64,000 bases of DNA, taken from contig NC_134515.1 of the NCBI RefSeq assembly GCF_027942865.1, positions 33,917,449 through 33,981,448 on the forward strand, written 5' to 3'. The notes under the pieces are model-generated. The model was given only the letters and a program-made list of their open reading frames with translations, did no database searches and was not told the DNA's origin. The translations under genes were made by a program, and so were the position numbers. The DNA comes from Odontesthes bonariensis (Eukaryota; Chordata; Actinopteri; Atheriniformes; Atherinopsidae). Shown in pieces: positions 1 through 64,000 of the stretch (position 1 is its first letter; each line of letters begins with the position of its first letter).

Positions 1-548
1 AACTGCATGTTTGCACATGTTTGTTGAGAAGATTAACACTACTTTATTGCCTGCACTGAGAAGTTAACTTAGCTTAGCATAAACTCATTAAACTGAGGTA
101 AATGGTAGCTTTCAACCTGAGATACAAGATGTGAAATCATCCTATGAAATGTAGCATGATGATATCATATACTGTGGGAATAACCATTAGATTTAAGAGG
201 GTCTCTTCACATCCAGACAATTTAGGCTTCAATACGTAACAGCCAAGCATGAAACTTTTCCCATCAGTCAAAACAAAACTGATGACGTCACCCATCATAC
301 AGAGTTTGTTCACTGCCACCTTCAGTACATTTTCCACTCCTCTCTGTCTTCAAAGTTCCTCCCCACCTTCCTGCTTCAATCTTTTGAACCACCTCCTGTT
401 CAGCACTCTTATTTTAAATCTAAATCTGGAAAAATATTTTTTTGTTATTGAAGGAGGGGGAAAGCACATCATAACTATGTCTATTTGAGTTTCTATCATT
501 ATGTTGCTATAGTTACAGCTGCTATATAGATTGGTGTCCATATGAGCC
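1..548. other. Non-coding DNA upstream of the distal hnf4a promoter
   Basis: AT-rich sequence with no convincing exon, splice-site pair or repeat boundary that I recognise. It lies immediately upstream of the binding-site cluster described at 550-607, so it may hold further distal regulatory sequence of hnf4a. That role is inferred from position only. Confidence 0.4.
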
Positions 549-549
549 T

Positions 550-752
550 GGTTACTGTTTAACCTCCCCACCCACATTTGCCCAGATTAGGAAAATCAAT
601 AAGATAACAGCGGCAACACCGGCCTTACCTTGCACCAACAACACCCTTCTCACAGTGCGGCGCGCGGTGCAAAACTCCTACATTTTACACCTTATGGTAA
701 GGAAGAAAAAAGTGGATTTATATCATATGCTCTAAAGGAAGTAGAGGACGAC
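550..752 (+). promoter_or_regulatory. hnf4a: Candidate hnf4a P2 (distal) promoter and 5' UTR
   Basis: Three transcription-factor-like sites sit within 60 bp, about 150-200 bp before the alternative start codon at 753. GGTTACTGTTTAACC (550-564) is an imperfect palindrome matching 11 of 13 positions of the HNF1 consensus GTTAATNATTAAC. AAAATCAATA (592-601) fits the HNF6/ONECUT core. AGATAA (602-607) fits GATA factors. In mammals the HNF4A P2 promoter, used in pancreas and gut, is controlled by HNF1, HNF6, GATA and PDX1. Finding the first three types of site in front of an exon that matches the P2 first exon in length and phase supports this call. No clear TATA box is seen, so the transcription start is not placed. 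Confidence 0.7.
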
Positions 753-801
753 ATGGTCAATGTAAACACCCAAGTCAGTTCAAGTATGGAACCTCCGTTT
801 G
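753..801 (+). CDS. hnf4a: hnf4a alternative first coding exon (P2 isoform)
   Basis: A short exon of 16 codons plus one base, beginning MVNVNTQ and ending EPPF, followed directly by a strong donor (G^GTGAGT). The mammalian HNF4A P2 first exon also encodes 16 residues (beginning MVSVN) and ends in phase 1, with the first base of an Asp codon. Here the last G joins AC at 19368 to make the same Asp, giving a predicted P2 isoform of 441 residues. This isoform lacks the N-terminal AF-1 segment that the proximal exon encodes (starting MDMADYS). The exon lies 17.5 kb upstream of the proximal first exon. It is too short for gene finders that rely on ORF length. The call rests on start sequence, length, phase, donor and upstream sites; transcript evidence would settle it. 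Confidence 0.82.
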
Positions 802-2478
802 GTGAGTACACAGTTCTCTTTTTATCCACCCGGCCTGTTGATTTCAGCACAAAGAAAAAAGGCTCAAGAGTGGCAGCTTCTGTTTTTTTCTTTCTTTTTC
901 AGTGGTCTGTGCAGCAGTTATTTAGCTCGAAAGCACTGTTGGATCACAAGTGATTCACAATGGAAATATCATCGCCATATGTGTCTGGCTTTTTCACACA
1001 GCTGTAATCCAGGAGGTGTGTCTAAGATAGGTAGGTTGTTAAAAACAGCATGGGAGCTGAGAATGACAGAGAAGAAGGTTCAGAGATGATGGGATGTCAA
1101 AGGACCAAGAGTGCCATAAATCTGAGGGGATCAAATCTTTATTTTGAACTGGGAAGTGCACTGAGAACACACTTCCTATTGAGATTTACAATCTACAAAA
1201 AGAATGAAACATTGAACAAAAATTGAACTTTGATAAATATTTGTATTGTTATTTGATGCTGCGCTAACACAAACACAGAGGGTTTCCAATTTCCTGTATG
1301 GTTATGTTGAGCTGCTCAGCTTGGGCAGTTAATTGTACTTCTCTTCTTTGTCCTGGTATAAATGCCTGAGAGGGGACTTCATTTATTGAGCAAAGTATGT
1401 CAGACTTTGCGACTCTAGGCTGTGTAAGTAAACGGAAAAGTAGTTTTGTCACTTCTAACTTTCAATGTGGAAGATCATCATGGCTGTTTGTATGGTCGAA
1501 ATCACAGCACGTATGTCTTTAGGCTACTGTACCGGTGATTTTATCAAATGACACTCCTGTTATAAAACCAGGATTTCATTAGAGCTGAGCAACAGTCTCA
1601 ACATCCTTCAACTGACTGCCAGTTGACTCATAGTTATGGGTTAATGGCTTTTTTATACAGTCACATTTTTTGTCATGTTTAGCCATTTGACAAAATAATT
1701 AGAATTGCGTTTTAGAGTGGCATATTGGGAAATCAGCTGTATTAATATATACTTAAACTTTACCATTTTTACAAAAGAAGCACGCTATCTTTTGTGGTTA
1801 TTCTTTGTTGTTACTGGCTTCTTCTTCTTCTGTGTACCAGATGGAAACCATGGAGCATGCACAGAGTGCCAAGGCCAGTTTGAGTCCAGTGGAGCGCAAA
1901 CATAGTAAATAGCTCACTGTGTTAGTCCAGCAATGAGAAGTTTTTATTTTGTGAAACTGAAATATGTGCATTCTAAAAGTCCAGTTTTGGTTGGACTAGC
2001 TTTTTCTTGTGTCATGCATACATCTCAGTCACGCAAAAGTCCTCTCTGTGCAGCCTTTCACATCTTTCAGTTGGTGGGGAGTTTTACATGAACTGCCATG
2101 GTCATTCATTGAACAATTTGCATGTCACAGTGGGATGTGGAGATGCAAATCCATTTTCATAAAGCTCTGAACAAAAGATGAAAAAAGACGTAATGCATGA
2201 TGTATTCCTGAATTGTGAGTACTGTGTGATCCATCTTTATGTTCTGAGAGCAACAAACACCACAGTGTTTCTGTTCATTTTCTGAAAAACCTGCACAGCA
2301 TTGCCCAGTGGACCCGTTTCTTTTTCCTGTCATACCTCTGCATCAGTCCAATATGCAATAGTATCCTGCCAACAAAGGAGTCAATAATGCACAATAATGG
2401 GACAAAGTGAAAGTGTAAATGTGAAAAACTGTCGGTCAGTTGGAGAAACTTTGGGACATAGCATCTACTTATGGGCTA

Positions 2479-2610
2479 ATTCATAAATCACTTTAAGTGA
2501 TGAGCAAACCACTTAAGGTTGCATACTAGAAACTGCAAAATCAGTTCCCCAAGCTACCATGGAGTTTCTATGGAATGTTCTTTCACTTTCCTTAAAGTGG
2601 ATAAATGAAT
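2479..2610. repeat. Short inverted-repeat element (MITE-like)
   Basis: The left arm (ATTCATAAATCACTTTAAG, from 2479) and the right arm (CTTAAAGTGGATAAATGAAT, 2591-2610) are near-perfect reverse complements about 95 bp apart. Total length is about 132 bp. This is the form of a small non-autonomous DNA transposon; no clear target-site duplication was found. The central part has no coding content. Confidence 0.5.
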
Positions 2611-2696
2611 CAATATATCATATTATGTTTTCCCTGTTTTTGTCGTGGAGGGGGTTGCTTAAGCCCCCGTGTAGTCATTTCAGAAACTACATATTT

Positions 2697-2745
2697 ACTG
2701 TATATATATGTATATATATTTAGATATGTGTGTGTGTATATATAA
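2697..2745. repeat. TA/TG-rich simple-sequence tract
   Basis: Alternating TATATATATG and TGTGTGTG runs within about 50 bp, an imperfect dinucleotide microsatellite in the hnf4a long intron. Confidence 0.7.
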
Positions 2746-5700
2746 GCTGACTTGCCTGTTTCTTAGAAAACTTAATGCACATCACAGCGAATGAAATCAA
2801 CTTTACAAATGTCTTCTGGTCTGGCAAAGATTAAAATAACACAACTCGCCAGCTGTTTTCGGTTTGAGCCAGCAAACAAACTCACATGGCTGATAGGTAT
2901 CTTACAAGATATGATACAATATCTCAGATTTTTATAGCTTCAGATTTGTTCTGCCAGTGAGTTGAAACCAGGCAAGAGAGTCTGTAATGGAACCACAGCG
3001 TTAAAAAGAGAATAATTAAATAGTGAAACAATTCAACACATCAACGTTGTGACTGATGATGCAACACATCATGAAGAGGCATTGCTGATTCAAAATGAAG
3101 AAAGAATAAAAATCCGGTCCGACGCTGACTTCGGTATGAAGGAATCTGTTGGACGTGGCCACAAATATCGACACTTGGAAATATGAGTGCTCTAAATCTA
3201 CGCCCTGCGTGTAAATAACTATGACGGTGATAAAATGTGTGTGTGGGAGTGTTTCTGAGCTTTTTGTTGGCCTTTTACTTTGAGATGCTACTAAATAATC
3301 GTTGATAGTTCCAGTTCAATGACTTTGTTGTTAATTTTGAATATGTTATTCAGTGAGTTACTGCCTCAATGTCACTAAGAGTACAAAACCAAACTGTTTT
3401 GTTGTAGGCAATAAGTAAGTGAATTTTTTTTTTAACATTCATATTGAGGTCATTTTTTTGATGCCCACTTTGGTGGTGTCCACAGAGACTTTGACATCAG
3501 AATATTGATTTTTGGATCAGAACTCTTGGAGATATTGATTCTAGCCACTTGTTGTCTTCCAGTAAGGAATAATCCATAAGGTTAAGAGTGTGCCCAAATC
3601 ACATTACTAATGTAATATAGAGTTTGTTGATTTTGCACCAAAAAATAACCACGTTGAATAGCCTTGGCCTTTATTTGTAAAGAAAAATTAAACATACAGC
3701 ACATATGAAAGTTACATAGCTATAAAGCTGACTGATTCATTGCTTGACATGGTACTAATTTAATAGTATCTTACTACTATTACTAGTTTAATGGTAGTAA
3801 GATAATAGAAATAGAAAAAGTTGAATACTAACAAGCTGAAAAGGTGTATATTGTGAAATATTGAATGAATAAAATACATTTATTCATAAGAGAAAAGACT
3901 AAAGAATTGTCCCTCTGAAAAAATGCTTATAATTTGACAATGATTACATATACTGCAAAAACATCTCTTGCTAACATGCACTGAACTTGTATCAAACATA
4001 TGTCTAACCTTTTTGTGTCATTAAGTACCATGAAGACACACACATTGGTTTATTCTTACCTAATCCCAGATGAATTGTCATTGTGCCCAAAATTGTCACC
4101 AAATGCGGATTAATTCCCCACTCTAATTAGTCCCTTGTTCTTTGGCTAAAAACTATAGCACTTAGTTGTTTTATTTATACAGTCGAAGGCAGGCTAGAGG
4201 AATACTCAGTGCTGGTGGATGAACTGAAACATTGCTGGATTTGGTCTTTTGATGGAATTTGAATTCTTAACTTTTAAGATATATAAAATTAAAAAAAAGG
4301 AAACTATCACAGAGAGTATTGGTCTTTCATTTACAAGGCCAGGAAACATTGTATGGGTCAGAAAATACTGGTTTGTTTGAAGAACTTTAAATGGATACAG
4401 AAATGTGTTTCACATTAGGCTGGATTACTGAGTTGCACTGTTTTGTACAATAGCAACATTTTTCTAAAAGGATTTGTTTACAGTATAGGCTTAACAAATC
4501 TTCCAAAACCAGGACATTTATATTACAAATACATTCTTTGGCAGCTACCAAACCTAAGCTCCTTTTTGACTGAGATCGGTTTATACTCCTTTGTCTAAAG
4601 AAGTTACAAACCATAGCTCAGTTCACTTGCACTTGTAAAATGTCTCCAGGAAGCAATTCACGTGTAACATCTTGCACAGGCATTTTGTTTATGTTTCTTT
4701 TTGCAGATTTATCATGATGAGAAAAAGCAAGTATGAAAGATATCTGGAACCATCTGATATAGTTAAAAATAGATGATGTGTTTGGCACAATTTCTCAAAA
4801 AATTTCCAGCAATTTCACTCCTCAACACTCAACTGTTTAGACAAGCCAACAAGTCTTTATCTTAACAGTGTTACCTATAGTTCATGAGATATACTTTGTT
4901 TGTGTCTGACACGTGAGATTAACAGCTTAACGGTCACGGCCTGGACAAACTCCCAAGCTCCGCTGTTGGCTGAATCACTTGGTGAGTGTAAACATGACAA
5001 CAGCCGTTGAACAGCCCATCAGTAGATATCTGTTTGCCTACAAAGCTGAATGACTTGTCGAAAGAGCACAGAGAGGCCTGGCCTCTTAATGTATGCTGTC
5101 AAAGTTAAACACATAAGCAGAGCATTGTCTAACATGAAAGTCTCACAGCAAAGTTTAAAAGGCACTGACTGTAAAAAGAATGTTTTGGGGAATATTTGTT
5201 TAATTGCAGGTGCTGTGTAATAATGCCATGAAGGAACCCAGACAGGATGGTAAAGCAAAAACAGCACTGCAGTGCAATTCTTAAACTTAAACTAAAACTA
5301 GAACATTTAGAATTGTTACAATTGTTACAAAACAATCACATTACAATTAGAAGTATTATATTTGTAATTTTGCTGAAATACTGATCACCATCACTAAAGT
5401 AAATTTACGATGCTCTCAACCACAAGTAGTCTATGCATGATATGAAGTCAATTTTAATGACAGACATAGTAACACTTAAGCAGTAATTTTACAGTTATAT
5501 TAGAGAGGTTTTATTTATAAAAAATCTTACCTTAAGTCTGCTTGTGCTTTTGCTTTTAAGTGAGCATCTACACCATGTGGAGCTGTCCTTAAACTATAAA
5601 TCAAACTTTCCTTTTTTCCCATTTCTTCTATTTTCATAAAGTTATAGGAATGTAAACTACGAGTCTGCAAAATAACTGGTCATTATACCTGTCAAGTAGA

Positions 5701-7606
5701 TGCTGAAGAGTGCAATGTCTTAACATTGTGTTGTACAGGTACAGAGAAGATTGAAATGCAAATCCAAATAGTTTACTGAGAAGATGTACTTTAAGTTTCC
5801 GGCAGGCCTGGAAACAGACACGTTTTTTCAAAACATTTTTACTAAATAATTTCAAGAAAGAAAGAGGTTCCTGTTTTGCGATGCTAACTCAACAGTTGCA
5901 GTAGTTTGATACTGGGTCTTTCTCTCGTTACTTTCGTCTTCATCAAACAAAATACAGTTCCTTAGATTTAGACCAGGTGATCAATTCAGCCATTGAACAT
6001 TCAGCTTCTTTACCATCCGATAATCCTCGACTCATTTTGCTTTGTGTTTTGTGGCAATGTGTCACCTCCACTGTGAAACACAGTCTGAGCAGACTGTGTA
6101 TCCGTGTGCTTTTCAGTATATCTGCCTGCTCTTTCTTCTGTCTGATCATCAATAAAGACTAGTGACCCAGTGTTGCTGGTGTCCATGCATGCCAATGCCC
6201 TCACACTGCTTCCATGCATTTTACAGATAATCTCGTATGCACAGGATCATGAGTCGTACCAAGCTGTTCTTTCTTCTTCTCATCATCCTGCTACAGGTTG
6301 ATCTTGGTTTCAACTGTCCAAAGAATACTGTTGCAGAGCTGCTCTGGCTTTTTAACATGTAATCAAAACAGTAATCAGCCCTTTTTCTTCTTGAGGTGTA
6401 TGAATGCTTTGCACCCTCTGGTGAACCCTGTGAATTGGCTCTTGTGAAGTCTCCTTTTCAATGTAATTAAAATGGAAATTACCCTGTGGTAATACATTAC
6501 TTTTTTTTCCTGTGGATATCCACACCTTCATATGTTTCCAAGCTTAGCAGTGCATTCCTTTTATCTGAATGTACCACATTATGATGTTTCAGATGTCTCT
6601 CCGATGGGGTTGTTTTGTTTTTGTAGCCAACGATTGTCCTGTTTCACTTGTATTGAGGGCTTATTTGACTGCTACAATACTCAGAGATTGAATACATACC
6701 TCACACCTTCCTAATGATGAAGGACATGATGAGAAATAGCCCATTCCCATCCATTCAACAGCTCTTGAGTTGTAAATATTACGGGTACATATAAAGACCT
6801 GTCATTCTTAAATCATTTCTAAGAATAAGATGTGTGTACCCCAACTTGAAAACCTAGAACTTGTAATTGACTTGTTTGATTACATAGATAAAATTATTTT
6901 TAAAAAAAGATGTCTGTCTGTGTCCCAGTATTCATTAGCCTACTTTATTTTTCTCCACTGACTGGAAATATGTTCATTTGTTGGAAAAGATGACAACTGA
7001 CCATTGGAACAGCTGTAACAATGGCAAAATCACGACTGTAAATCACCTCACAGTTAAATCTATGATCTCTTTTTTTAGCATAGCTGGGAAGAAAAACTTG
7101 ATGCTAAGAAACAAAAAATTAAATATTAAACTTATGTAGTTTAGAGTTAAAGTTTGATAAACATGCCCACGGGCCCTTGCTACAATTACAGAACAGGGTT
7201 TCCTCACATATGTACACTGTGCCATCTACCAAACCAAGGAGGCACTTCACTTTAAAGTCTGCATTATTGGGAACCATGTAGTCGATTTATTCAAGCTTTC
7301 TTACCTAAGCTTTACCATGTGATCAGACATTAAATGCAACACCTGACATGATCTCTGTAATTACACTGAAATGATTTAAATGCAAGCTGCATCTAAAGGT
7401 TCACACCCTGTGTAAAAGAAAGTGAGAGCACAGTGTTCTGTTGAATTAACCACTCTACTAATAAAATGAAAAGACAACCTATACCAGCAGAAAGCATGAT
7501 AGTTAGGTCTACATGTTTGTTTTTTACAGAAAAAGAAAGCCCAATTAGCAGCCTGCTCACTTGACGCTATTAATCCGGGTGTTCAAGTCTCCAATCAAAT
7601 CTCATT

Positions 7607-7966
7607 GTGACAGGCATTAAGGGATTATCCCTGTGGGCTGTAGGCCCTTCCAGTCACCCTGGTGGCCCCAGGAAAAAACATTATCAGGGAACAGTGGCAC
7701 TGCTACTCCTCCCAGCTTGCCTGAGCCTGGCTGGGCCTGAGAGAGCCGCCCAGGCTCATGGGCCTTCGCTCAGCTGGCCGGCTCACTATCAGAGCTCTGC
7801 CTTCACGGGGATGTATGGCCAGGATGGGACACTGCATTTCACCAACCCGTGTAAAGGTAAAGGACACAGAGAGAGCTGCGAGGGTTGGTTTGGGTATGTG
7901 ACTTTTCCCCGCGTTCGCGCTCTGGTTCTTGCAGTGAGGGAAGTGAAGCTGTTGGAGGCTGAATGA
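7607..7966 (+). other. Unassigned GC-rich segment, open for 119 codons
   Basis: An open frame in a locally GC-rich island inside the long hnf4a intron. The translation has no recognisable domain, is rich in Pro, Gly and Ala, and shows no convincing acceptor and donor pair. It may be a conserved regulatory element rather than an exon. I do not assign a protein. Confidence 0.2.
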
Positions 7967-8458
7967 TGAAACGCTTCAGAAAAGAAATACTTGTTTCTGG
8001 TTTTTATAGTCGCCTGAATTCTAAGAAGAAGAAAAAAGAAAAGGTGTTCTACAACTGTTTTGGCAGCGTGCATTCACTTTGCTGAACGTGTGCATTAGGC
8101 TACATTTTCTTGACACTGGGTTTTATGTTATGAATATGTTGGATGTGGACTGACTAAACAGAGACTTAATGACTCAAGAATTTCTGAATATGTACTTTTG
8201 TATGGCCCTGGTGAACTGAGCACTGGACTGAATATGAACTAGTGCTGAGTGTCCACATGATGGCAGTAGTAAATAGTACATCAGCGGAAGAAAGGAAATA
8301 ACACATTTACTAGTGCACTAAACTAAATAATAGTTTAATTCTTGTTGTGGATTTATTTTGTAGGTTGTAAAAAAAGGCAATGTGCAAGAAGTGTTGAAAT
8401 ATCCATGTGAATGTCACGATTCGGGTTTTTGCAGCTGAGAATTACATTGTAACAGGAT

Positions 8459-8815
8459 AAATCAAATCAAATCAAGTCAAATTTATTTGTATAGCACATT
8501 TCATGTACAAAACAATTCAAAGAGCTTCACATAAAATAAAAGCATTGAAGCAGGGAGTGTAATAAGCATTAAAAATACATAAAAGAATATAAAGAGAAAC
8601 AAATAAAATAATTTAAATGAATTTAAAAACAAGCAACAGTCCAAATAAGTTAAAAGATATCGTGCAGATTTCATGCATAGACACATGAGAAAAGAAATAT
8701 TTTCAACCTGGATTTAAAAATGTCTACATTTGGTGAAAGTTGAATCTCCACTGGCAGTTTGTTCCACCTGTTTGCAGCATAACAGCTAAATGAATGGTGT
8801 AGCTCAATGGATTTC
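8459..8815 (-). mobile_element. 3' end of a CR1/L2-type LINE
   Basis: Begins with short A/T-rich tandem repeats of ATCAA type, followed by the fish LINE 3' terminal sequence AATTTATTTGTATAGCACA and a stretch nearly identical to those at 26578-26748 and, in part, 55041-55125. The simple repeat at the low-coordinate end marks the LINE 3' end, so the element reads on the minus strand. It is strongly 5' truncated and retains no usable protein. Confidence 0.75.
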
Positions 8816-11800
8816 ATTTGTTAGGGGTGTATACTTTTACTCAAGAAACGCTAGACAATGTAAAACTGCTCTGTATGAGTATCTCTGGTGTATCACTTGG
8901 GATATTCTAATCTAAGTTGAACATTTAAAAGACCTTTTCCACCACTGTCAATGGGCCTGTAGTAGTCCTGTGAAAATTAGGCCAGGAGAGAGCAGTATGC
9001 GACCTCAGCTGGTAGAACAAACACAATGAATAGTGAACAAAGTGAGCTTAATGAAACAATCCAACTAATAAAGGCATCATCGTGCCCTGTGCAGTAAACA
9101 TGCTGCCATATATCAAGTGAATGAAAATGCACCAGTGAATAAAGCTAGAAATGTATTGTTTGTTCGCAGTATTAATCAGATTATGATACACTAAAAAGTT
9201 ATTTTGCCATAAGCTCAGAACGAACGGGATCACAGTGTTCCTGAATATTATGCACCTTGTTATTCAAGCTGTGGAGGTTAAATGTCTATTGATTGGCTGA
9301 TGACTGGAGGACCTATAGAGATAAAAGTGCTCAGAGCAGAGCTGCTGACAGAGGTGATTGGGACAGCAGTCAAAATAAATTCTCAGCAAAACAGAGTTAA
9401 TGGTTAGTGAACCTTATCAGAGACTGTGATTGATTTACGTTGTGCATGGGTCTTCGTGTTTATTGATGCAATTGTTTACTTATTTGGTGCACAGAGGCTA
9501 CTTACGTTTTTTCAGTATGACCAGATATAAAACATGATCAAACAAGTTAGATTGAAGAATTTATCTGTGGAGAAGGTGGCCATCAGCTTTAATCATAGTG
9601 AGAGTGTGCTGAATGGTTGAATTGCCTTGAAGGTATGAAAAGAAAAACAAGGCTTTAAAATGGTTGGGCATTAAAACTACACGGCTATGGACTGTACAAA
9701 AAGAGATCATTTCTGTCATGAAATAGTAAACTTTAAAAACAAAAAGACACAACAGGCTGCTAATTAAACTACTGTGATTTGGATGGGGGAAAAATGAAGT
9801 TGAAATATATTAATGTTTTCCACTTGCATACCTCCCTCATTTCTTAAAAGCTAAGCCCCTTTTTATATCATAAGATAAACAGATAGCAGAATAGCCACTT
9901 GCGGTTTATCACTGCCTCTTTATCTTGGGACAAAAAAGTAATCATGGGTTGAGACATTGCAACTTATCTTTTGGAATTTTGATTGACTGGTTCTTTTTCT
10001 TTCTTGCTTTTTTGTGGAAATCTTTTCTAAATATCGCAACCATTTTTAATGCAGTTTCATAAGTACAGTTGGCTGAGCTACCTGAAGTAAACGTTAAAAA
10101 GTACACTTTTAAAACCTTTTTAACTGATATAGAATGGCCTCTTCAATCATCTGTTTAGCAACATGACCAAACCCACATTTATCTGTCATTTTAGCACACA
10201 ACTTTAGAAGATTGTTTACTTTTAAGTATAAATGGGCTTTAAACGAGTTTTAAGACTTCTGAGGACACATTAACTTCAGTTGGTCTACATAGTGCTATCA
10301 TTTGACAAGAGAATGTAGAGTAATAAGTTATCAAGGTGAACTGTGTTAGATTAGTTTGAACTAAAAATACAAAGATGCAACAGAAGTCTGCAGACAAACT
10401 TGCAAACATATCATCATCAGGAAATTTAAAATAATAATAATAATAATAATAATATCATTATTGTAAATAAACAATACTGAAATATTCCATTAGCACAGAT
10501 GATATAATACTCCACTGGTGAGCTCCATGGGCTTGCATAAGTAGTGTTATTTGCACATAGTTATCTGTTGACCAGGTCTTTGCCATGACACTCTACTCAC
10601 CTATCTCCACCATCTACTGCAGCAGTCTTTTTCTGCTGGCCTCAGATCTGTTGCAGTACGTTGTCTCCTTCTGTTTTTACTCTTATCAACATCGACATGC
10701 TCCTGGATGTGCCTCACAAACACTTACAGTTCCACTGTGGTGTAGCTCTCTCAGAAAGTAACAAAATAGGTCCACAGACAGTGAATATTCCACATCTTAT
10801 CAACTCTTCCAGGCCACCATGATCGTCCTCGCAGCTTCTGGCTCTTTGATTTTGATTTGAACTATGTTGTTTCCCTGCCACTTGCCTTTGAGATCAGACT
10901 TAGGGCAATGAAATGTAGTCATTGAGGAGACGGTACAAATAGGCAGTGGTTACAAATGGAGTTTGGTCAGTGGCCGGAGATTCTTATTCAGAAGATAGAC
11001 AGGACTTTGTTCACAAACTGGAGTTTGAAGTTTCAAAGGGGAGAATCACACAAGTGTTACATCAGGTCTCAGCGATCCTTTGACTTTTAGCCCCGGGGCA
11101 AGAGTTTGGGTGACTGATTATACGACAGCTATGTCTGGCCCATCATATTTCAACATGGCTGCCTCCTCTATTCAACATGTATTCCAAATACAGCAAAATG
11201 TCAGTTGTCAGTAAAAAAAATTACGTGTAATAGTTCTTCCTCAACTTAAATCCCAACATATAATTTATTTTAGTACTTCAGAACAGCACTGTAAGAATTA
11301 AACAATAAAAATCATGATGTGAGTTTATGAGACAGAAATCATTTTAAACACCCTGTCTGTTATAACCTTAGCAAAAAATTACCAAACAAACAACAACAAT
11401 TAAACAGAAACAGAAGATGCCTGGAAAAAATAGCAGGCATCTTACAATGAAAATGTATTACTACAAAAAGCCTTTCCTTCATTAAATTGATGCTAAAACA
11501 AATACAAAGAGAAAGTTTTTTAATTCAATGCAAGACTGTAGTGAAAAGCAGTTACCCTGGAATTAGGCCAACCCATTTAAATTTTATGGGTTGTCCACAA
11601 ATGGATGGCTAAGTCTACATTACAACTAAAAAGAGTCAAGCACAAAACTCGTTTCTCACTGTCTCTTTTGTATGAGCTGATTGACGGATCAGTCAACACT
11701 TTTCCCCTAAAGTCACCAAATTTTGGATATATGCCACCAACTTTTGAATTTTCAATTTCTATTATCTTTAAGATTAATTTATTCCAGTCTGATTTTCTTT

Positions 11801-12500
11801 TCAGCCAACCGAGTAACAACGCGAGAGGAAAAAATACTTTTCTTCATTTGCTGTGTTGGCTATTGGTTACTACCTGTTCCTTTAGTTTAAACTGTAAAAT
11901 CATCAAGAGAGCTCACTAACAACTAACATCAGGAGTAGCTCATGCTAATGTTGATCTTACTGCTGATACTGTGTAGGGCGGGTTACAACGACGCATCAAC
12001 CTTTACATGTGTATAGTTTACATGATATGATTAGCTCGTATTTTAGCAAAAACATGGTAACAAACATAACTCTGTAGCTCTTTTCACAAATGGTTTCAGC
12101 TTTATCCCAGAAAAAAAAAGGTGTACTCTTTCGTCCTCCAATGCTCCTCTTTGGTAAATCACATTAATACATACAGCAAGGCATCATGGTATCAACTGAA
12201 AAAAGTTGAAGCTACAACATAAGCTTTCTCTTCAACGTTAACAGTACCAGCTTTTTGCTTTCCAGTTGAGAAGAAAATGTACAAGTTGTGCATCAGATTT
12301 CTGATAAAAAGCTGTCTGGAACCAAAAAAAGGGCAACATCAATATCGACTGTAATTTTGGCTCTTTTAAAAAAAAGAAATCATAAATTTGCTGCTGAACT
12401 GGTTTCTTTGTGGGAGGGAGTTGTGGCAATGGTGATATTTGTTTGCCTGGAACTTCTACTGTATCTGTAATTACTGTGATTTAATTAGCAATTCCTTATC
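8816..12500. other. Intron 1 of the hnf4a P2 isoform, second part
   Basis: No exon recognised. It contains one (AAT)n microsatellite (10430-10452). The open frames here are short, overlap on both strands and lack splice context. Confidence 0.5.
10430..10452. repeat. (AAT)n microsatellite
   Basis: About eight consecutive AAT/ATA units in AT-rich intronic DNA. Confidence 0.85.
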
Positions 12501-12948
12501 TTAAAGCAATACAATGTAACTTCTCAAAAAGCCCATTATGGAGCTCCCCCTACAGGCTGTTCCGAGAGCAACTCTAGTCTAGAGCAACTCTAGTCTGTTT
12601 TAGAGCAACTCTTGCTTTGTCGGCCTCTCTCTTTCTCTTCCTTGCTTCATCAGTCAACGTCTTCTTCTGTTTCTTCGGTGCCTCTTCCATGATGACCGTA
12701 CTGACAATGTTGTGCTAGCTTAGCCTTATACCTGGGAGCGTGAGAGGGGTCTATTTGTTTTTGCAAGTCGAAGTACTTCCGCTCAGCTCCCGGGCCGGTC
12801 CAGCAAAGTTACATAGCGCAGTTTTTCCAACTCGGACCCCCAAAGGGCATAGGAGACAGGCTAATCGTAATATTAAAACTCATTCTAGCCGCACAATTTT
12901 TTTCAAGCTGTTATTTTAAGGTAGAAATGTTACATAGTATTGATTTAA
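12501..12948. mobile_element. MITE with TTAAA-type terminal inverted repeats
   Basis: The left end (TTAAAGCAATACAATGTAAC) and the reverse complement of the right end (TTAAATCAATACTATGTAAC) differ at only two positions across about 20 bp. The element is about 448 bp and non-coding. It contains a short internal duplication of the motif GAGCAACTCTAGTCT (12570-12610). It belongs among the TTAA-bounded non-autonomous elements that recur in this window. Whether the duplicated target is TTAA or a TWA-type triplet cannot be decided, because both readings fit. Confidence 0.7.
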
Positions 12949-15900
12949 TGCTCTGTTAGGGGCAGTATTCTACTGGCAACACCGGCTACTGTTTCCTCTT
13001 CTTCTATTGTTGGCTACAGTCGCTAGATATCTCAACAACATAATACATGGATATTTTTCATTCAACGTCAAAGATATTCCTTTTTCGAACTTGGCTGATA
13101 GCTATGGTTGAATTTATTTTTTTTAGTTTTACGGATTTTTTTTCCACAAATAACACCTTTAAGCTATTTTGGGTTTTTAGAACTACAATTGATCATACAA
13201 GTGAATGACAGGGATTTAGCAAGCTAGCTTGGTTAATGCTGTTCTCTGCTCAAAAAAGAAAGAAAAAAAGAAAGAAAATAAAGGGAAAAACGCTTTTTGT
13301 ATGTACTGATCTACTTACTATGCTATAGCTGCAAATTCATTGTGTTAGCTGCAGTGCCCTAGCCTAACCAAGAAGTAGTGTTGCCTACCTCTAAACAAAC
13401 AGTTGTGGTGGGAAAACCTAACCAAACAGCGAGTAATATGGCAAGTGACACCGAAAGAGTATATGAACGGAAACAAGGGAATACATAAACAGCTATTTGA
13501 ACTGACACCTACCTGTGGATGAACCTGTCACCTCTTAGAATTTTGTCATCCACTATTATAAAGTTTCACCAATGTCAGTCAAGCCAGTCATCCACCCAGA
13601 CATACATCACTTTAAGGCCTGATTCCCATTTTAAAATGAAAGCATAATGACATTGACAATAAGCATGACAAAAAGACTGAATTTCGCATATTGACTTGTA
13701 GAAAATATTTTTTTACATTTTTTTAAATTGAGTCCATTAGAGTTGGAAAGGTTTGGAGATAACACCTAAGCTCTTTTTGCAATGGTCAAAAAGCCTGTAA
13801 ACACCAACTAATATTTGGCTTTTGAGGGCAATAGGAAATTGTTAAACTGGCATTAAACCCAGGTTTAATTGACTCAACTGTAGTCTTGGATATATCTATC
13901 ACCAACAAAGAGTCCAGATGAATTTAATGGACCTGTCACAAGACCTTTAACAGCTAACTCTAAGTTCTGCTGTGTGGGCTGAGTTCAAATGAAAAATAAT
14001 AAAGAAGTCTAACTTTCTAAGAAAGTCATGCTCAAACATTGTGCTTCCACACAGTATGTAGGATCAACTATAATGCCATCCCTTTATATTGTTGTGATTG
14101 CAGGTTTGTTCCAAGGAAGGTGGTTGTATTTACTCATTTGGTTCTGAGTACCTTGTGGGTGCCAGAACACTGAGTGAAAACAAGCTACTACTGGCAATTT
14201 AATTGGAAAGAATTTAATTGGCTTGATCTATTTGCAGTTGATAATGGCACTGGTGGCCCTCCATGGTATCACCTTTCGAGGCACATCTGTATTGGGAACA
14301 TTTTAGTCCAGTCTATAGTTTATGGGACAGTTAGTTGAGCTGTTTCCCTGTGTTCCTTTTTCATGCTAAACTTTGCTGAGCTGGCCTGCATCTCTCAGGC
14401 CCATTCAAGAGACAGATATTTGATCTCAGAGAATTAAAGAACTGAAAGCATCTTATTCCCAAAAGTTTCAAACTATTGCTTTCAGATATTTGTTGTAATG
14501 GATATATGCTAAAAACATTCAAACAGACATGATACTTCTGGACATTTTTACCAGTTTCCAAATGACAAAATGGAATTGCAGTTTGTCTCAAGGAAAATCT
14601 CTTGAATCAAATTTGTCACGAGAATAAACAGGTTTGGTCATAAATCCACATGTTTTATAGCTTGCACATAGAGGTCCAGCCCTTGAATGTGTGTGCATGC
14701 CTCCACCACATAATGCAGATAAGTTACTGGATATTTTCAAGCTGCCCTATCTTACACGTAAGAACAGTTTGTCGGTTCATGATTAAGAAAGCTATAACCT
14801 TACAGATTGCACTTTATAGTCCAGTATATGACTGCTCCTTGAGAACTTTGCTGAAATTTAAGATGGGACCATCGATAAAGCACTTTAATGACAGCAGAGA
14901 TTAGATTTGCAGTGAGTGACTCATTCATAGCTCCACAGTGATTTTCCCATCCTCGGTAATCCCCTCCCCCTGCTCACATGCTTACTGCTTTGAAATAATC
15001 AGCACACTTCTTAAGCAAATAAGGATGTTGCAGAAGAGCAGCATGGATCGAACATGAAGCAGTGTTGTAATGGATGACCTCTGAACACACAAGTGAAATA
15101 ACACGCTCTAATCGAGCTACGATTGATGCAACGCAATCATCAGTGAGCACTGCAGGAGAGTGTAAATGCCTGTTAAACATTTTTTAATCATGGCTGCTTT
15201 TTCCATTGAACTAATCATGCTTATTATCTTTACACTATCATCTTACTGTAAGGTCAGTTGATTGAATTCTACGATTATACAGACAAAAAAGTATAGTTTC
15301 TGTAGTTTTTAATCAGAGCTTGATTACATCCATTTTCACTTTTGATTTAATTATTGTAAGAGGTGTTTTTGTCAATATTTAATCACTGAAACCCATCATC
15401 TCTGGATCATGAACAGGAGCCTCTAGGAATGTTATAGTGTTTGCCCACTGGAAGAAAAAATATTTTTTATGAGTCTCTAGTATAATTTAAGTGTATGGTT
15501 GACAAGTTCACCTACATGGGGTTTACTGCCTCCTAATTCTGGCTGAACTTGGGATCGTTGACCGATTGCTGTGTACTGGCACTTTCTCTTCAAATACAAG
15601 ACTACTGTTTGCTGTGTGACAGAGGAGAGGACCACTTGCGCAAGCAGAAATTTTGAATTTGAAAATGGGATTTCAGTCAGTGTGTTGCAAAACTCAAGTG
15701 TTACAACCATTCAGACTTTACTTATGGACCAATATCATCATTCTCGCATCAAATGTGTTGAATTTAAAAGAAAACTTTTGTGGAAATATTGTATTCTTTA
15801 TAATCTTTTAGCTACACTGTTTATTAAAACTTACAAACATCTTTCACCTCAACAGTGAGTTGTAACCATTGGCCAACTTATTTCAGTACCCAGGTTAGGT

Positions 15901-17063
15901 TATGACAGGTTAGACAGGAAAAGGCAACATGATCTGACTCCAGCTTTTTCTCATATGGTTTTGATCCAACATTATTTTGCCATAACTTTAAAAAAAATAC
16001 ACACAACAATCTCCAGCTATAAACGTATCTCTCTCCTCTGAGCTCAAAAGGGAAAAGTTATAATGTAATTGTTTTGGGGTTTTATGTAAAAATATCATAA
16101 TCCTAAATTAATTACACCAAATTCATTGCTATAACCCCATTAAAACTCAATTTTCTACAATTTTCCTCCTAACACTCCTTACTCCTCTACTTTGGACATG
16201 TATATGTCTCTATTATATGTACCAGTTGTTTTGATTATAATATACAGGCTGTAATCCAAAGAATCATTCAGCTGACAGATAAAGATATTTTGTCAAAAAA
16301 GGTTTATTAACAAAACTAACAAATCATTAAAATCCTCTTAAATATTAATATAAGCATGTGATAGAATGAGGTGTCATTCTGTCACCAATAAGTACAGCAC
16401 ATTAACTTGTGATGATTTATCTTCATAATTTAGCACTTTAATGCTTTAATAATTTAATCATTTTCTTTTGTTTGGTATGTCTTTAAGCTTCGACAACAAT
16501 CATTACAATGATGAATGAATGAAGACGACAAATTCCCTTTTATTTAGCAAATCTTTATTGTTATTAACTCTACCCTGCAGTTTGCTTTTGAAATTATATT
16601 TTCCACAATGTAATAAATCCTGTTTAAAATTATTTGAAGGATGTAGAGGTTATTTCTAATTATGCCCATTAAGATGTACTTTTAAGGAAATACCAGAGCT
16701 AAGCTTTGACTGTTAAATACAAACTTTCCATCCCTTTGAAAATGCAAAATGTATCTGTCTTTTTGAGCATTTTTAAATCTGCTGTGTATCTTCTAAGCTG
16801 TCTCTCAGAGGAGCAGCTACATATGGATCAGCCTCACGTTCACCTTGCATTTTTACAAACAATGAGGGCTTTTACCTTTAGGCAACAGTTTGCTTTAGCA
16901 ACAGTTATTTCTCTGGTTAATCATGACAGAATAAACTAAAAGAAAAAAGAAAAGTCAAAATGACCTTTCTACAGAATCACAGTCCTGTCGTTCTGGATGC
17001 AATGTTGTATAAGAACCTTTTAATGGCAGCTAATTCATCTTTTTTTGATAAAATCATAGGATG
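12949..17063. other. Intron 1 of the hnf4a P2 isoform, third part
   Basis: AT-rich DNA with an A/G-rich simple stretch near 13249-13290 and no identifiable exon. A CACCTTTAA end near 13155 resembles the terminus of another TTAA-type element, but no partner end was found. Confidence 0.45.
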
Positions 17064-17266
17064 GGGGCGGTCAGTGGCGTAGTGGGTTAAGCAGCCACCC
17101 CATGTACAGAGGCCACAGTCCTCACTGCAGCTGGCCCCGGTTCAAGTCCCACACTGGACGGCCCTTTGCTGCATGTCTTCCCCATCTCTCTGCCCCCTGC
17201 TTCCTGTCTCTCTCCAACTGTCTATCCATTAAAGGCATTAGAAGCCCCCCCAAATTTTTTTTTTTT
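17064..17266 (+). mobile_element. tRNA-derived SINE with 13-bp target-site duplication
   Basis: A 203-bp insertion flanked by perfect direct repeats AAATCATAGGATG (17051-17063 and 17267-17279). Its head has RNA polymerase III internal promoter boxes: A box TGGCGTAGTGG (17075-17085) and B box GGTTCAAGTCC (17139-17149), spaced as in tRNA genes. Its body ends in a pyrimidine-rich segment and an A/T-rich tail. SINEs are copied by a partner LINE through target-primed reverse transcription, which explains the duplication. A truncated relative of its 3' half lies at 56694-56830. It is not a functional tRNA, because no cloverleaf can be formed past the promoter-like head. Confidence 0.88.
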
Positions 17267-17279
17267 AAATCATAGGATG

Positions 17280-18252
17280 CAAAGTAAACAAATCAGTTTA
17301 TTTCTGTCTACTGAGGATCATACTAGATTGTAGAGCTAAGAAAAGTCAGTTTGAAGTAATTTATGTCAGAATTGAATAACTGCCAGTTTTGAAGTGTTGA
17401 GGAAGGTCAAATTGGTTTTAGTGTGGGTGGAAGCTTTGTACATTTAGCCTGCCTTCAGCAGTGTGAACACCAGTGTGACATTTTGAGCCAACAGCAGGCT
17501 GACCTGCAGACAGGGAGAGGTGTGCTTGTAAAGAAACTGATCAAATGTTCTATTTTTTTCTTTGAAATATAGTGGAGTAGAATTATAAATCAGATTATAT
17601 TGGAAACATTTTAAGCTTCACTGCTAAAATGAATGTACTTAGTTATTTTTCATCACTATGGGTTTCCCAGCAGACATTTGGGGGGAAGGTTAAGCTATTT
17701 GGGCCTCATGTGGATGCTGTAAGAAGTGTGCATGTGACATCAGCATGTAATTGAAAGTACCAGTGAAAGAATTTAAAGTGGTGGAGTCATGATTGACCTC
17801 ATATAGCTCTCATAGAGGGTTAATCTACGGCTGACAGAGAGCCATCCTGAGGTGGCTGATACTGATGTTGTGCGATGTCCTGACTAAAAAAAAGGAAATG
17901 CAGTGATTCACCATAGAAGGGGCTAGTTAACCATCAACCTGACAAACACTCCACCTCTCCTCTGGTTAGCGGCTGAAGGGACAGGGGAGAAGGAGGTGAG
18001 CTCTGCTGTCAGTGACTGCTCTCCTCTCTGTCACCGGTAGGTTCTCATCACACTCAGTCAGAAAGGAGCCGTCCTGTTACAAGGTGGAGCTAGGCCTCAA
18101 AGAGAGCAGGAGGGGGGGGTTACTAGAGAAGTGTGTGGGGGTGTGAGAAAAGAAAGGAGGAGGAGGTGGGGGGGCACATTAGCTTCTTGGACGAGTCTTT
18201 TCTGCCCCACTGTCAGGTAGTTGAGAATTTGTTTCCCAAACCACTGGTAGAC
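17280..18252 (+). promoter_or_regulatory. hnf4a: Candidate hnf4a P1 (proximal) promoter and 5' UTR
   Basis: This is the stretch just upstream of the proximal first exon. GTTAACCATCAAC (17926-17938) matches 11 of 13 positions of the HNF1 palindrome consensus, about 315 bp before the start codon. Nearby sequence (17940-18180) is locally GC/purine-rich, unlike the AT-rich intron around it, as expected for a promoter and 5' UTR. In mammals the P1 promoter drives liver and kidney isoforms and is HNF1-responsive. No TATA box or start site can be placed with confidence. Confidence 0.5.
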
Positions 18253-22876
<4,624 letters not shown>

Positions 22877-23690
22877 CAGCTTTTTGAAAACTCATTTCTT
22901 CAACTTTTTTATTATGTCAAACCAGGGTCTTTATTTGAAAGTTTATTAACAATCAGCATTTAAGCTGTTAACTTGACTGAAACAGTTATGTAGCTAAATG
23001 TAATTACAAGTTCCTAACAGATAGCTTTCAGGGGTTTATTTAGAATATAGGGGCGGTTGAGCTCCATAGCTCAAGGAAAGCCAGATAAAACTATTAACAT
23101 TGTAACTTTCCAGGCATACTGTTGTTCTACAACTTTTCTTCGAAGTTCACTGCTGCAAATGTAGTTCATTATTGGGTAACATCAGTGCATGCAGTGAGGC
23201 TTATGCTAGACATGGTGAGCATATGAATATTTTATGAATGTTACAACAAGCCTTACATTTTCATACATTTAGTGTCACAGCTGTTTTTTTATGTTTATTA
23301 GTGATAAAACAAACTCAGAAAAAAGATAAAGGAAAGGCTTTGAATGAGCTCAGGTTTTTGGGACTCTTAAATGTTTAGTGACAAAGGCTTTCCATTTGTG
23401 GTTTGTTTTATGCACTGCAATATATAAAGACTAAATTCTAAAATCTACATCCAGATAGCAACGCTTTGTACACAGGTGCCACTTCATAGGACGACATGCT
23501 GGGGAAGTTTCTCAATGATATGTTGTGTTCGTTTTTAAAGAATATATATTGTATTTTTCGATTAGTGTTTTGTCATGGTTTAATAGATTAAATCAATTGT
23601 GCCTTGTAACTTGTACTGCCTTACAAAACCAGGCAATATGTTTGCCTTACAATGTGAAAATGCCTTAATAAATCCTTTCGTCTATTTTTA
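22877..23690 (+). other. hnf4a: hnf4a 3' UTR with polyadenylation signal
   Basis: AT-rich sequence following the TAA stop at 22874-22876. AATAAA at 23667-23672 is followed by a T-rich stretch (near 23680-23700), suiting a cleavage site near 23690. This gives a 3' UTR of about 0.8 kb. Shorter alternatives cannot be excluded. Confidence 0.65.
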
Positions 23691-25077
23691 TATTGCGTTT
23701 TCTACTGATTATATTCTACGCTGAGGTCATAACAGAAGAGTTCGCTACGGGGATAAAGTGGAAAGATAAATGGGAAAGCACTGGGGAGAAAAAATGGGTC
23801 CAACGTGGCAGTGTTGCTTGGTCTCTGATAAGCTAATCATAAAATCATTACAGATAGTACACAAAACAACTTCAAAGATATACTTTAACACTCCACCTGG
23901 GAAAAACAGGTAGCTAACATAGTCTTGTACTGCATTTAGGCTTAACTATTATCTTTTTCTTTTTGCAACAAGAGCTCCAAAAGTTTAACAAATCAAAAAA
24001 TCTGTTGAATTATCTGTTTGACATGAAAATGTCCAAACATTTGAAGACTTCAAAATGTTTTTAAACACAAGAACACAGCATCATGAGAAAAATGTTTAAA
24101 AAAGACTTAAGTAGCTTTGTGGCATCGATCTTGTATGTTTCGAAAAGGTTCCCTAAGTTTTGTTTTCCTGAAACTCGAGTGGATTTTATCGACTAGGTTT
24201 GTTCAAGTAAATCAACTTGTAGACATTTCATTCACAGTTCACACTTTGCTCACTACTCTCAAGGAAATGACAGGGTGAATGCACAATTTTAAAAAGAAAA
24301 TGGAACAAATTTCGAACACAATTACATGGTTTTCTTTAAGTTTTAAGCAATTGTTGTGTCCACTTTACAGATTGGATCAATTAAATCTTCAACCAAACAA
24401 AACTGAATCTAGTTGCATGAACAAGAACTTTTACTTTACGAAAAACTGTGACATGAGTAAACTAAAAAAAACTTCAACTACTACAACTACAACTACTACC
24501 ACTAACATTTACTACCCACTCAATTAAACTAAGACCCAGTCTTTGTAGATGCGCTTTGTCAACTCCTGTAGATAATATTGACCCAACCCAAATAGATTCA
24601 TTTGAAACAACCAAATCGCTTAATGCTAAAAGAAAACAACTTAATTGTGAGGAAATTTGGTGCATGTTTTTTTTATTTTTTTTATTAAGTTCATGCTTGA
24701 TTTACTCACAATCAAAAAGAATGAATAACTTAAACCTCAATTTATATAATGTATGTTGTGCTGTGAGTATTGGGAAAAATGACTAAGAAATTAGTCATAA
24801 GAAGAAAGCATGATCAGGCAGAGCAACAGTGGACTCAAGATCTGCTTATAAACACATTTACTGAAAAAGCAATGACTGCCACATCCTCTAGTCCTTTATC
24901 TGCCATCAACTCTACATAATCAGTCATTGTGGGAATTTTCTTTTCTTCTGGCTGTCATCTTTGATTGTTTCATTGGACCTGTGCCAAACAAAGGTTCCAG
25001 TGACATCATCTTGCCCAATGGAGATTTGGGATTTAATACTGAAAGTTGCTTAAATTCAATCATCCATATTCCATGAC
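23691..25077. other. hnf4a-ttpal intergenic DNA
   Basis: No gene recognised. It includes a short ACT-type trinucleotide stretch (24475-24510) and is otherwise AT-rich unique-looking DNA up to the left target-site duplication of the Rex3 insertion. Confidence 0.5.
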
Positions 25078-25596
25078 TGCTTCTCTCTTGGGAGGAGTTC
25101 GGTGAGGCCATGGAGAACGACTTCCGGACAGCCTCGAAGAGATTCTGGTCTACCATCCAGCGGCTGGGGGGGAGCGGTGCACCGTCAACACCGTGTATGG
25201 TAAGGGCGGGGCTCTGCTGACCTCAACTAGGGAGATTGTGAGTCAGTGGGGGGAATACTTCGAGGACTTCCCCAATCCTACCGACACGCCTTCCGATGAG
25301 GAAGCAGAGTCAGGGAACTCAGATGTGGGGCCTCCCAGTTCTGGGGCTGAGGTTGCTGAGGTGGTCAAAAAGCTCCTCGGTGGCAAGGGTGGATGAGGAT
25401 CGCATGGACATCGGGGACAGTGCCTCTGGACTGGCAGATCGGGGGGGTGGTCCCCCTCTTTAAAAAAGGGAGGGGACACACCCAGAGGGTGTGTTCCAAC
25501 TACAAGGGGATCACACTCCTCAGTCTCCCTGGTAAGGTCTAATCGGGGGTACTGGAGAGGAGGATCCGTCGGATAGTCGAATCTCAGATTCAGGAG

Positions 25597-26580
25597 GTGC
25601 AGTGTGGTTTTATTCCTGACCGTGGAACAGTGGACCAGCTCTACACCCTCAGCAGGGTCCTGGAGGGTGCATGGGAGTTCACCCAACCGGTCTACATGTG
25701 TTTTGCGGACTTGGAGAGGGCGTTCGACCGTGTCCCTCAGGGAGTCCTGTGGGGGGTGCTCCAGGAGTATGGAGTGCCAGACCCCTTGATAGGGGCTGTT
25801 CGGTCTCTGTATGGTCTGTGCCAGAGTTTGGTCCGCATCGCCGGCAGTGAGTTGGACATGTTTCCTGTGAGGGTTGGACTCTGTCAGGGCTGCCCTTTGT
25901 CAACGATTCTGTTCATAATTTTTATGGACAGAATTTCTAGCCATAGCCAGGGCGTTGAGGGGCACCATTTTGGCGACCTCAGAATCAGGTCTCTGCTTTT
26001 TGCAGATGATGTGGTTCTGCTAGCGTCGTCAGGCCGTGACCTTCAGCTCTCACTGGAGCGGTTCGCAGCCGAATGTGAAGCGGCTGGGATGAGAATCAGC
26101 ACCTCCAAATCGGAGATCATGGTCCTTAGCCGGAAAAGGGTGGAATGCCCTCTCCGGGTCGGGAATGAGATCCTTCCCCAAGTGGGGGAGGTCAAGTATC
26201 TCGGGGTCTTGTTCAAAAGTGAGAGACGAATTGAGCGGGAGATTGACAGGCGGATTGGTGCAGCGTCCGCAGTGATGCGGGCACTGCACCAGCCCGTCGT
26301 AGTAAATAAGGAGCTGAGCCAGAAGGTGAAACTCTCGATTTACCGGTCAATCTATGTTCCTACCCTCACCTATGGTCACGAGCAGGGTAGTGACCGAAAG
26401 ATGACCGAAAAATGGTCACGGGTAGTGACCGAAAGAACGAGATCGCGAATACAAGCGGCCGGAATGGGCTTCCTTCGCAGGGTGTCTGGGCTCTCCCTTA
26501 GAGATGAGGTGAGAAGCTCGGTCATCCAGGAGGGACTCAGAATAGAACCGCTGCTCCTCGGCATCGAGAGGAGTCAGATC
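25597..26580 (+). pseudogene. Rex3 reverse transcriptase (fragment)
   Basis: The longest intact stretch of the Rex3 polyprotein. Reverse-transcriptase motifs appear in order: motif A with the first catalytic Asp (FADLERAFDRV), motif B (GLCQGCPLSTILF), motif C with the paired catalytic Asp (LLFADDVVLLA), then the thumb-side VKYLGVLF. It would copy element RNA at a nicked target. The apurinic-type endonuclease domain expected upstream is missing through 5' truncation, and the C-terminal part is split by nested insertions. A short duplicated stretch near 26380-26430, where GGTCACG...AGTGACCGAAAG occurs twice, also disturbs the frame locally. It cannot encode a complete protein. Confidence 0.88.
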
Positions 26581-26748
26581 AAAATCAAATCAAATCAAAT
26601 TTATTTGTATAGCACATTTCATGTACAAAACAGTTCAAAGTGCTTTACATAAAATAAAAGCATTGCAGCAGGGAGTGGAAGAAGCATTAAAAATACATAA
26701 AAGAATATAAAGAGAAACAAAGAAAATATTTTAAATTAATTTAAAACC
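26578..26748 (-). mobile_element. LINE 3' tail nested in Rex3
   Basis: Nearly identical to the first about 170 bp of the repeat at 8459-8815: an ATCAA-type repeat, TTTATTTGTATAGCACA, then the same internal sequence. Rex3 sequence is interrupted at CAGAT and resumes after another CAGAT (26758-26762), which suggests a short target duplication. The matching segment ends abruptly, so this is a 5'-truncated LINE copy. It is younger than the Rex3 insertion it sits in. Confidence 0.75.
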
Positions 26749-26861
26749 GATGAGAACAGATGAGGTGGCTCGAGCATCTGGTTAGGATGCCTCTGGACAC
26801 GTCCCACTGGGAGGAGGCCCCGGGGAAGACCCAGGACAAGTTGGAGAGACCATAGCCGCAT

Positions 26862-27573
26862 TTGGACAGAGCAGTTCTAAGAACGGTCCACCTCGAATTA
26901 CGTTCTAATAACTGTCCTTCCCCAGGGGAACTGTTTCAGTTTGCATTCGCACATGAGTCGGGACCAGGTCGGGACTGATGCGACGCAACCGTCTGCGACA
27001 GTGATGTGTTACTTTAGCGCCACACTCAACAACAAAACAATACAAAACAAAACCCGCGAAAAGTAAGGAGAGAAGAAAAAAACACCGCGAAGAAGCTAAT
27101 ATGGAGAGCGGGGAGGCCACCGTGTTCATGGTCTGCATGATGGTAATATTAATCATGGACGATCATATCGGGCATCTAACATCGAGGCTGGAAGAGCACA
27201 CAGAGAGTCAGGATCGAGCGCAGGCAATACTTCTTCGTTTCATGAAGGAAGGAAGGAGAGCAGAGCGTCGCAGACAAAGGAGACGGCGTGTAAGTTTAAC
27301 TTATTAAACATGCGCAGGTTGTGTCTGTGTCATATGAGTAAACATTTCAGCCGTGACAACATGACATGGGGCGTAGCTATCGACCACCAAACACCTCCGT
27401 CAGATGTGTTCCTATAGAACCCAGAACAGACCCAGCCTCGGAGAAGGAGTTAAAATGGTTATAGGAACTGAGGGCTGTGGTCCCTGGTTCCTGTATGTCC
27501 GAATGCGGGAAAAAACGGCCCCATTCCTGAAAAGGTTATAGGAACTGTAAAAGGTTCCTACAGTGGGAATGCA
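26862..27573 (+). mobile_element. Probable PIF/Harbinger-type fragment nested in Rex3
   Basis: Rex3 coding sequence stops after GAGAGACCATA and resumes at TATGTCTCTCGG (27574), so about 0.7 kb is foreign. The two ends are weakly inverted (GCATT-containing termini, and GTTCCTA/TAGGAAC motifs near both ends). An internal reading frame (27101-27307) encodes a short protein beginning MESG and ending in Arg-rich sequence (RRQRRRR), resembling the N-terminus of fish Harbinger transposases as I recall them. No DDE catalytic part is present, so this is a non-autonomous or deleted copy. The family name is tentative. Confidence 0.5.
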
Positions 27574-27696
27574 CCTTATGTCTCTCGGCTGGCCTGGTAA
27601 CGCCTCGGGGTCCCCCCAGAAGAGCTGGAGGGACGTCTGGGTCTCTCTGCTCAAGCTGCTGCCCCCGCGACCTGATCCCCGGAGAAGTGGCAGATG

Positions 27697-27753
27697 ATGG
27701 ATGGATGGATGGATGGATGGATGGATGGATGGATGGATGGATGGATGGATGGA
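27697..27753. repeat. (GATG)n tail of Rex3
   Basis: About 14 tandem GATG tetranucleotides form the 3' terminus of the Rex3 element, directly abutting its right target duplication. Confidence 0.95.
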
Positions 27754-27764
27754 TGCTTCTCTCT

Positions 27765-28380
27765 AACCAATGTAAACTTGTTTTCTTTTGTTTAGGTATT
27801 AGCGATGGTTTACATTAAGCTTTTCCGTATGTTAATCCCATTTCCCTCAATCCCTTTCTTACAGTTCATTCACAAACATTGACCTGTGTTTCTCTCAATT
27901 ATTTTTCCAAAAATAGTGTAATTTTGTTTTACATCCTTTACATCATATGTAAAATATGTTTACATATGTAAGATGTGTTTATTCATTTTATTCAATTTTG
28001 TTACAATAATAAAACAGTTGAATGAACATCCTCCAAGACTGGTGATTCCATAATATTATTGCCAGGGCTTGTGATTCATGCTGAGAGAGAGACACACAGG
28101 CTCAGCAACAAGCAAGCCAATCCTGCCATCTACTGCTTTCAGTGTGTTTGACGGATGGGGGATTCAGGTGTACCAACACTGCGCGAAAATATGTAGATGT
28201 CGAATGTATTGTTTGTGCTGGTGAAATCTTGCTACGTGACATAATTCAGTAGGTCAAGAGACATTCTACAATAACTATTTTATTGATAATAATAAAGGCT
28301 GTCATGAATAAAAAAAATATGTATTTTTTTTTTTTTTATGTCTATGTTGTGTCAAAATATATTTTGTTAGGATTGCCTAC
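27765..28380. other. Intergenic DNA upstream of ttpal
   Basis: AT-rich sequence with a poly-T run (about 28326-28339) and no recognised gene or element. Confidence 0.45.
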
Positions 28381-28560
28381 ATTCCTATGAACATGGAAGG
28401 CAGCTTGGCCATCGAAATAATCGACGTACATTTCGACGTCTGTGGTGCGTCAGCCGCGCGTCACATGCTGCAAATAGACCAATTAGATAGCGCCATCTCT
28501 CTACCCGGAAAGAGGATTTTCCCGACAGGTCGGTAGTGATTTTTGACACACTGGTTTGTT
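28381..28560 (+). promoter_or_regulatory. ttpal: Candidate ttpal promoter
   Basis: A short CpG-containing island in AT-rich surroundings. It holds GCGTCACATG (an E-box/CLEAR-like site), CCAAT within GACCAATTAG, and an ETS-like CCGGAA in ACCCGGAAAG. The first coding exon of ttpal starts with a spliced acceptor at 29207-29208, so a separate untranslated first exon must exist upstream, and this is the only promoter-like stretch seen there. The exact first exon and its donor were not identified. Confidence 0.4.
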
Positions 28561-28833
28561 GTTTTCGTCGTTGCTGCCCTTTTCTGACACCAGTCATCAC
28601 TTGCCAGTGGGTGTTCATCAATGACATCTACGTCTGTTATGGGGGTTAATGTTAAACGCATTTCTAGTTAGTATTCAGTCATCAGTCTCTGCTGCATTGG
28701 TTGTGTTCGAGAGACGTCTCAGGCCATCAGACCCATTACTGGAATGCTTATATTGATAACGGTTCTGTCGAGGAACCTGGAGAACAAACCTACTCTATGA
28801 CCGTTGTATATTTTCCTGTATAGTTATATATGT

Positions 28834-28836
28834 TCC

Positions 28837-28874
<38 letters not shown>

Positions 28875-28884
28875 GGTGTGTGTG
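28834..28884. repeat. TG/TA dinucleotide microsatellite
   Basis: A (TG)n run followed by (TA)n and a further TG run, a compound microsatellite upstream of ttpal. Confidence 0.85.
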
Positions 28885-29225
28885 TATACTGTAAAAATAA
28901 AAATGTATCAATGATGTAAAATCTACGCAGCTGTTAACGCGTAACAAATGAATTTACTCGAGCACAGTTTTTAGGAGCTTTATATTTTTACCCTGCAACA
29001 CTTACTTGACAGCTTTTAAGCTCTTTTTTTTCTTGCTAAGACTGTTATGACAATTCTTTTACAAAGTGCTGTGTTTTATTCTAAATTGGTGTTTACTATA
29101 TTTGAATGACAGTAATCGCATGCTAACCTTAAAAGAAAAAACCCTTCCACCAGTGAAACCAGAGGGCTGGGGTTCAGGTGGTGTTTAAATCTTGCTTTTT
29201 GTGAACAGCTTCACCCAGTCAGTCC

Positions 29226-32200
29226 ATGGCCGATCAACATGAGTACGACAGTCCCAGTCATCCTCCAGCGGAGTCTGCCGCAGCTGCAGGACAGAGCTGG
29301 TTCCCCGGACCCCCTCCACCCATCTATTCCTGCACCCTGACCCCTGAATTGGTGGCCAAGGCACGGGAGGAGCTCCAGGAGAAGCCAGAGTGGCGTCTCC
29401 GTGATGTCCAAGCTTTGAGAGACATGATTCTAAAGGTTTTGCATTGTACTTTTACATCATAATTGACAATATTATAATAATAAATGTTTGTAAGGTAGTC
29501 CGTACATCCATCCATCCAGTATCTAAATTCTTTTTCTCCTTTTCAGCTGATCGGCACATTTGTTCTTAAAGGGATAGTTTGCCTCTTTTGACATGAAGCT
29601 GTATGACATCCCATATTAGGAATATAATTTATTAAATTTGACTTAACCCCCTGCTGCGCCCTTTGAGCTGAGTTCCAGCCTCGTTTTGGCGTTGATGAAG
29701 GTAGTCCGGCTAGTTGGCTGGGGCCACAAAAATAAAGCGTTTTGCTTCTCAAAACAATATGCGTTCAGAAGAGTAATACATTTGCATCATAAAATCGTTC
29801 ACCAGAAAAAGTCAGACCTCACAATTGCTTGGCGCTATTTTCTCTCCCTTCGTATCACTGCGTGCTGTGCAGACCGAAGTGCAGACCGAGCAGTCCCCTG
29901 CTTCCGAGCAGTAAACACCGTAACAGGCGCGGCTGTCGGCAGGCGGCTGTACGCAATGACATGAAGGGAAAGAAAATAGCCCCAAGTGATTGTGTGGTCT
30001 AATTTTTTTTCCGGAGAACGATTTTGTGATGCAAATGTATTACTCTTTTGAACGCATATTGTTTTGAGAAGCAAAACGCTTTATTTTTTAAACCCCAGCC
30101 AACTAGCCGGACTACTTTCGTCAACGCCAAAACGAGGCTGGAACTCTGCTCACAGGACGCAGCAGGGGGTAAGAAAATGTTCATAAATTATCTTGCTAAT
30201 ATGGGATGTCATACAGCTTCATGTCAAAAGAGGCGAACTATCCCTTTAAGAGTTTTTTTTTCAACGTTTTTTTTTTTATCATTGAAAATACCAAAATAGA
30301 ATATAAACAGAAGTTTCCTTGTTATCATAATGAAAGAACATGACAACCAGCTTTTCAATGGCATGATTCACTGATAGTTATAATAGTTTCAGGACAAAAG
30401 TGAAACACAGAAATTTGTGTGTAATGCTTATTAAAAAGGGTTAGTTTGTTGTTGGTTTTGGTCCAAACAACAATATGGTATCAACAAACTCATCCTTTTC
30501 AAACAATTTGACCCTTATGTAATAAAATTATTCAACCTCTATTATGATCAAAATATTAGAAGCCGATCATTAATTAATTGTGTGTATAACTTATCTCTTT
30601 TTTAATTATATTGCCAGTTTGTCAAAGTTTAACATTTTGATTTGCCAAAAAAAAATTGTTGGTTATTATTCCACGTGACTTTCCAGGAACAGCCAAATCT
30701 CAGGACTCGACTCGATGACGCCTTCCTGCTGCGCTTCCTGCGGGCACGGAAGTTTGACTATGATCGTGCCCTGCAGCTGTTGCTCAATTACCATGCTGGC
30801 CGTAAGGCGTGGCCAGAGGTGTTCCAGGACCTGAGGCCATCCACGGTGAAACACGTCCTTGACCTGGGCTTTCTCACAGTCCTACCAAGGCCAGACCCCA
30901 GCGGAAGATACATCCTTTGTCTCCGGCCAGGTTGGCTTCGACTTAAATTTTGATCGTCAACTCAGCAGATTTATAACAAATTAACAATTCCACAATGAAT
31001 TCTCTAAATTTAGTTGTCGCTTTGTTCAGAAGAATCTATTCCCACTCTTTAAGCACTTACTAAGTAACTAAGAACCTTCTATTTTGCTGACAGTTCGACA
31101 AGGATAATCTTAGCTGATGATGTAAAATTACCTCTTGTACAGGAAAATGGAAACCAAATGATTATCCATTTGTTGACAATGTGAGGGCCATCTATCTGAC
31201 TCTGGAGAAACTGATCCAGCCAGAAGAAGCACAGGTGAACGGTATTGTCATCTTAGCCGACTACACTGGAGTGGGCATGTCACAGGCATCCAATCCAGGC
31301 CCGTTTCTTGCCAAAAAGGTTGTGAGCATTCTCCAGGTGAGATGTCCACATTCTTGATAAATATACCCAATTTTGTGATCTGATGACACTTTAACTAAAA
31401 AATATTAGTTTGATTTAACTTGAAGGTTTATGATTGCAACATAAATTTTAAAAATGTCACGGGAATGAAGAAAATTATCTATCTGACGCACTCATTTATT
31501 CGTACGGTATCCCTTCAATTGTCTGGAGAGTTTTAGTGCGACTGCTGTGTTTCTAATATTGACTTGAATACACATTAAACCCAGCTATGTGTTCTGAATG
31601 CAGTTTGTCATTCACAGGATGGGTTTCCGATCAGAATCAAGGCAGTTAACATAATTAACGAGCCCAGGATTTTCAAAGGCATCTTTGCTATTATCAAGCC
31701 GTTTCTGAAAGAGAAGATGGCAGAGAGGGTAACTATTGTTCTTGAATGATCTTACTCTTGTTTTAAGACTGACTTCCAACGATGTTGCTCATCTCTATCT
31801 TCAGCCTGCATTTTTTGGAGCCGTTGCATTAAAAAAATGCTCCTTTTTGCCATGTTTGAATATGAGTGCAAATGCAGTGGAAGTGAACCTCAAAGGAAAC
31901 GTAAAGCCTAAACAAGGGAAAAGAATCTTTAAGGGACTATAGACCGTGATGATACTTAATGGGTTCAATACTAAAAAAAATAATTTTTTTTTACATTACT
32001 TGACATATGGATTACAGCCACTTCAAATAAGAGGCTTGCTGACGAGGCAGCTTTCATGCAGCTTGCATGTCTTTCCTGTCTCCTTGGACAGTACGTCCTT
32101 CATGGCTCAGACCTGCGCTCTCTGCACCGGAACATCCCGGCATCAGTTTTGCCAGAGGAATACGGCGGCACCGCTGGCCAACTGGACATGAACGCCTGGT

Positions 32201-32370
32201 CCAGACTGCTGCTCGACTGTGAGGAAGAATTTATAGTAGAGTTCTGCCAACCAGATCCACTAGAGGGCGTGGTACTCCCAGACTCCATGCTGTTTGAGGG
32301 AGAGCAGGCCAGCGGGAAGGATGACGACACCTTCAGGGGGCTGCGCTCTCAACTTTACTACTGTTACTGA
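29226..32370 (+). CDS. ttpal: Alpha-tocopherol transfer protein-like (CRAL-TRIO protein, 345 aa)
   Basis: A cytosolic lipid-transfer-type protein of the CRAL-TRIO/Sec14 family; its ligand is not established. Five coding exons join in frame: 29226-29435, 30687-30930, 31143-31336, 31618-31728 and 32092-32370 (1038 bases, 345 residues, against about 342 in human). After a Pro-rich N-terminus, LVAKAREELQEKPEWRLRDV and LDDAFLLRFLRARKFDYDRA form the CRAL-TRIO N-terminal helices. The lipid-binding domain follows, with VNGIVILADYTGV, INEPRIFKGIFAIIKPFLKEK and LPEEYGGTAGQLD. The start is the first ATG, 17 bases after an acceptor (29207-29208), so the 5' UTR is spliced. The exon-1 donor (AAG^GTTTTG) is weak but in phase and at the expected residue. 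Human TTPAL also lies next to HNF4A, which supports orthology. Confidence 0.95.
29566..30249. mobile_element. Foldback MITE in ttpal intron (copy 1 of family A)
   Basis: A 684-bp element in the first coding intron of ttpal. It starts TTAAAGGGATAGTTTGCC and ends with its reverse complement, the first about 50 bp of each end matching closely (TGACATGAAGCTGTATGACA on the left). Further inside, the segments at 29690-29870 and 29960-30140 are also inverted copies, so most of the element can fold back. It has no coding capacity; the short open frames are mirror images across the two arms. A second, shorter copy of the same family lies at 59964-60390. Confidence 0.88.
30250..30686. other. ttpal intron 1 remainder
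   Basis: AT-rich intronic DNA ending in the acceptor TTTCCAG before 30687; no other feature is seen. Confidence 0.5.
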
Positions 32371-33930
32371 TGCACCGTATATGCGCACACTCCCGTCACT
32401 GAGAGGATATTCTCTGTTTCATCTGAAACATGTATGTAGACTTATATTTAGGCCAAGTTGCCGGTATTGTACATGATTTATTTTATTAGCAAAGCAGCAC
32501 TACTCTATGAGGACAATCTTCAATTTACTCATAACCCAGCATTCAATAATTGATTAAAGGCAGCTCCAGGCTCTCTGGTGAAGAGGCTTTTGATATGAGC
32601 CGATGCATGTTAAGCCATTATTGTTAGTCTCTCTCAGTTTATTTTTACTGGTGCTCCAGGGATGGGCTCACATTGTTCAGTAGTTGTGTGCCCATAATTT
32701 CTATGAAACAGATTTCGCTTGCCTAAATCCCACAAAAAAAAAACTTTTCTGTTATGCTTTTGGGTGAAAAGCTAGCCTTACATTTATGCTCAGCTAAGGC
32801 TTCATAAGAACCAGTCGAGTGAGTGTCTTAAAACAAAATGCCATCCCTGCACTACAAGCAGATAAACACAGAAACGTAATATATAACAAACACTAACTTT
32901 TGAGGTTACCCTCTAAGCAAAGAGAGGCCACTCAAGTATCATTAGCATGAGCTGACCTTTGGAATACATGTTTGGAAAGATTGCGTATGGAAGATTGGAT
33001 CTCCTGTCTCTTTCATTGGAAGCAGATTCTGAAATTCTGAATGGGAGGAATCGTAGCAAAAAAAAAGAAGATTTTTGGCCATTTAAGCAGCGTTTAAACC
33101 AAGAGAAAAACTTTCAATCTATCATCTAATCATGGCATTAAAAAAAAAAATCTTAATCATTTCAGGTGATGTTGAATTTGAAGAAACATTCTTAAATATT
33201 TATTCAATTTGGTTCTGATCTTCATGCAGTTAGTGTTACATTTCCAATTGTGCTCAGTCCACATGCATGTCCCCACAATTCATCTAAAAACAAGCAGAGA
33301 CAGTTTTTGTGTTTTGCAACCATCTAAAACTGCCTTAAACTGTTGCACAACCTTTGTTGCACTTGTATGCACTACAGCAACACTCATCGGCATTCTTATC
33401 AGGACTGTTCTCACAGAGGGGTGGATATACTTGACTTTTGAGCCTAAAATGGCTAAGAGAGAATGTACTGGTCATTTTTTAGCTGGTTATGTAACTCACA
33501 AAGTGTTTTCTTTTTTTTAGAGACTCTGTTGAGTCAAAACTTTCTTTGTTTGTTTGTTTGTCTTAAATCTTCTGAGTTTAGGTAATCTGCCTTATGGTTT
33601 GTTTGTTTTCCAACTCATTTGCCTGTGTTTCATTTGCACAATCTTAATCCAGGGCCATGACTGATCAAAGGAGTTGCATGGGGAATAACATACAGAGTGC
33701 TGACTTTAGAAACACCTGGTTTGCCAAATCCTACTCCACACCATGTACAGAAATCTGAAATAATCTGCATCTGTCTTCTTGAAGTAGGCCAAAGTTAACT
33801 TGACAACTTTGGTTTACTCTTTTATATTTTTATTCCAAACACATCTGTGACTACAAGCTGTATTTTATTGCAGGATATTTATTGTTGATAGGGATTACAG
33901 TAAAATAAAGCTAAAATATAGAAGGTTCTA
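32371..33930 (+). other. ttpal: ttpal 3' UTR (probable extent)
   Basis: Non-coding, AT-rich sequence after the TGA stop (32368-32370). AATAAA at 33904-33909 is the best polyadenylation signal, giving a UTR of about 1.55 kb. No earlier canonical AATAAA was noticed after the stop, although variant signals could be used. Confidence 0.45.
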
Positions 33931-34440
33931 TTTGTGTCTTGTTATGTGTTATGCTGTGGTTGGTAAAGGATGAGCTATGCAGCAGCCTCTTGGGAACTTG
34001 GTGGTGTTTTTGCGGTGTAATTGACTGTTGTTGTCTCGTGGATTCCCATCACAAGTTCAGAGTTGGGAGAAATATTCTTATCCTTTACTTAAAGGTAGCA
34101 AAAATGATTCAAATTGTCTTCACACTAAAACGTTTACATTTCTCTGAATTAAATGATATGTCCCACATTTAAACCAATACTAGAGAAGTTTGTAAACCTT
34201 AAAATGGTGTGGTTCTGACTGGTCAGTTAGTTCTGACCTTTGTTATGGACATTCCTGGGCCTGAAATTGCCCTGGAGCACCCTGGGGCTGAGATACAGTT
34301 CACTTCTTTATGTATTCGTGGGCTTTTGATGGCGTCTTTCATGCCTCTTTAATATGACAAGAGATCCTGTTAATGGCTGTACATGTTCAGGACTCGCATG
34401 GAGATTGTTTTTTATGACTGTGTTGTTAATCCCACAACTG
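33931..34440. other. Intergenic DNA downstream of ttpal
   Basis: No gene or repeat recognised before the simple-repeat tail of the LINE that begins at 34441. Confidence 0.45.
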
Positions 34441-34669
34441 TAGAATAGAATAGAATAGAAAAATACTTTATTTATCCCCCAATGGGGGAAATTCAAATTC
34501 GTCAAGTAGCTCAACATTTTTTTTAAATGATTGATAATTTACAATGATTGAATTAACAACAATAAAACAACAATAATAATACTACTACTAACAAAATAAT
34601 AATAAATGGCAAAATAAACAAATAAATAAAAATCAATCAATCAATTTGAGAAGAACTCAGCAGTCACTG

Positions 34670-36000
34670 TTATAAAGCCTTATGGCTGTGGGAACAAAGG
34701 ACCTTCTGAACCTCTGTCCTGCAGCGCAGAGAGATGAGCCTCTCACTGCAGCTGCTCCTCTGTCCTGTCAGGATGCTGTGGAGAGGATGTTTATTATTCT
34801 CCATCACAGAATCTAACTTCCTCCTCATCCGTTTCTCCACCACAGCACCGAGAGGGTCCAGCCTTCTGCCTACAACAGAACCAGCCTTTTTCACAAGTTT
34901 GTCCAGGCGCCTACAGTTTCTGTCTGTAGTGCAACTCCCCCAGCAGACAGCAGCATAGAACAGTGCACTCTCAATGATAGTATGATAAAACATGCACATC
35001 ATATCACTGCAGACATTGAAGGGCCTGAGCCATCTCAGGAAAAAGAGACGGCTCTGGCCCCTCTTGTACACTGCGTCTATGTTGGCAGACCACTCCAGTT
35101 TATTATCCAGCACCACCCCCAGGTATTTGCAGGTCTGAACAGTCTCTATCTCCCCTCCATCAATGCAGACTGACTGGTATGGGGTTTTGGATCTCCTGAA
35201 GTCCACCACCAGCTCTTTGGTTTTGGTGGTGTTCAGGAGCAAACATTTATTTTTGTTCCAGTCAGTAAAGGCCTCCACAAGGTCCCTGTACTCCTTCTCC
35301 TGTCCACCGCGCACACATGCCACAACAGCCGTATCATCAGAATACTTCTGAATGTGACATGACTCTGAGTTGTACCTGAAGTCTGATGTGTACAGGGTGA
35401 AAAGAAAAGGAGCCAAAACAGTACCCTGCGGAGCCCCAGTACTGCATTCCAGTGTTCCAGAAACACATTTCCCCATCCTGACATACTGTGGTCTGGCAGA
35501 CAAATAGTCTATAATCCATGATGTCAGGGAGGGGGCCACACCCATACCGAGCAGCTTGTCTTTCAGAATGGGAGGCCGTATGGTGTTGAAGGCAGTGGAG
35601 AAGTCAAAGAACATGATTCTCACATATGAACCAGGCACATCCAGATAAGCATATGCCCGATGCAACGTGTACAGAATCGCGTCTTCCACTCCTATGTGTT
35701 TCTGGTAGGCAAACTGGAGGGGATCAAGAGCCTCAACAACCTGCAATCTCATGCGACGAACAAGAAGTCTCTCCAAGGTCTTCATGATATGAGATGTCGA
35801 AGCCACCGGTCTGTAGTCATTCAGCTCCACCGGTTGCCCTAATTTGGGCACTGGTATGAGACAAGAAGTTTTCCACAGTACTGGGACTTTTTCCATCTGA
35901 ATGCTCATATTGAAGAGCCTCTGAAGAGGGACCGCTAGTTGACCAGCACAGTCCCTCAGAAGCCTTGGACAGACTCCATCTGGGCCTGAAGCCCTCCCTG
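34670..36000 (-). pseudogene. LINE reverse transcriptase domain
   Basis: A long open frame (412 codons from its first Met) with reverse-transcriptase motifs in order: VLWKTSCLIPVPK and NDYRPVAS at the start of the fingers, motif A FDFSTAFNTI, motif B GAPQGTVLAPFLF, motif C KYSDDTAVV and CKYLGVVLDNKLEW. Motif C reads YSDD where the family normally has YADD; both catalytic Asp residues are kept. The frame continues upstream to the insert at about 36003, with GPDGVCPRLLRDCAGQ readable. It ends with the C-terminal region at 34670. The uninterrupted 1.2-kb frame suggests the element is not very old, although the whole element is broken elsewhere. Confidence 0.88.
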
Positions 36001-36002
36001 AC

Positions 36003-36338
36003 TTAAAGGGGAACTCCGGGGCATTTGAAGCGCATTTCCATTGCTAGAGGTTGTCAAATACAGATAGTAGGACACAGACAGGTGCAAATCTGCGCTCCCT
36101 GTGTGGCGATCGCGCTGTTCGCACAGCCTGTCATGCGAGGCTAATACGTGGTGGCTAGGGGCAAGCGCTAACCCTTCCACGTAAAACAACAACTTGCACA
36201 CTGCAGAAACGTCACACCACTTTATAAACCATCCGACAATAAAGTCACAAGCCTTACCATCAAAACCATATGCATGGTTCTCACATTACTGGCATGGGGA
36301 CGTTACAAAACAACTTTATAAACAGCATGTAACTCACC
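36003..36338. mobile_element. TTA-flanked insert in the LINE
   Basis: LINE coding sequence stops after EEVARAYN and resumes with RASGPDG, leaving about 335 bp of foreign DNA. It begins TTAAAGGGGAACTCCGG, resembling the ends of the other TTAA-type elements in this window. A TTA triplet borders each side, consistent with a TWA-type duplication, but the two termini are only weakly inverted. It is non-coding. It is called a MITE because it cleanly interrupts a reading frame. Confidence 0.55.
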
Positions 36339-36340
36339 GG

Positions 36341-37372
36341 TTAGTTGTACGCTCGCGCAACCTCCTCTATAGTTAGACACAGAGGTTGTAGCGGAGGGAT
36401 GGCGACAGGAGTGATGTTGCTATCAACCATAGAGATGGGGGTGGGGGTGCAGCTGGACAGAGGAGGGCTAGTGGTGGGAGTTGCTGCAGAGGTGGAGGAG
36501 CAGCTGGACCGAGGAGGCCAGGCGGTGGGAGCAGCCACAGATGTGGAGATGCAGCTGTGCTCAGGATGCCTGTAGGTTGAAGCTGCCGCAGAGGTGGATG
36601 TGCAGCTGGGCTCTGGATGCCTGGTGGTGGAAGCTGCCGCAGAGGTGGAGGTGCAGCTGGGCTGATGAGGCCAGGCGGTGGGAGCTGCCCCACAGATGGA
36701 GGTGTGGCTGGGTTCAGAAGGCCTGGCAGTGGAAGCTGCCGTAGAGGTGGAGATGCAGCTGGGCTCAGGATGCCTGGTGGTGGAAGCTGCCACACAGGTG
36801 GAGGTGTAGCTTGGCTCAGAAGACCAGGCTGTGGAAGTTGCTGCAGAGGTGGAGGTACAGCTGGACAGAAGAAGCTTGTTGGTGACGGCAGAGGTAGAGG
36901 TGCAGTCAGGCGGAGGAGGAGGCTTGGCGATGCAGGTTGCCATTGAGGTGGAAGTACAGCAGGGCAGTGGAAGCAGTATAGAGGAAGCAGCTGTAGTGGT
37001 GGGGGTGGAGGGAGCAGCAGCAGAGGAGGGAAAAGCCACACTGTCAAACCTGTTGTAATAATGGTTGAAAGTATTGGCTCTTTCCACATCACCTTCTACA
37101 GACTGAGAGTTCTTCAGTCTGTATCCAGTGATGGTCCTCATGCCCCTCCACACCTCCTTGGTGTTATTGTTCTCCAGCTGTCTCTCTACCTTTTTCTTGT
37201 ACTCCACCTTAGCTCGACGTAATGTCTTTTTAAGCTCCTGTTGTACACTCATCCGCCTTTCTCTATCCCCATTCTGGAACGCCCTCAATTTCTGGTTCAG
37301 GAGGTCTTTGATGTCACTGGTGATCCATGGTTTCTTATTTGGATAGCACCTTACAGTCCTCACTGGAATCAC
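36341..37372 (-). pseudogene. LINE ORF2 linker with 17-residue tandem repeats
   Basis: A 343-codon open frame between the endonuclease and reverse-transcriptase parts of the LINE. It starts with the usual basic linker (NKKPWITSDIKDLLNQKLRA, then TLRRAKVEYKKKVERQL). It then enters about ten degenerate copies of a Ser/Thr/Pro/Ala-rich unit such as SCTSTSAAASTTRHPEP, and ends with PLCLTIEEVARAYN, which precedes the reverse transcriptase. The repeat unit is 51 bp, so changes in copy number keep the frame. It has no known catalytic role. Confidence 0.75.
36440..36960. repeat. 51-bp minisatellite inside the LINE
   Basis: About ten degenerate direct repeats with landmark GTGCAGCTGG-like motifs at roughly 50-bp spacing (near 36449, 36500, 36549, 36601, 36652, 36703, 36750, 36802 and 36856). 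It encodes the 17-residue repeats described for 36341-37372. Confidence 0.8.
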
Positions 37373-37414
37373 AGTGTCCCTACAGAAGTTAATGTAGTCT
37401 GTGATGGTGCTGAC

Positions 37415-38008
37415 TTAGCCTGGGCGAAAACCGACTGTTGACTCCGTCAAACAGTCTGGAAAAACCCAAGAGGAATCCGTTTCCATGGAGGGTGGGACCT
37501 TACTCAGCAACTTAAATTCATTGGAGTTCCCTTAACCAATCAGTAATGTTTAGAAAGGACGTAGGTTATGCGCCGAGGTTCATGCTTACTCTCGCGAGGC
37601 TCTAGCTCGCGAATCACGCTTCCCACATCCGCTTTCATTATACCGGTACCATTTGAGAAATCAAAATTTTCCCAAAGCCAGTTTGAAGGAGAGCTACGAC
37701 ATCCTTGCCACTAACAAAACTGACGAGGCATTCCTCTTGCTCTTGTTTTAATTGTGTAATGCTCTCCAGAGTTGAGACAACTTCATGGATAGCTTCTGGC
37801 GTTCTTCCGTCGCCATGTTTATTTCCGCTGCGGTTGAACTACAATTATATGGACTACAATGGACTCCGCGCGTGAGTTCTGCGTCACCACTCGCAACTGT
37901 TTGCTGATTGGCAAAACACTGAGCGAACCGAGGTAGGGGGATTTGGCCAGACTATGTGCGGAGCCAAAATCTTTGGGCGGAAGTACGTAGGATGGCGTCG
38001 CCAGGCTA
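37415..38008. mobile_element. Non-autonomous hAT-like element with 8-bp duplication
   Basis: A 594-bp insertion flanked by perfect GTGCTGAC repeats (37407-37414 and 38009-38016). The termini are short inverted repeats: TTAGCCTGGGCGA on the left, TAGCCTGGCGACG as the reverse complement of the right end. An 8-bp duplication and TAGCCTGG-type ends fit the hAT superfamily. No transposase is present. It interrupts the LINE between its endonuclease and linker parts. A similar right end (GTCAGCCAGGCTA) occurs at 41798-41810. Confidence 0.85.
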
Positions 38009-38017
38009 GTGCTGACC

Positions 38018-39003
38018 CTCCTGTCCATGTCAATGTCCATTTCATCTTCCTCCAGCAGTACAGCCCAGTCTGTGACATCAAAGCAGTCTCTCAATGCATC
38101 ACTCGTCTCTGGTGACCACTTCCTGAAAGATCTGTTAGTAAGAGGAAGTCTTTGTACACAAGGTCTGTATGTGGGTTGTAGATAGACCATGCTGTGATCA
38201 GATCTACCCAGTGGTGGAAGAGACACTGTCCTGTAGCCTCCTTCACGTTAGCATAGAACAAATCTAATGTCTTTTCTCCACGTGTTGGACAGTCCACATA
38301 CTGTACAAAGCCAGTCAGGCAGGAGGATAGAGAGACGTGGTTGAAATCTCCTGTGATTGCAATGAATGCCTCAGGATGCTGGGTCTGTATCCTAGCAACG
38401 GCCGTCACACGCCGTTGTAGGTGCCACCCTCGGTGGAATGTAAACAACGATGACGACGGTGTGTGGGAACTCTCTGGGCGCATAGAATGCATGGAAACCA
38501 ACTGACAGCAGTTCGATGTCTGGACAACAAACCCTCTCCTTAACGGTTACATTGCGGGGGTTTACCCATCTCTGATTAAAGAACAGTATAACACCCCCGC
38601 CTTTCCGCTTACCGCCGCTCGTACTCAGGTCACGATCCGCTCGTACGGCTGTGAAGCCGGGTATGTCCACACATGAGTCTGGTGTGTTGTCGTTCAGCCA
38701 GGACTCAGACAGACAGATCAAACTGATCTCTCTATATAGCCGTTGGTTCCGCACAAGCGCCTCTAACTCATCACACTTGTTTGGCAGTGAGTTAGCGTTT
38801 CCCATGATCACCGAGGGCAGAAAAGGTTTGTACCTCCACCTCCTGTTGTGCCTCTTTGCCTTTAGTTTCGCTCCAGCTCTGCATCCACGGTACAGCTTTT
38901 TAAGCTCGGCCGGAATTGGATGTTTAATTCCGCGTCCAGTCCTTGACAGTGCCAACAGTTCTTCTCTTGTGTACACTGCTTTAGTAGAAGTGCACATTGT
39001 CAA
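38018..39003 (-). pseudogene. LINE AP-endonuclease-like domain (frameshifted)
   Basis: Two overlapping open pieces (39003-38392, then 38501-38091) make up the endonuclease that nicks the target for the retrotransposon. In the first, MGNANSLPNKCDELEAL and ISLICLSESWLND give the N-terminal motifs with the catalytic Asn and Glu; GGKRKGGGVILFFNQRW and VIVVYIPPR follow. In the second, FIAITGDFNH carries the GDFN active-site motif. The histidine-containing C-terminal motif expected after it is degraded (CLFHHWVDLITAW). A frameshift near 38395-38420 separates the pieces, so the protein is not functional as it stands. Confidence 0.82.
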
Positions 39004-39350
39004 AAAAATTACTTAAAACAAAAAAACAGATCACTAAAAATAACTAAAAATGTTTAGATAGAAACTAAAAATGACACATAATCATATAAACGATGAGAAA
39101 AATTGAGAGCTACACAGACTTGCTGCCGATAAGGTCGGCGCATAGCAACCTTTAGAGGGAGCCAAATAATGAAATAGCCAAATTCTCTAGTGTTACTTAA
39201 AAAAAAAATACCTCAAGCTTTGAAAACATGTTTCTAATTACAAAGTTGATTAGAGGAATTAGCAGGGAACAAATGCAGAAAGACCGCTCTGTTATTATAG
39301 CACAACTGTGTTTCAAAAAGAGAATACAATAATTGGCTATTTAAAACTTA

Positions 39351-40037
39351 CACTACCGTTTAGGGTCACCCAGAAAATTTTGTGTTTACCATTAAAACTT
39401 GATTATATTTATCAAATGAGTTGCAAAATGAATAGAAAATATAGTCAAGACATTGACAAGGTTAGAAATAATGATTTTTATTTGAAATATTAATTTTGTT
39501 CTTCAAACTATGCTTTCGTCAAAGAATATTCCATTTGCAGCAATTACAGCATTGCAAACCTTTGGCATTCTAGCTGTTAATTTGTTGAGGTAATCTGTAG
39601 AAATTTCACCCCATGCTTCCTGAAGCACCTCCCTCAAGTTTGATTGGCTTGATGGGCACTTTTTGTGTACCATACAGTCAAGCTGCTCCGACAACAGCTC
39701 AATGGGGTTGAGATCTGGTGACTGCGCTGGCCACTCTATTACAGACAGCATACCAACTGCCTGCTTCTTCCCTAAATAGTTCTTACATAATTTGGAGGTG
39801 TACTTTGGGTCATTGTCTTGTTGTAGGAGGAAATTGGCTCCAATCAAGCGCTGTTCACAGGGCATGGCATGGCGTTGCAAAATGGAGTGATAGCCTTCCT
39901 TATTTAAAATCCCTTTTATTTTGTACAAATCTCCCACTTTACCAGCACCAATGCAGCCCCAAACCATCACACACTTCCAGCATCTTTTCACCTGTTCTGC
40001 GTCTCACAAATGTTCTTCTGTGTGATCCAGACACGTC
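39351..40037 (-). mobile_element. Truncated Tc1-like (mariner superfamily) element
   Basis: The low-coordinate end is a terminal inverted repeat beginning CACTACCGTTTAGGGTCACC, preceded by the expected TA target (39349-39350). It retains the C-terminal half of a transposase on the minus strand. The other half is cut off at about 40037, where the simple-repeat 3' tail of an L2-like LINE (AAGGCAAGGCAGG) begins. The element therefore appears to be interrupted or truncated by that LINE; no matching 5' half was seen beyond the LINE. Confidence 0.85.
39503..39991 (-). pseudogene. Tc1-like transposase, C-terminal fragment
   Basis: A 162-codon open frame matching the catalytic core of Tc1-type cut-and-paste transposases: VMVWGCIGAGKVG, then LLQQDNDPKYTSK carrying the second catalytic Asp, then WPAQSPDLNPIE carrying the third acidic residue with the D34E spacing. 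The N-terminal paired-like DNA-binding domain and the first catalytic Asp are missing because the element is truncated. It cannot be active alone. Confidence 0.88.
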
Positions 40038-40221
40038 AAGGCAAGGCAGGCAAGGCAAGTTTATTTGTACAGCACAATTCAACAACAAGGTGATTCAAAG
40101 TGCTTTACAGAGACATTAAAACAGTAGAAATAAAAAGCACGATTTCAATTTGAAACAAAAAAGGATAGAAATAAGAACAATAGCTAAAATCAGTAGTTAA
40201 AATATGATTAAGTTTTGAAAC

Positions 40222-40597
40222 TCAAGCTTCAGATTTGGAGCTTTTTTCAAATGCAGCTGAAAATAAGTTTGTCTTCAACTTAAATGCACTGAGTGTTTCA
40301 GCTGATCTGAGGCTTACTATTTTGTTTTCAGACATGTGGAGCATAGAAGCTGAATGCAGCTTCTCCATGTCTGGTTCTGACTCTGGGAACTGATAAAAGA
40401 CCGGATCCAGATGACCTGAGGGGTCTGGAAGGTTCATACTGGGTCAGGAGGTCACTTACGTATTTTGGTCCTAGACCATTCAGAGCTTTATAGACCAGCA
40501 TCAGAACTTTAAAGTCTATCCTCTGATGGACAGGCAGCCAGTGTAAAGACCTCAGAGCTGGGCTGATGTGCTCCACTTTTTTGGTCTCAGTGAGCAA
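40222..40597 (-). pseudogene. L2-type LINE polyprotein C-terminus
   Basis: An overlapping pair of frames (40597-40328 and 40437-40222) encoding the C-terminal region downstream of the reverse transcriptase: KVEHISPALRSLHWLPVHQR, KALNGLGPKYVSDLL, VPRVRTRHGEAAFSFYAP, then TLSAFKLKTNLFSAAFEK. A frameshift within 40328-40437 joins them. This region is among the best conserved parts of fish L2-like elements. It is not functional here. Confidence 0.8.
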
Positions 40598-40686
40598 GAC
40601 GATGACGACGTCTATGCGCTACACCGAAGCTTGTAGAGTGTTAATCCAACATGGCAGCGGACACAACGTTACCGTTCGATGCAGCC

Positions 40687-41539
40687 TTAGAAAGTGTTTT
40701 GGAGTAGATTCACCCTAGGGTCATTTGAACCGTGACATCCAGCCAAGTAGCCCACCCGAAGTTTTTCCGATATTGGCTGAACATCAGCTGAGTTACTGAG
40801 TTATCCTGAATAGCTTAGTACAAGCGCTAATGGACCCTGGCAGTATCTCCAAAATTACCACACTAAAATCACATGCCATGACACCAAACTTCTACAGTAG
40901 TACAAATATGATCTGTACTCACAAAACGATGCATTTGGAAGTTTGTACATAGTCCAGGAGTTTATTATTATCAACACAAGCCTAATAGCTTCTCTGCTGC
41001 TAAAGCTGCGTCGACGTCACTTCCTTGATCTGGGAGCTTCAATGTAAGATGAGGGTTGATCTACTACTGTAGACAACAAAGCAAGGCTGCTCAATTTCTC
41101 CATTGATAAAATAAATTCACAACTCTACAACATAAAAATTCATGTAGAATATAGCATATACTTTGTTGTCTACAGTAGATCAACCCTCATCTTACATTGA
41201 AGCTCCCAGATCAAGGAAGTGACGTCGACGCAGCTTTAGCAGCAGAAAAGCTATTAGGCTTGTGTTGATTATAATAAACTCCTGGACTATGTACAAACTT
41301 CCAAATGCATCGTTTTGTGAGTACAGACCATATTTGTACTACTGTAGAAGTTTGGTGTCATGGCATGTGATTTTAGTGTGGTAATTTTGGAGATATTGCC
41401 AGGGTCCATTAGCGCTTGTACTAAGCTATTCGGAATAACTCAGTAACTCGGCTGATGTTCAGCCAATATCGGAAAAACTTGGCTGGATGTCACGGTTCAA
41501 ATGACCCTAGGGTGAATCTACTCCAAACCATCACTTTAA
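40687..41539. mobile_element. 853-bp foldback element (long palindrome)
   Basis: Two inverted arms of roughly 390-400 bp, near-identical throughout, separated by about 70 bp of AT-rich spacer (about 41090-41160). For example TGGAGTAGATTCACCCTAGG on the left mirrors the end near 41515, and TCGACGTCACTTCCTTGATC near 41010 mirrors 41210-41230. The right end is CACTTTAA; the left end is TTAG + AAAGTG, a slightly diverged partner. It is non-coding. It lies within the foreign DNA that splits the L2-type LINE. Such palindromes can form hairpins in transcripts and are prone to deletion. Confidence 0.88.
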
Positions 41540-41812
41540 GTAGCTTAGAGCGCAAGTTTACTTTTATTTTACTTTTTTTTTCTTCTTCTTCCTCGTCGAA
41601 TTTCTGTCGTCATCTGGTATAAGGGATACAATTGGCTATGAATCGCGCGCAAAGCAGCATGGGAACAACCAGACACCATTTGATAGACATTCATAGCGCC
41701 CAATAAACGGCTCTAGGCATTCGTAAACCACGCCTCAAATACGAGAAAATGCACACCTAGTTCCCAGACCACCATCTCATCGAGATTGTGGACGCGTCAG
41801 CCAGGCTACATA
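41540..41812. mobile_element. Right part of a hAT-like insertion in the LINE
   Basis: This segment ends GTCAGCCAGGCTA, almost the same terminus as the hAT-like MITE at 37415-38008 (GTCGCCAGGCTA). LINE sequence starts immediately after it, at the codon before the ADD of the reverse-transcriptase active-site motif. A matching left terminus near 40600 was not found, so the insertion may have been rearranged or accompanied by a deletion. It is non-coding. Confidence 0.5.
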
Positions 41813-42200
41813 GCTATGGTAGTTTATTTTGTTGTTTCTTATAATCTGTGACAGTGGGAGCATGTAGATGTTAAACAGAAAAGGTCCCAGGATGGAACCA
41901 TGGGGAACTCCACATGTGACTCTAGTCTGCTCAGGTGTAAAGTTACCTATTGACACCAAGTACTTCCTGTTCTCTAAGTATGTTTTGAACCAGTTTAGTA
42001 CAGTTCCGGAAAGACCCGCACAGTTTTCCAGTCGTTTGAGCAATACATTGTGGTCAACTTTATCAAATGCAGCAATGAGATCCAGTAAAACTAAGACTGA
42101 CATGTTTCCACCGTCTGTATTCAGACATATGTCATTAAACACTTTGGTCAGAGCAGTCTCAGTGCTGTGGTGCTGTCTAAAACCTGACTGGAAGGTATCA
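41813..42200 (-). pseudogene. L2-type LINE reverse transcriptase fragment
   Basis: Encodes the palm region up to the active site: motif A LLDLIAAFDKVDHNVLLKRL, then GTVLNWFKTYLENRKYLV, motif B CGVPHGSILGPFLFNIYM, and NKINYHSY. The frame then runs into hAT-like DNA exactly where ADD should follow. The catalytic Asp pair is therefore lost and this copy cannot encode an active polymerase. Confidence 0.85.
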
Positions 42201-42210
42201 TAGCATAGGT

Positions 42211-43300
42211 ATCTTTAAAATAGTCCCTTTAGATAAAAGTGGCTCCAGAAAACAAGTGAATTATAATGTAAATGGACACACACGACAAAGTTAAGTTGTG
42301 TGTCGATGTGCAAAACTAACGTTCCTGCAGAACATATTTGCCACCCATTAAGATCAGTTTTCAACATTATGAAACAAAAGACACGAGGAGTAAGGGAATT
42401 GCTGAGCACTTGAGGTTATTTATTAATCATAATGAGAGAACATTGCTCTTTCAACTGATAAGCATTTGTATCCTCAGTTCCAAAACACTTGCAATGTTGT
42501 TAAAAGAAGAGGTGATGCAATACACTTGTAAACTTCACCCACCTTTCAAAACGCTTGTGTGAAGATTTGATATGTTGTCATTGTTCCTTTTAAAAAAAAA
42601 AAATAGATATAGGGTTGAAATGATTTGTGGGTCAATCCATTCTGTTTTTGTTTGCATTTCACAGCGTCATTACTTATCTAGCAACAGCTTTATAGTAGGA
42701 TATTCTATGAGATTTTAAGGGCCCTGTGTTGTATAATTAGATGTGCCTCTGAGCTGTGTGGTCAAGATCAAAATAAGTTTGGCTGTGGGCCTGCTGGTTT
42801 GATGTTGAACCACTGCCATCTGGAGCATTTACATGGCACTCATTCATTTGCTCTGATGTTGACTGTATCTAAGCTCAGCATAGCCCACACTGGTATTGTT
42901 GGTCTCTTTCCATGACATTTATTTTGTGAAAAAGACCTGCATGCCGAGCAGTAATGCAGTAGGAGGTCATAAGAAAACTCCAAGAAATAAAAGAAGATCA
43001 ATCAAAGGGGCACTCATTTGACTCAATTTACTGACTTAAGTTTATTTGTCAAGGTGGGCACTCATCAGCATGTTAAACATGTATTCTGTTGCTTTGTAGG
43101 GAGCCTTCAAAGAAATCCATTTCAATGGTATTAATGTATTCAGAATTATTGCTGCTCAGGTTGAGAGCTCTCCTATTACCACATTACAAATGGGATTTCT
43201 TTGGTTTTAAAAAATGGAAATGGCATAACACTTCGGCAGCACTTATTTCCTGTGATAATTCATGACTCCTTTAACCATATTGGTTGTATATTGTACATAA
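42211..43300. other. Non-coding DNA
   Basis: AT-rich sequence with no recognised gene or repeat boundary. Short open frames exist on both strands but lack splice context or domains. Confidence 0.4.
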
Positions 43301-43304
43301 ATAC

Positions 43305-44460
43305 AGCATACAGTTCCATGCAAAATTCTTGAGCGAGCCACCACTGATTTCTACATAAATTGCTAGGAAAATGCAAGATGTGTAATTTATTGTTACATGT
43401 ACGAGCATTGATAGAAATATGGTATAAAGGGCAAAAACAGAGTTAGTACAAATCTAAATCTACCAAGCTTGAGAGTCAATATCTGATATGACCTACAATC
43501 TATGCTTTTTTCAACACAGCCTGAACCCTATTAGGCAAGCTACCTTTTCATTTCTTGAAGTTGTCTTCAGGAATAGTTCTCCAGGCTCCATCAAGGTCAC
43601 TCCAAAACTCTTTCACTTATATGTTGCCTGCATTCTGTTCCTTTCTCTGTCAAGATAATCCCACTCTTCTCCAGTTGTGTTGAGTGTTTAATAGTAAGCA
43701 CTGTTCAATAATAATAGAATAAAATTAACTACCTTTTTAGTCATTCACAGCTGGACTTTTGAAATACATGTAAACATGTTAGTCCAGGCAAAATCAAACA
43801 CAATTGAGCTACTTATCACTTAACACATCCAGATATTGCAGTTAGGGATTGAATCATTCCTCCATATGAGGCCTATTCCAAACTACATGTCAACTCGCTT
43901 TCGCTTAAAGCCTTTCCAGACGGTGACTCTGTTCTAATAAAAAACGGATTTTATATATCAGCAGCGTCATCTGACAGAATCCCCATTCAAATAACTTTAA
44001 GATTCCTGTGCAGTGAATGCAGCTGTACTTACAGTGATCTCCCACAGAGAAAGCTATAAGCACCAGACTGCTTTTGAATGTTGGTTTTTTGCACAATCCA
44101 CTGTTCACTTGGCCAAGTCAAGCTATACATACAGCACATTATAGCTCAAATTGTCCATTTAAGTGGACCTCTTTCTTCCAGTATACATGTACCATTGTGT
44201 ATTTTTCTATTCAGGCATGCTTTTACTTCATTGGCAGTTTATTATGGGGGGGGCAATGTCATGCTGAAAAACGAAGCCATTGCCAATCACATTTTTACGA
44301 AATAGCATTTGATGCAGCAGGACTTTCTCCACTGTGTTTGACAGAGTTTGACAGCTGCTGACACTCACTGTTGCACCTCTCTCCTGACCTCCTCCTCAAA
44401 TACCAATGATAAGTCGAACCAAAAATTTAAAATATGGATTCACCACTCCACGAGACCTGT
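43305..44460 (-). mobile_element. Very decayed Tc1-like remnants
   Basis: Segments here resemble the antisense strand of Tc1-like transposons as I recall them: CTTGAAGTTGTCTTCAGGAA and GTTCTCCAGGCTCC (43555-43590), CTCTGTCAAGATAATCCCAC (43645-43665), and CATGCTGAAAAACGAAGCCA with TTGCCAATCACAT (44260-44290). Spacing between them fits one element interrupted by unrelated sequence. No usable reading frame remains. Homology was judged by eye, so confidence is limited. Confidence 0.45.
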
Positions 44461-45207
44461 CGCCATTGGGTAATTTGGCGAAACTTAGCTTTTTCTGTTT
44501 CCCTTCATTGAGAATTGCTTCCAGCAAATCTTCTATGGAGATCGTTTCTGACGAGGCTTTTTCAAACAATGCCAATGTCAGGGATTCAACTGAAGGCCCA
44601 GATTCATCTTTCAGGACATGTGTCTGGTTTATGTTTGATTTTTTTTTTTTTTTTTTCATTTCTTGAAAACACTGGAACAAGAAAACCAAGTCTCCAACAT
44701 ATCCTAAAGCAAAAAGGTATTCTTGGGAAAGAAAACTCATTTCAAAATAAGAACCAATAAGAAAATACCTTCTACCTTGGGTATTTTTCATCCAGATGGT
44801 TAGAGGAAATGGTTACAATCCTGGAAAAACCTTCAGAACAGCTGCTTAACAGTTTTTTTTCTCAAGGTGTTTCCAGGCTCCTTACAATCTCCTCTAATCA
44901 TCTAGATGAAGTTATTCTTCAGAAGTCTGACACTACCCATATATTTATATTGCCATTTTGTTTGTATAAATGCCTCAATACGGTGACAATTAACCAGGGC
45001 AATGGGAAACCCTAACCTAACAAACCCTGATCCTATGAGTGTCTGAGCACTTCATACATTTCTGGAGTTTGTCTTTTACATTTTGCAGTCAATAACCACA
45101 TTAATATGATCTAATATGATCTACTATTATCAATATGACCTACTAAAACTAATATAATTAAACATCACCACCATCCACCGCAGTAATTATTATAAATCAT
45201 GTAAGTT
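44461..45207. other. Non-coding DNA left of the large transposon
   Basis: AT-rich sequence with a poly-T run at 44641-44656. No gene recognised. Confidence 0.4.
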
Positions 45208-45213
45208 ATTAAG

Positions 45214-45560
45214 TACGGAAGCTTATTGCATTCACTTGATAAAATTTTTTTTTGGTTTGTTTTACTGAGTAATTATTTGTGTTTTTCTGAGTAATTTATT
45301 TTTTTGTCTGTTTTTCAGAATAATTATTTCTGTTTTTCTGACTAATTTATTTTTTTTCTGTTTTTTGGAATAATTATTTCTGTTTTTCTGAGTAATTTAT
45401 TTTTTGTCTGTTTTTTGGAATAATTATTTCTGTTTTTCAGAGTAATTTATTTTTGGCTGTTTTTTGGAATAATTATTTCTGTTTTTCTGAGTAATTTTTT
45501 TTCTTCTGTTTTTCGTGGTAATTTGTTTCCCCCTGTTTTTCGGAGTAATTTTTTTTTTTT
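45214..45560. repeat. Left long terminal inverted repeat with tandem repeats
   Basis: It starts TACGGAAGCTTATTGCAT, then carries about a dozen degenerate copies of a 25-28 bp unit of the form CTGTTTTTCTGAGTAATTAT, alternating two subtypes (TCTGAGTAATTT and TTGGAATAATTA). The arm mirrors 52019-52485. Such subterminal arrays may be transposase-binding sites; that role is inferred. Confidence 0.85.
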
Positions 45561-45569
45561 AAATATCGC

Positions 45570-45703
45570 GATACTTCCAACTCCCGCGAGAACATCCAAC
45601 CTGTAACAGACTCCCGTTCTCCCGTGGACCATGTCGTGAACTTATGGGGACTCCTGCCCGCGCATACCTTCCTTCAACTCTCTACCGTACCGTGTCAATT
45701 AAG
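45570..45703 (+). promoter_or_regulatory. Probable promoter/untranslated first exon of the SAM-HECT gene
   Basis: A GC-richer, CpG-containing stretch directly inside the left terminal repeat, containing TCGCGATA and CTCCCGCGAGA. It ends in a good splice donor (AATTAAG^GTAAGG, 45703/45704). The next acceptor (TTTTTTGCAG, 46474-46483) lies 8 bases before the ATG of the first coding exon. Together these suggest a 5' untranslated exon. Confidence 0.5.
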
Positions 45704-46491
45704 GTAAGGTATGTAATTAGTTACACACAGAGTTAGTTATGTTTACTATCCGTCTAATGTAAGCCTATCGCGTTAGGTTATGCTAATAGTAGCCTATACG
45801 CCAACACTATAGAGACGTAACATGAGAATAGTAACATTTAATCGTAACAGTTGCTTAACAGGGGGCACGTAAGCATGCAAACAAACAGAACGTTGCCAGT
45901 ATACTAGTCACTATATATTGACACCATTGATGCACCATGACGAGTGTTTTGAGTTTCTGGGGTTGCTGTGGTTTGCTTATGGGCTCCCTCTCCTTTGCTA
46001 TTTCCTTTGTAGGCTATTTAACATATGCATGCATATTATTTGTACAGGCCTGTGAATAAAATGATTTAAAATGTAAAACGTTTTTGCATCTGCTTACTGA
46101 CTATTTTATTGACTATTTGAGTAGTAGTAATAATAATAACTATTATACTAATACTAAAAGCCCACTCTGAGATGCCGAGTTTAGTCTTCTGTACTATTAG
46201 AGTAATATTATTGTTTATGAATAACCAGGGAAGGCTTTCATCACAAAATGACACTGGTCATTTGAGTAAGCACATTAAAATGCTTAATGACAGGTCGACT
46301 TTCAAATGACTATACAGATAGAGTATTGAACAAGACATGAAACATCCATTTTAAACAAAATTATTTTAAGCTTTCATATAATTCGACAATATCATGACAC
46401 AATTGGTCTTGACAGTTTTAAATGTGTGAATTGTTGATGCAAATATTTATATAGATCCTGCCTTTTTACTACATTTTTTGCAGTGCCAGCA

Positions 46492-49439
46492 ATGGCTTCA
46501 TCCTCAAGCCCCGGCCTCCCTCATGATGATGGTCTGTGGATATTTCTCCGCAACAGAGGTGTTCCTGAGGAGAGTATTCAGAAAATGCAACGGGATCATG
46601 TAAGTCACAGAAAATTTGTTCCTGCAGGGCTATATTCATTTTTAAAATGATTTCCCCAACTATATGTTTATATTTCACTGAACTTCAAATGATTTTAAAT
46701 GTACTTATATATTTTAGACCATCACATGTGGTTCCAGAGGTTCAAATATTTGCATTTGTCAAGCATCCCTTCCAACAATGCAGCCTGCATTGAGAGACAT
46801 CACTGTTACACAAATATACAAATAAATATACAAACTATTCACTGCTTTATATTTTGCTTTGATATGATATGTTTTAAAATGCTGTTATTTGAGATTTTCA
46901 GTGTCAAATATAAGTCAAGTATTCTGTGCCATCAAAGTAAGACTTGATTCTTAACATTTTTTGCCAGTATGGTAATGTGCAACCAATTAATAAAATTGGA
47001 CAACTCAGATGCAATGTTTACATCTTGATATTATAGATGATGTACATGGTATAAGAACAGTTAGAACAACACTTTCAATATATATCATGCTAAACTAATA
47101 CATTGTAACATTTATAGTATTTAATTATTTGTGTCATAATATGATAGTAAGTATATGGAATAGAAAGGATAATTAATCCCATCTGACTGCATTTGAAAAC
47201 TTATGCATGACTTTAAACTAAAACAATAGGTGAACAGGATTAAGTACCCTTTCAAGTTACTGTTGATATATCATTAACATAGCAGAAAGAATAAATGTCT
47301 AGTGTTTATATCAGCACACTACATTATTGCCAGCTTCACCGTCTCATACTGTCCATTGTGTTATCATCTGCATTAGGCATTTATAATTGGTTGTCCTGGA
47401 ATTTAGCACAGAAGTAAATAGTCTTGGAGATAATGTAGTTTAAGCTGTGTCATGTCTAATGTATACTTTTTGTTTTTATTGCAGATTGACAGCTCGATAA
47501 TTGGAGAAATAGATGATGCAACCATGGCCTCTTACATTCCAGCCTATGGTGACAGGATTGCCACAAGGCGTTTCTGTATGGAAAAACAGAGAAGAGGTGG
47601 AGATGATACCACAAGACTGTCCTTATTCAAAAAACTTTAAAAAAAAATGGGCACAATGAGCAACAAAGAAGTTCAAGGTTTTGATGGGGAGAATACAGTG
47701 CATCCAACAAACATACGTCTAAAAAGTAATAAGAGAGCCTGGAAGACAACCAGAAAAATAAAACTAGCGTGGATACATGACAGCAGACAAGTCAGAAAAC
47801 GCAGTGGTGGAGGAACCAGAGTTCTTGACATGAACAAGAATGCCACGAAAACTGAGATTCTGTCACAAGCTAAGAAACTATTTTTCCCTAATGAAAAGTC
47901 AACAATGGGAAAGTGGGAAGAGTTCAGTCATGATATAGTTGACTTTCAGGAAGCACAACTTGATGAGGATGTTAGTGTGGGAGACTACTACGAGAAACAC
48001 AAATTGGGTTTGTTAAGATTTTATTTGTTCACAAAGACCCTGACCAGTGCAGATGACCCAGAGGAAGGAGCTGACATACAGACAGATGAGCAACATGAAA
48101 ACACAGCAGAATCTGGACAAGAGACGCACACAATGGAAGGGGAACAGCTGACACAGAAAAGACATAACAGTGAAAATCAAATGCACACAGTCGAAGATGA
48201 TGAGCTAAGCACTGCCACAATGTCAGCTGTTGTCTCTACTGCAGCTGTTCAGATTATTGATCTTACATCTTTGTGTAATACATCAGAGGTCATTTTTGGT
48301 CCTTTGACAGGTGGGCCGTTTTTAGGTGATCTTGATGATACACTCATACATGAGCCAATCCTTGCAATAGAAGATGAACAAATAAACACCCCCACCTACA
48401 CCTCAACTCCTATTGATACTGAGACAGCTTCTGCTAGACCACCAAGTCCTGCCAATGAACTTTTGCATGTGACTGTGAGACTTCACAGAGTGACTCTCTT
48501 AGATGAACTGATTGCCCAATTCAAGGATGAAGCAATGATGACTTACTCTGTGAAATACAGCTTCATTGATGAAATGGGGGCAGATGCTGATGGTGTATCC
48601 AGGGATGTTTACGCTGCCTTCTGGACAGAATTCCTAGACTGTGCAGCAGAAGGTGCAGATGTGAGGGTGCCATCACTCTCCCCAAAATGGCAAGAGGAGG
48701 AATGGAAGTCTGTTGGCAGGATATTGGCCAAGGGACTGAAGGACCATGGGTATTTTCCATTTCGGCTGGCTCAAGCCTTTACTGCAGCTGTCACATTTGG
48801 TGAACACTCTGTTTCACCTGATTTACTCTTTGACTCCCTGATGTTGTATCTTAGTCAGTCTGAGCGTGATCTCTTGTCCACTGCTTTGCAAGAGGCTGTT
48901 GTCGGCGATGATGAGGAAGAGCTCCTTGATCTTATGGATCGCATGGGAGTAAGAACAGTACCAACACAAGATAACTTGAGAGCTGTCCTTGTCCAGGTCG
49001 CCCACAAGCAAATGATCCAGCATCCAGCAATTAAAGAGGTTGCAGGACCAATACTCAGGAAGTTTTTCCCCAGTGTACAGGATATGAAGAAGCTGTATGA
49101 GGACATTAAACCAACAACACGAAAGGTGATAAAGATGATAACAGCTTCTCCAGCTACTTCAGCAGAGAACCAAAGTTTGCAATTTTTACATCAGTACATA
49201 AGGGGATTGGATGAAATAGGTTCCGGAAGCTGATGAGATTTCTGACTGGGTCTGATGTCATCTGTGTAAAAGAAATTCAAGTCACATTCACCTCTTTGGA
49301 AGGGCTGGCGCGGCGGCCAGTTGCCCATACTTGTGGCCCAACTGTGGAGCTGCCATCAACTTACAACAGCTATCCTGAGCTTCGAGCTGAAATGGAGGCT
49401 ATACTGTCCAGCAACATTTATGCAATGGACATTGCATAA
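46492..49439 (+). pseudogene. SAM-like/HECT-domain ubiquitin-ligase-like protein (transposon cargo)
   Basis: The first coding exon 46492-46599 (DGLWIFLRNRGVPEESIQKM) splices in phase (H^GTAAGT...GCAG^ID) to an exon from 47485; together they form a SAM-like domain ending in YIPAYGDRIATRRF. The same exon continues with a basic region (KRAWKTTRKIKLAWIHDSR), a conserved block (KNATKTEILSQAKKLFFP to LGLLRFYLFTKT), an acidic linker, then a HECT-like region from about 48469 (YSFIDEMGADADGVSRDVYA) to the C-lobe at 49234-49439. The C-lobe keeps RRPVAHTCGPTVELP, with the likely catalytic Cys codon at 49332-49334. HECT enzymes pass ubiquitin through such a Cys. Two lesions break it: an in-frame TAA at 47638-47640 and a one-base frameshift near 49215-49225. 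Similar G2E3-like proteins are multicopy in fish. AATAAA lies at 50073. Confidence 0.8.
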
Positions 49440-50399
49440 GAGCGGCTAAGTGACTTATGAACACATACACATTTTTCTCTTCTCCATCAGTGGCAGCGAT
49501 GTAGGTTTAGACTGTGTGAATGTGGGATAGATAATGTAAGGAGAAAATGTGATTAGCTCAGGTGCTGTGTGATTAGTGCAAAATTATTTTTATTACAGTT
49601 CATGATGTTGGTTTTATTATATCAAGGAACAATAACTTACACAGACTTACTGAGACATTTTTTGTTATGAGAGCTTCTATAAAGAGAATATGTGACTACC
49701 TCAGGGGCTGAATTTACTTTGATTTAAGACACTTTTGTTATCAGTCAAGGATGAAAATGTTTGAACATTAGATATACTTTTGTTATGTTTTCACTGTTAA
49801 ATCATAATAGAATTTCAACCTCTACCTCATGTCAGATGTTAATACTGACAGTGTTTGTGAATCTACTTGTAGCAAGTTGAGGTGTGTTTTTTTACACTTG
49901 TTTTGTACAACTGTCTTCATACAGATTGTGTCTTGGGTCATGTAGTTCAGGAGTCCTGCTCTGTGAGACCACAATCTTAAAATTGGACATGTTCCTTTTG
50001 TTATGGGGTGCTTGTATTGTGAAATGTTGAAGTTAACAACTGTTTGTAAACTCAAGGAAAGATGCATGCCCTAATAAAAGATAATCATATGCTTCATTTG
50101 CTGAAAGTTTAATGACAACTGCATTTCAACATAAATTTATAGAGTGACATTTCATTCAAATACATAAGAATAGTTAATCTGTTTATTTGTTTGAGAGATG
50201 ACATGATAATCCCCAACTAATTTTAGATACATACATATTCACCAAATTTTGTTACATGTAATTGTTTGGCTGCAAATGACATACAGTAAATTAATGAGAG
50301 AAACAGAAATGTGCAATGTATGGTCCATAAGAATTTCTACCCTCATGTGAAGGCTTAGATTCAGTCATTTGATCCAGTAGGTCCAGCAGGATGTGATCA
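49440..50399. other. Intergenic DNA between the convergent transposon genes
   Basis: AT-rich 3' flank of the SAM-HECT gene with AATAAA at 50073-50078. No additional coding sequence. The transposase gene ends at 50400 from the opposite side. Confidence 0.55.
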
Positions 50400-51965
50400 T
50401 TAAATTTGAGCTCTTATGTAAACACGTAAGAACATGTAAAGCTCAATGGCTTCCTCTGGAGAGGTGGATGGATGAAGACTGTTTTCTGCCATGGCAAGGC
50501 AGCAAATATCAAACACTGCATCATCACAGGGATACGGTCCTCTCTGAAGGCATTCCTCTCTGCAGGCGTCTATCTTTTGCTGGGATACCTCTTTCAGGTA
50601 CTCTCTGGCACCAAAAAGTTGAGGTAGGGTGTACATCATCACTGGGCGCCCACCTGGAGACACAGCATTCCTGCATGGGCGAATCCTGTGAGTGTTCCAG
50701 AGGTGAACAACCTCCTGCAGTTCTCTCTAAATATAAGTAAATAAAAATAGACAGTAAGAAAATCAGTTCACACATTTGCTATACCAACTGCAGTAAATAT
50801 TATATTGCATTAAACTAGCCAGTAATGTAATTCAAATCAGCTCCAACTTAAACATCTGCAGTTGTAGTAAACTGTCTCATGCAATTATCTTTTTTTTCAT
50901 ACTTTGAATATATACTGCTGATAATACTGTCCTTTGTTTTGAATGTAACCTACATGGAGTGAGCACTTCACTTAATATCAGTAGGCCTATGATATTAGTA
51001 CCACACTAAAATAACCCACTACACGGGGCAGTACTACTGCTTTTGGAGAAGTAAAACATCTGAATTCTTGAACCACTAATCAGGTGTCACAAGAAACAAC
51101 ATAAATGTATTCCAGTTCTTACCTCTATTATTTCAAGACATGTGAACTGAATGAGACTTTTGTCCAGAAAGTCACCAGAAAAGGAGTCTGAGTCTTTTAG
51201 ATCTTGGAACAGGTTCATCCAGAACTGTGCGTGTTGCCGCCTTAAAAAGCCCCACCAGTTCTCTATTCTTTGGTTGTGATTGCTCGATCCATACAGATAA
51301 CATCTGTGCGAAAAGTTGTCCAGATGATCGTGCCTCAAGAACATCTGCATTTGTTCAACGTAACAGTTCTCGGTTCCGAGGTCCGAACGAATTCGGGCAG
51401 CAGTTCCATTCCTTGATGACACCTCATCAATGAAGTAGTGCGCGATTATCTTGGGATCACTGTTTGTAGAGTAAGCATGCAGCCAAATCACCATTCGTGA
51501 AAATCCATCTATTGCGCCATTGATGCAGATCCCGTACGGTTTGAGTTTATCATAGGAGTCTACATGCCACAAAAAGTTTGGGCCTGGATTCTGGTACATA
51601 CGCCTCCGAAGGCGATTCCGGCGCCTCAGCTCCACACCATGCGGATCCAATATTTTCAGCAGTCTCCTGATCGTCTCTTGAGTCACCACGTAGCCAGCCT
51701 GAATGCATTTCAAATGCATCATCCTGTATCCATGGAGCATACTGTATCTGTCCAACTGATCCTGGAGAAAAACTGCTATGTCTAGCAGATCTGAATGGGC
51801 TTTCCTTCTGAACAGCCGCAAAGTACTCAGGTGCCTGCGTAGAGTCGACAAACTAATGATAATACCATCTATATGACTTAAAGACAGGACTATCTCCCAG
51901 TGTCTTAAACCCAGATCAAAGTAAAACTTGATTAAACTGAACAAGTCGGTCATGTTTGTAACCAT
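50400..51965 (-). CDS. IS3EU-like DDE integrase/transposase (two exons, 389 aa)
   Basis: Catalyses excision and insertion of the surrounding element. Exon 1 is 51965-51123 (281 codons), exon 2 is 50726-50400 (108 codons plus stop); the intron has GT-AG borders (GAG^GTAAGA, TTTAG^AGAG) and both junctions are in phase 0. Residues 1-60 form a helix-turn-helix-like region (LSTLRRHLSTLRLFRRK); 60-110 resemble the IS3 HTH_21 segment (YRMMHLKC, VTQETIRRLL). The integrase core has catalytic residues D136 (WHVDSYDK), D195 (IRSDLGTEN) and E235 (NQRIENWWGF). The C-terminus (WNTHRIRPCRN, then PGGRPVMMYTLP) matches the tail expected in this family. No stop or frameshift interrupts it, unlike the neighbouring cargo gene. 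A Ginger-type element is less likely, because no HHCC zinc finger or chromodomain is seen. Confidence 0.85.
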
Positions 51966-52018
51966 GAAGTCGAGCTCTCAATGAATGAATGGATCTTCAA
52001 ATGCTCTGTAAACTCAGG

Positions 52019-52485
52019 AAAAAAATTAGTCCGAAAAACAGAAAAAAAAAAATTATTCAGAAAATCAGGAAAAAATTTACTCAGAAAAACAGAAAAAGAA
52101 AATTACTCAGAAAAACAGAAAAAATTATTCCAAAAAACAGACAAAAAAAATTACCCCGAAAAACAGGGGGAAAAAAATTACCACGAAAAACAGAAGAAAA
52201 AAAATTACTCTGAAAAACAGAAATAATTATTCCAAAAAACAGCCAAAAATAAATTACTCTGAAAAACAGAAATAATTATTCCAAAAAACAGACAAAAAAT
52301 AAATTACTCAGAAAAACAGAAATAATTATTCCAAAAAACAGAAAAAAAATTAATTAGTCAGAAAAACAGAAATAATTATTCTGAAAAACAGACAAAAAAA
52401 GAAATTACTCAGAAAAACACAAATAATTACTCAGTAAAACAAACCAAAAAAAAAATGTATCAAGTAAATGCAATAAGCTTCCGTA
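52019..52485. repeat. Right long terminal inverted repeat with tandem repeats
   Basis: Reverse-complement partner of 45214-45560: tandem units of the form AATTACTCAGAAAAACAGAA and AATAATTATTCCAAAAAACA, ending ATGCAATAAGCTTCCGTA. It is somewhat longer than the left arm because it has more repeat units, so the arrays have changed in copy number since they formed. Confidence 0.85.
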
Positions 52486-52639
52486 ATTAAGAACCCACCT
52501 CGTTAACAAAAGCTGAGTATTAGAATAATCTCTGTGAAATATATATATAAAAAAAATACTTTTTTTGTAGGGCTGATTCACTTAGGTGTGTGGATGGCGG
52601 GTCATAAAGTAGATAGGTGACATCGTCATTTCTCCATTT

Positions 52640-53147
52640 GCAGCATGAAAAGTTGAACAAACAAATATATGGTGGTCTCCCTACTTGCGCATCCCACCTC
52701 AGTGGTTGCCTGGTGGTTTGATGCGAGCTTAAAGCAAAGCCGCAGAGACATGAAAGCTAACAAAGGATCACCCTCTGTGCGTGTTTCATCTTCGGAGAGC
52801 AGCGCGTGGATTTGGTTCCAGCCCACAGGAGGAGCGGGAGCCCCCTCAGGCTCGCGCGGATTGGCTCAGACACGACAAACTCCATTTTGGAAAACAGCTG
52901 TTTTAAGACACAACCTTTTCCCGTTGTTGGCCGACGGTACCTTGAGAAGTACGGGCAGGCTTCTGACACCGCTTTACCTACCAGAGGTCCATTCTTTGAC
53001 TCCCACCTAACCCGCTTCAGCTTCGGTCCAGTTCGGCGTGCTGCAGTTCTGTCCGGCTGCCAGGAAACTTAACTGGAGATCCATGGTGTTAAATTTCTAT
53101 TGTAACAAGTGGATAAGAGGAGGCGAACCGACCAAGGTTAGTGGTGC
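52640..53147 (+). promoter_or_regulatory. CpG-rich segment with splice donor: possible first exon of the next gene
   Basis: A clear rise in GC and CpG content (52740-53060) immediately right of the transposon, ending in a donor-like ACCAAG^GTTAGTGG (donor GT at about 53138). Open frames here show no known domain, so it is best read as a promoter plus an untranslated first exon on the + strand whose coding exons lie beyond the window or were not recognised. In mammals SERINC3 and PKIG follow TTPAL, and PKIG has untranslated first exons. That match is positional inference only. Confidence 0.4.
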
Positions 53148-53827
53148 TCTTTTTGTGGTCGATGTTACGGACATTTAGGCTGCTGGAATAGATATTTTTG
53201 GGGGGGTGGGTTTAAGCTGATAAAATGGTCGGGCAGTTTCCGTTTGAAGTGACCAGCCGCAGGGAGCTGCAGAGTCACGAAGCGGGTGCTTACACTTGGT
53301 TTTAGAAAAAGGCATTTTCCCAGTCGGCCCAGCGTTTAAACACAAGACAAGACACATTTCTTCGCTAACCACTTGGCAAACATTGCATGTACGTGGCTTG
53401 AATGAACGCCTGCTTCTCGTTGGTTTCAGATCTGGATGATATTTAGATTACTTTTCTGCGGAGTGTGTCAGACATTCACTTGTATGCGCCGCTTTATCCG
53501 CTTATGTGCGTTGGATGTGTTCAGTTGAAAGGGCTGGCATGCCTGGCCCTCCCACATCTTAGCTGCTGCAGTCAGTGCAGCTAATGACTGCCTGGGCTGC
53601 TCTCTCCTCACTCCAGCTACGCTTATTCTTCTCCATCAGTGCCCCCCTCCCCCTCCCCTCTCCCCTCTCCCCTAAACAAAAATCAACTTGGCTTCTTTAG
53701 TATTTCAGAACTCACTGAAATAGCATGAGAGTGATGAGTGGTGGCAGCAGTTGGATGCAGAGATGTCTCTGCTGAATGAATCAGAAAACATGCCAGGCCT
53801 TCCATGGTGCATGGACAGTGTTCTATC
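53148..53827. other. Non-coding DNA with a C-rich tract
   Basis: Includes a CCCCTCCCCT-type pyrimidine tract (53641-53673). No gene recognised; it would be intronic if 52640-53147 is a first exon. Confidence 0.45.
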
Positions 53828-54489
53828 TTAAAGGATAAGACCGGTTTTTTGACATTGGGCCCTTGATTTCACATTATAACATGATGTTCTACTCACCCCT
53901 GCTTGTTGTTGGTCATTTGGAGCTGTTCAGAAGATATTCGAGAGGCGTCTGGCTGCTCTCTTGAGATATTCGGCCATGAAACGGTTTCCTATGGGCAAGT
54001 TTATACAGGCACAAACTATGCTGTTTATAATTTATTAATTACTGTACACTAGCACTGATAACGTGGAGGTGCGTCGCTTACTTAAAAAAATCCGGGTTAC
54101 TAATTTTGAATTTTAGCCGAATGAATAAATAGGCAGCAGGTCTGTGGGCTGTCTGTGGTAGTAGCACGACGATGACGTCAGTAACACCCACTTTACGACA
54201 AAAATTCAAAATTACAGTAACCCGGATTTTTTTAAGTAAGCGACGCACCTCCACGTTATCAGTGCTAGTGTAGAGTAATTAATAAATTATAAACAGCATA
54301 TTTTGTGCCTGTATAAACTTGCCCATAGGAAACCGTTTCATGGCCGAATATCTCAAGAGAGCAGGCAGACGCCTCTCGAATATCTTCGGAACAGCTCCAA
54401 ATGACCAACAACAAGCAGGGGTGAGTAGAACATCATGTTATAATGTGAAATCAAGGGCCCAATGTCAAAAAACCGGTCTTATCCTTTAA
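53828..54489. mobile_element. 662-bp foldback MITE
   Basis: It begins TTAAAGGATAAGACCGG and ends CCGGTCTTATCCTTTAA. Inverted arms of about 285 bp are nearly identical (for example TGATGTTCTACTCACCCCTG on the left mirrors 54420-54440). A central spacer of about 90 bp contains GATGACGTCAGT, a CRE-like site. It is non-coding. TTAA at both ends could be the target duplication. Confidence 0.9.
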
Positions 54490-56231
54490 TACGACCAAGC
54501 CCTCGTGACACAGTTGAAATAATACAGTTTTGCACTGTTGTCAAACGGGAAGGCGAACAGTCTGTCAGAGAGGGAGAAGTTGAAGTAAACTGAAAGAGTG
54601 GAAATATGTGCTGTTGTAACCGTATAATGAAAAAAGCTAAAGCTATTAATTGTAGGCACATGATGATGATGTAAATAACCCAGCTCCAACATACTAGGAG
54701 GAGGTATTGCATCCTAATATGAGGGAACAAGAGAAGATTAAACAGCAAACGCCTACCTAAACATCCCATTTCCCAAACTGCACAAACTTTATTCCTCCCC
54801 GCACTTCTCTCCTCACGTCTTAGTTCCTCCCTGCAGAGATGTGAGCAGAGGAGTCGAGGACACACTCAAGGAGACGGGAGTTTAGGTGACGGGCATTCAG
54901 CAGCACGAGACGTCCTCGTTTCAGAGCATCGTTTCAAACTCCTGTCAGTTGAACAAAACACAGCTATGTCACCGCTCCTTTAGCTGCAGCCTTTCGCTTT
55001 TTAACATTGCGTCTGTCACATGAGCGTTAAATGTGTTTGTATCAAATCAAATTTATTTTTTAGCACATTTCATGTACAAACAATTCAAAGTGCTTTACAT
55101 AAAATAAAATAAAAACAAAGTGGATATTTGTTTCTGGTCACAGTGGAGGATTAAGAAGCATTTGTGGCTCCGACTCCTCTCTCCTCGACCTTCTCTTCTA
55201 CAGGTCATTTTTTTTAGAATGGAGAGTTATCATCAAATTGTTTGGCTGTGATACATTTCTAGGTCACGGCAGGAGGAGTGAGGAGACGAGGTGGCTGAAA
55301 TTAGGCAAAAAAAAATTAGCCTACAGTCACAAGCTTGTGTTACACTGGATATTATCCAGTTGGAGGAGATGGTAAATGAGGGAGGGGGTGCTCCGCCCAC
55401 ACCTTAAGAAATTTACCACAGCGTCGTGGGAGCTTATTGGATTTGTAAGAAGTGGAAGGTTCAACATTTACCTCACTGGGACAATGCTCCTAATCTGGTC
55501 AGCCACATTTTCAGCCATCATCCTGTGGATTACATGAGAGATGAGAGAGTGAGTTGTGCTTCGCTATCCTATAAACGGGAGTGTCACATTGAGGTCTTAT
55601 GACGTTTTTCCATTATAGGTTACAATTGGACTCGTCACGGTTCGTTCATGCTTAGTTTTCAGAATTCCCTCACTCCGGGTTCGATCTGCCATTTATCATC
55701 GCAGTGTGTGTGAGTCACAGTCGAGACACACAACTTTGCTCTGTGTGTTTTCTTACATTCCACTGATTTTAACAGAAGCTTTTATCGAAAGCGACTTCCA
55801 AGTGAAGAGCATGTATGAGTAGGGAGTAGTTTGGGACAGGCTTATAGTTCCGAAGGGTTTCAATATGTTTTGGGAGAGACCACAACGACTAAGCGCCTAT
55901 AAACATGCTCATGTATTTATTAGTCATGAACACAACATGCAATCCGTGTGCACAGATGAGATAAACAAATGAGATGTGATTTATGCGGTAAACTGACTTT
56001 CAAAGGCCTTCGTGGGGAAGGAAAGTGTGTTGCTGTGTGCCGGCCGCTGCAGAGAGTTGTTTACGCCTACATGTGATGAGTCTGTCTGACCAATCGGCTC
56101 GCTGCAGGGTTTCCCGTCACCATGGAGTATCAGCCATGTCATGGAAAAGCCCCATTAGTTGTGTTGTTAAAGTCAAAATTTGGTGGTGTTGGATTGGAGC
56201 TTTTTTCTGTCGTCTGATTACATGTTAGGTC
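54490..56231. other. Non-coding DNA with a LINE tail fragment
   Basis: No gene recognised. A short copy of the CR1/L2-type 3' end is present at 55041-55125 (annotated separately). Confidence 0.45.
55041..55125 (-). mobile_element. Short CR1/L2-type LINE 3' end
   Basis: ATCAAATCAAATTTATTTTT followed by AGCACATTTCATGTACAAAC and AGTGCTTTACATAAAATAAA, the same terminal sequence as at 8459 and 26578, truncated after about 85 bp. Confidence 0.75.
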
Positions 56232-56355
56232 TAGGGCTGGGCAACGATTTAAAATTTTTAATCTAATTAAGCACATGATTTCCCTGATTAATCCCATTTG
56301 TATGCAAAATCCAAAAATGAATTCAAAAGTAGTGTATAGCTTTTAGCATTTGGTT

Positions 56356-56655
56356 TTATTTTAAATGTGCTGCCATATGAATGAAAGTGCCATAACATTT
56401 GATGTGCAAACACACTTTTAACATCAGCATCTTTCTGTAGTTTTTATGTAGAAGCCTCGCTCCACTGTCTGTTTCCTTGAATGACTTGCTGGTATCAGTT
56501 GTGTGTTTTGCCTTTAAGTAATATTCTAGACTGGAACTACTACGGTGAGAAGACAATTCAACTTGGCAGTGTTTACAGATGACTTTGGTTCTGTCGCCAT
56601 CTGGAAGAACTTTAAAATGAAAATGGCCGAGTAAAGGTTCTGTACCCCTCTCCAT
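56356..56655 (-). pseudogene. BED zinc-finger fragment of a hAT transposase
   Basis: A 99-codon frame whose first part reads as a BED-type finger: Phe-rich start (GHFHFKVLPDGDRTKVICKH), Cys pair in VICKHCQVEL, and the His pair in YYLKAKHTTD. This fits the C-x2-C...H pattern of ZBED proteins derived from hAT transposases. The frame then becomes unrecognisable, and the catalytic core is missing. It probably represents an internally deleted transposase gene rather than a functional protein. Confidence 0.7.
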
Positions 56656-56693
56656 GTTTGGTGGATCCGCAGATTACTTTCTTTTCCGGTTCC

Positions 56694-56830
56694 GCAGCAG
56701 GCCCTTCACGTCCCCCTCTCTCTGCCCCCTGCTTTCTGTCTCTCTGAACTTTCCTATCCATTAAAGGCACAAAAGCCCCCCCTCCCCCAAATTATTTTTT
56801 TAAAATTTAAAATTAAAAAAAAAAAAACCT
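56694..56830 (+). mobile_element. 3' fragment of the tRNA-derived SINE
   Basis: CTCTCTGCCCCCTGCTTTCT and CTATCCATTAAAGGCAC followed by GCCCCCC and an A/T-rich tail closely match the 3' half of the SINE at 17064-17266. The promoter-containing head is missing. It is nested in the hAT element. Confidence 0.75.
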
Positions 56831-56920
56831 GTGTTAATGCGCAATAAAATAATTATCGGCATTAAATACAACGCGTTAACACGATAATAACGAGTCAACT
56901 CGCCCAGCCCTAGTTAGGTG

Positions 56921-59533
56921 GCACCAAAAAAAGCGAGAGGGAGCCGGGGATTAAGTCGGTTCTGTGTGAAACAATGAGCAAGATGAGAAAAGTTGACATT
57001 GGTAGTTCACATCAAAATGAGGAAGAAAGTGGCCCACTTCATGGCAGGGTAGTTGAGAACATTTACTCCAACATGTGTATGCTATTGTTCCCTGATGATT
57101 AGGCCTCTCCATCTTCTGTTTGTAGTTCACTTGTTCAGTATTATTCTCCTTTATATACTGCAGTAGAGTTATACTTGATACCTCTCCACACTCATGTTTT
57201 GAGTGTAATTAATTTGCTAAACAATAAAACAAAATGTGCAATTATTGTAGTTTAACTAAAGATTCTATAGATCTTGTTGTTGTGAATTTATTTGCCCGTG
57301 ATGATTGCAATTGTTGTGAAAGCCCTAATGTGATGTGCACATATTTGGCATTTTAAGGCTCACGTTAAGTGTTGCCGGTCAGTGTTATTTTGTAATTATT
57401 TGCAATTTTTTATTTATTTATTTTTTTTTGAAGGGCAGGGAAACTGTTTCTAGGTCCATGATAAAAAAAGAAATACACCATAAAGAAGCAAAAATTTTGT
57501 GGATTAACATTCTAAAGCATGAAGATATCGAATTTACTATCGCATAAGACCAAGAACAGCAAATAAAAATATTTTTCCTATGTGCACCGTTGATATGTAC
57601 AACACACTCATACTGTGAATATCCCTCCAATGCAGACCATATACAATTAATTATAAAATGAACAGCTTTAACAATTTAATGACAAATGCAATGACAAACC
57701 TATTAGACCAGGGGGACACAGTGAGCAGACACACGGGCACAAGCTCTCCCTCAGCAACTGCAACGGGTCAGAAAATATGCAAATGAGGTCCAACTCGGAC
57801 CAAACAAATAAAAACAACATTTTTATAACGATTAAAACACACCAAAACATTAACGACAACCTTACGCTACATTTACAGGACGTTTTCAACTAAACAAACA
57901 ACTTTTAAACACACAAGCTTAATTTAATGACAGCGAGCATCCCAACACATCTTACCATCACACACACTTCCCAAGTTCTGGGCAGAAAGGTGCGGTGACG
58001 CTGTATGTGCGTCATACACTGTGCATCGTAAATTAAGACCCCCCCCCCCCCGCTGCAACAAGTAAGCCAGAACTATGTACGATATCAATAAATCAAACAA
58101 AAATAAAGAATAAAACAGAAAAACAGACACTATCACATAGTTTTGAGAATGTTCACCTTGCTAATAACAAAATAGACATTTAAATTCTAATCAAAATATT
58201 GGCACAGCTAGACTGAAAAGCGTATTTATTCTTCAGCATGTTTTGCAGTGTCATTCTTGGGCAAAATGAGTATATTTACTGGACAATGTTGTCTCCCTTT
58301 ATGCACAAAGATCACATAACAGGGGATTAGGCCACCTGATGAATTTAAGATTAAATTCTGCACAGTCTGTTCTATTTGATGTCAGATGTGGCTTTCTTTG
58401 GAGCAGCTCTTTGTACCAGCTTACCAAACATGGCCTGTTATCTGTCAAAAATGGTCAATGGGGGGCTGGAGAGCAGCCAGAACAGACCCTTCTACTACAG
58501 AGGAACACGTGCCCTGCCGACCTTGGACAGAACCCTGCAGAGCCTTCTCTCCCGGGCTTCCATCACACTCGCCAGCTCAAAAGGAGGAAGACGGAAGAAA
58601 CAAGCTGACCATTTCCCAACAAGATTACACATGCTGATGATTTGGCAGCTATGAAGGCTTATCCTTGGGGCCCTTTGTGCATTATGCATCTTCTAATCTG
58701 TGACGCCGGTTTTTCAGAAGGCGGTTAGATCGTGAGTAATCGGGTCATATCAGGACAGTTATGATTATCTGCAGTGATGCATGACCAGCACTCTTACCAA
58801 CTATTCTCTTCTTGTAACTCCATCAGTAATTACAATTCATATTTGCTGAAGGCTGCCAACAATAACATGATTATGTTGAGGCTGCATACAGCAAGGTGGG
58901 CAGTTTAATCTGTGGTTGTTGCTGTCAGTTGTTCCTTCATGAGCAGCCATCAGATCGTCTTCCTGCTACACAGCTTTGTCTGTTTCCCAGTGTGGTCTGA
59001 CTGAAGGTTAAGCCAGTTTCCTCAGCGTGCCCTAGAGTGGATGGATTATGTCACTCATCGTTGGAGAATTCTGTCCTTAAATGGGAATCTAAAGCAGCCA
59101 CATTCAGGGTCTTTTTTTTTCTGCTTTAAGGATAGAACATGACATGCTCTAGCTAAATATAGCAATCCATTCTTGGAATTGGTTCAAAGACCTTGTAGAT
59201 TTTACTTTAGAATTGATCGTATTTCAGATGCTCTACCAGGGATAAGAAAACATCAGCCTGTATCCGAGTCCATTATTATGAAGCACTCGCTGGTCGTGGT
59301 CTATCATATTTTTGATGACGGGGATTTGTCAGTTCAACTGTCTTGACTCCTTTGCCTTTTGCATAGACCTGTAAGCATTTCTGTTTCAGCTCTCTGATCT
59401 CCTAATAAGGAGAAAATCGGTGCCATCACCCTGGCCTTATCTGTCATGTGACAGATGGAAAAATCATTCTGCTGTATAGCATAAAAAAACAAAGCTCCTG
59501 TCTTAGTTTGTAACTTGTTCCACATTTAATTTA
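56921..59533. other. Non-coding DNA
   Basis: Contains poly-T (57418-57429), an 11-12 C run near 58040-58051, and a GC-richer stretch at 58380-58610 that is open in more than one frame without any recognisable domain or clear splice pair. No gene assigned. Confidence 0.4.
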
Positions 59534-59537
<4 letters not shown>

Positions 59538-59589
<52 letters not shown>

Positions 59590-59594
59590 TTTTT
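59538..59594. repeat. (TA)n microsatellite with T-rich tail
   Basis: More than 20 uninterrupted TA units followed by a T run. Confidence 0.95.
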
Positions 59595-59963
59595 AAATTG
59601 AATTAGTTCTACCTGATGTGATTGATTCATTTCATTCATCCATTTCCCACACATAAACTACTGTTAATGTAACATATGGTTACGATCAGGGTGCTTATGA
59701 TTGGAATTTCTGTCCTTGTGGTCAACAACACGATGAATCAAATTACTGATTGACATTCAAATTTTTGAGCATGTTGATGGAAAGATTGTAGATGATGGTT
59801 TGTGGCCTAAAAATGAAAAACGATAAATGGCCACAGTGAAATCTCTTCTGGTGATCTTTGACCAGTTTATTTATTTATTTTTTTTTTAAAGAAAATAATT
59901 TTTGTTCCCCCAAGGACAGCTTAAGCTCGGTGTGTGGGAATAACATTCACATGTCATCATCGT

Positions 59964-60390
59964 TTAAAGGGATAGTTTGCCTCTTTTGACATGAAGCTGT
60001 ATGACATCCCATACTAGCGCCTGTTACGGTGTTTACTGCTCGGAAGCAGGAGACTGCTTGGTCTGCACTTCGGTCTGCACGGTCTACACAGCACGCAGTG
60101 ATACGAAGGGAGAAAAAATGGCGCCAAGCGATTGTGAGGTCTGACTTTTTCTGGACGAACGATTTTGTGAGAAAAATGTATTGCTCTTTTGAACACATAT
60201 TGTTTTGAGAAGCAAAACGCTTTATTTTTTACACCCCAGCCAACTAGCCGGACTACCTTCATCATCGCCAAAACGAGGCTGGAACTCGGCTCACAGGACG
60301 AAGCGGGGGGTAAGAAAATGTTCATAAACGATATTGCTAGTATGGGATGCCATACAGCTTCATGTCAAAAGAGGCGAACTATCACTTTAA
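59964..60390. mobile_element. Foldback MITE (copy 2 of family A)
   Basis: The same termini as the ttpal-intron copy: starts TTAAAGGGATAGTTTGCC, ends ACTATCACTTTAA, with the first about 50 bp (TGACATGAAGCTGTATGACA) mirrored at the right end. It is 427 bp, lacking most of the left inner arm of the 684-bp copy, while the shared right inner segment is about 90% similar by eye. It is non-coding. Confidence 0.88.
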
Positions 60391-63250
60391 GCTAATATGA
60401 CAAAGCTGTTGGTAGGGATGAGGAATCTTTCCAAAAAATCACATTGCAATCTTTTGATTCACAAACATGTCTGTGTTTGCCTTGACACAAAGCATTCAGT
60501 CACTTTAAAGGCTGAACTTTTTGTGCACCACGCTATTCTGTGTGTACAAATGAGTTGCCATTTCGATGCTTTGGGAGTCCACTATTACCATTTAGCTTCA
60601 GCTGCATCTGCATGGATGAACTCTCACATTGCACTGTAGCTGGTGATGGCAGTCAACCGTTTCACCAAGACCGAGGGCAGAAACCGAACATTCATCCCTG
60701 TTGTGTTTTTTGCCTCTGTGAGCACTGAGCACCTAAGTTCTGATCGAACCCATTAGTCCATCAGCCAAATAAATGGATAAATGGTCGCAGCTCCCGACAC
60801 ATAGGGCAAGATTTAGTATTCAATTCTGCTTGTTATTTGACAGAGATAACTTTTAAGTATCAGCATCGCCCTCAAGTGGAGGATGTCACAAGGGGCAAAA
60901 CCATGACTGCCAGCATCAGCTCCATTCCAACAATACTGTAAGTTAGGAGTCCAGTCTTTGCAGGAGGGACAGATGAAAAACTTCAGGCAGCACTGCAGCA
61001 GCAACCTGACCAGCCTGGAGATATGGAAACTGGAGGATTATACATTTCTTCTTCGTCTTACTGCTATCTCAGTCGCCAAAGTGGTAAGCTAGCCTTTGCT
61101 AGTAGCTATGTTCACGGGAGAGAATAGACCGACCACCATCACCTCTCTTTGGTCTGGGAAGAACAGAGACCGTTTATTCTGCACATGCTCACAGAAGCAT
61201 CCAGTGCACACAGGCACATGACCTCACTAATTAAGGCTATTTAACATGGCTTTGCTGTTCATATTATTAAATATGCTTAACAGAAACGCAAGACAGGGTG
61301 CAATGGGGGTATCTGGTTAGCAGCAACTGAACTTTCTATAAAAATACTGACCTATTGCATCACAGTGACCCAGTCTGTAGGACTTTTCCAAAAAAGCATA
61401 TCGCATGCCAAATTTAGAGCGTCCGTGATGAGGTCACAAGATGGTGACCGATCACCCACTTCTATCTTTACCAAGCAGCATTTATAGTTATAAATATGAG
61501 TCCAATGTTCACACTTCAGACTTTTCCAATTTGGTATCCATCAGTTCCTGAGGGTAATTTCTCATAGTGCAGCTGCAAAATGTTCCCAATGTTCACCAGC
61601 TAGTCTCCAACTGGTTTGGCAATGGGCCTGTTTTGTGCCATGGGTTTTAATGTTTTGCTGGAAATGGCTGGGGCCCCTACAAATCGTGTCACAGAACACT
61701 AAAAATGAGGCATAACTGTAAAATGATAGGTGGACGGCTGAATAAAAGCTCTAAAGGAGTGTGTTTGTTTGCTTAGAAATATAAATTGCATATATGAATA
61801 TATATTTTTTTAAGTAATACAAGTACTCCAAGATATTTCTTGTTTTGTTTTTATAAATTACTTTCTCCCGTGTGGTCAAAGGGTAGCTTCTTACTTTACA
61901 GAGAGCAGCTCCCGTTCTTTAGAATTGGGACAAACCAACTGTGTTTCAGGCGGTGAAATAAACACGGGCATCTCCTGACAGGGTCGCAACATCCTTTCCT
62001 ATATGTGGACAAAGATGCCAGTGTTGGAGACTCACTGAGCACACTGGTAATTTGGATGTGTGTGTTTTTTTTTTTCCCAACTAAAGCACACAGTACAGTA
62101 ACCACAATGGAAACGCACTGACCACAGCGCTTGCTCTCAGAATCCATATTCTCCCGCCAGGAGGGATTGCATGTGTCCGACTCAGAAGAGAGGTTTTGGG
62201 TGGAGTATCACTTTAATGTTTGCTTTTCATTTCTTCTCAGACTGCACAGTAAATGCTATTTTGTGCTGGGTGTCTGCTCCGCTTTACCTGATTTGTGGCC
62301 ATTAAAAATGGATAGGCAGTAAAATGATAAGACCCAGTTCTGCTTAATTTATTTCTTGTTCATGGTGAATGACATTGTTTGTAAGGCTTGTGCTACAAAC
62401 ACATATTTTTCCTTGTTCAGCCAGTTGATTCAATGACTGGAGGCCCTTTTTTTGTTTGACCCAGAGCACCACCCAGGACTTAATAGATTATAGGCATTGA
62501 ATACATACCATTTTAAATGTGTTTGAGAGTTTTATTTTAATCAAGCCTTGATATATAAATGGATTCTCATCCATGTGAACTGGTTTGGAAGTAAAGTGAA
62601 CGTGTCCTGTTTTGGCCTTGTTGTTCAGTGAAAGATGATTTGATGAGAATATCTCTTCATGAAGAACGACGATGATTTTTAATTATCGTAAATGGAGTGG
62701 CACATTTAAATCTCCGTTTGATGAGAATGATGCGCTGTAGCCGCTGAACCGTGAAAGCAATGTGACAGAGCAGACCTTGAGGGTAGAAAGAACAGTGTGA
62801 TCTCAATTGTTTGACAGGGAATCAGTTTCATGATCTACTTTCTGCTTTTGTTTGATTTAATTTGTTCATTTTTTTTGGTTCAATTTGCTTTATAATGTTT
62901 TATTCATTTATCTCTTTCTTTTTTTTTTTTTTTCCATCCAAATCACAGTTATTAGTAATGATGATGGGATACCACTTATAGGAACTACAAAAGAAAATGA
63001 TGACAGTGGTTAAAGTGCACTTGACAATAATAGGAAGTATACAGTGTCCCACTTTCCATTCTGCTATTAGAGAGGCGCCTAGTTCATCGAATGGTGGGCT
63101 AATTGCTGCGTAAGTAAGCTCTGTATTTGCCACAGTTTATTGATCTATCACTTAACACTTAATGAGATCTGAATCAAGGTAGAAATACAGTATTTGGAGG
63201 CCCGGTTACTCAGGTGTTATTGTTTATGCTACTTTGTAGTTTTACTAGGT
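60391..63250. other. Non-coding DNA
   Basis: No exon, gene or bounded repeat recognised; simple T-rich and AT-rich stretches only (for example 62923-62933). Confidence 0.4.
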
Positions 63251-63251
63251 G

Positions 63252-63694
63252 CACTGTAAAGAATTTCCCTGTAAAATAACATTATTAACGTTATTTTACA
63301 GTGCAACTACTGTTATTTATTTTAACAGTATATTACCGTTTATTGGATTACAGTATATGACCGTAGAATAATGGTAGGTGTTGTAGTTATTTTACAGTGC
63401 AACTACTGTTATTTATCAAAAAGTATAATACTGTTTTTTGGATTACAGTACATGACAGTAGGATAACTGTGTTTTAGTAATTTATTTAACAGTATAATAA
63501 CGTATTTTGGATTTGGACAGCAATTCATTACAAATACTGTTTTATGCTGTTAAATTACAGTTATCTACTGGTATTGTTAAATGACTGATTTAACTATTAA
63601 TTTACATGTGAGGGATGAATATTCAACAGTATTTTACAATTATTGTCAAATACAGTCGGATACTGTTGTAAATATACAGCAATTCGTTACAGTG
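63252..63694. mobile_element. Inverted-repeat DNA element with internal tandem repeat
   Basis: Ends are inverted: CACTGTAAAGAATT on the left, AATTCGTTACAGTG on the right. Inside, a unit of about 100 bp is repeated: TTATTTTACAGTGCAACTAC occurs at about 63288 and again at about 63388, each followed by GGATTACAGTA and ATGAC. Runs of TTACAGT/ACTGTAA recur throughout. No coding capacity and no clear target duplication. Confidence 0.6.
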
Positions 63695-63825
63695 TGGCTG
63701 TTCCATTGGTGTATGAATGTATGTGATGGAGGGGGAAAAAAGCACTCAGTAGCCTGTAACCTTTATAGACTAAGGCATGTGTGAATGGGTCTGAGTGCTC
63801 AACTAGACTAAAAAAGCTCTATATA

Positions 63826-64000
63826 CAGTCCATTCAGAAAGTATTCAGACCCCTTTCACTTTTCCCCTTTTTAGTTATATTGCAGCCTGATGCTCCAGTC
63901 GTTTAAATCATTTTTTTAATCACATTAATCTACACTTATGACATGGTGAAAACAGAATTTTTGAATTTTTTGCAAAAATCTCTAAAATTGTAGCATAAGG
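63826..64000 (+). mobile_element. Tc1-like element, left end (cut by window edge)
   Basis: Begins at a TA with CAGTCCATTCAGAAAGTATT and continues TCAGACCCCTTTCACTTTT and TGCAGCCTGATGCT, the terminal inverted repeat of a common fish Tc1-like family as I recall it. The transposase, if any, would lie beyond the window. Confidence 0.75.

Follow-up and report, generated by a model that had tools for sequence, protein, structure and literature searches.

An IS3EU-type DNA transposon of Odontesthes bonariensis with a HECT-like gene convergent with its transposase

The window examined in this work, viz. a stretch of 64,000 nt from Odontesthes bonariensis (assembly GCF_027942865.1, contig NC_134515.1, positions 33,917,449-33,981,448, forward strand), contains a unit which, based on its ends, the length of its target-site duplication (TSD) and its DDE transposase, belongs to the IS3EU DNA transposons. 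A first-pass annotation of this DNA had described a 7.27-kb unit with matching ends and exact 6-bp duplications (ATTAAG), and this description is borne out, the unit measuring 7,272 bp and the two hexamers being identical. The ends of the element read TACGGAAGC and GCTTCCGTA, a 9-mer which occurs just twice within the window, and the match between them reaches beyond these 9 bp into long terminal inverted repeats (TIRs). The tandem arrays within the TIRs were called with Tandem Repeats Finder, and the features of the element are listed in Table 1.

Table 1. Features of the transposon and of its flanks, in positions of the window
Feature	Position	Strand	Remarks
IS3EU-type DNA transposon, 7272 bp, family A	45214..52485	.	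Ends, TIRs, TSD and both genes
Left target-site duplication ATTAAG	45208..45213	.	Identical to 52486-52491
Right target-site duplication ATTAAG	52486..52491	.	Identical to 45208-45213
Left terminal inverted repeat, 343 bp	45214..45556	+	97.7% identity to right TIR; tandem array of ~50-bp units
Right terminal inverted repeat, 343 bp	52143..52485	-	97.7% identity to left TIR; tandem array of ~50-bp units
Transposase exon 1, N-terminal part and DDE core (D136, D195, E235)	51123..51965	-	PF24764 rva_4, E 2.6e-30
Transposase exon 2	50400..50726	-	GT-AG junction, frame stays open; matching second exon in relatives
HECT-like gene, first coding exon, 36 codons	46492..46599	+	ATG and GT donor; exon and splice position common to families B and E
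HECT-like gene, second coding exon	47485..49439	+	Rest of N-terminal part, middle region, HECT N-lobe and C-lobe

The transposase of the window copy has an open frame, whereas decay of the HECT-like gene has already set in. The transposase intron is 396 bp long with GT-AG borders, and the two-exon open frame with D136, D195 and E235 that the first-pass annotation had proposed, which is uninterrupted across both exons, is confirmed by this splice junction, by the Pfam match (rva_4, 'Integrase core domain') and by the residues themselves. The D/D/E residues are intact in 21 of the 23 mapped transposase copies; one of the others has G for the second D and one is incomplete. The earlier label 'IS3-like' is fair as the name of a superfamily (IS3EU), and for the transposase of the relative L012 the best NCBIfam match was IS481, at an E of 1.6e-8 that is far below the model's cut-off. 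A PDB sequence search with the transposase found nothing significant, and an AlphaFold model of its exon 1, made without relatives, was unusable (pLDDT 34).

The second gene had been described as a convergent, spliced gene with SAM-like and HECT-type parts, retaining the C-lobe Cys. Its convergence, its exons and the Cys (present in AHTCG) all stand, but two lesions break the window copy, a TAA stop in frame at 47638-47640 and a shift of frame around 49215-49233, due to which the C-lobe and the N-lobe sit in different frames. The SAM-like part, to which the first coding exon belongs, is not borne out, as Pfam gave no SAM domain in three spliced N-termini and a SAM_3 match below the cut-off (E 0.14) in one half-length piece, and none of the 3 weak matches of a PDB profile search is a SAM protein. 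The N-terminal exons of this gene are conserved between families. In all three full-size copies of family A the N-terminal and HECT parts are separated by a stop, and thus the HECT gene carried along in the spread of this family was an altered one; the possibility that this stop is a recoding signal was discarded, as no stop interrupts the frame there in families B to F.

The HECT assignment of the window gene is made via the relative L010, which is 98% identical and matches Pfam PF00632 with an E of 1.7e-7, and via the window's own C-lobe piece, which falls below the cut-off for HECT (E 3.7e-4); its N-lobe piece has no match in Pfam. The open HECT frames of L010, L012, L024 and L027 are all (4/4) above the Pfam cut-off (E 3.7e-8 to 6.1e-6). 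There are two types of HECT in this genome, the second of which we take to be G2E3-like. The C-lobe Cys is present in each of the 20 loci of the first type that are readable there (near-copies included) and in all 4 of the fetched loci of the second type having a C-lobe; the residue following it is G, where the HECT of HUWE1 in the PDB has F. Sequence searches of the PDB gave nothing significant for the N-lobe piece or for an N-lobe profile, and with the C-lobe piece HUWE1 was reached at only E 0.48, ranked behind an unrelated protein. The AlphaFold model of the N-lobe piece without relatives was likewise unusable (pLDDT 39), and exact peptide patterns gave no confirmed relative of the HECT protein or of the transposase in viral contigs.

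Genome-wide searches were carried out in one genome, the 945 Mb from which the window derives. The terminal 17-mer occurs exactly at 9 places and the terminal 24-mer, at most 2 mismatches being allowed, at 106 places, the reversed control being 0 in both cases. Two more copies of family A possess both ends, with lengths of 7386 bp (TSD GCTTTG) and 9898 bp (TSD GTTGAA), and the ends of relatives read TACGGAAGCG, TACGATGG, TATGGAAGC and TACGGAGCC. An exact 6-bp TSD at matching ends is seen for 11 of the 28 loci examined, comprising 10 distinct hexamers; the hexamer pair of L017 was left out of this count because its right end is not canonical, and in L028 the ends match and the duplication is absent. 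Some loci are duplicates, viz. C21:24693744 and C21:24730147, which have TSD and flanks in common, and L025 and L026, which are 99.94% identical across 9.9 kb.

Across the whole genome, a transposase locus lies within 12 kb of 53 of the 127 HECT loci, compared to means of 0.79 in the uniform control and 1.16 in the local-shift control (maximum 5 in each); this count leaves out 12 of 141 transposase tblastn matches and 2 of 152 rva_4 matches. Fifty of the 53 pairs are convergent, none is divergent and 3 are on the same strand, all of the latter being more than 8 kb apart. The convergent pairs are spread over 21 contigs with amino-acid identity falling to about 30%, both HECT types occur in this same arrangement, and several of the elements holding both genes are bounded by proven ends and 6-bp duplications. 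Further copies with shared ends, 6-bp duplications and both genes, for which the first-pass annotation had advised a search, are found repeatedly, and its suggestion that such transposons could explain the spread of HECT genes is supported within this one genome, where a large part of the HECT loci (50 of 127), some of the second type included, are convergent with a transposase. We found no element in which both genes are demonstrably intact and all of their exons are placed.

When the transposase is taken as the starting point, 31 of the 46 long matches (≥200 of 281 residues) lie no more than 12 kb from a convergent HECT (32 counting L039), and at least 156 of all 209 transposase loci have no HECT locus within this distance, many of these 156 being short matches. 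Transposase-only copies, which had been named beforehand as refuting the idea of mobile cargo, do occur, and the scan gave no nearby HECT match for 15 of the 46 long matches. Five of these were opened: two arose by deletion within HECT-bearing families, another two have the transposase alone and are related to a family with HECT (the direction of this change being probable), and one does have a HECT that the scan had missed. HECT-free copies have transposed, among them a 2275-bp transposase-only copy (TSD CATAGG) and a 4184-bp copy (TSD GGGAAT), and hence the HECT gene is not needed in cis.

The expected purifying selection on HECT across copies is seen between families but not within them. 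For the HECT domain, 24 pairs of family A with B or E give dN/dS values of 0.118-0.162, which are only rough because the dS between families (2.0-2.6) is near saturation, a further 16 B-E pairs being beyond it. Within families the values are 0.44-2.06 and look neutral; the pair L030-L034 was excluded, as the DNA of the two elements is 95-96% identical over their length. The starred branches of the transposase tree and of the HECT tree both give (A,B,E) versus (C,G,(D,F)). Within A, B and E the two trees may disagree, with the transposase tree grouping A and E (82/85; 96/95 in a smaller tree) and the HECT tree grouping A and B (86/87, unstarred).

HECT E3 ligases, G2E3-like proteins included, possess a HECT domain with a C-lobe Cys; the window gene, which codes for a predicted enzyme, differs from them in being transposon-borne and in having an N-terminal part that matches no known domain. 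The Repbase superfamily IS3EU, or GingerRoot, is characterized by TA..TA ends, usually 6-bp TSDs and a DDE transposase akin to those of prokaryotic IS3/IS481 (PMC10045372). The present element has the same termini, TSD length and integrase-like DDE transposase, but it carries in addition a convergent HECT gene, whereas the words 'HECT' and 'ubiquitin' are absent from the main text of that paper (PMC10045372). The fungal TET+ IS3EU elements have TAYGG..CCRTA ends, 6-bp TSDs, TIRs of more than 30 bp and an alpha-kinase gene opposite to the transposase (PMC12730594). Our element has in common with them the ends, the TSD length, TIRs of this size and an oppositely oriented gene for a second enzyme, but their accessory genes are for a TET/JBP dioxygenase and an alpha-kinase, and the main text mentions neither 'HECT' nor 'ubiquitin' (PMC12730594). 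Ginger1 is also an integrase-like transposon with an enzyme of the ubiquitin/SUMO pathway; however, this is a C-terminal protease domain (OTU or Ulp1) of the transposase itself, which removes the modifier, and not a separate ligase gene, and the main text of the paper has no HECT (PMC2836005). Among the open-licence papers searched, none pairs IS3EU with HECT.

The HECT gene is repeatedly paired with the transposase, mobile and constrained between families, and the results are not explained by its capture by chance at this locus. Its presence in many elements beside the same kind of transposase, several with proven ends, supports its mobility. Of the earlier proposal of a mobile cargo the mobility stands, while the gene is more aptly seen as a second gene of long standing in the transposon lineage than as captured cargo. 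We consider it likely that these are IS3EU transposons in which an old HECT E3-like second gene is under selection and acts in trans. In such elements the transposase would bind the long, repeat-bearing TIRs and the element would move by cut and paste, with transcription of both genes presumably starting near the TIRs and running inwards. The HECT protein, a putative E3 whose conserved C-lobe Cys would form the thioester with ubiquitin, may serve in trans as an accessory factor, as elements lacking its gene have still moved, and its most likely targets would be host proteins that limit transposition, such as silencing or repair factors.

Other explanations of these results differ in how much of the evidence they can accommodate. 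It is rather unlikely, though it deserves consideration, that the HECT protein is a narrow cofactor of transposition whose ubiquitination targets are the transposase, the complex that carries out transposition or the repair proteins acting where the element is excised, controlling transposase turnover or resolving intermediates. The recurrent pairing, the largely matching trees and the earlier suggestion, from the OTU/Ulp1 domains of Ginger1, that the ubiquitin and SUMO pathways serve transposition (PMC2836005) accord with such a role, but the HECT-free elements with the TSDs CATAGG and GGGAAT have transposed, which a HECT acting in trans would still permit. A HECT fold retained for binding, as a scaffold or a decoy of host ligases, and not for catalysis, is improbable: the divergent N-lobe, with neither a Pfam match for the window piece nor a PDB match for the profile, and the loss in family A of the continuous link to the N-terminal part while the HECT frame of L010 is still open, are consistent with it, but the catalytic Cys is retained in all loci read, even in broken copies.

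The view that the gene is host-captured passenger DNA without function is very unlikely, as although many copies, that of the window among them, are broken, the within-family dN/dS looks neutral and copies without HECT have moved, it is contradicted by the between-family constraint, by the Cys in 20/20 readable loci and by the 50 loci, with two HECT types, that show the same convergent arrangement. Lastly, the duplicated loci noted above should not be interpreted as showing that segmental duplication or regions rich in transposons, and not shared mobility, have produced the pairing; the independent pairs number below 50, but for the families as a whole this explanation is rejected as extremely improbable, given the 21 contigs and low identities of the convergent pairs, the local-shift mean of 1.16 against 53, and the 10 distinct TSD hexamers.

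Beyond the reading of a HECT E3-like second gene acting in trans, it is possible, and we suggest only tentatively, that an animal branch of IS3EU is defined by a HECT ligase of at least two deep types, always convergent in autonomous elements, which functions as an enzyme of counter-defence or host manipulation and explains, by its spread, the many-copy orphan HECT (G2E3-like) genes annotated in fish. Domains that remove ubiquitin or SUMO are known from transposons, as are DNA-demethylating enzymes from those of fungi; an enzyme that adds ubiquitin, encoded by a permanent second gene, would represent a transposon accessory of a new class. The pairing offers a direct test of the suggestion, made in 2010, that the ubiquitin pathway serves transposition, and the HECT gene adjoining the transposase suggests jumping genes with a tool of their own for altering the proteins of the cell. 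Many of the HECT 'genes' annotated in genomes may, in turn, be transposon genes.

The unit in the window is a real transposon: as the first-pass annotation had claimed, exact 6-bp duplications (ATTAAG) lie on both sides of matching ends, and the two-exon transposase, in which D136, D195 and E235 were all confirmed, has no stop and matches the Pfam family rva_4 ('Integrase core domain') with E 2.6e-30. The terminal inverted repeats (TIRs) are 343 bp apiece, with 97.7% identity, and contain tandem arrays of ~50-bp units. IS3EU transposons have been described as having TA..TA ends, target duplications that are usually 6 bp long and a DDE transposase of the integrase-like kind (PMC10045372), and fungal IS3EU as having TAYGG..CCRTA ends and TIRs >30 bp (PMC12730594); the window element shares both sets of marks. 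Judged by its ends, duplication, transposase and TIRs, it fits an IS3EU DNA transposon. The nearest parallel comes from fungi, in IS3EU that carry TET and alpha-kinase genes and in which the kinase likewise lies opposite to the transposase. Several families have family-specific tandem repeats within or next to their end regions (viz. in the window TIRs, at 7100-8014 of locus L024, and at 264-854 and 5602-6173 of L028), and these are possibly candidate repeated binding sites for the transposase.

Features of the window and copies of the element elsewhere in the genome (TSD, target-site duplication)
Feature	Position	Strand	Length	TSD	Remarks
Window element (family A)	45214-52485			ATTAAG	ends TACGGAAGC and GCTTCCGTA
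Window transposase, two exons	51965-51123 and 50726-50400	minus			GT-AG intron, 396 bp
Window HECT-like gene, spliced	46492-46599, then from 47485	plus			heads towards transposase
Nuclear-receptor ligand-binding domain exon	window 21414-22037	plus			Hormone_recep (Pfam), E 1.2e-20; presumably HNF4-like
LINE-like reverse transcriptase fragment	window 25543-26649	plus			RVT_1, E 9.5e-28
LINE-like reverse transcriptase fragment	window 34673-36043	minus			RVT_1, E 1.2e-22
Tc1-like DDE_3 transposase fragment	window 39506-40003	minus			E 2.6e-4, under cut-off
Family A copy	C19		7386 bp	GCTTTG	transposase frame broken near residue 175
Family A copy	C18		9898 bp	GTTGAA	transposase exon 1 open
Short internal-deletion copy			1025 bp	GGAAAC	
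Short internal-deletion copy			730 bp	AAATGC	
L031			1205 bp	CATCTC	deletion copy
L032			4184 bp	GGGAAT	HECT domain lost, N-terminal part of gene kept
L040			2275 bp	CATAGG	transposase-only relative of family D
L038					transposase-only relative of family D

Elements of this kind are mobile. In the genome searched (945 Mb, 187 contigs, inclusive of the window) the terminal 17-mer occurs exactly 9 times and the 24-mer, with up to 2 mismatches, 106 times (control 0 in each case), and two further family A copies have both ends. Exact 6-bp duplications at matching ends are seen at 11 of the 28 loci checked for ends, with 10 distinct hexamers; two copies on contig C21 share their duplication and flanks and are therefore a single duplicated insertion; at the other 17 loci no exact duplication at matching ends was found, and for some of them the fetched stretch may stop inside the element. 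The right end of L017 is non-canonical, and L028 lacks a duplication although its ends match, with a 591-bp repeat. On separate contigs, two stretches of 9.9 kb (L025, C12:13355500-13365400, and L026, C29:6787400-6797300) are 99.94% identical and contain a family D element with a second, inverted copy of transposase exon 2; this is a very recent copy or duplication.

The HECT gene is paired with the transposase across the genome. Searches by tblastn gave 77 matches with the HECT piece and 141 with transposase exon 1, and Pfam searches gave 152 rva_4 and 136 HECT matches, which were merged into 209 transposase loci (from 129 of the 141 and 150 of the 152 rows) and 127 HECT loci (all rows), the latter presumably including ordinary host HECT genes. 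A transposase lies within 12 kb of 53 of these 127 loci, against control means of 0.79 for uniform placement and 1.16 for local shifts of 50-500 kb (maximum 5 in both), and the copies with both genes that the first-pass annotation had proposed to search for are thus present. The pairs comprise 50 convergent, no divergent and 3 same-strand ones, all three of which are >8 kb apart. The convergent pairs are spread over 21 contigs; since some of them are duplicates, the independent families number fewer than 50. Identity of the paired loci to the window's proteins ranges from 98% down to ~30%. Among the 209 transposase loci, at least 156, many of them short matches, lie >12 kb from any HECT locus. 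A 2.7-Mb region of contig C3 (33183647-35890742) holds 28 of the 150 rva_4 matches listed (152 in total), with near-equal scores, in both orientations and many ~50 kb apart, and is an amplified array with an IS3EU-like transposase.

The window HECT-type gene is convergent and spliced as described earlier, but in this copy an in-frame TAA at 47638-47640 and a frameshift near 49215-49233 disrupt it. Its C-lobe piece matches Pfam HECT under the cut-off (E 3.7e-4), its N-lobe piece has no Pfam match, and for neither this piece nor transposase exon 1 was a usable structure predicted. The N-terminal exons are conserved; the SAM-like part claimed for them was not borne out, as SAM was called neither by Pfam nor by a profile search of the PDB. 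In families A to G the gene (the first HECT type) has three parts, of which the N-terminal one is conserved and is followed by a middle region and the HECT domain; its small first exon is present in A, B and E and was not found, using a loose pattern, in C and D loci. In 3 of 3 full-size family A copies, and in none of the other families read, a stop separates the HECT frame from the N-terminal part; at L010 the A-run in the stop region is one A shorter, and the first exon also has a stop. Four loci with open HECT frames (L010, L012, L024 and L027) are above the Pfam HECT cut-off, but no fully intact gene is claimed, because it is broken outside this frame at L010 and L012, and no first exon was found at L024 or L027. 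At L035, L036, L037 and L039 the partner gene is of a second type, which we take to be G2E3-like, and is split into several stretches with C-lobe matches above the cut-off. The C-lobe Cys is conserved in both types (20 of 20 loci with a readable stretch and 4 of 4, respectively), and the transposase tree places the two types on opposite sides, indicating one change, with weak support (78/70).

Between families the HECT domain is constrained, with dN/dS of 0.118-0.162 (dS 2.0-2.6) in 24 pairs of A with B or E; the 16 B-E pairs are saturated. The values below 1 proposed earlier as support thus hold between families but not within them, where 15 pairs gave 0.44-2.06, values to be expected if copies decay once they have inserted. 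From family to family, HECT differs more than the transposase at non-synonymous sites (e.g. A-E, 0.31 vs 0.17). The two trees are concordant at the starred between-family branches, viz. (A,B,E) against (C,G,(D,F)), and may disagree inside A, B and E: the transposase trees join A with E (82/85; 96/95 in a smaller tree), and the HECT tree, which carries a long-branch warning, joins A with B (86/87, not starred).

Transposase-only copies, which the first-pass annotation regarded as a refuting sign, do occur. No HECT match lies near 15 of the 46 transposase matches of >=200 residues, and of the five such loci opened, four (L031, L032, L038 and L040) lack the HECT domain, whereas L039 contains a HECT overlooked by the scan. 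As copies without HECT have transposed, the gene is not needed in cis, and it could be supplied in trans to such elements. The main rival explanation is that the HECT protein acts directly in transposition or repair, and participation of ubiquitin and SUMO in transposition has been proposed by others from the OTU and Ulp1 domains of Ginger1 (PMC2836005). Taken as a whole, the best explanation is, with fair probability, an IS3EU transposon with a HECT E3-like accessory gene acting in trans. Such an element would move by cut-and-paste via its long TIRs, with both genes read inwards, and its HECT protein would be an active E3 with an accessory function exerted in trans on host proteins.

The pairing of IS3EU with HECT was not found in open-licence PMC papers and may be known in Repbase or subscription papers; in the titles and abstract starts of the open-licence matches listed, no HECT gene paired with a transposon appears, and the one match for HECT domain, DNA transposon and transposase appears to concern bacterial death domains. 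A repeated and constrained transposon-borne HECT gene, with a putative function, is not an ordinary feature in this known superfamily.
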